NCBI GenBank assembly: GCA_016906335.1
Contig: JADEYG010000009.1
Location: 661,001-725,000, forward strand
Direction of reading: 5' to 3'
DNA: 64,000 nt
From: Novakomyces olei
Lineage: Eukaryota > Ascomycota > Novakomycetes > Novakomycetales > Novakomycetaceae
Made by a program: the position numbers and the translations under genes. A model generated the notes under the pieces. The model saw only the letters and a list, made by a program, of their open reading frames with translations, ran no database searches and was not told the origin of the DNA. Shown here piece after piece: positions 1 to 64,000 of the stretch. Positions within the stretch are counted from its first letter, which is position 1. Every line of letters starts with the position of its first letter.

Positions 1-104
1 AGCTGGTGCACTTTTGTTGAGCTGGCTGATGGGTTTGAGAGCATTGGAGATGAGTCAAGGTCGGGTCTCTTGTTTGCATCTATTGTGTCTATTCTGTGGG
101 TATT

Positions 105-262
105 GAGCGAGCGTTTAAGCTTTGGAGCGTTTGAGCTTTGAGCATTGAAGCGCTTGAGCTTTGGAGCGTTTGAGCTTTGAGCTTTGAAGCGCTTGAGCTT
201 TGAAGCGTTTGAGCTTTGGAGAGTTTGAGCTTTGGAGAGTTTGAGCTTTGGAGCGTTTGTAA
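105..262. repeat. Degenerate 16/24-bp minisatellite
   Basis: Repeated motif TTTGAGCTTTGGAGCG and variants (GAAGCG, GGAGAG) occurs about nine times in tandem. Variation between copies is mostly G/A and C/T exchange, as in an ageing minisatellite. Confidence 0.8.
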
Positions 263-344
263 CTGTAGTGTACGTGCGCCGTTTCTTACTAGTTTATGCT
301 TGCACTTGCCGGCCAAGTGTGCTAAACTACGTGTGGAGGGAAAG

Positions 345-430
345 ACTGTAGGTCTATGAAAGAATGTAGGTCTATGAAAGAATGTAGGGCTATGAAAGAA
401 TGTAGGTCTATGAAAGGATGTAGGGCTATG
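345..430. repeat. 18-bp tandem repeat
   Basis: About five tandem copies of GTAGGTCTATGAAAGAAT, with GGT/GGG and AAT/GAT variants. It lies in intergenic DNA with no apparent coding link. Confidence 0.8.
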
Positions 431-898
431 GATGCGTCTGATGATTGTGTTTTATTATACTCATGAATGAATGATTGGGTTGGAATGGCCACTGTGCTTG
501 TCTTTTACGATTTGCTCTTGTGCTGTTGTTCCCTGTACAGATCTGTGCGTTCTCTCGGCAATTGGTCGATGGTTCGGCACAAAGCATTAAAGCTGCTTAT
601 ACAGTCGTTTGCTTTTATTTTATTTATTTTGTTTTCCATTGCCAGCATTTTGGAAGCATGCTTTACACCGGTGCCTGTTTTCCCTATTTCTCTGTTTGCC
701 TATCCTTTGCATTTTGACGATAAAGCATAATGTGCATTAGAATTCAAGCTCAAGGTCAAGCGATGCTTGTACCCTTGCAAGTTCATAGCACGTAATTTAT
801 ATTACAAATATATGTGCAGCGCCTGCCTTTTAGCATGAGTTTCCAGTTTTCGTGTAGAGCCCGGTTTTCCGACAGACTTTAGTCCAAAGCTCGGCAAA

Positions 899-1180
899 CT
901 AATCCGAGGCGGAATCCTGGACCGGCTCTAATTCCTTGGGCCGGAAGAGCTGTATCGCAATGATGATGATGAATAGGAGACTAATGAAAACAGCGAATAG
1001 CAGGTACACCATAAACCGGCTTTTCTGCTCGAGCGATTGCAGCCGCTTCTGCCGCGAAAGTTCTTTGAGAGGATCAACTCGGCGCCGCGGATCGCGCGTG
1101 TCAATCATCGGCGTATCTGAATCCGAATCTGACGCGTCCAGCATTATGGCTGGTGATTCTGTCCGCCGTCGGATTGCCAT
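899..1180 (-). CDS. Small single-pass membrane protein, unknown function
   Basis: Uninterrupted 93-codon frame starting MAIRRRTESP. The N-terminal half is hydrophilic and acidic/basic (DSDSDTPMIDTRDPRRR), then comes a basic stretch with coiled-coil character (LKELSRQKRLQSLEQKSR), one strong transmembrane segment at about residues 57-80 (FMVYLLFAVFISLLFIIIIA) and a short acidic tail (PKELEPVQDSASD). The layout fits a tail-anchored or type II single-pass protein of the ER or mitochondrial outer membrane. I recognise no family. It is divergent from the OTC gene, 419 bp away. Support is compositional only; it could be the last exon of a longer gene. Confidence 0.5.
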   Translation of the reverse strand: MAIRRRTESPAIMLDASDSDSDTPMIDTRDPRRRVDPLKELSRQKRLQSLEQKSRFMVYLLFAVFISLLFIIIIAIQLFRPKELEPVQDSASD

Positions 1181-1599
1181 TGGCTGACGACTTAAAAGTG
1201 GGAATGGCAGCGTTCGTTTTTTAATAATAAAATATTGTATAAAATATCATGTTTGATATTAATTATATTAAAGACAAAGCGAAATAATATCCTACTCGAA
1301 ATCTACACGTTTATCGGTATTTATCGCGGTACATTATTTAGTTTATTATCGCAATAACAAAGATACGAACTAAACACATTCTATACTATAATATATTCCA
1401 TACTGTAATATATACCAACTGTAATAAATCCATAGTGTAATAAATCCATAGTGTAATAAATCCATAGTGTAATCAATCCATAGTGTAATCCATAGTGTAA
1501 TAAATCCATACTATATTACTGTATCAGATTCCACTAATTATCGGACCCTATCAGACGCCTTTTATTTTCATTACAGTCTCACAGATCTGCAATCGAACC
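1181..1599. other. Divergent promoter region with 16-bp repeats
   Basis: AT-rich spacer between the small membrane protein and OTC. Bases about 1418-1515 carry five to six imperfect copies of a 16-base unit (CCATAGTGTAATAAAT). I see no TGACTC (Gcn4-type) site upstream of the arginine gene. Confidence 0.5.
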
Positions 1600-3025
1600 A
1601 TGTCTCGCGTGGGCAGCCGCCTTTGGTCGGCGGCAGCGCGGCCTTTACGATCGGAAGGGAATTTTTCGCGGCTTTGCAAGGACGCTCGGCGGTACCAATC
1701 GTCACAGGCACGAGTGGCTAAACCTCGACACTTTATGACAATCGGCGATCTGTCGACGGAGGAGCTGCGGTACCTGGTAGAGCGCTCGCTCGCTATAAAG
1801 TACGCAGCGAAGCATAGCAGCAGTAGCCATGTAGCGGGTTCGGATCCAGGCAGTTCCGCTTCCTCGTCTGCCGCACAGAGCACTGGCGCTCCCGCTTCAA
1901 TCCAGCAGGTTCTTGACAAATGGCCACTGACTGGGAAAACACTGGCAATGCTGTTCACGAAACGGTCAACGCGCACACGAGTCAGTACAGAGGCGGCCGC
2001 CGCTCACCTTGGAGCAAACTCGATGTTTCTGGGCAAAGACGATATTCAATTGGGGGTAAGTTTTTTGTTTTGTATTGGCCTCTTTTTGTATATGGTGCGC
2101 ACGAGTACGAGTCAGGCTGTTGCTCTCTATCCATTACTGTTTTCTACTTTATATATATATACACAAGTCAGTAGTCTTGCCACCTAACTCTTTGCCGCGT
2201 GGCCGATTGTGATTGTTGCCGTGTTTGCGTCTCACAGTACTTGCTAACTTGGTTGCAGGTGAATGAAACTTTGTACGACACGGCACGCGTTATTGGCTCA
2301 ATGGTGGCGGGTATTGTGGCTCGTGTCGATGGACACCAGGACATCGTGGACTTGTCGGCACCTTCTGCAGTCCCTGTGATTAATGCACTTTCAGATTTAT
2401 ACCATCCACTGCAGGCACTGGCAGATATCGCCACGATTTCCGAGGTTTTCAACGGTAAACTGGCCGGCCTGCGTTTAGCTTGGATTGGGGACGCTAATAA
2501 CGTACTGCATGATCTTATGATTGCTTGCGCAAAACTGGGTATTAGCGTGCGTATAGCTACTCCACCAATGTATCCCGTCAATGAAAAGGTGCTTGAAGAT
2601 GCGCGTTCATGTGCTGCTAGCACAAATGCCGCCCCGACTTCTGTGGAAGTCATGCAAGATCCCCACAAGGCAGCCGCTGGTGCTCACATTATTGTGACGG
2701 ACACCTGGATTTCAATGGGCCACGAGTCGGAGAAGCGACAGCGTCTCAAGAATTTTGAAGGGTTCCAAGTAAACCGGAGTCTTATCGAGGCCGCAAAGCC
2801 CGATCCTAGTTGGATCTTTATGCATTGTAAGGGTTTTATTTTAGTTCAATTTTTTTCGTTCATGAATATGGTCTAATGTGAACAGGCCTGCCACGCAAGG
2901 CAGAGGAAGTATCTGACGAGATCTTTTACTCGGAGAAAAGCCATGTGTTTGACGAGGCTGAGAACCGGAAATGGACAATGATTGCGGCTATTGAAGCATT
3001 TGTCGCTAAAGGCGGCAGAATTTGA
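1600..3025 (+). CDS. ARG3: Ornithine carbamoyltransferase, mitochondrial
   Basis: Condenses carbamoyl phosphate and ornithine to citrulline in arginine synthesis. Exons: 1600-2055, 2259-2826, 2886-3025 (387 aa). Introns are 203 and 59 nt; the first ends in TGCTAACTTGGTTGCAG. Visible family motifs are the carbamoyl-phosphate loop [35 protein letters not shown] and the catalytic HCLPR, where HC|LPRK is restored only by removing intron 2. The first ~35 residues are rich in R, S and A and lack acids ([20 protein letters not shown]), a typical mitochondrial presequence. Known: the Saccharomyces enzyme is cytosolic, while in filamentous ascomycetes it is mitochondrial, so this species appears to keep the mitochondrial arrangement. 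A Ser/Ala-rich stretch at about residues 70-100 is an insertion relative to most OTCs. Identification is secure. Confidence 0.96.
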
Positions 3026-3527
3026 ATTTAGCCCTGTATACTAAACATCCTTATTGCATATTTCCAGCGCTGCCATCTACTATGTCTATGCGTAATACAT
3101 GTAATTATATCATTTAGTTTTGTATTTCATTTATTTTGTATTTCATTTATTTTGTATTTCATTTATTTTGTATTTCATTTATTTTGTATTTCATTTATAT
3201 TGTATTTAATTGTTTTGTATGATTTAAATGTATATTGTAAGAATACCATAACGTTACTTGGCACAAGTACAAGCCTCAACACAACATCGACTGGGGTCGT
3301 TATTGCCGTTTATCGCCGGTGTCGCTACGGCAATTTCGGTTTGGGTATAGGCGATACTCTTAATTGATCCATGAATCGTTCCATTTCCATCTCCACACTG
3401 TCAATTTCTCCTCCACACTTAAATTAAATCATATATTACTAACAAGTTCGGCAAATACAAACGAATAAATAGAGCAGAGTTTGCAGCGGCAATAGTAGCG
3501 TTCAGTCATCAATAAAATTCTGCAATA
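3026..3527. other. Intergenic, OTC 3' side to oxidoreductase 5' side
   Basis: Contains a short tandem array at about 3112-3210 of the 16-base unit TGTATTTCATTTATTT (about six copies). Nothing else is recognisable. Confidence 0.5.
3112..3210. repeat. 16-bp tandem repeat (TGTATTTCATTTATTT)
   Basis: About six near-perfect copies, the last diverging to ATTTATATTG. AT-rich and intergenic, just downstream of the OTC stop. Confidence 0.85.
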
Positions 3528-4601
3528 ATGGCAATTGGTGTGGGTATTCTTGGCGTCGGCATGAGCGCCTTTGTCTTTCATGTCCCCTTTATCCTTTCGC
3601 AGCCAGACAAATTTAAGCTCAATGCCTTCTTTGAACGTCCTCACGGGGAATCAAAGGCCCGTGCTAAATTGCCGACCGATGTTGCAAAGTCAGTGGCTGT
3701 CTACAGCACATTGGACGAGCTTTTAGGCGACAAATCTGTCGATTTGGTTGTTGTCTCTACTCCGCCCGCTCTGCACTTTGAGCAAACACGTGCAGCTTTG
3801 AATGCGGGTAAACACGTGATTGTGGAAAAGCCTTTTACTGCCACTACGGCAGAGGCAGATGAGCTTATGGCTCTTGCTGCCGCCAATAATCTCATTATTG
3901 CAGTCTACCAAAACAGAAGATTCGATTCGGATTTTGTTACGGTGGAAGCGCAAGTGAAGAATGGGAAACTCGGTGAACTCGTTGAATTCGAATCCCATTT
4001 TGATCGGCTCTCACTGGAGGCCCGTAACAATTGGAAGGAAGTAGTACAGCCTGGCAATGGAGCTATTTATGATTTGGGTACGCACTTGCTGCACCAAACA
4101 TTAGTGCTGTTTGGCCGGCCGGAAACCGTGTCCGCTACAATGTACAATCAGCGTGGTATCGCGAGCCCCGAGGTGGAGGATTACTTTCTTGTAATCTTGC
4201 GTTACCCCAACTCTCCTTTGCAGGTTATCGTATCTGCCGGTGCGGTTAACTGGGGCCCAACAACGAGGTTTGTGGTGAAGGGCAAGAAGGGAAAATTGGT
4301 CAAAGGCGGAATAGACGTGCAGGAAGATCAATTGAAGGAGGGAATCTGGCCTGGTCATAAGGGCTACGGTATTGAACCAGACCAATTTGCAGCCAATGTA
4401 TACTCTGCCAGTGGAGCCGAGACTTTGAAGTCTCTGCCGGGTGATTATACGGCTTTCTACAATGAAGTAGCCAATGCAGTCGCCAAGAAGGATGTCAAAC
4501 AGCTTTCCACTCCGCCTGAATTGGCTCGCGATGTTATTCGTCTCGTTGAACTGGCAAAAGAGTCCAGCAAGCAAGGCAGAGTTGTGAAATTCGAGGGATA
4601 A
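3528..4601 (+). CDS. Gfo/Idh/MocA-family NAD(P)-dependent oxidoreductase
   Basis: Intronless, 357 aa. Rossmann N-terminus (VGILGVGMSAFVFH), the family EKPF motif at about residue 100 (HVIVEKPFTATTAEAD) and the C-terminal alpha/beta domain with YDLGTHLLHQ, where D and H match the usual catalytic pattern. Overall it resembles the bacterial YdgJ/IolW-like branch (scyllo-inositol dehydrogenase, NADP) and its fungal relatives, so an NADP-dependent sugar or polyol dehydrogenase acting in the cytosol is likely; the substrate cannot be read from sequence. No targeting signal. The start at ATG 3528 is the first in frame and directly precedes the beta-1 strand, as in the family. Confidence 0.9.
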   Translation: MAIGVGILGVGMSAFVFHVPFILSQPDKFKLNAFFERPHGESKARAKLPTDVAKSVAVYSTLDELLGDKSVDLVVVSTPPALHFEQTRAALNAGKHVIVEKPFTATTAEADELMALAAANNLIIAVYQNRRFDSDFVTVEAQVKNGKLGELVEFESHFDRLSLEARNNWKEVVQPGNGAIYDLGTHLLHQTLVLFGRPETVSATMYNQRGIASPEVEDYFLVILRYPNSPLQVIVSAGAVNWGPTTRFVVKGKKGKLVKGGIDVQEDQLKEGIWPGHKGYGIEPDQFAANVYSASGAETLKSLPGDYTAFYNEVANAVAKKDVKQLSTPPELARDVIRLVELAKESSKQGRVVKFEG

Positions 4602-6312
4602 GTAGATTTGTGCAATGTTACGCACTAATTGGTTGGCCTTTTCCTCTTCAAGTAATAGTTTTTTCTTTCCCTTTTTCTTTTTATACGTTGTCTCTGCTGT
4701 ATCCCTCGTAATTTACCACACTTCATTTTGCGATTGTCTACAGTCTCCTTGCTCAATTATTCCGTACGACAGTCAAGGGCGCGGGGCTTTAGCATGGGAG
4801 AATTTCAAAATCGGTTTTCTTATTGCGACCAGATTTGCGGCACGTTTGTCGCAGATTGATTTTGTATTGTGTTTCCGTGCAAACCTTAGCTATGGGATTG
4901 CAGTTGTGTTCGTGATAAAAATTGCGTGTCCTCCCGTCTTTGCGTGAAGAAAGTCTTTATTATATGTTATTTTTTCTTAGTTTGCTTTGTGCGCGCTATA
5001 TGCCTATTCGCTTGAGAGCTTGTGTTCCTTGTCTGAAAAGAGCTGGGAAAAAAGATCAAATACGTAAAGAAAATTGCACGGAAAAAAAATTTGGGTTTTG
5101 AACTCAAATTTTCTGATTGGGTAATATTTAGAAAAATAATTTTGATTGATGTATTTTATTAATGTGCGAAGAAATACGGTGCTGTTTTCAAATGCTCATT
5201 TTGAGATATATAGTGGGGAATACTGTAATTGTAATTGTGGCTTTACACTATAGCCTTTGGTAAGCACTGCTAGTTTATGGTATTTGTGATGAATAAGGAG
5301 GCCTCGAAATGTGTAATTATAAATTGCCTTGAACTTTTGCCCCTCTGCCTTACTGTTAATATTTGAATTTATTATTCAACCTCGCATTTAATTGTAAATA
5401 GCGAGCAGTTACTCAAACCCTAAAGACAAGAAGAACCATCCATTATTAACAATGCAGGATCAAGCCAGATGGCACGACAATTGTAATAGAAAAATTATAT
5501 AATTGCCTGCCATAAATATGCGTTAAAAAAATCTGCCACATCTACAATTAAGGCTTTCAAGTCTGTGTATTGAGTATACAGCACAATAAACTTGTGCCTC
5601 AGTATAAGTGCTCCTTAATTGCAGGCGTGTAACATTATATTAACCCTCTTCTATTTACTATGCATTCTGACAGAATCTTACAATGAAATAGCGTGTTACT
5701 TTTAATGCGTATTAATTAGTGTGTTGAACTGGGTAATAATAAAATCGACAAGAGCGCGTCCCGACTCGTTTTAGCGTAAGCCCTTCAAAATACGATCTGA
5801 AAGGTGCGGATCCGTAACTACCGAGCCTCTTTGCTGATCATAATGTTTTGCACTTTATAATTTGATATTCTGAATTTTCCTTGTCTTATCAGAACTGACT
5901 CCATGGGCGCCATTGTTTCTTGTGTACACTAATCTTTCTGTTCATTTTGCCTACTGCGGGTCTGATCGCGCTAGAGTTTGATCTCTTTTCTTTGTTGCAT
6001 TTTTTGGGGAAATTTTAAGATGCTTTTAGATCTGATTGCTAACTGTCTGCCTCAGCTTTGTAAGTCAAGGTGTATGGTTGCGCCATATTAGCCACATTCG
6101 TGCAAGTCGCGACTTGCAAGAACGCGGCTGTATCAACGATCCCTCCTGCCTGCCGTCTTGACTAGTGCTTGTCCCTTGTTTACAAAATTCCAGTTGCTTC
6201 TTTAGCTTACTTTTGTTGTTGCCATCTTTCTTTTCTCAATTGATCTGCCTGTTCGCCCTTGATCAACTTGTTTGCTTGGCAACTCTTGATCACTCTTTCG
6301 AATCTGACTGCA
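4602..6312. other. 1.7-kb AT-rich gap, nothing recognised
   Basis: Lies between the oxidoreductase and BEM3. An open frame at 4615-4947 overlaps the 3' side of the oxidoreductase gene but is low-complexity and has no domain. I looked for tRNA A/B boxes and U-snRNA-like blocks and saw none. A structured ncRNA cannot be excluded by eye. Confidence 0.4.
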
Positions 6313-9300
6313 ATGGCCAGTATAAGACCTGTTGATACAGAGTCTGGTGTTGAAAAGGGTCCATCGGCACCAGATGCTACTCAGGAACAGAGCAGTGCTG
6401 CGCTTACAAAGGAGCGCGACAGTTTATTACAGCAAAATGCTCAACTATGGCGACTAGTGGATAAGCAGCGCGACACGTAAGTCTACAATTCATTCTACAA
6501 ATTTCATTCTAATAATTTTAATCTACAAATATGAATCGCCGTTTTGCATTGGCTAATAATCGTTTAGAATACTAAACCTGCAAGAGCAGCTGATTCAAGT
6601 GGCAAGCGATCGAGATACCTTTCAAAAATCGTGTCAGGAACTCGTTAAAAAGGCGGCCGCTCTAACAGCTACTGCGGAAGCGCATGCTTCTATTACCGAT
6701 AAGGCCGGAGAAATTCAGCCCAAAACCCCTACAAGCTCATTGCACCCATTTGTTGGTGGAAGTGGGGGTGGGGGCCCTAGTGGAGGTTCAAGTGGGGGTC
6801 CAGTTACTCCTCATAGTGGAAATAAATTCGAAGAAATGCTACGCAACTCACAGGGTACGCGTTCCTCCCGGCGGACGACGGACGGACGAGTACGTAGGCC
6901 GCCGGCTCTTGATTTTAGTTCAGTGAAGAGCAGCAAACAACAGCAAACAGCAGCAAAACAACAGCAGCAGCACCAACAGCAGTCTGAACAGAATGGCAAA
7001 GCACCTTCTTCATCAGAAAAATTTTATTTCAGTGGAGAACCCTTAACTACACCTATTTCACGTGTTAAATCTCCTCGTCGAGATCAATTGCATGCTTCGC
7101 CCTCAGCCGTAAACTTTTCTTCTCGTCGAGGCAATACGGCAGTTCCAGGTTCAGCGCCGGCTGCTATTGCTGGTAGAAGGCAATTGCTCTCTTCTGCCAC
7201 TGGAAATGCCCCAAATTTGACTCTGGCTTCAGCGGAAAAGCTTGGTCTCGTGACCAATGCAAGTGGATCAGACCGGCCCTTAGATTTAGACGATTTGCAG
7301 CTGGCTTTAGATGCTACTGACTCGGCTCTAGCTCAACGAAGGTCACTGAGCAATAACAATAATAACGGGTTTAATCACAACAGCAGCATCGATAAAGACG
7401 ACGCGGACGGTTCAGTCAAAATTATCAACAAAAAGGATACTATTGATGAAAGTGCAACTCGAAAACCAGGACTCCCTTCGCGAAGACGAGGAAATACGGA
7501 TAATTCGGCGGCAATAACAGCAGCAGCAGCAGCAGCGACGATGGGAAATACGTTTACAGCATCACCAAATCTTCGGCAGTTGCGATTACAGCCTCAATCG
7601 ACCGGCAGCTCAGCCAATCAGCTTACAGACTGGGAGGAAAGTGGACTACGCAGTCAATTGACAACTGCACAAGAAAGAGATGGTCAAGAAAGAGATGCAC
7701 AGTCATCGCCAAACCATCAGCGTCGACGGTCGAAAAGTCTTGATGATCTGAGAGTCTTGAATGTTTTTCAAAAAGATGGTGCAAAGACGGTAGCAAAAGA
7801 CTCTTTTAACTTGGCCAATGCTAGTGTGCAAGACCAAGGGTCATCGATTCTTAGTGGCCATTCCAGGTTCTCTAATATTGATCAGTATGGAGGAGAGGAG
7901 GATGATGCCGATGAAGTAGAGCCCGATGAAGCCATTGAAGACGATAACGATAGTGTATACTCGGCCGATTACGGAACGGAGCCCGAGCCAGCCATGATTG
8001 GGCTCGGAGTCGTTGACGTCATGTCTCCACCGGCCTCTGCAGGCCTTTACGTGACTACAAATCCCTATCAAGAGTTTTTTGAGACGAGCAAACGTGCAGA
8101 ATCCCCTGGGTCAACTCTGTCAGCGCATTTGCTGCCATTAATCGATGCTAAAGTGACCCGCTCTCGATTTCGGCCACTAACAAAGACCAAATGTGATGCC
8201 AGTTTTATTATCACTATTTACAGACGCGTAATGGACCACGCGCAATCACTGGAAAAGCTATGGTCAGTGGACAAGAGCTTGAGTATGATGGTTGAGTTCA
8301 ATACACGGCTAGTGCCCTTGATGGGCCCAACGGGCTCCTATTTGTCTGCCTTCCCTGACAGAGCACTGCTAACGTCAAATGTACCGAGTAAAATTGATCA
8401 GCGCAATTCCGTGCTGGAAGCTTACTTGCAAAGTGTCCTTGTTGCTCCGCTGGACGAGGCCCCCTTACATTTTGTCTGTTCTTTCCTTAGTTCCGACGTG
8501 GTTCCCAACGATATTGAAGCGCGAACAAGGCAGTTTGAGGAGGCAAATGGGATTGCAAAGCAAGGGTACCTGCTACGAAGAGGAAAAAACTTTGGAGGAT
8601 GGAAGCCAAGGTACTTTGTTCTCGATGGCCCAGTCTTGCACTTTTACGAGGGACCTGGAGGAGCTCAGATTGGCCAGATTCGGCTACAGCAGGCTAAATT
8701 GCATAAACAGCAATCGCAGCCTTCTGAGAGAGAAAAGCCGAGGGCAGGTGAGAATTCTGCGTCGGAAACAGAATTCCGGCACGGACTGCTGATTGCTGAG
8801 AGGCGGGGCGATCCAAGAAAGAGTGCTCTCCCGAGTTCAGGTGTGGGTTTGAGCAGCAGTTCAAGCAGCAACGATGTAGGCACGCATACTGGCAATAATA
8901 GCATTAGTAGTAGTAATAATAGCCATAACCCTGCAAATGTGAACAGACACATCTTTTGTGCGCAGGACGATGCAGAGCGTGATGAGTGGTACAATGCGAT
9001 TTTGCCTTTTACTCACGCCGAAACTGACGAGAAACCTTTACGTGAATCTCAGCCGCCTGTACGGAGGGACAAGAGGCTGAAGGAGATCTTTTCACGTGGG
9101 GAAAAAGCGGTCAGTAATGACGCTGATGCAGGCAGGGACTCTTCGCCTGAGCCTTTACAGGCAATCCCTTATTCTGAAACTGCTCCCGCTCAGCCTGCGC
9201 CTGCGGCAGACACCGGGTCGCTTAATGAACGGTCGCCAAGGCTATCGGAAATTTCCGGGCCTATCGAAAGTGTGCCTATTCAAAACAGTCAAGCCTGGCA

Positions 9301-10545
9301 GCAAATGGAGCGGGAGACAGAGAGCAGGCATCTGCCTGCTGCAGCTTCTCTGCAATCCTCAGCGGAAGCGAAACCGGCGGCTCCGAAACGTAAAGGGTTT
9401 TGGAATTTTAGAAGCAGCAACAATAATAATGCAAACAGCAACAACAGCTCAACAAATAATAAACTAAAAACCGACGAGCTGCTAGCAAGTATTGCGAACG
9501 GCACTGCTTTGCCGCCCCTTTCGCCTTTGGAGAACGAGGCTGGAGCTGTTCGATCAACTACAATCTTTGGTGCGACTCTAAAGGACGCTCTTAATTTTGT
9601 TGATCCTCCATCACGAGTGCCTAGCGTTGTATCGCGGTGCATTGCCTTTCTTGATGCGCGTGGAGCTGTGCGAGAAGAGGGAATTTACCGGCTCAGCGGC
9701 TCCAATTCAGCCATTAGGTCTCTTAAAGAGGCATTTAATATGGGTAAGTTTGTAGGATTTATTTTGGATTAAGAGTATATGGCCGTTGGAATCGTTTGGC
9801 AATTTCAAAGTCTCTCTAGCCGCCTCTATACTCCAATTCGTCTATTTTGTTTTCGCTTTTTGTAGCGTCTTTTACATCCATCCTCTCCCGTACCCATTCT
9901 CCTTCTACTTCATCTACTTCATTGTTTGTATAGCACAATTATTTAATGTATAATTTACTAACCCCCAGACGGCGACTTTGATATTTTAACGGCTGAACGT
10001 GCATATGATGTACATGCGGTAGCCGGGCTTCTCAAGCTTTATCTCCGTGAAATGTCCACGTTTTTATTGACGCGAGAGCTTTATCCGTATTTCCTGGAAA
10101 CCACCGAAGTTGAGGACGAATCTGTGCAGGCACGGCGTATGCGTCCATTGGTTGAATCTCTGCCAAAAGAGAATTATGACCTACTCAAAACTATTATTTC
10201 TCATTTATGCACGATTGTGGACAATTCTGCGCAAAACAAAATGAATGCTCGCAACGGTACGTCAGATACAATTTATTGATTTATTTATTGATTGATTGAT
10301 TGTTTGTTTGAACTTTGAACTAATTCTCAGTCGGTATTGTCTTTTCTCCTACGCTGAATATTCCTGCTGCGGTGTTCAATATTCTGATTGGCAATTTCAG
10401 TTACATATTCACATCAGGCGATAGGTTAGATAACGTAGAGCCTATGAGCTCAGAACGGAATATCACAGTTGTCGATCCACCACCATATATTGATTATGAA
10501 CCGCCTTCAATAACATTAGTCGGCCACAATGAAAAGGAATTATAG
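6313..10545 (+). CDS. BEM3: Rho/Cdc42 GTPase-activating protein, PX-PH-RhoGAP
   Basis: Stimulates GTP hydrolysis by Cdc42-type GTPases at sites of polarised growth. Exons: 6313-6476, 6568-9743, 9969-10256, 10331-10545 (1280 aa). Order of parts: N-terminal coiled coil (about 25-85), long low-complexity linker with Gly/Ser, Gln, Ala and Asn runs, PX domain (about 586-700, SRFRPLTKTKCD), PH domain (about 717-870, GYLLRRGKNFGGWKPRYF) interrupted by a Ser/Asn-rich loop, and a C-terminal RhoGAP domain from about 1054. The arginine-finger region is EEGIYRLSGS; introns 2 and 3 split the GAP domain. PX-PH-GAP is the diagnostic Bem3 order. ATG 6313 is preferred over the in-frame ATG 6259 because of its better context (GCAATGGCC). 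PX and PH should bind phosphoinositides and target it to membrane. Confidence 0.93.
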
Positions 10546-11335
10546 TGGCGAAGAAAAGCAGAGAATTTGTCTTAGCTACGGATCCGCAGGTTTGAATATT
10601 ATGATTAATCTACCCAAAATATATTCAGATCTACCTTTCAACACAAGAGACTAGAGTTAGTTTTCAGAAAGAAAACTTGTCCTGTTTGGCTCTGTCGTCG
10701 GTCCACTAAATTCTTTTATGTTTATTTTCATTATATTTAATTCGCATAAATTAATTTATCTTTGTCTGCTGGCAGGTTCCGCAGACGCGCATGATATTGG
10801 TGTCCAGCTGTGTTTTCTCAGATTTGCGCGAGTGTGCAAAACAAGTATTAGGTGGAAGGACATGCTCATTATTCATGACTGTGTGCATATTAATAAAAAA
10901 GATATTCTACGATTTAGCAATCAAAGATGTAAACAATACTGCTAGCTAATTGAGCTCGAGACTGTTATCGGAACAAAAAGAAACAAACATTTGCCTTGTA
11001 ATTTTCAAACTTTTAGAAAGACGAGCAAAATGGGAAAAGCCGCCGATTTGTATTCATCAGTGAGATGCCCACAATCCATTCGGGTGTTGCAAGTTTGATA
11101 GAGTTCAAGACAGAATTTTTGATATACAGCCATTCAAAATAAATAGCCATTGCGCTTTAAAACTTTGTTTATTGATCTACGTAGGATAAGAGATGGGCCA
11201 ATTAAACAACTAAATGTATTAAATATGAATAAAATCAAACGAGTCAAACAAAGGCGATACAACCGAATCAATAGCGCAAGACACTACACCCAATGCAACA
11301 CAAACCCCTATACATTTGGTATCAAAATCGCAGAC
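10546..11335. other. Convergent 3' spacer, nothing recognised
   Basis: Separates the 3' ends of BEM3 and securin. AT-rich. Two short open frames (10718-10945 and 11150-11341) have no domain and cross low-complexity DNA, so they are not called. Confidence 0.45.
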
Positions 11336-12404
11336 TTATAAGGTAATGTCTAGCTTTATGTCGTCCACATAAACACCATTCGTCGACGTCTGTTTGGGCG
11401 ATTTTGGTGCAAAAGGCCGTCTTTGAAGCGTCGCGGCATTGTGCGAAGAAGGCTTATGAACCCCTGGTTTCTGTTGAAAAGAACCCACATTCTGGTTTTG
11501 CTTCAATAACGAGCTCTGTGTCGGACGGCTTAAGCGGTCTACTAGTGCAGAACTGCGACTTGCAGGTTTCTCTGTACGCTTTACAGATTTGCTTTCTGTT
11601 TTCGCTAACGACTTTGGTGGAGAATTGTCTTGAAACGGAACAAAAGAGTGAGTAAGCTCGTGCTCGGTCTGCTCTTGCCGGGCGAGGTATAGCCGGCTCT
11701 GTTCTTCAATAATGCAATGTGCTTGCTCTACAGCGCCCATGTCGGGAGGCGCGTTTGCATCTGCAATTAATGGATTAAACAGCTGTTCAGTGCCGTCTTC
11801 ATCCTCGGCCAATGCTGCGTCATAGTTAGAATCGATATGAGATTAAATATATTAAACTCAAGCCGTCGTAGAAAAATAATGTAAAATATAAAACGAGGAA
11901 AGGGGGCCCATATCAACTCTAGTGCTATCATAATGTGGCACATAAAAGCACGAGTTTAAACTTACGCTCATCGCGCGGAGCCATGTACTCGATATCTGAG
12001 TCATAGTTGATTGCGTCCACTTGCGCACTCTCCGCTTCCAAGCTTTTATGTTGACTGTGCCGCAGTCTCTGTGAGCGTCCGGACGTTTTACCGCCACTCC
12101 AAGTCTTTTGGTCGGAAGATTGAGAATCGTCTGGTATGAGTAATCGGTCAATTTCAAAAACGCATTATGATCCGGAGAAGAAATGATCAGGGAATTGGCG
12201 AATAAACTTACTGAGCGGAGTTGTGTACTTGAAAGCTCCAATATTCGCTGATTTTGCTGTTAACGGTGCCTTTCGAGAAGCGTGTTGGGCAAAAGGCGTT
12301 TTAGGCGCAGTATCAGCCGCTCCCCGGCTGACGGTACTTTGAGCAGGTTTGCCAAAAGGCGTGCGAGCCGTGACGGCGTTCTCCTTATCCGTAAACCTCA
12401 ACAT
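11336..12404 (-). CDS. PDS1: Securin (Pds1/Cut2-like anaphase inhibitor)
   Basis: Predicted inhibitor and chaperone of separase, destroyed by APC/C at anaphase. Exons on the minus strand: 12404-12212, 12130-11966, 11814-11336 (278 aa); introns 81 and 151 nt, the second ending CTAACTATGACGCAG. Seen: a KEN box at residues 7-9 (FTDKENAV), repeated TPFGK/TPFAQ, then a degenerate destruction-box-like RKAPLTAKSAN at 44-54, the segment SDIEYMAP in exon 2, and an acidic then Ser/Pro/Lys-rich C-terminal half. Established knowledge: securins are poorly conserved, but a KEN box plus D-box near the N-terminus and a central DIEYMPP-like element are shared with fission-yeast Cut2. The combination makes securin the best call. 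It would be missed without splicing, because the three exons lie in different frames. Divergent from tropomyosin. Confidence 0.72.
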
Positions 12405-12739
12405 TCTGGCAATGATCCTGCCTCTGCTGCTGTTGTCGTCTCTTTTACCATTTCACTCTCAACACGATCACGTGATTAAAAAACCCTAATAACTCAGAAA
12501 ACCCTGTCAAACACGTTAAACACGCATTTCATATATTCGGGGTGCGACAGGGCATACTCCAATCCGCCATACATAATAAATGGATGGATACAATAGAATT
12601 GCAGGCAAATAAATAATAATTAAATACTATATACATCATTTACCCATTAACCTTGAGACAAAGGTAGAGGGCAAACAGACACCTGTCAATTGGCATAAAG
12701 CGGACAAGGCCCAACTTTTTCATTTCTTCACTATTCGCA
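12405..12739. promoter_or_regulatory. Head-to-head promoter of securin and tropomyosin
   Basis: 335 bp shared upstream region between two division genes. It holds a perfect E-box palindrome TCACGTGA at 12468-12475, close to the securin start, followed by AAAACCCTAATAA. TCACGTGA is the Cbf1/bHLH-type site in ascomycetes; its use here is inference. Confidence 0.4.
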
Positions 12740-13386
12740 ATGGACAAGCTCAAGGAGGTATGTGCATTTGATACTCAACAGCGTCTGCTCCCTGCTGCGT
12801 ACTAACGGTATAGAAAATGGCAAATCTGCGTACGGAGGCGGACGAGGCCACCGCGCGGCACGAGGAGGCCCAGGCACGTGTCAAAGAACTTGAGCAGGAG
12901 CTTCTTGGGAAGGAGCATGAAGTAACGTCTCTGCAGCACAAGGTATCGAATCTTGAAGGTGAGGTAGAGAACCTTGAGGGTCAAGTGAAGCAGCTCAAGC
13001 ACGACTTGGAAGAGAGTCGTGGTGGAGCAGACGGACAGGAGGCACTTCAGCGCCGTGTACAGCAGCTCGAGGATGAAGTTGAAACCTATGACAAGAACCT
13101 GCGCGAGACCACTGACAAGTAAGAAGCAATATTTGTTTTATTCGTTTCTTTTTTGCTTTTTTATTTTATTTTTTTTCGTTTATTTTGTTTGTCTGTTTGT
13201 TTCACCGTTTCTAATTTATACAGACTTCGTGAGGTCGACGTCAAGGCTGAACATTCGGAGCGAAAAGTGTCCAGCTTGGAACAGGAGCGCGAGTCGCTCG
13301 AGACAAAGTATGAAGAGCTGCAAGAGAAGTACCGTAAAGCTGCCTCTGAATTGGAGGACCTGCAAAAGGCACTCGAGGATGTTTAA
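12740..13386 (+). CDS. TPM1: Tropomyosin
   Basis: Coiled-coil dimer that polymerises along formin-made actin cables. Exons: 12740-12757 (six codons, MDKLKE), 12814-13118, 13224-13386, giving 161 aa, the same length as fission-yeast Cdc8 and budding-yeast Tpm2 (four actin pseudo-repeats). The whole chain is heptad-patterned with no proline; N-terminus MDKLKEKMANLRTEAD and end ASELEDLQKALEDV are typical. The first intron (56 nt) ends TACTAACGGTATAG; the second is 105 nt. The tiny first exon follows the intron positions of other fungal tropomyosin genes. The second residue is Asp, so the N-terminus may be acetylated. Confidence 0.95.
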
Positions 13387-14300
<914 letters not shown>

Positions 14301-15911
14301 ATGAATGCTCTGCGATCTTTGTTCGCACGGGACCCGCACGGCAGCAACGGCAGTGGCAATGGCGGCGATTGCTTCGTCTCAGACAGCGAAATAGCACAAA
14401 TTTGCTCAAACTACCGTTCACACAATCAGGCACATGTCGCATCAGCACTGGAGGCACTGCCGGCGAACAGCCAAGAGCAGAAATCTCTGTATGAGCAAAT
14501 GCGGCAATTAGACCCGGCTCGTGTGGCTCAGTGCTTTTCTGCGGCTCAAGAGTACGCGGAGCAAGAAAAGTCTCAGCAAGTAGAAATCAGGTCTCTGCCC
14601 CCCGAGCGAACGCGGTCAGTGATAAGTAATGCACCGGATGTAATTGCGAAATGGCAGCGGCTCGGGCTGCGAGAAATAGCGTCGAGTCGAGTCGCGGCTA
14701 TTGTAATGGCGGGCGGCCAAGGAACGAGGCTGGGTAGTGATTCGCCTAAAGGCTGCTACGATATTGATCTGCCTTCGCACAAGCCTCTATTTGAGCTGCA
14801 AGCTCAGCGACTTCTCCGCCTGGCTGCTCTAGCAGCCAACAGCAGCGGAAAAGAGCACTCAAAGGCAAAACCTGCCGTTCATATCCCGCTGTACGTAATG
14901 ACATCAGACCGTACAAAGGAGGTTACTACACGCTTCTTTGAGCAACACGACTATTTCGGTCTGCCACGTGCAGATGTCGTTTTTTTTGAGCAAGGTGCCC
15001 TGCCCATTCTTGGGCTGCAGGGCCAATTTCTAATGGACAATGAGCATCAAATAGCCCTGGCCCCGAATGGAAACGGAGGCATCTACGAGGCATTAGTGAC
15101 AGAGGGCATTCTGGCCGATATGCGCCGGCGTGGAATTGCCCACGTCCATACTTATTGCGTGGACAATGCGCTTGTTCGGCCGGCTGATCCGGTATTTGTA
15201 GGGATGGCGTGCCAAGAATCGTTGGACGTTGCCACTAAAGTAGTGCGGAAACGTGATGCTGCTGAGCTGGTGGGCCTTATTGTACAGCGAAATGGAGCTC
15301 CGGGAGTGGTAGAGTACTCGGAAATTGCGCCGGAAATGGCTCGGGAACAGGAGACGATCCATACTGCGGATGGGGACACGGAACAAGTGTTAAAGTATAG
15401 GGCGGCTAATATTGTTAATCACTATTACGCCTTTACGTTTTTGGATAATTTTGTTCCCTCTGCGGGCAAGCACAGTATCCCGTATCACATAGCCCGTAAG
15501 AGGCAAGCGTTTTACGATCCACTGCAGAAAGGTAAAGAGCCGTCAAATGAGGAAAGCAAAGGCCCTAACTGTATTAAATTGGAGATGTTTGTCTTTGATC
15601 TTTTCCCTTTTGTCGATGCAAACAAGTTTGCTAGCTTGGAAGTTTGCAGGGAAGATGAGTTTAGCCCGTTGAAAAATTCAGTTGAATCAAGCGATAAGGA
15701 TAACGCTGTAACAGCAAGAAGGGACGTTATTGCTCAAGGTCGACGCTGGGTTGAAGCAGCTGGTGCCGTAGTTACTGGCGAGAGTGCTTCTGTTGACGAT
15801 ATGGCCGTGGAGGTTTCGCCTCTTGTTAGTTATGCTGGCGAAGGTCTTGAGTTTCTAAAGGGGCGTGAATTACGGGCGCCTGTCGTTGTAGACACAGCCA
15901 AGGAGAGCTGA
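14301..15911 (+). CDS. QRI1: UDP-N-acetylglucosamine pyrophosphorylase
   Basis: Makes UDP-GlcNAc from UTP and GlcNAc-1-P for chitin, N-glycans and GPI anchors. Intronless, 536 aa. Uridylyl-binding loop MAGGQGTRLGSDSPKGCYD at about 134, NGNGGIYEAL, CVDNALVRPADPVF, VVEYSEI, NIVNHYYAF, KLEMFVFDLFPF and EDEFSPLKN are all at the expected places. The start at ATG 14301 is the first ATG; the frame stays open upstream to about 14235 but without an ATG. Residues 10-25 (Gly/Asn/Ser-rich) extend the N-terminus slightly against the usual ~480 aa, and there is a longer spacer before the C-terminal domain. Also called UAP1. Confidence 0.96.
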   Translation: MNALRSLFARDPHGSNGSGNGGDCFVSDSEIAQICSNYRSHNQAHVASALEALPANSQEQKSLYEQMRQLDPARVAQCFSAAQEYAEQEKSQQVEIRSLPPERTRSVISNAPDVIAKWQRLGLREIASSRVAAIVMAGGQGTRLGSDSPKGCYDIDLPSHKPLFELQAQRLLRLAALAANSSGKEHSKAKPAVHIPLYVMTSDRTKEVTTRFFEQHDYFGLPRADVVFFEQGALPILGLQGQFLMDNEHQIALAPNGNGGIYEALVTEGILADMRRRGIAHVHTYCVDNALVRPADPVFVGMACQESLDVATKVVRKRDAAELVGLIVQRNGAPGVVEYSEIAPEMAREQETIHTADGDTEQVLKYRAANIVNHYYAFTFLDNFVPSAGKHSIPYHIARKRQAFYDPLQKGKEPSNEESKGPNCIKLEMFVFDLFPFVDANKFASLEVCREDEFSPLKNSVESSDKDNAVTARRDVIAQGRRWVEAAGAVVTGESASVDDMAVEVSPLVSYAGEGLEFLKGRELRAPVVVDTAKES

Positions 15912-16264
15912 AACCCAAAAACAGAAAAGAGAAAAAAAGGACTTGAGCAGCTGGAATAATTGTGGAAGTAGTCGCATTATATTGGTGAATGCGTGGGCAC
16001 GTTTAGTGTGCTGGCATGTTGTTGAATAGTATTGCATTGGCATATAAATCGGGTTTAGCATGTTCTCGTAGACGTTATGCTTTTAATATTTAATTCATAA
16101 AGAGATTTTTACAGTTGTATGATATTTATGTGATTGGTAAAGAAGCTGCACTGGGCTGTCAACAGGCCCGGCACAAACCGCAATGGCACAATCATGACAG
16201 GGCACTGTTCAATATTGAATCGAGCAGAGCCAAGCTTATCGCATAAAAGTAAATCCAATAAATC
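15912..16264. other. Convergent 3' spacer (UAP1 / HIS3)
   Basis: 353 bp between two converging stop codons. Nothing beyond AT-rich 3'-flank sequence is recognised. Confidence 0.45.
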
Positions 16265-17010
16265 CTATAATATACCCTTCGTACTCGGCACAGAACCATC
16301 TTGAGTGTGAGCAAGAGCCTGTTTTAGCGCCAGCGCCAGCGCCTTAAACGAGCTTTCTATCCGGTGATGATCATTATCGCCTCGTAAGCAATCAACGTGT
16401 ATAGTGACACGAGCATTTGAAGCAAAGCTCTGGAAAAAATGCGGTATCATTTCACATGAAAGGGCGCCGACTGACTCGCGGCGGAGCCCAATATCACTAA
16501 CAGCAAAAGGCCTTCCAGAAACGTCGACTACAGCACGAGACAGGGCTTCATCGAGAGGGGCATAAGCGTAACCAAAACGTCGAATTCCACGAAATCCATG
16601 TAAGGCTTCATACACGGCAGCTCCAAGTGCAAGAGCCGTATCTTCCACAGTGTGATGGTCATCTATTACCGTGTCCCCACGCGTAAATACTCGTAAACTC
16701 CAACCAGCGTGTTTTGCTAAAGCATGAAGCATCTAACGTCAGTTCTTGCTCAATTTTTTGGTAGTTGTATAATTCTTCTTCTTTTTCTTTACTAATTCCT
16801 GCTTCTCTTGCGACATACATGGTCGAGAAAGCCGATACCCGTATCGACTTGGATTGTCTGCTTTTCGCCAATCTCGTACGCATGGCGAGTAGATATTTCG
16901 TTGGCGAGATAGTCTGAGGCAGACGGCAGTGCGCCTCCGTCAATTGAGACTGCGACTGCCACAGACGTCTCTTTGGTTTTGCGTTCTACAAAGTAGGAGC
17001 GAGTTGCCAT
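16265..17010 (-). CDS. HIS3: Imidazoleglycerol-phosphate dehydratase
   Basis: Histidine pathway; dehydrates IGP to imidazole acetol phosphate. Two exons on the minus strand: 17010-16819 and 16732-16265 (219 aa; family about 200-220). The 86-nt intron lies exactly within [15 protein letters not shown], a metal-binding region. Other motifs: [39 protein letters not shown] and [15 protein letters not shown], the two HHxxE-type Mn sites, and the usual C-terminal [11 protein letters not shown] 17010 is chosen over the in-frame ATG 17037 because [15 protein letters not shown] aligns with the normal N-terminus. Confidence 0.97.
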
Positions 17011-17672
17011 GACAAGTGCGCGCACTCTGATGTACAACTGCCGAATAATTTAGAATAAAATTTGAATTTAGACAAATCTTGTGTGGGTCCTACTTTTTGA
17101 TAATTTTCATATATCGCTGACAGAACGGGCGATGTCCCCTTTCCACTATTATTTTTCTTCCACTAATCTTATTCCTAATACTACCAAACATATTATTGTT
17201 ATTATTTTCTGTTATTTGTTGAGACCCGCCCGATTCATAGAGATGTTAATCCGTAGTATATAGAGGATTAACCCTATTCTTAAATACCTAAAAGAAGACC
17301 ATTAATTTTAGTTGTTGGCCCTTATAATTTATTACGAAATCAATATAAACATTTCATACAGAAAGATATTCATAATTAACAGATCTAGTAATTCAAGGAG
17401 CATGTATTAAATATACACCAACATGTTCTATTGCTATTATTTTCTCGACATGTTTGTAAGAGATGAAACAACATTTCCAAGCAATGTTCTTTACCTTTAT
17501 TTTTATTTTTATTTTTATTTATTTAATTATATTCATATTCATATTTATATTTATTTGTTTGTATTCCTTTATTAATCGAACGGTCGGTCCATACTCGATT
17601 TTTTATCTGCTGTCTATCATTTTAATTAGCAAACGAAATAAAACTTTGTGCAATTCTGAAGTGTGCAGCAAT
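17011..17672. other. Divergent promoter region (HIS3 / KRS1)
   Basis: 662 bp. I see no TGACTC Gcn4-type core, which would be usual for a HIS3 promoter in budding yeasts. A T-rich ATTTTT tract sits at about 17495-17560 ahead of KRS1. Confidence 0.4.
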
Positions 17673-20067
17673 ATGGCCGAGGCAGAAAGCAGTAGCAATC
17701 TCCATCTCGATCCCGTTACGGGCGAAATGGTTTCCAAGAGGTAGTAGCCTTGCTGGTCTATAAAAGCTAACTTTGGCAGCGAATTGAAGAAGCGACAAAA
17801 GCAGCGATACCGCGAGGAGCAAAAGGTTTGGCGCTCTAATGACGTTCGCATGTGCACTTTTACTAACAATGCTACAGGCCAAAAAGCCGGAGCAAGCCCC
17901 ACCTGCTAAACCTGCCGAGTCTGAGGATTTGAAAACCAATATGGAGGATCTTAGCCCGAGAGTAAGTCCTTTTTACAAGTCTATATTATACCCTATCTGT
18001 TTCCCGTTTAATAAATATGTTTTTATTCTTCGAATGATGTATGCTCCCGGCTGTTTGTCTCGCAACATTATCGACAGAATTCTTTAATTTATCTCTTCTG
18101 CTCTAAATGCACTCTCTATACTCATGGTCGGCTGTTGCCTCATGATTGTAGCCTCTGTCCTAAACCTCTTTGCTTTTATGTTGCCTTGTCCATGGATCGT
18201 ACCCATGTCTTTTTCAACGTGAATGCTAAACTGGTCAGCAATACTTTGAAATGCGTACACGCACAATCAACGAACTCCGACGTACCAAAAACCCTAACCC
18301 TTACCCTCACAAGTTTCATGTGACATACAGCCTGCCGCAGTTTATTCATGACTTTGACCATTTGCAGCGTGGGGAAACTCTACCCGGAACTGCTGTGGCA
18401 GTGGCCGGACGAGTCTCCTCCATTCGTACTTCAAGCAGTAAACTGAGATTCTACGAATTGCAGGCAGAAGGCCGACGTGTACAGGTTATGGCCCAGTACC
18501 AGCAAGCTACTCCCGGCGAAGACTTTGAGGCCATGCATAAACACATTCACCCCGGAGATATCGTTGGAGTCATCGGCTACCCGGGCCGTACGAGTCCCAA
18601 GGGCCGAGAGGGCGGAGAGCTTTCTGTATTTTGCCGTACAATTGTCCTTCTCAGCCCTTCTCTGCATATAATGCCAAGCCATAATGGCTTTAAAGACATG
18701 GAACAGCGATTCCGCAAACGGTACCTTGATCTGATTGTGAATGGACAAGTCCGTGAACGATTTCTCGCCCGTTCTCGAATTATTCAGTATATTCGTCAGT
18801 TTTTTGATCGCAAAGACTTCATTGAGGTGGAAACTCCCATGATGAACCAGATTGCCGGTGGTGCAACTGCCAAACCCTTTAAAACTTTCCATAATGATCT
18901 CAATCTCGAGCTTTTCATGCGTGTTGCTCCCGAGCTGTATTTGAAAATGCTCGTCGTTGGCGGACTCGAACGTGTGTACGAGATTGGAAGGCAGTTTCGT
19001 AACGAAAGTGCCGATTTGACTCACAACCCAGAGTTCACTACTATCGAGGCCTACTGGGCTTATGCAGATTACGAGGACATTATGCGTATGACGGAGGAAC
19101 TGGTCTCTGGACTTGTCAAACACATGACCGAAGGCTATGTGACTAACTACCACCCAGAGGGACCAGATGGACCCGTTTACGAGATAAATTGGGAGACACC
19201 TTGGCGCCGAATCGACCTTATAACGTTTTTGGAACAGAGACTGGGGACAACGTTCCCCCCGGGCAATGAGCTGCATACAGAAAAGACAAACGAGTTTTTG
19301 CGTAATCTTTGTAAGCAGCACAAAGTTGATTGCCCTCCGCCTTTGACAAATTCCCGCTTGCTCGATAAACTTGTGGGCGAGTTTATCGAAGAGGATTGTA
19401 TTAACCCAAGCTTTATCATGGGCCATCCGCAAATGATGTCACCACTCGCAAAGTACCATCGTTCTAGGCCTGGACGTAAGTTGATTGATTGACAATAATT
19501 CAGACATTGATGATTATATGCATTGTCAACAAAAATTATTTTAATTTTTACTTTTGTTGTTTATTTATTTTCTCAATTAATTAATTATTATTTATTCATT
19601 TTATAATTCTAACGAATAGTGACGGAGAGGTTTGAAGCGTTTGTCGCTAAAAAAGAGATTTGCAATGCGTATACAGAGATGAACGATCCTATTGCTCAGC
19701 GTGCGGCTTTTGAAGAGCAAGCATTACAAAAGGATCAAGGCGATGATGAGGCACAGCTTATAGATGAGACTTTTCTCGATGCTTTAGAGCACGGCCTGCC
19801 TCCCACTGGCGGTTGGGGAATGGGAATAGATCGTTTGTGCATGTGTAAGTTAAATCTACTATTTGTTATTTCTGCTGACTTCTGCTAGTCTTGACGGATA
19901 CAAACTCGATCCGCGAAGTGTTACTTTTCCCTTACATGCGGCCAGAACAGCGGGGAACTACTCTGCAGAAGCAATTGGAACAGAACTCAGAGCTGTTGGC
20001 GAGTGTTGGAATTGATATTAAACAGGACGATATGGTTGTGGAACCGCGCGGCAGTTTAAACCCATAG
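17673..20067 (+). CDS. KRS1: Lysyl-tRNA synthetase, cytosolic
   Basis: Charges tRNA-Lys. Six exons: 17673-17740, 17780-17825, 17878-17961, 18239-19475, 19620-19844, 19889-20067 (612 aa). Introns are 39, 52, 277, 144 and 44 nt; the second uses a weak GTTTGG donor. Seen: N-terminal basic extension ([18 protein letters not shown]), anticodon-binding OB fold ([29 protein letters not shown]), class II motif 1 ([16 protein letters not shown]), motif 2 ([19 protein letters not shown]) and motif 3 ([16 protein letters not shown]), the last split by intron 5. [28 protein letters not shown] and DQGDDEAQ are class-typical. No mitochondrial presequence. The 3' end is only 107 bp from the converging ETFA gene. 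Confidence 0.97.
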
Positions 20068-20174
20068 AGAATAATGCTATGATTGCCTTTTATAAGGAAT
20101 TAAACCAGTCTCCAACACTAGATATTGCTTTTTAATATAAAATACTAATCCTGTGTCAAATGCTATCGCTTTGT

Positions 20175-21644
20175 TCAATCCTTCAGCTCATTAATAGCCT
20201 TGGTCAATTCTGGTACAGCCGTCTCCAGATTGTCTACTAGACCGACATCAGCCACCTGGAAAATCGGTGCATCCGGATCTGATATTAGTACGTATGGCTA
20301 AAGAGAGATTTCAAACGAGAAATGTAAAATGATAAAAACCAAACATGAAAAAGAAAGAAATAGATAAATAATTGTCAAATGACCTGAATAGACAAACAAA
20401 AAATAAGGAAAATGAGCCAGAACGATTATGTCGAAATCAATCATTAAAATCAATTACCCTTATTTATGCACGAAATAACTTTACTGTCCTTCATGCCGGC
20501 AAGATGCTGAATCGCTCCAGAAATTCCCACAGCAATATACAAATCCGGGGCAACGACCTTCCCTGTCTGTCCAACTTGCAAAGAATTATCGGCAAACCCT
20601 GAATCAACAGCAGCACGACTAGCGCCTACAGCGGCTCCCAAAGCGTCTGCTAATGGGTACATTAATTCCTCAAAGGTTTCCTTGTTTTTCAGTCCCCGGC
20701 CTCCGCTAACGACACGTTTAGCTGTACCCAAATCCGGTCTTTCTGACCGGACAAGCTCTTCCTTGACCCAGTGAGTGCGAATCGGAACTGAAGGCGCTGA
20801 GACTTGTTCAACTGCAACGGCTTTGTCGCCTTCATTGGCCGGTGCAAATGCTGTAGGCCTCACTGTAATTACGCGTATAGAATCGTGAGATTTCACGGTA
20901 GCAATCGCATTGCCTGACGTGTTAGTGTAATTCATTTGTTAGTGTTTGCTCTAGCGAGTCTGTCATTATTGGTCGCTTCTTTTATTCTTTTGTATTCTTG
21001 GGCCACTGTGCACATTGACGCCGAGCTCGTTTTGTAACTGGCCAATTTCTAGAAAATTGTCTACGATAAAGTTAAAAGTAGACACTATTCCTCGTTTCTC
21101 TTTTTTTATTTTTTTTCGTATTTCCCCATATCATTAAATCAGATCCTCTTTCTCAGACCCTCTTTCTCAGATCCTCTTTCTTACCCGCATAAATGGTGCG
21201 CTGAAACGTATCGGCAGCCAACACGGCAATAATATCAGAGATCTGCATAACATCAAGCGCCGCTGCTACACGTGGACCCAAGTTTTTCCCGGCTGCCGAA
21301 TGGCTCACGACAAAAGCCGATGCCTCGATCGATTTGAGAGTAGAAACGACCAGAGGCGTGAGATTCTCCGGAAGTCCGTGGTCATAGTCAGAACTCTCGG
21401 CGATAAGCACTTTGCTTAATCCCTGTGCACGCGCAAGCTGCTCTGCTACTGATTTGGCTGTGCTTCCTGCCACCAGCGCTGTTACTGGCTCCTTCAATGC
21501 CGAGGCGGCTGTTAACGCCGAGAGCGTTGCCGGAGACAATTCTCCGTTTGCATGCTCGGCAAACAAAAGTGTGCCAATACTGCGCACCTGCACACGCGGC
21601 GGAAATGCCCTGCGCAAAGCCGATAATCCTCGTAAAGTCTGCAT
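20175..21644 (-). CDS. AIM45: Electron transfer flavoprotein alpha subunit
   Basis: Mitochondrial matrix FAD protein (ETF-alpha) that passes electrons from acyl-CoA and related dehydrogenases to ETF-QO. Exons on the minus strand: 21644-21185, 20913-20458, 20278-20175 (339 aa; human ETFA 333). The presequence is basic (MQTLRGLSALRRAFPPRVQV). The FAD domain is complete: VVSGGRGLK, GASRAAVDSGF, QVGQTGKVVAPDLYIAVG and GAIQHLAGMKDSKVI, ending INK|DPDAPIFQVADVG across intron 2. Introns are 271 and 179 nt; intron 1 ends in CACTAACACGTCAG. The beta subunit is not in this window. Confidence 0.95.
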
Positions 21645-22217
<573 letters not shown>

Positions 22218-23789
22218 CTACAGCAATTTCCTTGGCCGTGACTTGAGTCGACGCTGTCGAATTAGCACTATAATTGAATTAGAACGGCATACCTTATAAA
22301 CTACATAGAGAAGCATTAGCACTGCCTGTAGTGCCGCTAAAGTGGTAATAGTCGACCATTTACTCGATCGCGAACTATCCTGAACAAGCGCCAATGAGCG
22401 AAGTAGTCGCTCTACATCCTGCTCAAGTCGTGTTTCCAGTGTAGAGAGGCGATAACCAATCTCTGCAGTCTGGGCGAGCTGCTCCGTTCCGCCCTGTCGT
22501 CTTTCATGCGACAAACTTCGCTGCAATTCAGAAACCTGGCCTTGCAAAGATGAACTGGAGGGTCAGTACTGTAAAGACGGAAAGAGAAACTAGAGGGATG
22601 TATAGAATGAGCACTATTCAAACAAATAATAAATGGCAACGAAAACAAAGAGTCCAAATCAAAACTTCGGCACAAGCTTACAGAGATGACTGTAGCACTT
22701 TCACACTAGAAGTAAACCCCTCTAGTTGGGAGAGTGAAGCAGAAACAGCCGCTAATTGATCTGCAAGAGGAGCAATGCTTTGGTCAAAGCTTGGAGCTTT
22801 TTCCTTCGGTTTTGCCGCGTCTGTCTCTCCAGCACGATGAACTTGGATCGGGTAAAGAACATAAGAGTGGATTTCATGAGTATCTGCCGCCGCCAAAGAC
22901 TGTGCGGAAAGACCAAAGTGCATTCGAGGCGGCAAATACACATTATGGCTCTCAAAGCACAAATCACCGTCACGCTCGACACGGAAAACGTTTGCAAAAT
23001 ATTGTGCAGTGATTTTAGTGGGAGTATCACGGTTGCGGTAATCAAATTTGCACATTCCAAATGCAGCAGATGCAGGCTGGTCCAGCTCGGCATAAGTAAT
23101 CGATCCGTCGTTCAAATGGCCTCGGATTTGGCCGTCACCATTTGAGCTCGTTTCAATAAAAAGACCAAGGCCATCCCAGCGATCATTGTTGCCCAGAATT
23201 ACTCCTGGCTGGCCAACCTGATTCGTGTACCAAAGTGCGAGCCCTTTACCCCCATTTTTAGGGCCTTGAGCACGAAAAGTGAATTCTACCTTCCAATCAG
23301 CATACGGGTTTGGCAGATCGTTCCATAGAGCTCCAATTTGAGAAGCCGGAGACGCGGGCGTCAAATCAATGCGATTCGTATGAACGGACACGGCACCGCT
23401 TTTACGCCAGTTCTTTAAAAGTTAGTGATGAGAAATAAAAGCAACAAAGATCATGAATAAATTGAGAAGTGATGGAATAGCAGAAATCAACAGAAAATCA
23501 ACAGACAACAAACAGACAATAAGCAGATCGAACAAACGAGAGCAATCAGGACTTGAGACATTCAGAGAGTAAATCAAAAAAGCAAAAAAAAAAAATGAAA
23601 CAGGCTACGTTGACAGACGTAATCAAAAGCAATCCGCTATACCTTTACATCGCCGTTCTCGATTGGCATTGCAATCGACAGCCTTGGATCTTGGGCATAT
23701 ACTGTCCGCAACACAGTAGCAATTGCAGTCAGTACTGTCAGAAGCGGCAGTACCGGCCCGCCGGCACTCCGTCTTCTCCCAAGAAACAT
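22218..23789 (-). CDS. L-type lectin cargo receptor (Emp47/Emp46/ERGIC-53-like)
   Basis: ER-Golgi cargo receptor for glycoproteins. Exons on the minus strand: 23789-23643, 23412-22682, 22554-22293 and 22253-22218 (391 aa if the last 39-nt intron is removed, 404 aa if retained). Parts: signal peptide to about residue 32 (hydrophobic LPLLTVLTAIATVL, then VYA|QD), L-type lectin domain about 50-270 (SQIGALWNDLP, KGLALWYTNQ, GDLCFESH), a short coiled coil, one transmembrane helix (TTLAALQAVLMLLYVVYK) and a cytosolic tail ending RPRKLL. The end has a basic residue at -4 and Lys at -3, like COPI-type KKXX retrieval signals; Emp47 likewise ends in KLL. The 39-nt intron has GTATGC and CTAATTCGACAG and is a multiple of three, so both forms keep the same C-terminus. 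Confidence 0.88.
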
Positions 23790-24297
23790 TGATGCTCGGC
23801 GTGCAAAGTAGAGTTGTAACCGTTGGCTACGTTTAACTCAATGATATATCTACAAATACGGCGTATACTGGGTATAAGCTATGCCTCATTTTGTCTACAT
23901 AATAAAAGGCGTTATTGCATAATAATTATAATAAAAAAATGATAATTATAACAAAGAATTTGGCAATATGAGGATTACATTTGTGCACAAACAAAATTAA
24001 AAGAACAATTGTACTATAATAGTACTTGCAATTAATTTTACCGTAAAAAGACGAAAGCGTCATGCGTCTAAGTGATCGCCATCTTGGAATAATCAGTTTG
24101 AACAATTGTGCGGAACTATATTTGATCCATTAATAGTATAGACGAGTATGCAAGGAAACTTGATGTGTCGCCTTTATCAGCCAGCTATTAGACAAATACA
24201 AGAATTATCCGATCCAGTACCATCTATTATAATATAAAGCAGCAATTCCGTGTGCGTCAGCCGCTCACCCTACTTATATAGAGAATAGTTACCCACC

Positions 24298-24375
24298 GAA
24301 TAATCAAAATAATCAGAATAATCAGAATAGTCAGAATAGTCAGAATAATCAGAATTGCCAGAATAATCAGAATTA
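24298..24375. repeat. 9-bp tandem repeat (AATAATCAG)
   Basis: About eight imperfect copies, alternating AATAATCAG and AATAGTCAG. Intergenic. Confidence 0.8.
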
Positions 24376-24732
24376 TGAATAGAATAATAACGGTACAAGT
24401 ATTGCTATTCGCCCAACTGAGGTACGCTATACTACTGCGCCTATGAAGTGTGGCGAAAATAATATACAAAAATAACATGCGCCCCCACAGCATTACTTGC
24501 TAATAGACTCTAATCTAGATCCAGTCCGCCATCCAAGTCATGTTAAGCGCAGTGACATTATTTCGCGTCTCTGTAAACAATGACCAAAAAAGGTACAGTG
24601 GCAACGCGGTAAACAAATAAACGAAATCTGGATTTACTGGCAACTTGCTGTCATCGGCAGGCCGCTTTTTTTTTATCTGAACGATTGCCGCCTTGCACTG
24701 TACGGCAAAGCGGCTAGTGCGTCCGCTCAGAC

Positions 24733-24738
24733 ACGCGT
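24733..24738. promoter_or_regulatory. ACGCGT (MCB core) upstream of BUD4
   Basis: MluI cell-cycle-box core 133 bp before the BUD4 start. It fits periodic expression of a bud-neck gene, but a six-base match can be chance. Confidence 0.25.
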
Positions 24739-24870
24739 TGTGTCTGTATTAACTGGAGGTCTCGGTGGAGCTGTCCTTGATTAGTGTGGGAAAATTGCAA
24801 TTTTCAATAAAGGCCTTTGTATCTTTTTCCTTGCCAGATTATTTCTTTGCTGCAGCCGTGTGCGTCCCTG

Positions 24871-27800
24871 ATGAACTCTGAGGTTTCGTCACCGCGACAC
24901 ACACGACCACTTGCAAGCCTCAGTCCAAATTCGCTGCGTGGCCCTGCTGCACGCTACGAAGATTGTGTTGACGACTATATTCGGACTGGTGCAGCTCTGC
25001 GAAGGAAGAATAGCGGCGCAGCTGCTATGCTTTCTCGCAGACTCACTGCACGCAGCCCGAGCCCTTCACATAGCTCTGCAGGTAAGAATTTGGGCGGATT
25101 ACAGTAGCACAGGATGCTGGGCAAAGGTGGCAATCAAGATTGAAAGGGACAAGAAATAATGTAAAGTCTTGTATACTTGAAGCATCAGGGGCAAGACGGC
25201 AAATGAATGAAAGCAAATCAAAATAAAGAGAGGAATTAACAAGACATCCGCCCCAAACACAAACTAAACAAGCGTGCCCCTTTGAAATATTACAGACTCT
25301 GAAAAAAGAATTGGCATTTTTGAAAGCATCATTTCTAACTTGTAGATCTCGAGCCGAGCATTCTACGCGCATCGCCACCAAAGTCGGCTCTTAGCGTCCG
25401 TCGTTCCTCTGACGCAAGCCAAAATTCTACGAATGGCAGCGAGCCAAGAACTCCACGAAGGCGCAAGGTAGTGACCTTTGACGAAATGCCCGAGCTTTGT
25501 CCATACGAGCAAGTTGATGAAACTGAGGCTGCCGGTGCGGAAGAAGAAGAAGAAGCGATAACAGACTATTACAAAAATTATCGGCAAAGAACTCTACCCG
25601 CACCTCCAGAGAAACCTCTGCCAATGGCCAAGGATGAGAATACAAGAGATACAGCTGTTAATGATGGTTTTATTTCTTTGAATACATCAGCACCGGATGC
25701 TTTTCTTAGTGTACCGGAATCTCTACCCGAGTCTCATAGTATTGCTCCCCAAAAAGACTTGCAATTGGATGACTCTACAGATTTTATCGACCAAAATGGT
25801 AATCCTGATAGCAGTGTTTCCGGTAATGCCGAAGATTTTCGGGGCAGAGCAGGGCCAAAATCTCCAGATCGATTGGCCAAAATGAAAAAGACGTTTGTCA
25901 GTCGAGAAGAGATTCGTTCTCTCATGGCGACTCGTCGCCAACATGATACTACTAATGCTTCCCCTCGACGTTTCTATGACTTGGAAAATAAAGACATTAG
26001 CGAACCGAGTGCTGCTTCTGTTCCTGCACGGCAAGACACTTTGGCTCCTGAAGACTCTGACGACAGTTCAACCTATTCACAAAGCCCGTCAGCTGCAAAG
26101 CATGCGGCAAAGGATACGGAACAGGTGAAGGAGCCCGTGCTTGACGTTGAGCCAGATGTAATGAGAGAATTGCGGCAAGAAACAGTTTCGGATCTTGAAA
26201 TGAAGGCAGAGTCTAAAAGGGATCAAGAATTAAATGACTCAAGCTCAACAAATGAATCAGAGCTACAAAAAAGCTCTCAAAAAGCTAGTGAAAAAGCAGC
26301 AAATTCAGAGTCGACTGCAATTGAATTAGTCCTCCAGGAAATGGCAATCCCTTCACCGCCAACTCATAAATCTGTACCAGATTCGTTTGATGAAATGATA
26401 CAACAGACTTTTGCTGACGGGGACTGCTTCAAACAAATTCGAGATGCGTTTAATTTAGATCGGCCCGTCGATAATGTACTGGACCTGAAGGCTCCTGAAG
26501 CTCCCCCAAAGTCTCCCGACAGATCTACACCTACTAAAGTTGGAGACAGTACTCAGTATAAAGGAGCAGACGAGAAAACAGAATCGGCGCAAGATCCTTT
26601 CAAGCCAAGTGCCGTGAGCCCCTTATCGGTTAAACCGAATTCTATAAAATCGCTGTCGAGCCCTTTCAAATCTGCGAGTTCGGAACTCTTGCCTTTGCCT
26701 AATAAACTGGATCTAGAGCAAAAGATGAGTATTGAAAATTTAGGCTCGCCTTCGAAATCGAGTCCAGCTAAATCTCCTTCTCGATTGGCCAAGAGTAGCA
26801 ACGGACTGAGCTCCGGGCTTTCTCTGCTTGGAGACGATCTAATCCGAGATGACTCGTCAGAGTCTCTGGCTGAAGAGCTGGACCGCATGCTTCAAGTGCA
26901 GATGGTATTACAATTATGTTTTTCATATTTATGTTGATATTGTATATAATTTCTCTGTTTTTAATTTTTCTCAATTTTAAGTTTAATTTTATTTATTCTT
27001 TTATTATATTATTTTCTGTTTTGATATGTTTGATTTTTATGTATTTTCTTTATTAAATACTAAAATATCAGCGCGGGTATACTGTAAAACAAAACGAAAA
27101 TTACATACGTGCAAGCAGCGTAAATTCATCTCCCGAAGGCCATCGTCGCAACGCCTCTGCGTCAACAAGTGACCTTCGCAGTCCCACCAAACTGGAACGA
27201 GACGCCGTTGTGGAGAGACAGAGCCCTCAAACTTCACCTCGTCGACCAATCACTGCATCACAGGGCTCTTCGCCTTTAAGAAGCAGTATTCCTTCCAGCA
27301 CGAGTAATGCCTTTTCACGAAATTTCTCGAAGCCGATTAAGAAGGAAGAAAGCGCTGTGCATGCTTTAAACGTGTCTGGAGCCGAAAGTACTACTATATC
27401 CCGGCCAGGTCGGTTATTTGTCCGAGTCGTCTGTTTACAGAGGCTTCAGGCGCCCATGAAACCGGGGATGCAGTTTAGTATGATGCTTGATAATGGAAAG
27501 CATCGTGTAAGAACACCGTGGAGTATTTTGAAAAGTCCCGAGACCAGAATTGATCAAGAGTTTGAGCTGTAAGTCGCAAAACTTTAGACTTTATTATTTA
27601 TTTCTTATTTACTAATAACCAGTGTGGCTACAGATAAACTAGAGTTTACACTAACAATGCACACGAAATATCAAGCCCGGTCTACTACAGCCGAGGCCGA
27701 GAGCCCTCGACGGGGACTTTCTCGGCTGCTTGGCTCACCGACCAAACACAATGGTCGGGGAGCGACCGATGATTTATACCATGATTTACACGGATTTGTG

Positions 27801-28526
27801 GGTATCGACGGCAGTTTTGGTCGGAGTTATCACTCTCTCCAAAAAGTGCAAGACCGGGCTCGACTTTCGCTGTATACAGAATCCGTTTCCTGTATGAACG
27901 AATGGGCAATGGACCCAATAATAGTAAAAGGCAAGCAGGTTTCGGCTCGAAGACGGCCGGCCTTTGAAGTAGCAACTGTACGAGTACAGTACTTTTATCT
28001 GCCTCCCTTTCCTCTGGCATTGGAGAGCAGTGCCCCACAAAGTATAGCTGCCGCCCTGCATGATTTGGATGGCCAAAAACGCATTGAATTATGGCACAAG
28101 AGCATTTGTTGTGAAGGCTATCTCTCGCAGCAAGGAGGAGACTGCAGTTCATGGAGACGGCGGTACTTTAAGCTTGATGGTACAGTTCTCATTGCTTTTC
28201 ATGAAACTACTCGGACGCGTCGTTTCACACTGGACTTGTCTCATGCCGTTGCTCTTCAATATGAGGCAAACAAGCCAGATGAGCCTTTGGCTGGTCAACA
28301 ACCGCCTTCGCCTTCACGATCAGTTCATAGTCGGATCAATACGGCCGATGACGATGATCACGAGGGCAATCTAATGGTGAAGAGTGGGTTCAGATTACGG
28401 TTTGATGATGAAACGGTTATTGATTATTATGCCTATTCGCCTGCTGACTTTGAAATGTGGATAAGCACGCTGGATCGTGTAGTGGGCAACCTTCCCACTG
28501 TGGCCCCGTGGACATTGGCTGTTTGA
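24871..28526 (+). CDS. BUD4: Bud4/anillin-like bud-neck protein with C-terminal PH domain
   Basis: Septin-associated landmark for axial budding and septum assembly. Exons: 24871-25081, 25346-26904, 27072-27568, 27623-28526 (1056 aa). The N-terminal two thirds are acidic, Ser/Pro-rich and disordered with many SP/TP sites (for example SPSRLAK), likely CDK targets. The C-terminal third holds the anillin-homology-like region (RLFVRVVCLQRLQAP, KLEFTLTMHTKY) and a PH domain at about 915-1050 with WRRRYFKLDGTVLIAFHETT, which is characteristic of Bud4/Int1/Mid2. The exon 2 donor (GTATTA) is weak; the phase-0 join QVQM|RGYTVKQ is my best fit. It is followed in tandem by the septin CDC11, a known physical partner class. 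Confidence 0.9.
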
Positions 28527-29911
28527 ATAATAGTGCACTATTCGAATTTCATCGGATCATGGTTTATTTAGCCAAACTCTTTAGTTGATTATTGATTATT
28601 GATTATTGATTATTGATTATTGATTATTGATTATTGATTATTGATTATTGATTATTGATTATTGATTATTGATTATTGATTATTGATTATTGATTATTGA
28701 TTATTGATTATTGATTATTGATTATTGATTATTGATTATTGATTATTGATTATTGATTATTGATTATTGATTATTGATTATTGATTATTGATTATTGATT
28801 ATTGATTATTGATTATTGATTATTGATTATTGATTATTGATTATTGATTATTGATTATTGATTATTGATTATTGATTATTGATTATTGATTATTGATTAT
28901 TGATTATTGATTATTGATTATTGATTATTGATTATTGATTATTGATTATTGATTATTGATTATTGATTATTGATTATTGATTATTGATTATTGATTATTG
29001 ATTATTGATTATTGATTATTGATTCGATTTCTCGATTGTTCGGTTATCTATTTGTTTAATTGTTTATTCATTCGCTAATTTCTATTTGAAACGTCTCTGC
29101 ATTGCATTTGCCCTTTACATTTAAAGTTACTCTCTCATATAATGAATATTGCGCAGTGATAATTGTCTGGTGGCTGTTTGACTGGTCGATATTCTGAAAC
29201 TAATTGATCATTATAGAAAACGTTTCATAATGTTACCTGATCTGCTCTTGTAAAATGAATATGATACTTCTGCCGTCAGTTGTATGCAAAACATGTAAAT
29301 ATATTCAAAATGCATTATTGACATGTTATTCACCATAGGACACAAATTTAGCTGATTAGATTAAAAACCATTTAATAAATAAATGTTGAATGAGATTAAA
29401 TAATAGTATAAAGATATATTTGCTGTATGGAATGGTTGCGTTTTATTGCTGTTAAATACGGTCACAATCACAAAACGGCGCGTATACAAACCACTGCAAT
29501 TCTTAGGCTCAGCGCGATTTTTACAGCAGTTTATTTAGTGCCAACAGATCTCTGATTTATCTTGCACATTAAACTACTTGTGCGCAGTCTGCCTTGCTCG
29601 ATTGATACTTAATAATAATTATTGTGTGCTAAATAATATTAAAAGCGGCCAGCGCACGTTGGCCGTAACGCACAGATAATAAAATAAAAATGTGTTCATA
29701 GACTAAATACAAATAAAACGCGAAGAACGAATTTACGCGCGGCCCTTTCTTTGATTAGAACCTCCAAAATTGAGGAGCTTTCAATCTCAATATTAAAGAG
29801 CTATTCTTCAACACCAATTGGTCAATTAAGCACTGAGCTTGAGGAGGCTTTTAATTCGCACTCGGCGCTGAAACAAATCGATATAACAGTATTGCTGGCT
29901 GTTGTCCAACA
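28527..29911. other. Intergenic between BUD4 and CDC11
   Basis: The first third is a 7-bp minisatellite. The remaining ~880 bp up to the septin start are AT-rich with no coding exon I can support. Confidence 0.5.
28587..29024. repeat. (GATTATT)n minisatellite, about 62 copies
   Basis: 438 bases of an almost perfect 7-base unit, starting 60 bp after the BUD4 stop. Because 7 is not a multiple of 3, all frames are hit by TGA. It is not a telomere-type G-rich unit. Confidence 0.97.
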
Positions 29912-31620
29912 ATGTCGTCTCTAACAGGAATGGTAAGAAGAGGTGCTTGGCCGAGTGTAAAACTGATCAATTTTCCTCAGAACGGACGTGGACGGAAAAA
30001 CGTTAAAAAGGGCGTTGGATTTAGCATTATGGTCTGCGGAGCCTCTGGGACTGGCCGTACTACTTTTGTGAATACTCTGTGCGGGAAAACCGTGCTCGAT
30101 CACAAAGACGAGGTCGAACCTCAGTCGGCACATTTGGAAGAGCCTATGGAGATTCAAACCAGCACTGTCGAAATTGATAGTGAGGGGACGCGTATTGCTC
30201 TCACCGTTGTCGACACTCCGGGGTTTGGCGACCAAATTGATAATGAGCCTTGGTAGGATCGTGTTGCTATTTGTTATTCTATTTGATCATCACAATATTC
30301 GGTTTGCTTGCTTGACGAAATTGCTCGTTCACGTTCAATGCCTCTGTTTTTTGGAACTTTGATTTTAGTAATAGACCTTGGAATCGGGCTCTTTCTTGTC
30401 TGCTTGTCTCTTTTTTGACCTTTTTCCCTCTTTTTCTCCTTATTTTTTCTTGTTGTCTAGCAGTGTCTCTAATAATAAGCTTTTCCAAGATTCTGAGGTA
30501 CCTCGAGCGGCAGTATGATGATATTTTATCAGAAGAATCACGGATCAAGAGAAACCCTCGATTCCGTGATAATCGTGTGCACGTGCTGCTTTACTTTATA
30601 GAGGCCACTGGCCATGGACTGAGACAGATCGACATTGAACTAATGCGCCGGCTGGCTCCGCGTGTCAATATCATTCCTGTGATTGGAAAGGCGGACAGTT
30701 TGACTCAGGCAGAGTTGAGTCTGAATAAGAAGCTAATCATGGACGATATCGACTTCTACGAAATCCCCATCTACAATTTTCCTTATGATATTGAGGAGGA
30801 TGATGAGGATACGGTAGAGGAGAACGCAGAATTGCGCGGCCTTTTGCCTTTTGCCGTTGTTGGAGCAGAGGATATTGTGATTACCTCGGATAACAGCCGC
30901 ATTAGAGCTCGCAAGTACCCTTGGGGTGTCGTTGATGTGGAAAACCCTGAACACTCTGATTTTATGGCCTTAAAGTCGGCACTTTTGCAGTAAGTTTCGA
31001 CCAAATTATGGCATAAGCAAGCGAAATTAGAAAAAAAAACATATAAAAATTAATATTGTGATTTGTATTAATAAAAATACTAATTGTAGCTCTCATCTTG
31101 GCGATCTTAAAGAAATCACCCATGATTTCCTCTACGAAAATTATCGGACAGAGAAACTGTCGCGGACTGCAGAGTACGCATTTTCAATGTTTATTTTTGT
31201 CTTATATTTTTTAATTTTCAATTTTCGATTTTCGATTTTCGATTTTCGATTTTCGATTTTTTTTATTTGAATCTGATTATTCTTCCAAAACCATTTATTG
31301 TTTGTTTGTTTATTCTATATGCTCATGACACTTTTTTTCTCTCTATTTTCAGCTCATTTTGTGTTTTGGGCTGTTCAGTACCCATCTCTTTTCTATACTA
31401 ATGCCGTAGTGGTGACGGCGGTTTTGACGAGGGCGCGTCACAAGCAATGAGACTTAAGGAAGAGCAAATAAGGCGCGAAGAAGAAAAGCTGCGCGATATT
31501 GAAATGCAAGTGCAACGCGAGCTGGCAGAGAAACGTGCTCAGCTGCTGGCAAAGGAAGAAGCCCTTAGAAGCCTCGAAAGCCGGCTTGAAGCCAGCTCGC
31601 AGACTGCGGGTGGAGCATAA
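29912..31620 (+). CDS. CDC11: Septin, Cdc11 type
   Basis: GTP-binding subunit of the septin filament at the bud neck. Exons: 29912-29932, 29981-30252, 30480-30989, 31090-31173, 31410-31620 (365 aa). Seen: basic polybasic stretch GRGRKNVKKG before the G domain, P-loop GASGTGRTTFVNTLCG with Arg in place of Lys (a Cdc11-group feature), G3 DTPGFGD, G4 GKAD, septin element RKYPWGVVDVENPEHSDF and a C-terminal coiled coil (QIRREEEKLRDIEMQ). The first, 48-nt intron is optional on sequence grounds: without removing it 16 residues are inserted and the frame stays open; removing it gives the short N-terminus usual for Cdc11. That intron has no clear branch site, so the N-terminus is uncertain. Confidence 0.92.
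31199..31261. repeat. (TTTTCGA)n short tandem repeat in CDC11 intron
   Basis: About five copies of a 7-base unit inside the last intron of the septin gene. Confidence 0.8.
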
Positions 31621-32663
<1,043 letters not shown>

Positions 32664-35114
32664 TTATGCAGAATTATCTCGAGGCCGATGGAATGAAGAC
32701 CCCCAGACATCGTTGCCTGCTTGAGGAGAAACAAGTACGTTAGCACTACTAGCGGCCGGTCCAACTGCTGGTTCAGAGTACCCAAATCCCTCACCTGTTG
32801 AAGGCGCAAAAGGCTGAGAAGGATGGGGTTGGGGTTGAGGTTGAGGTTGGTGTAAGAATCCCGGTCCGATTCCACCAAAAGTCGGGCTAAAAAGCCCGGG
32901 CGAAGCTGTCCTATCCCCGCCCGGAGCGAGCGGAGATAATTGGTAAGGCGGCTGATGTATATTATTGAAATTTGGCGGCTGAAAGTTCGAAGGCTGATGC
33001 GCTGAAGTCGGCTGTTTAATAAAAGAATGATGACTTAATCCCGGTGGGGGCGCACTGTGAGCTCCCACCGGGGAAAAGGGCGAAGTGGGGGACATTGCCT
33101 GAGCCGTGCTCGTTGAGGCCGATGAGATCTTGGATCCGAATCCATGCATTGGCAGGTTTGTCTGAATACTTAGCCGGGCGTTAACTCCGCCAACTCCGGA
33201 GTTTAGTCCGGTGTGAACTCCGTTACTTGGTCCAGAATTCATGTTATTTCCGTTTGCGGGATTGGGCGCTGTGCCAGTAAGGGTCCCATGGTTAACGCCG
33301 ACGGAGTTATGACTATTGCCGGTATTACTGCCACTGTTATTGCTGCTGCTAGCGTTATTATTGCTCCTAACGCCAAGCGGATTCTTTGAAAAGCTGAGAC
33401 GAATACCGCCCTTTATAGAATTGCTCAGCATGTATCCTTGCAGGTTATGAATAGCATTTGTAGCGTAGCCGATATCCTCAAACTCCACAAAGCACATTGG
33501 CCCATTAGACTTTGTCCGAAAGCACAGTCGGCGATAACCAGGCTGACGGGAAAAAATGGCTTTCAGTTCGTCTTCCGCTGTTGAGAGAGGCAAATTGCCA
33601 ACATATACAGTATTACAAGGCGGATTTTGATCAGCCGGGTTCGAGTTAACCGTGGCTATTCTTTGGCCTGCCAAACCAGAAACACCTCCGTTCCCGGCCC
33701 GAGAATTAGTATTCCCGTTAGAAAAATTAGGCTGGCCAGTGGGGGTCATCGCCCGTGTTACTGATGGAGCAGCAGTAGTGCCAGTGCCTGCCAGGCCCGA
33801 CTGATTATTACCCGCGTTGGTTTTGTTTAACGCCGATGGACTAGGTTTCTCTGGGCCGAGTAAAGCCGTCGGCGATAACGCGCCAGTCGGCGATAACGCT
33901 CCGCCTGGTACTGAGTTTGCAGTGGCAGCATGGACATTGAGAGTGTGGAAGCTGCGCCGACTCATCTCCGACGGCGATGAGGCCGAGGGAGCTCCACGCG
34001 GTTTCCATCCACCGTAATTTTCATCCTGTGCAAATCCAAAGGGAGTTGGGGCCCAGGCAAAGGCATTAGAGGCCGTATTTGGAGGGGACACGCCGCTGGT
34101 ACTAGCGCCCGTGTTAGCGCCGGCATTAGCGCCGGCGTTAGTGCCGGAGTTAGTGCCGGAGTTAAGAGAGCCTGCTCCAGAGCCTGCTCCAGCACTGCCC
34201 CTGAAAACGGCCGGAGCAAAAGTAGAAAAGTTGCTCATGTACCGACTGCTCTCGCGCGGAGCACTGTAAGCGGCTGCTGAAGCACTTGAACGAGCGCTTG
34301 AAGAAAGTAAGGAAACAGGGCGCTGTGGGGAAGTAGAAGCTCTCGGAGATGAAGAATTAGAGGGGCAATTTTCGGAGATAACGATATGTACATCTGCCTC
34401 GAAAGGCCGAGCCTGTTCAAGGTGCGACTTTGCGCGCTGCGCAAAGTCTTGGGTCCGAAAGGCCACGTAACCAGCACTGCTGGAACTGCTTCGCCGAGTT
34501 ATCGCCGAGCGCTCAAACCCGTGAGCAAAAGTAAAGAGTGCATTAAACTCGCGATCTGATAAATCTGGAGGCAGACCGCTGCTAATATGCAAATAATAAG
34601 AATGATCTCCGTCCAGGTTCGTTTCTCTAAATGAATTGGAAAACAGCCTTGCCGTCCTCAACGTAGGGTCTGTCAGCGAGGGCAGAAACACTTCCTCTTC
34701 GCCTTCTTGATCCCTCTGCAATTCTTCTCCGTCTCGGTCAAGTTCGGCTTGCGGCTCAAAGCCCGTAGCGTCGTGCTGTCGGTCCTCGTTATTATCAAAA
34801 TTTGAGATCCCTGTATTGTTTTGGTTTAACGCCGAGAGCAGCGAGTTTGTACTGAACGAATGTAGAGAGTTCGGACTTTGCATTTTCGGCGATAAGGTTC
34901 CCGATGCAGTCGTCGGCTCCGGTTTCATGGACAATGGCGAATTGCCGCGGCGCCGACCGTTGCTGCGCAGTGAATCGGCAGCGGCAGCAGCGGCAGCAGC
35001 AGCGGCAGCAGCAGTGGCGGCAGCAGCCATTGCTATGGCTGCGGAAGGCGGCGATGGCGCGAAGGCAGAAAAGTCGTCTGGCGAAACGGCCGCCGCTTTA
35101 GCCGCAAGGGACAT
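32664..35114 (-). CDS. WHI3: RNA-binding protein, Whi3-like
   Basis: RRM protein that in yeasts binds CLN3 and other mRNAs and represses G1 progression. Intronless, 816 aa. N-terminus with a poly-Ala run (about 30-47), then an N-terminal RRM-like fold at about 174-245 ([18 protein letters not shown]), long Ser/Asn/Gly/Thr repeats ([16 protein letters not shown]) and a C-terminal RRM at about 500-585: [37 protein letters not shown] and [15 protein letters not shown]. The last two blocks are near-signature for Whi3/Whi4. The C-terminal tail is Pro/Gln-rich (PQPQPQPHP). Asn/Gln and Ser/Gly-rich regions fit the condensate-forming behaviour known for Whi3. A paralogue call (Whi3 or Whi4) cannot be made. 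Confidence 0.92.
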
Positions 35115-36957
35115 TCAGTGTCGCACTGAATGCCTTTTAGGAACGGTGTTTATGTAAGTAAACAAGGCTATCTGTACAATTATAGCGGGTTTATTATACG
35201 GCCGACATGTCTCAATATAAGCATTATTTTATTTGGTTTGTATACCTATTTATTGTCTCGTAATATTGTAATATCTTTTTTTTTAATATCTTTGTAATAT
35301 CTTTTTGTAATATCTTTGCGACATGTAGTAATATCCTTTATATCCTATATTAAATTCATTTTAATCTATTGCTTTGTATGAACATGCAACCGGTTTTCAT
35401 CGCGGACAGGACACATTTTGCAACAAAAGCAGGAATTGTTTAGTGTTTCATCACAGTATAGGAGATTACAAGTCTTTGCGTATTGTTGTTTGCTGGCTGC
35501 TTATTAATTCACGTTCACGTTCACTGTAACTCTGTTTTTGCTGCTAATACTGCATTTGTTTATTACTGCCTTTCGACTTTGCTCCATTTACAATCATTCC
35601 ATGAGTCTTCATACAACGGCAGTACTCTGTCGGCCGCCATATTATCTCGGTAAAGTGTGCTAAACAATGCCATTGTCGCGGACGGGACTTGGTTTCGTTA
35701 TGCGCACACTGTCTGATATGAAGCAGCATTTCGCACACTTCCGGATCAGTAACGAGTTGACAGCGAAAACCCTGGCCGAAAAGAAAACCCTGACAACGCG
35801 TTGAGCCGATTAGTAATGCATATTTTAGTGCGGGCCACGCTGATATGTAAGGTACTGTGCAGGACACGGCCTGCGATTATTGTGTCTATTCTCCTATTTT
35901 GGGCCTAGTGCATTGCACTTGCAGTGGTCCTTACTAGTCGGTTTTCGCATTAACGGTTTTCGCATTAGCTCGTTTTCATAGGTTTCGGTCTTTTGCACTA
36001 GATGGTCATTCAAATTGACATTCATGTCTCTTTTTTGCGCGTGCCAAAGTAGCATCTTGTACACTACAGCGTTTGTTCATATGCTATTTGCCAAATCCAA
36101 GAGACGATTACCATTACAGTACCATCGCCCCTGTTCCAACAATTCCAACACTACCAAACACCATATGAAGAAGTAAGATAAACCTGAAAGCAAATTTGAT
36201 TTGCGCAAACCTATCACTGTTTGCCACTATAGATCATGGGTAAATCGCTATTTAGCTGCAATCACGAGTCCTGCAGCCTATAATACGTCCCATCGAGATG
36301 GATGTGTTTAGTATTATAATGGCAACCATTAAATGGTATTATTCTAAAACCAATAAAACCAATAAAAATAACGAAAAAAATAAAAAAGAAGAAAATAAAA
36401 CCTAATTACTGATATTCACATATCTCCTGCTGTATATGCCGACGTTATTCCGTATTAAACGTGTATATAAAAATGAAAATAAACAAAATACAATTAGAAT
36501 GCGTACAAATTAACGTGACAAACCAAAGTAAAGGCAATTCTGCTCAAGGACAAACAATATGGCGCCAGGGCTTTGGCTGAACGGCCTTTTTGGCAAAGCA
36601 CAGTATCTGTATAGAAAGCATTAACCTTAATAACCGCATTGAATCTTCACTGCGACTCTAATGGCGCACTTAGAATAATGTTTGTAGTAAGTACCTCGAG
36701 TAGCTACCAGTCAACATTGAATCATGTAAGAAAATATCAAGCCATACACAATACTCGAACCAAAGTGCCTTTGTACAGTATGAATATCACGGCACCAGCG
36801 CCGGCCAGAATGGATTATTGTTAGCCCGATTTTACCCGCAGCCAGCAACTCGCCTCGTACCCGTTTTCACGAATTTCTACGAGAGCTTTTATTTTCAATC
36901 TGCCCCGCCTTTTCAAGACCAGTGCCCAGCCCGGAAGCGGATAATTCCGTCCAAACT
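35115..36957. other. 1.8-kb divergent region (WHI3 / SSK1)
   Basis: Contains one doubtful Cys-rich frame (listed), a short TAATATCTTT repeat at about 35265-35335, and a 21-codon frame at 36559-36624 that I do not call. A frame in phase with SSK1 exon 1 is open from 36784 but has no ATG before 36958. Confidence 0.45.
35544..35867 (-). CDS. Doubtful Cys-rich small ORF
   Basis: Open for 107 codons, but the first codon is GTG, so any real product would need an upstream exon or a later start. The body has regularly placed Cys and His (CEMLLHIRQCAH, HCLAHF, YCRCMKTHG), which could bind metal or form disulphides. The Cys spacing is CX8C, not the CX9C of twin-CX9C mitochondrial proteins. A possible acceptor with TACTAAT and GTTGTCAG lies inside it and would open another frame. 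No family recognised; it may be chance. Confidence 0.2.
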   Translation of the reverse strand: MSCTVPYISAWPALKYALLIGSTRCQGFLFGQGFRCQLVTDPEVCEMLLHIRQCAHNETKSRPRQWHCLAHFTEIIWRPTEYCRCMKTHGMIVNGAKSKGSNKQMQY

Positions 36958-39375
36958 ATGCCGACCAGTGTATGGGTGCGGCGGCCGCAGCAATGCCCGA
37001 CACTGGTCAAATTGGCTGACGATGATTTAGTGGGTAAGCTTGTACTCTTGCAGTGGCGACAAGACACGCCCATTTCAATGCTCAACCATGAAAGAATGAA
37101 AAAGAAACGAGAATAAAACGAGAATAAAGAGAATGAAATAATTGCATAATATCAATTGCTCCTGCTTTTTTTGCGGCTTTTACGGCTGTCTCTAACGGCA
37201 ACACCGACCTTCAATCTTGGCTCAGACTCACTAATTTCAGATCATTTAAAGGATCTTTTGATCATAAAGTACGCAAATGCGCTTGGACGAGTCTACGATG
37301 CGCCTGATATTGTGATCAAAGTACGTCCTCGCAATTCCGGCAAGGACGAATTAGAGCGCACTCTTCTCCCGAACGAACTCGTGTCCGATCTCCTGGTCGC
37401 CCTATTCCCCGGAGGCCAGTCTATCGACGACAGTTTTGTCATTTATACCCCAGGTAAATTTTCTTTTAATTTTAAATACGTGGGTCACGTCTGCCGCCTT
37501 TGACCGTCGAGCTTGATTTTGCGATGGAATAGTACGAGTTCAATTCACTGGGACTATGAGTACCATACCTTTATTCTACTATACCTTTATTCCTGCCGCT
37601 CTTGATCATCTTTTACGTTTTGTTTGCCAATTACTGCCTCTATGCGTCTTGAGCTGCTTTAACTGTTTTACTTTCTCTATTATGTACAGTATCGCCAACC
37701 CGTTCCGCTCTCGTCTCTATATTGTGTATACACATGGCCATATCGGCTCTGTCCCTCTTCTCTGTCCCTCTTCACTGTCCACTGACCGATCATAGCAAAA
37801 CTAGCACCGTCGCACCTCCGCAGTGCCTTCTCTCCCAGTGCAGCGAGACTGAGCCCGCACGCGTCAGCGTCCACAGAAGCTTCAGGGTACCGTGGCACAC
37901 CAATGGCACCGAACAACGACTACTTTCTCTATGCGCCTCACAGCCCAGCAAACCATCAGCTCGCTTACGTTGACTACAACGATCCAGTCACCCACAATCA
38001 TCACTACTACCATTCTGCTCGCAGCAATTATGCCCTCGAACACGGGATGAGTCCGTCTTCCGCAGCAGCTGCTGCTGCTAATTTCCACATGTCTCTCCCG
38101 GCAAATGCCCTGCACCACCAGCCTACTAACCCTAACCCTAACCCTAACACTTCTAACGTCTGGCCAGTTGCATCGGCCTACAGTGCCACGGGAAACGGTC
38201 CTAAACGGCTCGATTCACGAACATCGAGCAGCGGGACAGGGCAGAGGCAGAGTGCTAATAGTTTCACTGCGGGAGGCAATCCTGCGCCCGGACTTAAACA
38301 CTCTCCAGCTCCGTCTACTGCCACAGGATCAGCAGTCGATTTGGCTTCAACTTCCTCTTCTCCAGCAGCAGCAGCTGCTGCTGCTGCAACTAGTCCAGCG
38401 CCCTCTGAGGCCACTCACGCTCTTAACCCTCTAATAGCCAATCAGCTGCCGATTGTAGAGACCGGCTCCGGCACTGACCACGAGCAGTCAGCGGCAGACG
38501 CTGAACGGCCACGAGACGGGATCCATCCTCAGTCTCTCCACCTGCACCATTCGCACTCGCACTCGCACCTCTCGCCGCACCATACAAGGCACCATACACT
38601 GCACCACGTTGCCGACCAGAGCCAGGGAATGGCACCGGCAACAGGCTCACCGCTTGCTCAGCCTGCCGGCCAGGCAGCGGGGCCAATAGACGCAGAAAGA
38701 GTTGTTCATGAAAGCGGACAGGCGCCTGGTAATGAGCAGCAGCCGTCGCAGAGAGAAAAGCACTATAATGCGCCTTTAGACGAGATGAACACGTCGCCTG
38801 AGCCTGGCGGAGGTGCCCACCAGCCACACGTGCACCAGCAACAGCTGGGCAATTTGCTGGGCAATCTGCTGGAAGGCGTTGTGCCGCCCATAAACGTCCT
38901 TGTTGTGGAGGACAATATAGTCAACCAGCGGATCTTGGAGGCATTTATGCGGAAACGCAAGATCCGGTGCAGTATGGCCAAGAATGGGAGAGAGGCAGTT
39001 GACAAGTGGAAGCAGGGCACTTTTCACCTCGTTCTGATGGACATTCAGCTGCCTGTAATGTCGGGCATCGAAGCCGCCAAGGAGATTCGGCACTTGGAGC
39101 GGTTGAACCATATCGGCGTCTTTGCCGATGCCTCTTTCCGACCCAAGCCGGAAGAGCAATTGCCCGAGTCTGCGCTTAAAAGCCCGGTTATTATTGTAGC
39201 ACTCACGGCCAGCAGTTTACAGAGCGATCGTAACGAGGCTCTGGCTGCTGGATGCAATGATTTTCTTACTAAACCCGTCAGCCTCGTTTGGCTGGAACGG
39301 AAGGTTTGCGAGTGGGGATTCATGCAGTCTCTCATCGACTTTGAGGGTTGGGCCAAGTTTCGTCGTGGTGGCTGA
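36958..39375 (+). CDS. SSK1: Response regulator of the HOG-type pathway (Ssk1/Mcs4)
   Basis: Terminal receiver protein of the Sln1-Ypd1 phosphorelay; the unphosphorylated form activates the SAPK kinase kinase. Exons: 36958-37033, 37241-37453, 37796-39375 (622 aa). The N-terminus MPTSVWVRRPQQCPTLVKL plus DHLKDLLIIKYANALGR, DAPDIVIKVRPR and LFPGGQSIDD is the N-terminal module of filamentous-type Ssk1 and is recovered only by splicing. Then comes a long His/Ser/Ala/Pro-rich region. The C-terminal receiver at about 460-610 has VVEDN, LVLMDIQLPVMSG (phospho-accepting Asp about residue 512), ALTASS and FLTKPVS, with the Ssk1-specific insertion containing VFADASFRPK between alpha-3 and beta-4. The exon 3 acceptor could be either of two AGs about 12 nt apart in the same phase. 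Confidence 0.92.
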
Positions 39376-40621
39376 TCTCGTCAAAGGCTTTGTCTTGATT
39401 GTATTAATCAGTCACTATTAATCGTATTAATCAATCACTATTAATCGTATTAATCGATATTGGTCAATTGCATCTCTCCTCGACTGCCTGGGCATATGCT
39501 AAATTTGTGTTTCAACGGTTTATTTACTTTGCTCTGTTTTATTAATCTCGAAATTTTTATATTTATCTGTTTTGAATTTGCCGCTCACGTGGCAGCCTAC
39601 CGCAATTGTTCAGCCGGATCTTGTAAATATGACTTGAATTCGAGGACATTGTTGTCGGACAGCTGCTTTATTCTCCCATAATGACAATCATATGAACATT
39701 TACATATACACTTGCCCTTTATTTTTCTCTCGAATGAGTCTCTCGAATGAGTACGAGTGCTGCCATTTCTAACCCTAGCGGCTCTGTTCTGGCGGACGGT
39801 TTGCCCAGCAGATAAACCGATATTCGAGTTTATAGTGTCATAATATTGGAATATGTTGAAGGTGCAGTATTAATAATTTGCAATCGTGTTCTCGATTTGC
39901 TTACTAGAATTTCAATACGAGCAAGCAGTCTGTAAGGGCGGACGGTTATTAGCCCAAACGTTTCTTCTACACCCTCACAAGCTGATACGCCGCTTTGGCT
40001 TATACGACCGTTTTTTCACACTGCAACAAAATTTGGACTATTTATTATTTCTTATTTCTTATTTCTTATTTATTATTTATTATTTATTATTTACTATTTA
40101 CTATTTACTATTTATTTTATTAATATTTTTTCCAGAATCTTCCCAAATCATCGTCATCTTTATGAGCTTGGGTTCACGGCTAACAGTCTACCGACAAGTC
40201 CATAACAATTAATACTGGACTAGAAGCGATAATCAATCATTTCATTACATTATACATTCAGCCAATGCTGATTCTTATACCATTTAGTCTGCCAACATGA
40301 AACGAGCGGTACTCCTCCAATTCTCCACAGTCTCCCTTTTTTTTTCCTCCTCCATTCATCTCTTATTTAACTCATCGGCTGACAAAACGTAAACACTATC
40401 GATCAAAGTAAAATAGACGAGGAGACACAAAAGAACAAAAATAGGCCGCACTTTTAAACACACGAGCCCCATAATTTCTTGTCTAGTACGAAATGTATCC
40501 ATAAAGACTATCCGTCAAACCAAACGGATCTGCGCCCATATAAAAGCTCAAGAACCCAATGTGACACTATAACCATCTGGAGCAACCCAATTCCAGCCAT
40601 TAACAAACACAAAGCCCTATC
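39376..40621. other. Convergent 3' spacer (SSK1 / HAL4-like kinase)
   Basis: 1.25 kb without a supported gene. Short arrays: ATTAATCGTATTAATCAATC copies at about 39405-39455 and TTATTTC/TTATTTA units at about 40040-40120. Confidence 0.45.
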
Positions 40622-43147
40622 CTATCGTTCATAGAAATCGCGGCCAAACCGTTTCAAAACTTCCTCCGGCACATGCTTGTGCCGAGCTTTAACAGTCAAC
40701 CGACGAGCCAGTAGTGTGCTGCTGTTGGCCACGTCGATAGTCGGCTGCCTCTTTGTACCATTGACTCCATTGCCGCTCCCGCTGCCACCAATATCGCCAA
40801 TAGGCTCATGCAAATCCGGGACACAGCACTCGACGTTCTTGAACCAGCTGTCCTGCAGAGCCTGTTCTGCGGTCAGTCGGGCTTCCGGCTCAAGCGCAAG
40901 AAAGCCATAGAGCAGCCTCTGCTGGCCAGTATGAGTAATGTACGCTGAAATCAGTCGGCAAGAAGGTAATCGCTCTTCCGGAGGCAACTGTAGCCGACTG
41001 CCCCCAGACTGTCCCTGGTGAGAAGCGTGCACTGACGTCATGTTAAAGGACCCATTTTCTTTAGGCGTCGACGCGAGAGAGCTGAACCCGCTCTCGCTGC
41101 CCTCAGTTTCGGCTCCAGAATTGTCGGGGCAGGAATCTTTTGCCGGCGAAGACGGATCTTGCCCGCCTTCTGATCCGCTGGCAGCAAGAGTAGCAGAAGC
41201 TGAAGCAGTAGCTGAAGCAGTAGCTGAAGCAGCTGCTGAATTCTGTTCCATCCGTTTCTTTTTGTATTTAAGTACAGAGGTTTTAAAGTACTCAAAGTAC
41301 TTGTCTGAAGATTTAGCAATGTGCCAGGGAGACCCGCCCGCTTGAATAGTGAAAAGCAAGATGCCTAGTGCCCAGTGATCAACAGCAAAGCCATCGTACT
41401 CCTGGCGAGCGCTGTCCAGGCTCACAACCTCTGGAGACATGTACGGCTCAGAGCCACAGCGTCCCCTGCACATCCTGTAAAAATGCCTCTTTGAATTCTG
41501 GCCAATATCGTCTTCCCCAGTTTTGCCATTCTCGTCAAAGTAGCCACTGGTCGGCTGCCTCATTATCCCCGTCGGCCTCGTGTGCGTATGATCGTCACAG
41601 GAAAGAGACGTGGGCACTGCTTCATCATACGGCTCATGCACAATATCGCTTGTTCCAAAATCCGTCAGTTTTACTACGCCGCTCAGTGTAACCAGAATAT
41701 TTTCCGGCTTTATATCACGGTGAGCTACGCCCTGGCGGTGAAGGTAATTAACGGCCCGAACGACCTGTTTAAAAGTGCAGTTCTTTTCCGTCTGCCCCAA
41801 CGAGTGGCGGCTCGTCAGGATGGAGAAGAGGTCCCCACCGGCACAGTACTCGAGCACTTCACACCACAAGTCAGCCGACAGTTTATGGTGGTCCAAGCAG
41901 AGCTCCAAGGCAGCAACAATGTTGGGATGATGCAATCGAGACTGGATCGACCATTCTGCGGCCACTTTATCCAAATACTCAGCCTCCGGTTCCTCCTTGG
42001 CACGTTTCCTAAACACTTTAACGGCAAAGAGAGGATCCTTGCCAGAAGAGGCGACAGAAGGCGAACCGGCACTCCAGTTTTGTGGGCCAACAACGCCAGA
42101 ACGGAGCCCCATAACGCGTACAGAAGCAGTAGCGCCAGTGCCTACTTTAGTATTTGTAAACCTGCGGGACTGGGACGTCATTGTGTAGCGATCACGTAGG
42201 CGGTTTACTTTACGCTCCCTGATCATTTGACGGATATACGGCGGAGCAATTCGGCTCTTTTCAAGGTCGCGCACGTGGATGCTTTTGAGCCCAGCTCCGA
42301 CTTCAATGTACGGAGCATGCTCACTGTCTATCGACGACGTCTCTGATTGGACAGTGCCCAATTCAGCACCGTCTTCCGTCTCTGTAGCAGTATCGTCTTC
42401 GCCACCATTTGCTCCTGAAGCCTGTGACGAAAAGGAGAGATTACGCAGTCCTGACGCCAGTCGTGTAGGACCGCCACTGCTGCCACTGCCTCCACTTTGG
42501 TGGTGGCCAGCGTGGCCGCCAGAGGCAGACTGTTTGCCCTGCATTGGCGAATAAGGGTGCGTGTCAAACGTAGACCCGTGCCTCGGCTTGGTTTCACCCG
42601 AGCTTCCTCCACGTCCTCCTCCTCCAGCTCCTCCAGCTCCGGCTCCGGCTCCGGCCTTGGAGCTCATATAAAGTGCAGCATCAGCAGACGGGCTCCGAGC
42701 TCGGCTGCGGGACACGTCTTCCTCGCTCGTTTGAGCAGTACTGCTTCTGCTTCTGAGCCTCGAAGCAGCGGCACTTCCAAGGCCGTTAGCGCCCCCACTC
42801 GATCGGTCGCGGAAGAGTTTATTGAAGAAATTACTGACAGAGTGCTGCTGAGACGGACCACGTAAGGAGGCATTGCTTCTCACGCTCAGGTTACTGTCCC
42901 GTCTCTGTGGTGGCACAGAGTCCTGCGACTCGCTGCCGCCAAAGTAAGATTGGCTGTGGACATTGTCCTCCAAATCCACTGGCGCCTGTACAGGCGACTC
43001 GACAGCTTCGCCCTGGTGGAACAGGTCTGTCCCGGCAGCTTCTGTGCCGACAGCGTTTGAGCCTGGCGGCCGCCTTTGAGCGGCTGCGACTGCGTCTTTG
43101 CTGGCAGCGTCCGCGTTCACTGCGTCCACGTCCACAGACAGAGCCAT
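40622..43147 (-). CDS. Ser/Thr protein kinase of the Hal4/Sat4-Hal5 family
   Basis: Fungal-specific kinase group that stabilises K+ and nutrient transporters at the plasma membrane. Intronless, 841 aa. A long Ser/Gly-rich regulatory N-terminus precedes the kinase domain from about residue 330. Motifs: GTGATASVRVMG (Gly loop), FAVKVFRKR (Lys), EVLEYCAGGDLF, HRDIKPENIL, LTDFGTSD, GRCGSEPYMSPEV and VDHWALGILLF. GTGATxSV and GSEPYMSPE are typical of this group. Odd points: about 70 residues separate DFG from SPE, against about 25-30 in most kinases, and an Ala/Ser/Thr repeat (ATASATASASATLAAS) sits with a Ser-rich insert between helices F and G. Catalytic residues are all present, so it should be active. 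The exact orthologue (Sat4, Hal5, Rtk1) is undecided. Confidence 0.88.
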   Translation of the reverse strand: MALSVDVDAVNADAASKDAVAAAQRRPPGSNAVGTEAAGTDLFHQGEAVESPVQAPVDLEDNVHSQSYFGGSESQDSVPPQRRDSNLSVRSNASLRGPSQQHSVSNFFNKLFRDRSSGGANGLGSAAASRLRSRSSTAQTSEEDVSRSRARSPSADAALYMSSKAGAGAGAGGAGGGGRGGSSGETKPRHGSTFDTHPYSPMQGKQSASGGHAGHHQSGGSGSSGGPTRLASGLRNLSFSSQASGANGGEDDTATETEDGAELGTVQSETSSIDSEHAPYIEVGAGLKSIHVRDLEKSRIAPPYIRQMIRERKVNRLRDRYTMTSQSRRFTNTKVGTGATASVRVMGLRSGVVGPQNWSAGSPSVASSGKDPLFAVKVFRKRAKEEPEAEYLDKVAAEWSIQSRLHHPNIVAALELCLDHHKLSADLWCEVLEYCAGGDLFSILTSRHSLGQTEKNCTFKQVVRAVNYLHRQGVAHRDIKPENILVTLSGVVKLTDFGTSDIVHEPYDEAVPTSLSCDDHTHTRPTGIMRQPTSGYFDENGKTGEDDIGQNSKRHFYRMCRGRCGSEPYMSPEVVSLDSARQEYDGFAVDHWALGILLFTIQAGGSPWHIAKSSDKYFEYFKTSVLKYKKKRMEQNSAAASATASATASASATLAASGSEGGQDPSSPAKDSCPDNSGAETEGSESGFSSLASTPKENGSFNMTSVHASHQGQSGGSRLQLPPEERLPSCRLISAYITHTGQQRLLYGFLALEPEARLTAEQALQDSWFKNVECCVPDLHEPIGDIGGSGSGNGVNGTKRQPTIDVANSSTLLARRLTVKARHKHVPEEVLKRFGRDFYER

Positions 43148-45206
43148 AAATGTTTAGCTCCTGTAAAAGAGCCGACTGCCTGACGCCTTGACAGTTGTAT
43201 AGTTAAAAGTTGGAAAATTGTAAGTTGTTTAAGTTAAAATAAAAGTTGGAAAAGTCGAAAGTTGTTAAAGTTGTGCTGTTAAAGTTGAAAGTTGTTAAAG
43301 TTGTGTTGTTAAAGTTAAAAGTTGTAAAGTTGAAAGTTGTAAAAGTTGTGATGTTAAAGCTGCAAGTTGTAAAAGTTGTAAAAGCCGACAGTTGTAGGCA
43401 GTCGTAAAAGTGAGCCAGTCGAAAAAGCGAGCAGTTGCAAATTGAGCAGTTGCAAAAGTGAGCCAGTTGCTGCGTAGCGATGCTCAAGCAAATTCTCGTG
43501 GTGAGAGCATAAGGCTCGCTGAACAGAGATTGGAGCGGTAAAACGGGACGGAAAAAGTGCTATGCTCGTCGGCGACAGTCGGCGAGTGCCAAATCACGCT
43601 CGAGTCTCTTGTGCTGCAGAGTATCTGTGCTGCAGCGTTCACGGCAGTTTGCGAGTGGTCATAGATCCCGTCGGCGTCGGCGGCACAGTGTTGATCTATC
43701 ACAAGTAATGTGACTTAACCAGTAGCGTGGGTTGTGGCTGCCAGTACTCACGGTATTTTTCGCTCAAGTGATTTACATGACTTGTCTAGTCTTTTCTGAC
43801 TCGTGTACTTGTGCCGCCCTATAATAAACACACTACTATTACGCACGTATCCAAAATGGTAGACACAGGGTTCTTTTCGTATTCCTCGCATTACTTTGTA
43901 TTACTTGAACTGCTTTGTAATTTTTTATTGTTTTGTATTCCTATCGTATTGTTTTGCACTACTTTTCGTACGTTTCGTACTTTTCTTCTTTACATTCTTT
44001 TCTTCTTTCATTCTTTTCGTACTTTGTACTTTTCATACAACTTTCTCGTATTACTTTGTGCCAACGTTACCCTACATTTGAACTGTAGCATTTTCGGCGC
44101 CGCATGCTTGCTGCAAGAGCTGCAAGTGGACATTACGTGCTGGCTGCAAGTAACGAGCACGCCACCAATTACCCTCATTTGCCTTACCGATTCCTCCACG
44201 ATTACCTTACCGATTGCCCTCACTGCTATCCTCATTGACGTAACCTTCTCGGCAGTATGACCGGCGGCGTATGTAGCCGACACTTGGTTTACTGGTTTAA
44301 CGTACGATCAATCCTGCACTCTGCCGCTGTAATCTATAGTCTACATTTACATCTTCATTTGAATTACATTTACATCTTTCATTTGTATTACATTTGCATT
44401 TGTATTACATTTACAATCAAGTTGTATTTTTACATTTGGGTTCGCGCCAAAAAGTACATTGCTCCACATTGGTCAAGTGAAGTTTGCAGAGATACCAGCG
44501 AGTGCACTGTGGACGGGTTTCCGCCCGCCCAGCGTAGGGAATAGATGCTGCCATTGATAACCCGTCTCTGGTTAAAAGTCGGCCTTCAAGTGCAGCGACG
44601 CGAGTCGAATATTCTTACGTTTTTGGCGTTTCCATTTAATGCCATTGTATATTCCACGTCACTGCATCAGGAAATAGCGCTTCCTGTAGGCCGTACACGC
44701 TAGAATTCCAGCACGGTACTGAATACTGGCTGGACCACATTCACAGATTCTACTTGTTCTATGGTCGTTTGCGTCTTGTCTCATTCGCGCAATACAGAAT
44801 TAAGTGCTATTTTGCTCGTGTCGCCTGGCCCAAATGTCTATGAACAGTGTGGACAACACGCCAAACATAATGTAAATGATAATTCTACAGTATACCGTGA
44901 ATTGTTGTGTAGATAGTGGGCGGCATTCTAGTCGTATCCAATCCAGAGCAGGTATTTAAGCAGCCGATACTGCCGCACAACAGTCGGCCTGGACCTGTTC
45001 AGACTAGGCAGGCTGCACATTGGCTACTACATGCACAATTAAACTGTTCTACTAGTTGTCTGTCTATTAGCAGTCTATTAGCAGTCTGTCTATCAAACGT
45101 TCCATCTCTTGCTCATCAGTCGTAAATCATAAAGTCCCTCAGCCTTCCATGCGTTAACTGTTCATTTAAAGCAAGCGCAATTTCGAAAAACTCCCTCAAA
45201 TTTAAA
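43148..45206. other. 2-kb upstream region of the kinase, no supported gene
   Basis: Bases 43200-43440 are a degenerate AAAGTTG(T)-type array. Bases 43890-44050 are pyrimidine-rich low-complexity sequence giving a hydrophobic frame (43811-44260) that I do not trust. Nothing else is seen. Confidence 0.45.
43200..43440. repeat. Degenerate AAAGTTGTTAAAGTTG-type repeats
   Basis: Many imperfect copies of AAAGTTG(A/T)AAGTTGT in the region just 5' of the kinase start, likely in its promoter or 5' UTR. Confidence 0.7.
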
Positions 45207-45647
45207 ATGGCGATCACGCTCTGGCTACGCCTCCGTACATGGCTGAAACGCTTTCAAAGGCATCGCAAAAAACCAGGTAAAAGACGCTACCGCCATCGTC
45301 AACGCAGGAATATATTGGGCCCCTCAGTGGATATAAATCGGTACATCCGACCCATTGAACATGCACCCTCATTCGCCGCGTCTTTCCCCTCTGCACGATT
45401 CGACAACGACGAAAGGCCAGCGTCTCGGCATTTCAGGGGCAACGAGGCCTGCACCCTTGAGTGCCAGTTTCTAAAACCGCAAAGCCCGTCACAGGCCGCT
45501 GGAGGACTTGTTATAGCGACAGACGGCACAGTTGAGCCGAGGCCCCGGCAGTTCCCTACGGAACAATATCAGCGAGCCGTGCGTGCTCGGTGCCATATTC
45601 TCCAGCAGATACACGAGGCACCGCCTCTTGGATACACGGCACTTTAG
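45207..45647 (+). CDS. Hypothetical basic protein
   Basis: 146-codon frame with a good start context (AAAATGGCG) that is visibly more GC-balanced than the flanking AT-rich DNA. The first 35 residues begin with a short amphipathic stretch and then are very basic (KRFQRHRKKPGKRRYRHRQR); the rest is mixed with no transmembrane segment. No family recognised. It could be a lineage-specific gene with an N-terminal mitochondrial- or nucleolar-type signal, or a spurious frame. It sits alone between the kinase and the MFS gene. Confidence 0.42.
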   Translation: MAITLWLRLRTWLKRFQRHRKKPGKRRYRHRQRRNILGPSVDINRYIRPIEHAPSFAASFPSARFDNDERPASRHFRGNEACTLECQFLKPQSPSQAAGGLVIATDGTVEPRPRQFPTEQYQRAVRARCHILQQIHEAPPLGYTAL

Positions 45648-46481
45648 TCACGAAAAATATAAAAACTAAAAGGCATTTGGAGGCATTGGCATTTGCTGAT
45701 ACTGATGAAACGCTGTTTTAATTTCGTTACACATCTCTAACAGACTCGAAGTTTTGAAGTCTTAAAGTCTTAAAGTCTTTGAGCCCTAAAGTCTTAAAGT
45801 CTTTGAGTCTCCAAGTCTCTCACAGTCGCGCTTATTTCGAGTCCATTTCACTGCCATTGTGACGTGCGTATCAACGTGTCAGTATGACGACACTGTGCAT
45901 GAGCGTTTGCTCGCGGCTACCGAACTATCCTCTGCATTAAATATGCCCTTAACAGCATTAAACACGAATCAGCAGAAATTTCGAGTCATTAGCCACACGG
46001 CACATTCGACAATCACAGCCAAAATCCTTATCTCTGATTTGCCACTAATAAAAGGCTTTCATATTACTCTTCTCCAATCGTAATTAGTATATTAAAGCGT
46101 TAAGCGTAAACAAACTGTGCGTTATACACATAGTGTTATACATAGTGTTTTATGTTTGTGGGTTATAAAATTATAATTTTAATGTTATCAATATTATCAA
46201 TATAATATTATCAATATAATATTATCAATATAATATTATCAATATAATATTATCAATATAATGTTATAAATTCAAGACACACGACTCGCTGGTTGCGCAG
46301 CTGACGTATTCTTTGTATATAATATTATTTATTAATGAATGTAAAAGAGCAATTGTCCCGCCGCACTATGGCGCAAGAGCATTCAGGTTTACGCGTCACG
46401 ACGCGCCGGTCGGCAGTGTAAGAAGAGGCACGGCAGATCAAGCAGCCCAATTTTATAGATTTATTTTATAAATTTTCCGGT
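45648..46481. other. Upstream region of the MFS gene
   Basis: Contains AAGTCTT-type short repeats at about 45755-45825 and a 14-bp repeat at 46185-46265. No coding signal. Confidence 0.5.
46185..46265. repeat. 14-bp tandem repeat (ATTATCAATATAAT)
   Basis: About five tandem copies in the upstream region of the MFS transporter. Confidence 0.85.
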
Positions 46482-48056
46482 ATGGAGACTCTGTCGCCGA
46501 CGGCCTCTGCAGAGGCAGACTCCTCGGCAGAAACGGTACCGCGTGTGGAGGAATCAGAGCCCTTACTGAGCCGCTCTTTTGCTCCGCCGTCAGTAAGCAA
46601 TCTGCCTCTCCCTTTTCCAGTGTCTAACGCTTATCAGATCGTGTGGCTTTTGCCTGCGCTTTTCCTTTCGGCTGTGATTATGGGCGTCTGTGTCAATGCA
46701 AAGATCAATACAGTGATCGAGATAATCTGCGAGCGGTACTATGCTGCGGGCACTGACCCACTTTTGCTCAGCGGCGAGTGCAATATCCCACAGATACAGG
46801 CTTCGGCAGCCAAAGTCGCGACGGCAATTAACCTGATTACAGGCTCACTGGCCTCACTTACAACGGGCTACTATGGCTCACTCTCGGACCGGTACGGGCG
46901 CCGGGTCACGCTTGCTCTTGCCGCTACTGGCACTCTGGGAATGGACGCGTTTTTCATCCTTACCTGCTTGTACGCGTCGACTTTTGGTCCCAATCTGCTC
47001 CTCGTTGGAGCTGCGATTGACGGACTCTTTGGATCTATGAGTGCCATGATCGCCGGCTGCAGCTGCTACGCTACCGACTGCTCTACCGCAGAGAACAGAT
47101 CGTCCAGATTTGGGCTTTTTTTGGGCTGCTTTTTCATAGGGCTGACCGTTGGGCCCGCAGTGGGTGCCTATGTGACAAGGGCCCTGGGCGGGTACGTCTT
47201 TGTCTTTGGCCTTTCATTTGCCATCCATGCTTTGTTTATCCTGTACACTATATTCGTCCTGCCCGAGTCGCTTTCCGGCAAAAGGCAAAAGGAGGCACGC
47301 ATGCTCTACAATGGACAACAGCACCAGGTGACCCGGTCCCGACGGCTCTCAAATTCAATGGATGTACGGCACCGCTACCGCACCCTGTTCTACGACCCGG
47401 AGCAGAGACATGCTAATATGAATATCATTATCATGTTTGTCCTGGAAGTCGTAAACAGCGTGCCCGTAAATGCCGCACAGTATGAGATTCTGTATGCAAA
47501 ATACAGGTTTAGATGGCAGGATATGGAGCAGGGCCTTTTCGTTTCGTTTATGGGCGCTACTCGCTCAACTGTGCTTTTCATCGTTCTGCCCTCTGTTATA
47601 TATATCTTTCGCAGGTACCATAGGCCACGGCTGTTTCCCAGTGGAGAAGATGGCCGTGAAATGTTGGATGGCGCAACGAGACTCGAAGTCTACTCGGTAC
47701 GAACGAGTTTACTGCTGCAGTCTATCGGGCTTTTACTCATGGCCAGAGCTGCGAGTAACAAGACGTTTTTCATCGCTGCTTTTGTCTCCTCTTTTTCATC
47801 CTTTGGGGCTCCTAATCTGCAATCCGCCCTGACAAAACACGTTCCGCCCGCTAAAGTGGGGGCACTTTTAGGCACTCAAAGCCAGCTACAAGCAATGGCA
47901 CGTGTCTTTGTCCCACTGACTTTTGGGTACATGTATGCGAACACTGTGGGCAGTACTCCACAATTGTTCTTGTACGTCATGTCGGGTACAGCTTTTTTAG
48001 GGTTTATTCTTTCCTTGTGCATTCGCGCCCACGGTATGTCTTTTGGAAAACTATAA
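46482..48056 (+). CDS. MFS transporter, TetA/HIAT1-PCFT-like group
   Basis: Intronless, 524 aa. A cytosolic N-terminus of about 48 residues carries an acidic dileucine motif (EESEPLLSR), a common vacuolar/AP-3 sorting signal. Twelve hydrophobic spans follow, with the MFS signature between TM2 and TM3 (YGSLSDRYGRRVTLAL) and a central cytosolic loop (about 265-305). A Cys-bearing luminal loop (LLSGECNIPQIQ) after TM1 resembles the fungal and animal members that group with HIAT1 and the proton-coupled folate transporter. Substrate unknown; a vacuolar or endosomal membrane location is inference from the dileucine motif. Confidence 0.85.
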   Translation: METLSPTASAEADSSAETVPRVEESEPLLSRSFAPPSVSNLPLPFPVSNAYQIVWLLPALFLSAVIMGVCVNAKINTVIEIICERYYAAGTDPLLLSGECNIPQIQASAAKVATAINLITGSLASLTTGYYGSLSDRYGRRVTLALAATGTLGMDAFFILTCLYASTFGPNLLLVGAAIDGLFGSMSAMIAGCSCYATDCSTAENRSSRFGLFLGCFFIGLTVGPAVGAYVTRALGGYVFVFGLSFAIHALFILYTIFVLPESLSGKRQKEARMLYNGQQHQVTRSRRLSNSMDVRHRYRTLFYDPEQRHANMNIIIMFVLEVVNSVPVNAAQYEILYAKYRFRWQDMEQGLFVSFMGATRSTVLFIVLPSVIYIFRRYHRPRLFPSGEDGREMLDGATRLEVYSVRTSLLLQSIGLLLMARAASNKTFFIAAFVSSFSSFGAPNLQSALTKHVPPAKVGALLGTQSQLQAMARVFVPLTFGYMYANTVGSTPQLFLYVMSGTAFLGFILSLCIRAHGMSFGKL

Positions 48057-48501
48057 TGATCATCCACAATTGTGTTTGGAAAAAATAGTTGAAGAAGAGT
48101 TTAAAAGCGTTGCTGGTCATTATGATTATACTAACAAAACAGCGTTTCAGCATGCCGTTATGGAGGTGGCCGCTTAGATGGGCAAAGTCTAGTGTTTCTT
48201 TGGAGTACGAGTATTTGAGGTTTATGTAGATGTTTATATTCATTTTTGTGTATATGACCCCACGCGATAATCTGATCAGGATATGTGAGACGTAGCTTTA
48301 TTGATGATTAGCTTTCAAGCTCGAGACTTGTCCAAAACCCAGGGAGAACAATAATATCAACTAGATGTGAATAAATACGACTAATTCAAATAATTATATT
48401 TTTTTTTAATGCTCTCCTTTTAATGTTATATTTTGAGGTTATAAACGCTCATATCTAATGTAATTATTACTCTAATACATAAAGTATATGTACATTTCAG
48501 A
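48057..48501. other. Convergent 3' spacer (MFS / PXA-PX)
   Basis: 445 bp, AT-rich, nothing recognised. Confidence 0.45.
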
Positions 48502-51248
48502 TCAGCCAAAGATGATATCAATGCTCTTGCAAACAACGTTGACAAGGAACGCTTTAGTCAAAGCTTGATCCTGCATTGAATCATGCAGTATATGAAGCGA
48601 CGAGTCACATTGGCCTGAACCAATCAGGGCCTTCAACGAGGCCGGTATAGCTTTACTCAGCGTTTCGAAGGCTTCTTTTCGTAAAGCCTCCGACTCGGCG
48701 GGCCCCAATTGCGAAGGACGGGGCTTCGTGGGCGGCCGTTTGCTCCATATGACGTCAGATGCTTCTTTAATGCCTAAAATAACGAGATCGTTGAGCGTAA
48801 ACTTGTCCAGAATATTTGCACTGATTATATTGCGAGTGTAAGCGGTTAATGTAGGATTATGAGAGAGAAAAGGACGCAATAGCCCGAGCAGCTTTGGCCT
48901 AAAGCCCATAATCATAGGCGGCCTTGAGAGCATCATAAAGTCATTAAGAATGATAAAGACAAGGCTCAATAACGAATGCGCTTCACTTTTGCTCAGAGTC
49001 TGTTTCGGCCGTACGGCAGAGCGAGCAGACGGCAGTTTGGCCGACAAGGCTGCTTCTTTTTCCGAGCCGTTCGTATTGCAATACTCCAGCTCTGAAACGC
49101 AGTCTTGATCTGATAAGGGCGAGCCTCCTACCACTGGACTCGGCACCGGTAACGAGGCTGTTTGAACGCCAGTGCCGTTGCTGTTGCACACCCTCCGGCC
49201 AGCTTGGTCACGAGCCCCGTCTTGATCGGCATTCACGTTTCCTTGCTGGCTCTCTTGCTCAACGTCCTCTTCCTCTTCCGCGTCCTCATTTTCCAAAGGC
49301 CCCTCGTCTGCATCGCCTTCAGAGGAAACAGGAAGGCCATGCGTCCGAGATCGAAGGATACGGTTCAAAATGTACTGAGGTCCGGCAGCAAGGCCGTTGC
49401 TTAAAAGCACAGAGCGAACGCCTTTGCCCAGCTGAGACTTTACCAGACCTGCTCCGGCGAGAGGAAGCATGACTATATCCCTGCCCAAATTCTGGAGACT
49501 ATTCACGGTTTTGCCCACACTGGAAGACCCCAGTTTATGAGCGCTGTTGGCCGCTTGACGAAAGGCAAACTTGGGTGATCGTGGCGACGAGTATTTCATA
49601 TCGTTCGGGCCCACACGCGAGCTCAGGAACCGATGGAGCCGTGGGCTTTCGGACAAGAGATGATCAGAGAGAAGCGAGTTGATAAAAGTGTACAAGTGCG
49701 CTTCCAGCGACGCGTACGTATATTGCTTGTAGCTTTTCAAAGAGACACGGGGCCCGTCTCCTGGAGTAAAGTTACCCAGCCGGTAACACTTGTCCACAAA
49801 GGCTTCAAGTTGCTGAAAATCCTCGTACGATCGGGATGTTTCGGAAATGAACTTGTGCTGACTATTGTACATTTCAATTCGAACATAAAAATCATGCTTG
49901 CCGCTAATCGGCTTTGTTTTCGCTGTGTCCTTGTACGGCACAACAGAAACAACACAGCTTTGAGCAGTCCGATCGGGCCGGCTGTCTGCGAAATCCTCCA
50001 CGTTTGTAAAGGAGACGGCAGATTCACTTGCCCGCCGACGAGATCCCAGTTCTGATTTAGCATAATCTTGCACGAAATCGTGCCAGTCTCCAGTCCGGCA
50101 CTGGGCTTCTCGCACTGCACGATTCACTATATCATCTGCCTCATCAAAGAACTGGTGCTGGCCCAATTGCCGCACAATAAACGAATTGATTTCGTTTGGG
50201 TTACTTGCAAGATTAATTGCATTTTCAAGAACTTTAATTGTTAAAAGATCCGTCGCAAAGGTACGGACGGGCGAACAGTTTTGCTCTTCCTGCCTGCTGA
50301 ATCTTTCGAGTAGAAAAGCTGACAAAATTTTTAGCTGTTCTCGTTGTAAAAGCGGATCCGCCATTGAAGCAAGTGTGCTATCGGGGAAAGCCTCACAGTA
50401 CTGCTGCACACTAAGACTACAATTTGAAGCGTGACTAATCTCGCCAAGTAATACGCGTACACTGGATAAAACTCCTTTTGAAATGGCAACAAACGTATTT
50501 TTGAGATCGAGATCGCTCAAGACCTCGTACACTTTTTCAAAGGACGTGTTCATCGCCACCTTGCACTCTTCCGGGAACTCTTTACCCAAATGCAGTTCGT
50601 CGTACCATGAATGTATCTGATATTAGGGAAAATATGAAAATAAGGAAATATGAAATTAAAAAACTGAGCAAAAGAAAGAAACGGAGTGGAAAATTATAAA
50701 CCTCCGACATGAATGAGTGGAAGCAACAAGAATATAAAAGCGCAAACTAAAATGACAAGCAAATGATATTACAAATAAAGTGCGTTGGTGGAAAAAGGTC
50801 AAAACAATGGCATCTTGATTCTTTGAAATAAGCAAAAAACAATAAATAAGATCTGGCTTCAAGATATTGCGTGGAATAAAACGACACGCAACATTGCCAA
50901 AATATCAGCAATTATCCTTACAAAGCTGCGCATTAAATGATCAGAAAACTGATCTACCTGGGTCGCGATACAGTCCGGAATGATTTGTTTTGAAGAACCA
51001 CTATATCCTTTCAGCCCACAATATTTGCGCAAACATATCGTTCTCTGTACTTACAGTTTTTTAAAATGATTGGCCCTGTTTCGTGACGATTTTGCACGCT
51101 GCCGGCCAGTTTCTGATACAAACGGCTTCATATCCTCCATCATGACAAGAGTCTGAACAACGATACCAATCCCAGTCCCTGCCAGAATATAAGTCACTGG
51201 GCAGGCGACATATTGCCAGACGAGGGCCAGGATGGCTAAAAGACCCAT
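48502..51248 (-). CDS. Membrane-anchored sorting nexin (TM-PXA-PX-nexin C)
   Basis: Likely tethers ER or vacuole membranes or handles endosomal lipid, as in Mdm1/SNX13-14 relatives. Exons on the minus strand: 51248-51055, 51000-50922, 50616-48502 (795 aa). Two hydrophobic segments occupy the first ~40 residues (LLAILALVWQYVACPVTYIL, GTGIGIVVQTLV). A PXA domain starts at about 66 (IIPDCIATQVDQF, IHSWYDEL) and is assembled across both introns. The PX domain lies at about 312-425 (FYVRIEMYNSQHKFISETSR, SYEDFQQLEAF), then an acidic linker, then a nexin-C-like region at about 640-770. No RGS domain is visible. The start is uncertain: an in-frame stop lies just upstream, and an alternative first exon in another frame (through 51,300-51,430) is possible. 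Confidence 0.8.
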
Positions 51249-52163
51249 ACACAAGGTCAAAGTCTAGCACTGTGCAGGTGCTTGCAATCTTTACACTGGC
51301 CGTTGCATACACAAAATCCTTGCCTTGACTAGCACCCGTATGCCGCGTCATTATTGACTGCCGTAATAAACGAACTTGGGGCATGCGAGACCTAATTTTC
51401 CCATGGACTGGTGATACTAGCGGCTTTGTCTCCACGTGACATTATTTTCTTTATTTTTTTCATTTATCCATCTCATCTGTCTCGTGACAGCAGTAAAGAG
51501 TAGTAATGTCACGTGCAGGTTTGGTTGTCAAGTCATATTGACCAAACTCTCTTGTCAAAAGTATCGTGCACCCAATCGACGGTGGAAACTGGACATCGGT
51601 ACTTTTGCCAATATGTGAAACGCCAGTGATCAGCACACATGTTCTCCCGCGAGAAATTGCTTGACGACTATTTAGTATTCCGATCAAAAAATATATATAT
51701 TCACAAGTACGTAGCGTTTGTGCTCACGGGACAAGTCGGTTTCGGCACTTTACTGCTCCTTTACAGGATTGCTAGAGTCGCTATTAAATGTTTTTATTAT
51801 TTTGTCACTATTATTTGCCAATATTAATATGTCACAAGAATTTATAATATATTTTGTCATATTTGCTGCTATTATTTATGAATGTATTAATTGGTCTGGG
51901 GAAGAAGGGCACGTACTATAATAGATTATATTCGCCGAGAATGACTGAAACACATACTATTAAAAAAAAATCCCGACAAGATTACATAGATAATTGATAA
52001 CTGTTTGGCCGTAACGTCACATGTGGATAATACAACCCTTATCACGCACAGCAACCCGTTTACATTACTTGCTAATATCTACCAGATGACCTCTGCGCGT
52101 AGCGTTACATAAACATACTGTCTGTATACAGTAATTTATTTATTCTTCTATTTTTCGATCTAT

Positions 52164-52198
<35 letters not shown>

Positions 52199-52386
52199 TC
52201 TATTTATTTATAATATAAACATTGTTTTGCATGTAAACAAAGACCAGGAAGGCTGCTTGAGCCCCAACTAGTGTCAGCCAATACATAGCCTGGCTGAGCA
52301 ATGGACTGAGTACTGGGATTGGCGTCCTTTCCCCAGCACAGTTTCTAGTACACTCGTACCCGGTCCAGCGACTATCTTGCCTAATT
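51249..52386. other. Divergent region with possible orphan exon
   Basis: Carries a CACGTG at 51433-51438, a (TTTA)n tract at about 52160-52213, and a minus-strand stretch at 51666-51533 that could be a last exon (see findings). No complete gene. Confidence 0.4.
52160..52213. repeat. (TTTA)n microsatellite
   Basis: About 12 copies of TTTA with two TCTA interruptions. Confidence 0.9.
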
Positions 52387-53343
52387 ATGGAGAGCGGCCA
52401 ATACCCAGCTTTCAGGGCGCCAGGGTTACGGCCCGCTCCCTTGTTGCAGCCGCACAAAGTCTTGCAGGCGGTCAATATGAACACGGAAGCCTCTGGTTCG
52501 GTGGGAAAATCTCCGTCAAAATCTTTGGCATTATCAAACGATTCTCCGGTAGCGTCATTGTCAAATTTCTCTACAAACTCTTCACTGTCCTTTGCGGGAC
52601 CACCACTGCCCAAACTTTTGGCAGAGAGCCGTATGGTTGCGGACATTCATGCCGCAGGAGACAGCGAGACCGCGTCTTTTTCCACAATATCGAATGAAAG
52701 GAGCGGCCATTCTCACACAGAAAGCGAGAGCGGCGCCTCAAGACCCTCGGATTTAAGCTCGCTCAGAAACATCGAATCCTGGCTGGGCCAGAACAGCACA
52801 ATTAGTCTGACAAACAGCCAAAATTCGTCTTACTACCGCGATGTACAGGCGCAGGATAAGGAGCTGGACAATGCTATTATTCAGTTCCCCGCTCCGCCCC
52901 TGCGGTCCGCTAAACAGCAGGATGCCAGGAGCGAAGAGCGCTGGAGTCAGCTTATGGTTATCGTTCCCGCTCACAATCTCAGTACAGCGCAAACCTATGG
53001 CGGGCGAGCAGGAGGAGGAGGAAGAGGAGGAGGGCATTTGGAAAAGCAAGACGTCTACTTTCCCCATACCAACTTGGCAAAGGACAAGGATATTTGCTCA
53101 GCGGATGGGGTACATTATGGTATAGTCGCACGAATTGCGCTTGTATGCCTCGGACTGGCCTTCCCGCCAATCTGGCTATTGTACGGCTCAGGTATTTGCG
53201 AACCTTACCTTCCAGACCTTTTCTATGATACCCATCGATCGCAAGCACGATTGATACGCTTAGTTTCTTTAATTCTTGGCACAGTTTGCTTTCTGGCCAC
53301 AACGGCATGCCTTATTGTCGGGCTTGTGCTGGCAGAGACATGA
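52387..53343 (+). CDS. Ser-rich protein with two C-terminal TM segments
   Basis: Intronless, 318 aa. Residues 1-230 are Ser/Thr/Asn-rich with a Gly run (GGRAGGGGRGGG) and look disordered. The C-terminus has two helices, IVARIALVCLGLAFPPIWLL and LVSLILGTVCFLATTACLI, separated by about 30 residues containing two Asp-rich turns. A long disordered Ser-rich region with two C-terminal TMs is also the layout of Bud8/Bud9 bipolar landmarks, but I see no sequence motif that proves this. Start could also be Met31 (52477). Its 3' end converges on POP3 with 126 bp between. Confidence 0.65.
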   Translation: MESGQYPAFRAPGLRPAPLLQPHKVLQAVNMNTEASGSVGKSPSKSLALSNDSPVASLSNFSTNSSLSFAGPPLPKLLAESRMVADIHAAGDSETASFSTISNERSGHSHTESESGASRPSDLSSLRNIESWLGQNSTISLTNSQNSSYYRDVQAQDKELDNAIIQFPAPPLRSAKQQDARSEERWSQLMVIVPAHNLSTAQTYGGRAGGGGRGGGHLEKQDVYFPHTNLAKDKDICSADGVHYGIVARIALVCLGLAFPPIWLLYGSGICEPYLPDLFYDTHRSQARLIRLVSLILGTVCFLATTACLIVGLVLAET

Positions 53344-53469
53344 TTATTTTTTGGGTAGTGACGATCGAAACCGCATAGAGTTGAGTTTCGATTTGACTGT
53401 ATATATTTCTTAATTTCGTTCACATGATCAACTAAAGGCGTCCATCCATCCAGTAATAAAATCATCTAA

Positions 53470-53960
53470 TCAAGCATTGTCGCCTTTCTCTTGTGGCATT
53501 TTATCAAGTATACACATTAATCGGGGCAGTTTTGCGGCCGACGCTAACAGTTTCTCATTTTCCTGCGACACTACCCTCATATCGCAGTGCGAGCGCTCAC
53601 ATAAAAGCCCTAAATGGCCGCGCATAACGTCTGTTTTAGGCCCACCGCATACGTACAAGACGTAAGAGCTTGCAGTATCTCGAGCTTTCAAGAGTTCTGC
53701 TGTTGACGCGTTCAGGCCAAGAACTAACCGTTTGCGCCAAGACTGTGCCGGCCGATTTCGCAGTAATTCGCACAGCTCTCCCACCCGGCGATCTTCTTCG
53801 TCGCCAGTTAGAGGAACACTAAACGTTAGCCATTGGCTCATAAATGCACCTACCCAGCGGCTGCTTTGACCAATATTGGAGAGTCCAGGATCTGCTTTTG
53901 TTTTTTCTTTGCCGATTTTTGTTTTGCGGTTCCTGCATTTGTGCTTGACGCTTGCTTCAT
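53470..53960 (-). CDS. POP3: RNase P/MRP subunit Pop3-like (L7Ae fold)
   Basis: Two exons on the minus strand: 53960-53854 and 53818-53470 (151 aa). The 35-nt intron (GTAGGT ... GGCTAACGTTTAG) joins two different frames: a basic N-terminus MKQASSTNAGTAKQKSAKKK followed by KQILDSP, and the domain VPLTGDEEDRRVGELCELL ... KRLVLGLNASTAELLKA ... SSYVLYVCGGPKTDVMRGHL ... KLPRLMCILDK. The second part has the beta-alpha pattern of L7Ae/Rpp38 proteins, and the basic tail plus VLDxP-type motif is usual for fungal Pop3. Pop3 binds RNase P and MRP RNA in the nucleus. Assignment is by pattern, not strong identity. Without the intron the longer frame starts at TTG and lacks an ATG, which supports splicing. 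Confidence 0.6.
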
Positions 53961-54306
53961 CGTGCAATGGGCATTTTCAACAGTAATGGTGCCAATTGGC
54001 TAACTGAATAATAATTAGAAATAATAATTAGAAATAATAATTAGAAATAATAATTAGGAAAAATAATTAGAAAATATAGAAATAGTAATTGGAATCAATA
54101 ATTAGAATCGAGAATGGGAATCAATATTTAGGAATAATAATTAGAAAATACAACTGAAATAACGAACTAAAAGCTTGAATATAAAACAATAATTCATGGC
54201 TATACAAAACATTTGGAGAAATGTAGATCTTTAATCAATGATGTATCGAAAATAAACGTAATTCGCATTTCGTACCAGTGTCGTACTCGACTTGGCATAG
54301 CGTAGA
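53961..54306. other. Divergent promoter region (POP3 / YKU70)
   Basis: Bases about 54007-54150 are imperfect AATAATTAGAAATAATAATT repeats. Otherwise AT-rich. Confidence 0.5.
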
Positions 54307-56363
54307 ATGGACGAGGACATTGCCGAGGACGATGGGAACAATCCCGATTTTGCCGTATGTGCCATTTAAGTGGTGGGCTTGTCTAACTAAATTTGCAGGA
54401 CTACGAATCGGAAAAAGACGCGCTTTTGTTCGTGTTGGACGTTAGCGCCAGTATGACAATGAAACAGGAATCTGCACCGAGCGCAGCCCGCAGTTCTCTT
54501 GAATGCATTTACCAGATACTATTGCAAAAAATAATCTCAACGCCAAACGATATGCTGGGCCTGATGCTTTACAATAGCGTAATCTAGTGCTATTTTGCCT
54601 GACTCCTCTCTAACATGTCTGACCTGCTTTAGAAACAAACTAGAGTGGAAAATACTACAATGTTTCCCCACTTTTACGAGCTGATTCCACTCGGATATCC
54701 CGACGCTAACGCGGTGAAAACGCTGAAGCGCTTGCTTTCAGGTATCCATCCCTTGCACGACTAGGCTAAGCGATAGATGACGCAATGTACGATGAGGTAA
54801 TGGAGTCCGATGGAGAGTCTGTGCCCTTGAGCAATGTTTTCTTTTGCGCTAATCAAGCAATATCAAAGAGGTACGAACGTTAAAAGGTATCTCCGTTTCC
54901 TATACTAACGCCAGTGCCGGCACTTATTCATCTAAACGAATAATGCTGATTACAAACTGTGACGATCCCCATCCCAACGATAAGGCTGCACGGAAAGCTG
55001 CCGCTATCAGGGCCCGAGATCTGTATGACTTGGGCATCAAGATAGAGCCCTTTTTCGTCGAACTTGCTTGCCAGAAATTCGATATTTCAAAGTTTTACGA
55101 AGATCTGCTTTTACCCCTGGTAGATGATGATGGAGACAATGACGAAATCGCTCCTCAAATAGATCTAGTGGCACAAGGCCGGCTGCAGTTTCAGGATATG
55201 CTGAACCGTATACGTTCTCGACAAGTACAAAAAAGAGCTATATTTAGTCTTTTGGTGGAGTTGGGAAAGGACGTGCGAATAGGAGTAAAGGGCTATATTA
55301 TATTCAAAAGGCAATCTCTCGCCAAATCGCATTGGGTCTATACGCATAGAGAAGTCCCCAAAATTGTCAAGCCGGATACCAAATTGATTGACGCGCGTAC
55401 ATCAATGGAACTGGGGAAGCAAAACATAAAAAGCTCGTATAAATTTGGAGGGGAAACAATCACGTTTGACGAGTCTGAAATGAGCCAAGATATTCGCGGG
55501 TGCTTTGGTCAGGGCCCTATTTTGCGGATCATTGGGTTCCAATCGCGCGACAAGCTCAAGTTTTGGCACAATGTTCGTCCTTCATATTTTATTTATCCAT
55601 CAGAAAGCAGTGTTGTTGGAAGCACACGGACTTTTGCAGCTCTGCACAAGTCTATGTTGGAGCTGAACAAGATTGCGATTGCATGGTTTATGCCCAGGAA
55701 ATCTGCGAGTCCTAGTTTCGTGGCAATGATGGCCTGTGGGGAAAACAAGCCGGACTATTCTCTAAGCAAAACGGGTTTAGCGGCCACTATGCCTTCAACG
55801 CCGGGTATTTATTTAATACAGATACCCACGCTGGACGATATTCGCCAATGTCCCATCGAATCCTCGGATAAAGCTTCAGATGACCTAGTCGATTGTATGA
55901 ATGATGTTATTGGCAAGCTCAAATTGAAAGGAGAGTTTGATCCCTTGCGATACCCGAACCCATCGCTTCAATGGCAATATAAAGTCTTGCAGGCCATTGC
56001 CCTGGAGGAAGATATGCCTATGCCTGACCCTGACGCTTCACTGCCAAAGTATGATATTATTCAAGAGGTATGGAGATTATGCTTTATCTACATTTATATA
56101 CACAATAATGATATATATAGATATTATGATGATTTGCCAACTTTAATCATACTAACAGCAAATTTAGCACGCTGGCCAAGCTATTTCCCAGTGGCACAAG
56201 TGTTTTCAAAAAGCGCAAGAGCAAGATCATACACCGAAACCGAAACCGGGGACCAAGAAAAAGGCAAGAGCCGCATCCAAACCAGAAAAGGAGATAATGG
56301 TAATTGCTGAGTAAGTTTAAGCCCATACTGACTATGCAGGTCAAAAAACAAAAACAGCGATAG
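54307..56363 (+). CDS. YKU70: Ku70, DNA end-binding protein
   Basis: With Ku80 it binds DNA ends for non-homologous end joining and protects telomeres. Seven exons: 54307-54354, 54399-54578, 54633-54741, 54771-54870, 54915-56067, 56168-56299, 56340-56363 (581 aa). Introns are 44, 54, 29, 44, 100 and 40 nt; the 29-nt one is the least certain. Seen: acidic N-terminus, vWA domain (EKDALLFVLDVSASM, KRIMLITNCDDPHPNDKA), Ku beta-barrel (YKFGGETITFDESE, GFQSRDKLKFWHNVRPSYFI, SSVVGSTRTFAALHKSM) and the C-terminal arm (DPLRYPNPSLQWQYKVLQAI). The protein ends in a short basic tail (KPGTKKKARAA) and I see no SAP domain, as in Saccharomyces. The last two small exons are inferred from splice signals. Confidence 0.9.
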
Positions 56364-56494
56364 AAAAGATGGCTTTATCTAAAGACACGGCGTTTGCCAG
56401 CGTTGCTTGGTTCGATTATCGCTTACACTCCAACACATACTATCCAGGAGGGACGAACCAGACCAAGCTGGCTGCTGATTTAAAAAATATTAAA

Positions 56495-58253
56495 TTATGC
56501 ATCAGACTCGCCTCTAGCGTACCGACGTTCAGGGCCACGGTAAGTGCCCACACCTTGAACATGAGTGTCAGGGTTCGAGTAATCGACCCACGGTTTCTGT
56601 GATTCACCCTTTATATTCAACATTGTGAAATAAACAAGCAATCCGCCGACCGTCAGTATGAAGGCGACCGGGTACAGCCAGTATACAGAGTATCCAAAAA
56701 GACCAACTCCGATAATGAGACCTGGATAGACGTTCAGCAGCTGGGCATTGAAACGCTGTTTCGAAAGTATCAAGGGAATTCAGCGAAAATGAATGCTATA
56801 CGAAAAAGCAATGCAGAAATGAACACGTATATTTTATATTAAATACAAGTCAGCATTTTGCAGATAAAAAGCCAACCTGCAAAATAGAGGAAATTGTAAA
56901 GAAAAAAAGGTGCTCAAACAAAATGTATGAGAACCCACAAAGCAATTTGAACACGTACCCCAAAAATCGGATGTTAGAATAGAGATATTGTAGAACGATG
57001 CACTTGACATGCGAAGAATAATCGGAACGAGCGAGTAGAGCAGCCACATACACAGAGTGTAGCCAGCCAAGTAGCCGCCAAGCTGATTATTCCAGGGAAC
57101 ATTGGCGATAGAGTGACGCTCAAAAATCACACAAATGATCCCATTTATAATAACGCCCCATGAGCCCCTAAAGTTAGCAAAAGGTTGACAACAAAGACGA
57201 TAAAAAGATGATACGAGTAAGAAATTAAAAAACGAATAAATGAACAAGACAGTAAGAAAACACGACAAAGGTATCAAGCTAATCCCTACATTTGACCAAC
57301 AACAACGTATAAAGGCTGCTTCGTGACCAAAAACTCTTCGAGAACGTTTGAAACACCATAACACGAAGCACCTGCCAACATGAACAAATCCCCCTTTACC
57401 CGGTTTGCAGCCTGGTAATTTTTGCCAGTTAAAACATCCGAAACCGTGAGGAGAGCAAGGCCGCCAATGCACATCGCAATACCCGTAATCTGAGTCCAGT
57501 GATAGCGGACTTCAAGGAAAATAAAGCTCAAAATGACGCACACAACCGTAGCCCATCCATCAAGCAATTGGCACGATAAAAGATTGGAGTATGCGTAAGC
57601 CATAACGACCAAATAATTGCCCACCACATCAAACAGGGACAAAATTGCAAATTTCCAGCCCTCGCGGTACAGCATAATAGCATAGCTTTTAATGCCCAAT
57701 TTATAAACCGAGAAAAAGGCGTACGTCACAGTTAATAAACAGTAGTTCAGGAATGACTGAAACGCCGGAATGTTGGCATTCTGAGCAGTAATGTCTGAAA
57801 CGTTAGTTCTAACGAAAAAATCGTAAGACAAGGAAACAAAAAGGCAAAAGATTGAGTTTAAAAAAGAAAAACCAAAGAAAATGCGGTCTCTGATTCTTCC
57901 GAGGCACAAATTAATAGTTCATAATCAAAAGAAGAACAGAATGAAAACTTACATGTAGTAAACGTGTTTGTGCCAGTAATGCACCACGATAAAATCTGTC
58001 CGATAAGAAGTGCGATCCAGAAATTTTTATGGAAAACTGCTTGAAACGGTTTTGCTCCAGGATCCTTTTGAGAGTAAAAAAGACGCTGCCAAATCGATTT
58101 CTTTTGCGGCGTGGGGTAATGGCTATCGTCGGCCTGCACATCGATGACCGTCTGCTTTACTGACCCCGCTCCTTCAATTCCCGTTTCGATCTTTCCCATA
58201 TTTTCTGTATCCTCGTATTTTGCATCTCTTATTTGTACGCTGTCTTGACCCAT
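56495..58253 (-). CDS. SLC35F-type (DUF914) membrane transporter
   Basis: Drug/metabolite-transporter superfamily protein of the SLC35F1/F2/F6 branch. Exons on the minus strand: 58253-57953, 57794-57290, 57167-56959, 56721-56495 (413 aa). About ten transmembrane segments. Family blocks: AQNANIPAFQSFLNY, KLGIKSYAIMLYREGWKFAI, VVMAYAYSNLLSCQLLDGWA, GDLFMLAGASCYGVSNVLEE and, across intron 3, ILTSDFWG|LIIGVGLFGY followed by YWLYPVAF. The cytosolic ends are hydrophilic; the N-terminus is acidic. Intron 1 ends AACTAACGTTTCAG and intron 2 TTGCTAACTTTAG. Substrate unknown; relatives are found in Golgi, vacuole or plasma membrane. Its 3' end is 131 bp from that of YKU70. Confidence 0.9.
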
Positions 58254-59055
58254 CCTTTAACTGAGTTTGGGGAGCTTTTTGATTGGGTTCGGTCGCCAGT
58301 GTGTCGAAGACTAAAAAATTAAAACAAAAACTTCAAACGTCTCGCGAAATTAGAGATCAGCAAGTACAATTATGTAATCTCCTATATATTACATTATTCT
58401 CTCTTCTACCAGTCGCATAATAAAAATTCCACTAGAAATATTGATTATATTTTTTTTGAAAATCGGTCTAATCAATAATCAATAATAAAAAAATGGATGA
58501 GACTGATGTAAATGCGACGGAAAATTGTTGAATTACAAAAAATAATAATAATACCAATTAATTAATAATTGAACAATTGAATAATTGAATAATTGAATAA
58601 TTGAATAATTGAATAATTGAATAATTGAATAATTGAATAATTGAATAATTGAATAATTGAATAATTGAACAATTGAATAATTGAATAATTGAATAATTGA
58701 ATAATTGAATAATTGAATAATTGAATAACTGAATAATTGAATAGTTGAATAGTTGAATAGTTGAATAGTTGAATAGTTGAATAGTTGAATAGTTGAATAG
58801 TTGAATAGTTGAATAGTTGAATAGTTGAATAGTTGAATAGTTGAATAGTTGAATAGTTGAATAGTTGAATATCAAAATTAAGACGGTGGCTTTTAGTTAC
58901 CCAGCAGCTGATATCTTAATTTATTTGCTATTGATGTACAAATGAACTAAACTATTCCGAAGACAGACAAAAATTGCAAAGATATTCACGACAGTCGTTC
59001 ATATCATACGACAAACTGATTACACAACAGCAATCTAATTACACAGTAAGCTAAA
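58254..59055. other. Intergenic with two-phase 8-bp minisatellite
   Basis: Between the SLC35F gene start and the kinase stop. Apart from the array it is AT-rich. Confidence 0.5.
58566..58871. repeat. 8-bp minisatellite: (AATTGAAT)n then (AGTTGAAT)n
   Basis: About 38 copies in two homogeneous blocks: the first ~22 units carry AATTGAAT, the last ~16 carry AGTTGAAT. Its minus strand reads as an eight-residue periodic frame (NYSTIQLF / NYSIIQLF), an artefact of the array. Confidence 0.95.
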
Positions 59056-60806
59056 TTACACATGAAATCTATTCTCAAAACATCCATTGCGAGTGAGCAC
59101 AGTACCAGCAGACGGCCGCACTTCGCATTGTATCGTGTCGTATGGTACATGTTCGCCGTCAAGTGAGATATAAGCATTGTTGCTTGGAATACGGGGTACA
59201 ATCCTGAAAGCCGAGCATTTTGTGTATTTCACATATGGCAATTCAAAATGCTTGCCAGACGGAATAGCTTGAAATATCTTGATCATCTGCCACCGGCTAA
59301 TTCGAGAATCAATCATAATTACGTCCATGAGCCCGTCTGTAGCCAAGCTTGTAGGAAAGAATAGCATGTCGCTGGAAACATAAGGCATTTTTCCAGCATA
59401 GAAAATTCCCAAATGATCACAGTTGAACTTTGTCCAGCCCGTCTTTCGTGGGTTAGCGGCATGCCCATACTTAAGAGTATCGACACCTATTTCACGGCTT
59501 AAATGATCATCGCCTTTGAATGAAGCAGGCGTTTCAGCTTCCCGAAAATGCTTTATTATATCCGTTTTCCTCTCGTGCTGAATCGCCAAATATATATCGC
59601 AAGGATAAGTAGTTTTTTTAACAATTGTCTTTAGCAGGACACCGTACGTAAATCGGAAATCGCCCATCCATCTATACGCACACAATTAGCAACCCAAATA
59701 AATATGTGAATAGAAAAAGAAGAATATCTCATAAAGGAGAATATTAAAAAAGACTAGAATGTTTGGACATGTCGTGTATTTCTCCAAGATGCTTACCTTA
59801 GATGTTCCGTTCCCAGGTCACAGTCAGCAATAGCTCCAAAACTAGTACTTAGGAAACTAATTGTAGAGTCTGCCGCAGATGCACGTGTAAACTCACACAA
59901 GTCAATTTTGGTCGGCATGCCTTTTATGATTGATAATGTGGCCTCACAAACAGCAGAGCTGCCATTTATGTTTAGAGATAAAGCATTTCCCGATCCGCCT
60001 GGAATCATGCTCACAGGCAATTCAAGCGCCCTGAGCGCATCTTTTCTCTTTGCGAGTCCGTTAAATATTTCATACGGCATTCCGTCTCCCGAAACGCAAA
60101 CGACCGCATCATATTTCTCTATGTCCAAATCCTTGGCTATCTCAAAGCCATGTCCCTGGTACTCAGTCCTGACTATATCCAAAGAGCATTGTGCCGCCTT
60201 TAAAAGGGGTTCAGCTATTTTCTTGAAATAATAATCAGCCTTTCCTTGACCACCATGAGGGTTTATTAGTACAAATAGCTTTTTGCGTATCTTAATATCT
60301 ACACAAAAAATTAGACGCAGATCAGTTGGACAAAAAAGATATACTTTTATACGCTCTGTGCAATAGGACATCTCTGAATTCCGCGGCTTCCTGCGGATCA
60401 GCTACATGTACAGACATGGTGACCTTTATATGATGACTACCCGATTTCCGGGCGTGAACGATTTGCAGACGCGACTGTTGAACATCAACCCATAATACGT
60501 TTTGAATTTCAATTGGGCCATAACCATGTGGCTTTTGACGCCCTTCATAATTTAGCACATTATCAAAAAGCAGATCAAATATACCGTATCTGAGTAGACC
60601 ACAGCAGCTCAATCTTCCGTCCCTTTACCTTGATTAGTCTTTTGTAAAGAATGATTTGTTGTATCGACACACCTATGTGGTGTAACAGCTTCCGTAGCTA
60701 TGCCTCGCACCGTCAACAAATCGGTTGCTATAGTTAATTCTACTTCTTGATCCTTGAGTCGCCCATTGATTCTAACTTCCATTAACCCCGACTCTTCTTC
60801 GTCCAT
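59056..60806 (-). CDS. LCB4: Sphingoid long-chain-base kinase
   Basis: Phosphorylates sphingoid bases (dihydro- and phytosphingosine). Exons on the minus strand: 60806-60673, 60622-60345, 60298-59797, 59671-59056 (509 aa). Introns are 50, 46 and 125 nt. Domain blocks: KLFVLINPHGGQGKA, CVSGDGMPYEIFNGL (ATP-binding SGDG), MIPGGSGNALS, SFGAIADCDLGTEHLRWMGD (split by intron 3) and the C-terminal LDGEHVPYDTIQCEV. The regulatory N-terminus contains a CC pair (RLSCCGLL), a plausible palmitoylation site like that of yeast Lcb4, and EIQNVLWVDVQ as in fungal homologues. Exon 1 and exon 2 lie in different frames, so the N-terminal join rests on phase and splice signals. Lcb4 or Lcb5 cannot be told apart. 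Confidence 0.92.
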
Positions 60807-62149
60807 GTTGGCCTTCCCAGAGTCAATTCGATAGCATAAATGTCTCGTATCGGCCCAAGAGTAAACACGGCGATTAATTTACAAATCGGTCATTTTATAT
60901 ATGCGGATCTATAAAGTATTTCTTATCTGAATGTACGCTTGATAACGACGCGTCGAATACGATGATAATCATTGAAGAGTACGGATGCGGTGGACAAAGC
61001 TTAAGGAATACGACTCGATTGTTTTGTGCATCAATTTTAAATTTAAGAGATTGTTCCATTTTCGAGTCTATTCATTCATTATGCGTCTAGCGATTACGTG
61101 CCAGTCAGCATGCGTAGTACTGCCGAGATTACGAGATCTATCGATAATAAGTGTGTTTCAGAGATTCGAGATTCGAGCTAGCGGTCGCTCAAATAGCTTT
61201 AATCTCATATAGCTTTCGACCAATCCCAAGTGAATCGTTCTGGAAAGTATCAGCAATAAGTAACGCTGAAGACAAGTAGTAGTATAGTTAGGTTTATATT
61301 AAATTTTTTGGAGGACAATGCATTACATTCTAAAATCTAAAATGGCTATAATAAATTAATTTGTCCAGTAAACATGAGTCAGTGCCAAAAGAATCCATCT
61401 ACAAGACGAAGGCAAGACGAAATGGAAAACGCAATAAATAATTTATGGGTTTCACAGTAGTATTCTAGCATTCGATTTGCTCTGCGCACGTGGAATTACA
61501 ATTGGGTGACGATGGATGATGATTTTGGTGTATACTTATTTGTTTGTTTGCTTTGCATTATAATTTATTATCATCATTCATATTCTTATTGAGACCGGAG
61601 GTATAATAAGTGCTGCTTTTAGCGTTGGGAATGAAAATTATGTTCGAGACATAGAGATTGCCTTGTCCGCCAGTGCGTGCTCGCGATTGAACTACGAATC
61701 AAACAGCAAACAATTCTACTACGTTTGATAAGATTTGTTTGTTTTAAACATGCAGGTTGAGTTGAGATTTAAAGTTGAAAATGGACTTTTTTCATTGTCA
61801 TGAAACGGGAATCTACTACATTAATATTTTTGATGTTTGTCTATAAAATTGTGATTAAGCATCAACGCAATGCTATGAATCTGCAGTTTTTTGCTCGCAT
61901 GTGGAAATTTGCGATCTTGGGCAGTAAATTCAGGTTTGTGTTGTAATCACGGCAGCCGATTCTTCGGATTCTTTTTGCGGCTTTGAGACAGGGCAGAATA
62001 GTTGTTGTGAAAGAATATCAGAAAAAATCTTATTTTGAGATGCTTCACGTCTCTGCGCGTGACTGAATCACTCAAAAGCAGCATTTGAGTTTACAGCCAT
62101 TTCACTATTAATACTGAAGCTCGCATGATGTAGAGGTACTTTAGGCATC
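60807..62149. other. Upstream region of the I9 inhibitor gene
   Basis: 1.3 kb with no gene I can support. The last ~590 bp (from 61559) belong to the direct duplication and so include the promoter of the inhibitor gene. Confidence 0.5.
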
Positions 62150-62317
62150 ATGCGACTAAAGACCTTTCTCTCTAAGGCACTGTGTCTCTGTGCAATCCTA
62201 CACGGAGCAAAATGTCTACCGGCAGGTACCATTTACTCTAGGGACACATCAGGTAAAAGAGTTGCGCATTTTGCAATAATGTTCTTGTTGACGCTTTGTG
62301 CAGAAGTACCGAAAATC
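61559..62317 (+). repeat. Direct duplication, copy 1 (about 759 bp as seen)
   Basis: Matches 63257-64000 over its whole visible length, with scattered substitutions, a ~16-base segment (around 61661-61680) missing from copy 2, and one diverged patch at about 61820-61838. It covers about 590 bp of 5' flank, exon 1, intron 1 and the start of exon 2 of the inhibitor gene. Ends do not look like LTRs (no TG...CA) and there are no inverted ends, so it is most likely a tandem gene duplication. Confidence 0.9.
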
Positions 62318-62746
62318 TTTATCGTTAAGCATAATACATCGTATACTGATTTGCAGACGCACGTTGCTTCATTAATGTAACCAATGCAATTTCTGCACCT
62401 TAATTTTAACCTTCTAGCCACTCTCACTTTATGGCAGATCTATCAGAGGCTGGAGGGGCAATTATACACGAGTTTGTATCTCTGTTTAAGTAAGGCATTT
62501 CACATCCACACTTGATTGCTCAATAAATCTTTTTCTTTGCTTACCTATTTTCTTAGAGGGGTTGCTGCCGAAGCAACATTTGGTGTATTTGAAACATTAG
62601 AAGAACGCTACTCGCCTATTTTTATATTCGAGTTAACCACACGTCAGGAAGGTATGAACAGTATACTTTCTCAAGTTACATTTTGGCTGATCAAATGTAT
62701 GTGGAATAAAGTGGCCAATTTGATTTCACAGGATAGGGCATCTTGA
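62150..62746 (+). CDS. Secreted I9-type protease inhibitor (Pbi2-like)
   Basis: Proposed exons: 62150-62252, 62304-62376, 62418-62489, 62557 onward, ending at 62746, or at 62736 if a further intron 62652-62731 is removed. Exon 1 encodes a signal peptide (MRLKTFLSKALCLCAILHG ... LPA). Exons 2-4 give an I9 fold: VPKIFIVKHNTSYTDLQTHV, then GGAIIHEFVSLFKGVAAEA and ERYSPIFIFEL. This matches the I9 pattern of yeast proteinase B inhibitor Pbi2 (FIVxLK..., GGxIxHEFxxxKG) and subtilisin propeptides. Introns 2 and 3 are 41 and 67 nt; intron 2 ends TTTTAACCTTCTAG. Intron 1 is 51 nt, in frame and without a stop, so it may be optional. No protease domain follows, so it is a stand-alone inhibitor. Pbi2 itself has no signal peptide. 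Splice model is by eye. Confidence 0.6.
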
Positions 62747-63832
62747 TGCAAGACATAGCATTTCTTTTTCACGACCCAAATGAGCTCAAATACGGCGCAA
62801 GCAGAATTAAAAGGCCAGCATATAGAAATAGATATACACAGGATTAAAATACAAACAGAGAGAGCTTTCTTAGCGCGTGCTTCTAATACAATATATAGTT
62901 TTTTGGTTTACTTTTTTGGACTGTATTGCTATTTTCTAGACAAATTGAGGTAAAACGTACTCAGCAAACGTGCATGCTTTAGGACAGATTCTGATTAAGT
63001 TCATTTTGTCATGAATGCACTTTTAACGCAAATGAGTATATAACGTTCAGGAACCGGAAATATTTGAGACGCTACTAATACATCGTCCGTATTTTCCCCT
63101 TGTGCATTTTATCTTCATTCCTAAATTTATGAGTTTTACTCTAGCCTTTTAGACTGTATCGTCTTCGCATCATTTACGTAACGCTCCGCTTATGTTTGTT
63201 CCTGCGACTCTGTCTTGCTACATCGGAGAGCTACAAATTTTTTGATGTTCGGACAATATAATTTATTATCATCATTCATATTCTTATTGAGACCGGAGGT
63301 ATAATAAGTGCTGCTTTTAGCGTTGGGAATGAAAATTATGTTCAAGACATAGAGATGCCTTCTCGCGATTGAACTACGAATCAAACAGCAAACAATTCAA
63401 CTACGTTTGATAAGATTTGTTTGTTTTAAACATGTAGATTGAGTTGAGATTTAAAGTTGAAAATGGACTATTTTCATTGTCATGAAACGGGAATCTACTA
63501 CATTACTGTTGAGGAATGATTGTCTATAAAATTGTGATTAAGCATCAACGCAATGCTATGAATCTGCAGGTTTTTGCTCGCATGTGGAAATTTGCGATCT
63601 CGGGCAGTAAATTCAGGTTTGTGTTGTAATCACGGCAGCCGATCCTTCGGATTCTTTTTGCGGCTTTGAGACAGGGCAGAATAGTTGTTGTGAAAGAATA
63701 TCAGAAAAAATCTTATTTTGAGATGCTTCACGTCTCTGCGCGTGACTGAATCACTCAAAAGCAGCATTTGGGTTTACAGCCATTTCACTATTAATACTGA
63801 AGTTCGCATGATGTAGAGGTACTTTAGGCATC
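62747..63832. other. Spacer and 5' flank of the second inhibitor copy
   Basis: About 510 bp of unique AT-rich sequence followed, from 63257, by the duplicated 5' flank. A minus-strand frame at 63190-63384 spans the junction and is not supported. Confidence 0.5.
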
Positions 63833-64000
63833 ATGCGACTAAAGACCTTTCTCTCTAAGGTACTGTGTCTCTGTGCAATCCTACACGGAGCAAAATGTCT
63901 ACCGGCAGGTACCATTTACTCGAGGGACGCACCAGGTAAAAGAGTTGCGCATTTTGCAATAATGTTCTTGTTGACGCTTTGTGCAGAAGTACCGAAAATC
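63257..64000 (+). repeat. Direct duplication, copy 2 (runs off the window)
   Basis: Offset of 1698 bp from copy 1 at the left end. The true right boundary is beyond the window. Confidence 0.9.
63833..64000 (+). CDS. Second I9-type inhibitor gene, 5' part only
   Basis: Exon 1 at 63833-63935 and the first 14 bases of exon 2 (from 63987) are present; the rest lies outside the window. Exon 1 differs from copy 1 by four bases, three of which change the residue (Ala10Val, Thr33Ala, Ser34Pro), while the 51-nt intron is identical. The signal peptide is intact, so the copy may be functional. Confidence 0.55.
   Translation, partial: MRLKTFLSKVLCLCAILHGAKCLPAGTIYSRDAPGKRVAHFAIMFLLTLCAEVPKI

Follow-up and report, generated by a model that had tools for sequence, protein, structure and literature searches.

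Results

We show that the genome of Novakomyces olei contains a small family of genes, with at least five copies, whose products join a conserved hydrophobic leader to a mature domain remotely related to I9 protease inhibitors, and that this mature domain is under strong diversifying selection between co-resident paralogs. One complete copy and part of another lie within the stretch of 64,000 nucleotides that was analysed as a whole, hereafter the window (C9:661001-725000; the assembly has 15 contigs and 14.34 Mb). Fungi were already known to have secreted single-domain I9 proteins, and the new part is the mode of evolution of the family. On balance, and by a modest preference, we read these genes as encoding secreted single-domain subtilase inhibitors of the I9 fold that would be diversifying against foreign proteases.

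Anatomy of the window gene

A check of reading frames and splice sites identified in the window a gene of four exons that join in frame across GT-AG introns of 51, 41 and 67 bp. This confirms the first-pass annotation, which had combined four exons into a leader followed by the motifs VPKIFIVKHN and GGAIIHEF...KG. The joined product starts with the leader MRLKTFLSKALCLCAILHGAKCLPAGTIYSRDTS, of 34 residues, and continues as EVPKIFIVKHN...GGAIIHEF...KGVAAEA...ELTTRQEG. Exon 1 (62150..62252; plus strand, as are all parts of the gene) contains the ATG and the leader; exon 2 (62304..62376) begins the I9-like domain with EVPKIFIVKHN; exon 3 (62418..62489) comprises its assumed helix region and the GGAIIHEF strand; and exon 4 (62557..62651), with GVAAEA...ELTTRQE, ends the domain. 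The intervening sequences are intron 1 (62253..62303, GTAAAA...TGCAG), intron 2 (62377..62417, GTAACC...TTCTAG) and intron 3 (62490..62556, GTAAGG...TCTTAG). A possible intron 4 (62652..62731, GTATGA...TCACAG) would be followed by a possible exon 5 (62732..62736) containing nothing but the last part of a codon and the stop (GA TAG).

The C-terminal tail is the least certain part of the gene, and it differs among copies under either model for intron 4. Splicing of this intron, at CAG, leads to a stop at 62736 and a protein of 115 amino acids, and reading through it leads to a stop at 62746 and 145 amino acids; the gene end previously placed at 62746 is thus right if 62652-62731 is not an intron, and wrong if it is spliced. 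The acceptor AG of intron 4 is missing from one of the four complete copies, that of contig C5. Read-through tails in the four copies result in proteins of 145, 126, 126 and 116 residues, and spliced tails in proteins of 115 and 124 residues, no product for the C5 copy, which has no acceptor, and 186 residues. There is no S8 catalytic domain in the same gene, with frame models ending at 115-186 residues.

We infer solely from the conserved hydrophobic leader that the protein enters the secretory pathway. The leader is variable at 5 of its 34 residues among the four copies, with a pooled pN/pS of 0.51 and, in the codon model described below, an omega of 0.45-0.64 that is not significantly different from 1. 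Its hydropathy is not distinctive when taken alone, being reached by 92 of the 531 open ATG frames of equal length in the window.

Two tandem arrays were also found in the window. One of them (58559-58871) contains about 39 copies of the 8-bp unit TAATTGAA, and is located between a gene for a diacylglycerol/sphingosine-kinase-like protein (59056-60371, minus strand) and a gene for an SLC35F-type transporter (57286-57909, minus strand); the other (28585-29024) repeats the 7-bp unit TTGATTA about 63 times and is perfect, with 100% matches over 440 bp. A fungal source is indicated by a response-regulator gene, which we take to be SSK1-like, and by 49 matches to PF04082, a domain of fungal transcription factors.

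Copies in the genome

A protein search of the genome located the leader at five places, corresponding to both window copies and to C9:556371, C5:183448 and C7:835750. The first window copy and the last three are complete, and a DNA search with the mature part likewise retrieved four matches, each spanning 660-661 of the 661 bases, in an assembly that is masked beyond the window end, where the second window copy would continue. The four complete copies all retain the ATG, the reading frame and the GT-AG ends of introns 1-3, which rules out that these are chance reading frames. The sole change in exon length among them is of 6 bp, in the C7 copy, and their mature exons contain no stops in the frame of the gene, with 15 and 24 stops in the other two frames.

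The second window copy (63254..64000, plus strand) is in tandem with the first, and was absent from the first-pass annotation. It includes the 5' flank, exon 1 (which begins at 63833), intron 1 and the start of exon 2, with the rest cut off by the end of the window, and is identical to copy 1 in 725 of 763 aligned columns. A family size of at least five gene copies, four of them seen complete, is a lower bound. A DNA search with the 5' flank produced matches at eight places, three of them partial (C5:141983-142500, C12:372501-372888 and C2:1409763-1410000), and these three, which all stop at a multiple of 500 like the masked stretches of other loci, may represent further gene copies.

The copies are part of a duplicated cassette, whose upstream part (61480..62149, plus strand) shows around 95% identity among the four complete copies. 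The cassette common to the window, C9:556371 and C5 copies spans about 1.8 kb, and some other pairs share 2.2-2.7 kb. The shared flank of the C9:556371/C5 pair includes a PIG-Y gene, with 15 differences in 563 aligned bases, which is intact beside the C9:556371 copy (L011, 2927-3490) and frameshifted beside the C5 copy (L012, 3005-3570), where the I9-like frame is intact. The C7 copy has a reverse transcriptase frame (L013, 7613-8992, minus strand; RVT_2 E 8.6e-58), presumably of the copia type, about 2.8 kb away.

Downstream of the window gene, the frame 62759-62953 ends in the hydrophobic stretch NTIYSFLVYFFGLYCYFLDKLR and is also open in the C7 copy, in which it would be joined to the I9-like domain if intron 4 were spliced. 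We rejected it as a conserved coding exon, because length differences shift the frame in the C9:556371 and C5 copies. When relatives were sought in viral contigs, 60 stretches matched a pattern, none of which was confirmed.

Relationship to I9 inhibitors

The window protein did not match any Pfam family at E<=10 with hmmscan, so that the I9 search on which the first-pass annotation had staked its reading goes, if taken strictly, against it. Likewise, neither the window protein nor the family profile matched PDB chains at E<=10, and NCBIfam contained no family for the four members. Nevertheless, the only family retrieved in whole-protein Pfam scans of the four paralogs was PF05922, with one of the four members and a best E of 0.017. 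Using mature parts, PF05922 was matched by the C5 paralog at E 0.0091, with a score of 17.1 bits that falls short of the cut-off (21.2). The window copy showed only a weak unrelated match, to zf-DBF (E 0.15), and neither of the remaining paralogs matched a Pfam family; PF05922 does not exceed its curated cut-off in any of the four.

With hhalign, the profile of the mature family aligned to a set of I9 sequences with a probability of 85.8 and a score of 33.0 over 36 of 81 columns; this set consists of four hand-picked sequences, among them the Pbi2-type protein from this genome, POIA1 (PDB 1itp) and the prodomain of a protease encoded on contig C1. When this prodomain was left out, the probability was 93.3 and the score 39.3, and the full-length family profile resulted in a probability of 80.4. 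None of 300 column shuffles reached the score (best, 19.5), and the reversed profile scored 11.1. Single members compared with the I9 set gave probabilities of 4.4, for the window copy, and of 67, 87 and 80 for the others. In the alignment, the Pbi2-type protein of this genome has GGKIKHTYNLTFKGFSAD opposite GGAIIHEF...KGVAAEA. As judged from these comparisons, the relation to I9 appears to be a real but distant homology. The I9 domain that had been assigned to the window protein can therefore be upheld as a remote one, by way of the C5 paralog and the profile comparison, although not with the window protein on its own, which retrieved no Pfam family.

The Pbi2-type inhibitor is encoded by a separate gene (C3:132301-132612, minus strand; L015), with one intron of 48 bp in the chosen model. 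Its product starts with MSESFIV, has no hydrophobic leader by eye and ends in DKEVHTQA; its N-terminus is longer than those of the PDB relatives, and the alignment begins at residue 21. These data support, at the level of remote homology, the earlier proposal of an I9 domain that follows a leader; the leader is hydrophobic and conserved, and the Pbi2-type gene of this genome lacks one of this kind. The yeast proteinase B inhibitor Pbi2 and POIA1 from Pleurotus (MEROPS I9) are stand-alone propeptide-like inhibitors, and the family profile aligns over the GG.I.HEF...KG core with the I9 set that contains POIA1 and the Pbi2-type protein from this genome. However, yeast Pbi2 is leaderless and has as its defining feature an inhibitory C-terminus of the V-H-T type, whereas the family described here has a conserved leader and a different, variable tail, and it is thus not Pbi2 proper.

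A search of the unmasked part of the genome for Peptidase_S8 identified at least three genes, which encode a proteinase-K-like protease with an I9 prodomain (on C1), a Kex2-type convertase with a P-domain (on C4) and a TPP2-type enzyme (on C12); none of them is on the contigs that carry the copies (C5, C7 and C9).

Diversifying selection on the mature domain

The four complete copies differ by 4-9% in introns and flanks, with the exception of intron 2 (14%), and by 4% in the leader, but by 16-22% in the mature exons. Mean p-distances were 0.053 for the upstream part, 0.044 for exon 1, 0.039 for intron 1, 0.155 for exon 2, 0.143 for intron 2, 0.220 for exon 3, 0.055 for intron 3, 0.165 for exon 4, 0.088 for the possible intron 4, 0.061 downstream of the gene and 0.038 further downstream. 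Variable columns are found in 70 of 234 positions of exons 2-4, 34 of 234 of the introns, 63 of 636 upstream and 25 of 215 downstream. The difference between exons and pooled introns is significant (Fisher p 8.9e-5), and also when intron 2 is left out (24 of 196, p 1.2e-5). The pattern is not perfectly confined to exons, in that intron 2, with only 41 bp, is nearly as divergent as they are. Even so, when the exon mask was slid along the alignment, none of the 1480 other offsets reached the observed value of 0.299, with the offsets of plus and minus 1 giving 0.295.

Nearly all differences in the mature exons change amino acids. Variable columns amount to 34, 22 and 14 at the first, second and third codon positions, respectively, out of 78 each, which is the reverse of what is seen in ordinary genes. 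Pooled over the mature codons, pN was 0.212 and pS 0.063, the dN/dS of the mature domain was 2.98-5.61 in the six pairs, and pN-pS was zero or lower in none of 1000 codon bootstraps. A purpose-written codon model estimated omega for the mature domain at 5.87, 6.86 and 7.09 on the three possible topologies of the four copies, with p from 3.6e-6 to 4.3e-7 against an omega of 1; these p-values are indicative only, because the pairs are not independent, the four copies are related and recombination is likely. Indeed, leader and mature domain favour different groupings of the copies, and gene conversion among them is therefore likely.

We discarded a mutation hot spot as the origin of this divergence, because the pooled synonymous divergence of the mature codons (pS 0.063) resembles the divergence of the upstream and downstream flanks. 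Gene conversion that homogenises the flanks was likewise rejected, since it would have to spare exons 2-4 and yet homogenise the 67-bp intron 3 between them.

Variation is unevenly distributed along the mature domain. With region boundaries assigned by hand from the order of strands and helices in I9, without a structure model, the proportion of variable residues rises from 2 of 8 in each of strands 2 and 3, through 4 of 11 in strand 1, 7 of 12 in helix 2, 3 of 5 in the turn, 5 of 8 in strand 4 and 3 of 4 in the tail, to 20 of 25 in the helix 1 region. The two strands with low variation correspond to GG.I.HEF and G.AAEA.F.

Discussion

The first-pass annotation had presented a leader-bearing I9 inhibitor as a novelty, but such proteins are already in print (passages of PMC4039746, PMC10455828 and PMC6993865). 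A survey from 2014 describes, in the passages concerned, 99 secreted single-domain I9 homologs in 97 fungal species, in which the sheets touching the protease are conserved and the exposed helices are more variable (PMC4039746). Among them, the SS1G_01593 family of ascomycetes consists of small secreted I9-domain effector candidates, and the family described here, whose members are probably small and secreted too, resembles it in having conserved strands and more variable helices. Nevertheless, according to the same passages, that family has about one member per genome with a PF05922 match, as opposed to at least five copies here and a PF05922 match below the cut-off in one of them; they do not report strong diversifying selection between paralogs such as that found here. 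Another I9-domain protein, Ap28303 of Austropuccinia psidii, was chosen as a secreted rust effector candidate and was located in the plant nucleus by the authors' GFP assay, with no paralog diversification described in the relevant passages (PMC10455828).

Stand-alone I9 proteins, as covered in part of PMC6993865, include Pbi2, POIA1, SPI-1, TgMIC5 and SUB1-ProM, of which SPI-1 is described in passages of PMC11371169. Plasmodium SUB1-ProM and Toxoplasma MIC5 are stand-alone propeptide-like proteins of the secretory pathway, as the proteins described here would be, and the former, with a predicted signal peptide, is a reported subtilase inhibitor; they differ in belonging to another kingdom and in being encoded by a conserved gene whose product acts on the organism's own protease (PMC6993865, in part). 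Pathogens also secrete inhibitors of other folds, which affect subtilases and other host enzymes or are predicted to block them (PMC1236909 and PMC10533508). The mode of evolution is shared with snake venom families, which show conserved leaders and introns together with fast mature exons, although these are unrelated animal proteins that have only this mode in common with the window family (PMC2711939, in part). A multi-copy I9 family under diversifying selection was not found in the titles and abstract openings among the matches listed in the literature, and this does not prove its absence.

In the reading that we moderately favour, of secreted subtilase inhibitors directed against foreign proteases, the protein would be directed by its leader into the secretory pathway, the beta-sheet of the mature domain would dock onto a subtilisin-like protease, and the C-terminal tail would block the active site of the protease, in the manner of free propeptides and Pbi2-type proteins. 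The targets would most likely be foreign and variable subtilases, from a host, prey or competitor, rather than those of the fungus, because the mature domain is under positive selection while leader, flanks and most introns remain near the neutral background; fast divergence in a genome with few subtilases of its own also suggests foreign targets. Several observations count against this reading, namely that the inhibitory tail is not fixed, that the window copy alone is only weakly I9-like, that the profile match extends over 36 of 81 columns, that no PDB chain was matched, that the leader is not distinctive in hydropathy and that intron 2 diverges nearly as much as the exons. The roles in trans proposed in the first-pass annotation are consequently not equally tenable: an outward-facing one, as in extracellular defence, fits best, since a mature domain that diversifies between paralogs with an omega of around 6, in a genome where three subtilase genes (a lower bound) were identified, is hard to square with a housekeeping propeptide-chaperone.

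A different function for the same secreted protein appears quite unlikely if it is that of an endogenous regulator, in essence a Pbi2 of the secretory route that would control in trans the proteinase-K-like subtilase of the fungus itself, whether vacuolar or secreted. The genome does encode a proteinase-K-like protease of the S8 type that carries an I9 prodomain, and there is a precedent in SUB1-ProM, which inhibits the SUB1 of the parasite itself (passages of PMC6993865); however, one or few targets within the organism do not predict an omega of around 6 between co-resident paralogs, a Pbi2-type gene already exists in this genome, and the three S8 genes identified lie on contigs other than those of the copies. 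It is also unlikely, though marginally easier to accept, that the I9 fold was reused without protease inhibition, as a diversifying secreted ligand, a recognition factor or the product of a selfish element that spreads by segmental duplication. The remote nature of the I9 similarity, the unstable C-terminal tail and the dispersal of the cassettes on at least three contigs, with one copy near the presumed copia-type frame, would all agree with it. Against it, the strands with which I9 proteins touch the protease in their complexes, according to the contact geometry in passages of PMC4039746, are among the most conserved parts of the family.

Two further alternatives concern the gene itself. Retention of intron 1 may occur, and we regard as rather unlikely, yet worth considering, an anatomy in which it is kept: it would add 17 residues and place a second hydrophobic stretch, VAHFAIMFLLTLCA, before the domain, and the protein would then be anchored in the membrane or have this stretch as its leader. 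Intron 1, whose 51 bp are a multiple of three, has no stop in frame in any of the five copies seen, and three of its four variable columns are synonymous when translated, where 22% would be expected. Conversely, its ends are canonical GT-AG, a TTGAC near the acceptor can be read as branch-like, and four variable columns are too few to decide. Finally, it is very improbable that the copies are a decaying repeat family without function, whose frames are mere leftovers, even if they are dispersed duplicates and one of them carries a frameshifted passenger gene; neutral decay cannot give mature exons about three times the divergence of most introns and flanks, cannot keep four frames open, and is contradicted by the dN/dS values and the codon model.

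Going beyond our preferred reading of secreted inhibitors against foreign proteases, we tentatively propose, as a possibility somewhat short of even, that the cassette disperses through the genome with near-constant leader, promoter region and, for the most part, introns, and that the copies are driven to diverge in their inhibitor domain, each becoming tuned to a different foreign subtilase. In the passages of the literature consulted, secreted fungal I9 effector candidates have so far come without evidence of an arms race. Here, introns and flanks provide built-in neutral controls, and an omega of around 6 across the mature domain between co-resident paralogs reveals which residues are selected and makes the question of the target testable. 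If the proposal is true, this fungus would possess a venom-like repertoire of inhibitors built on a domain that otherwise serves as a propeptide or a housekeeping inhibitor.
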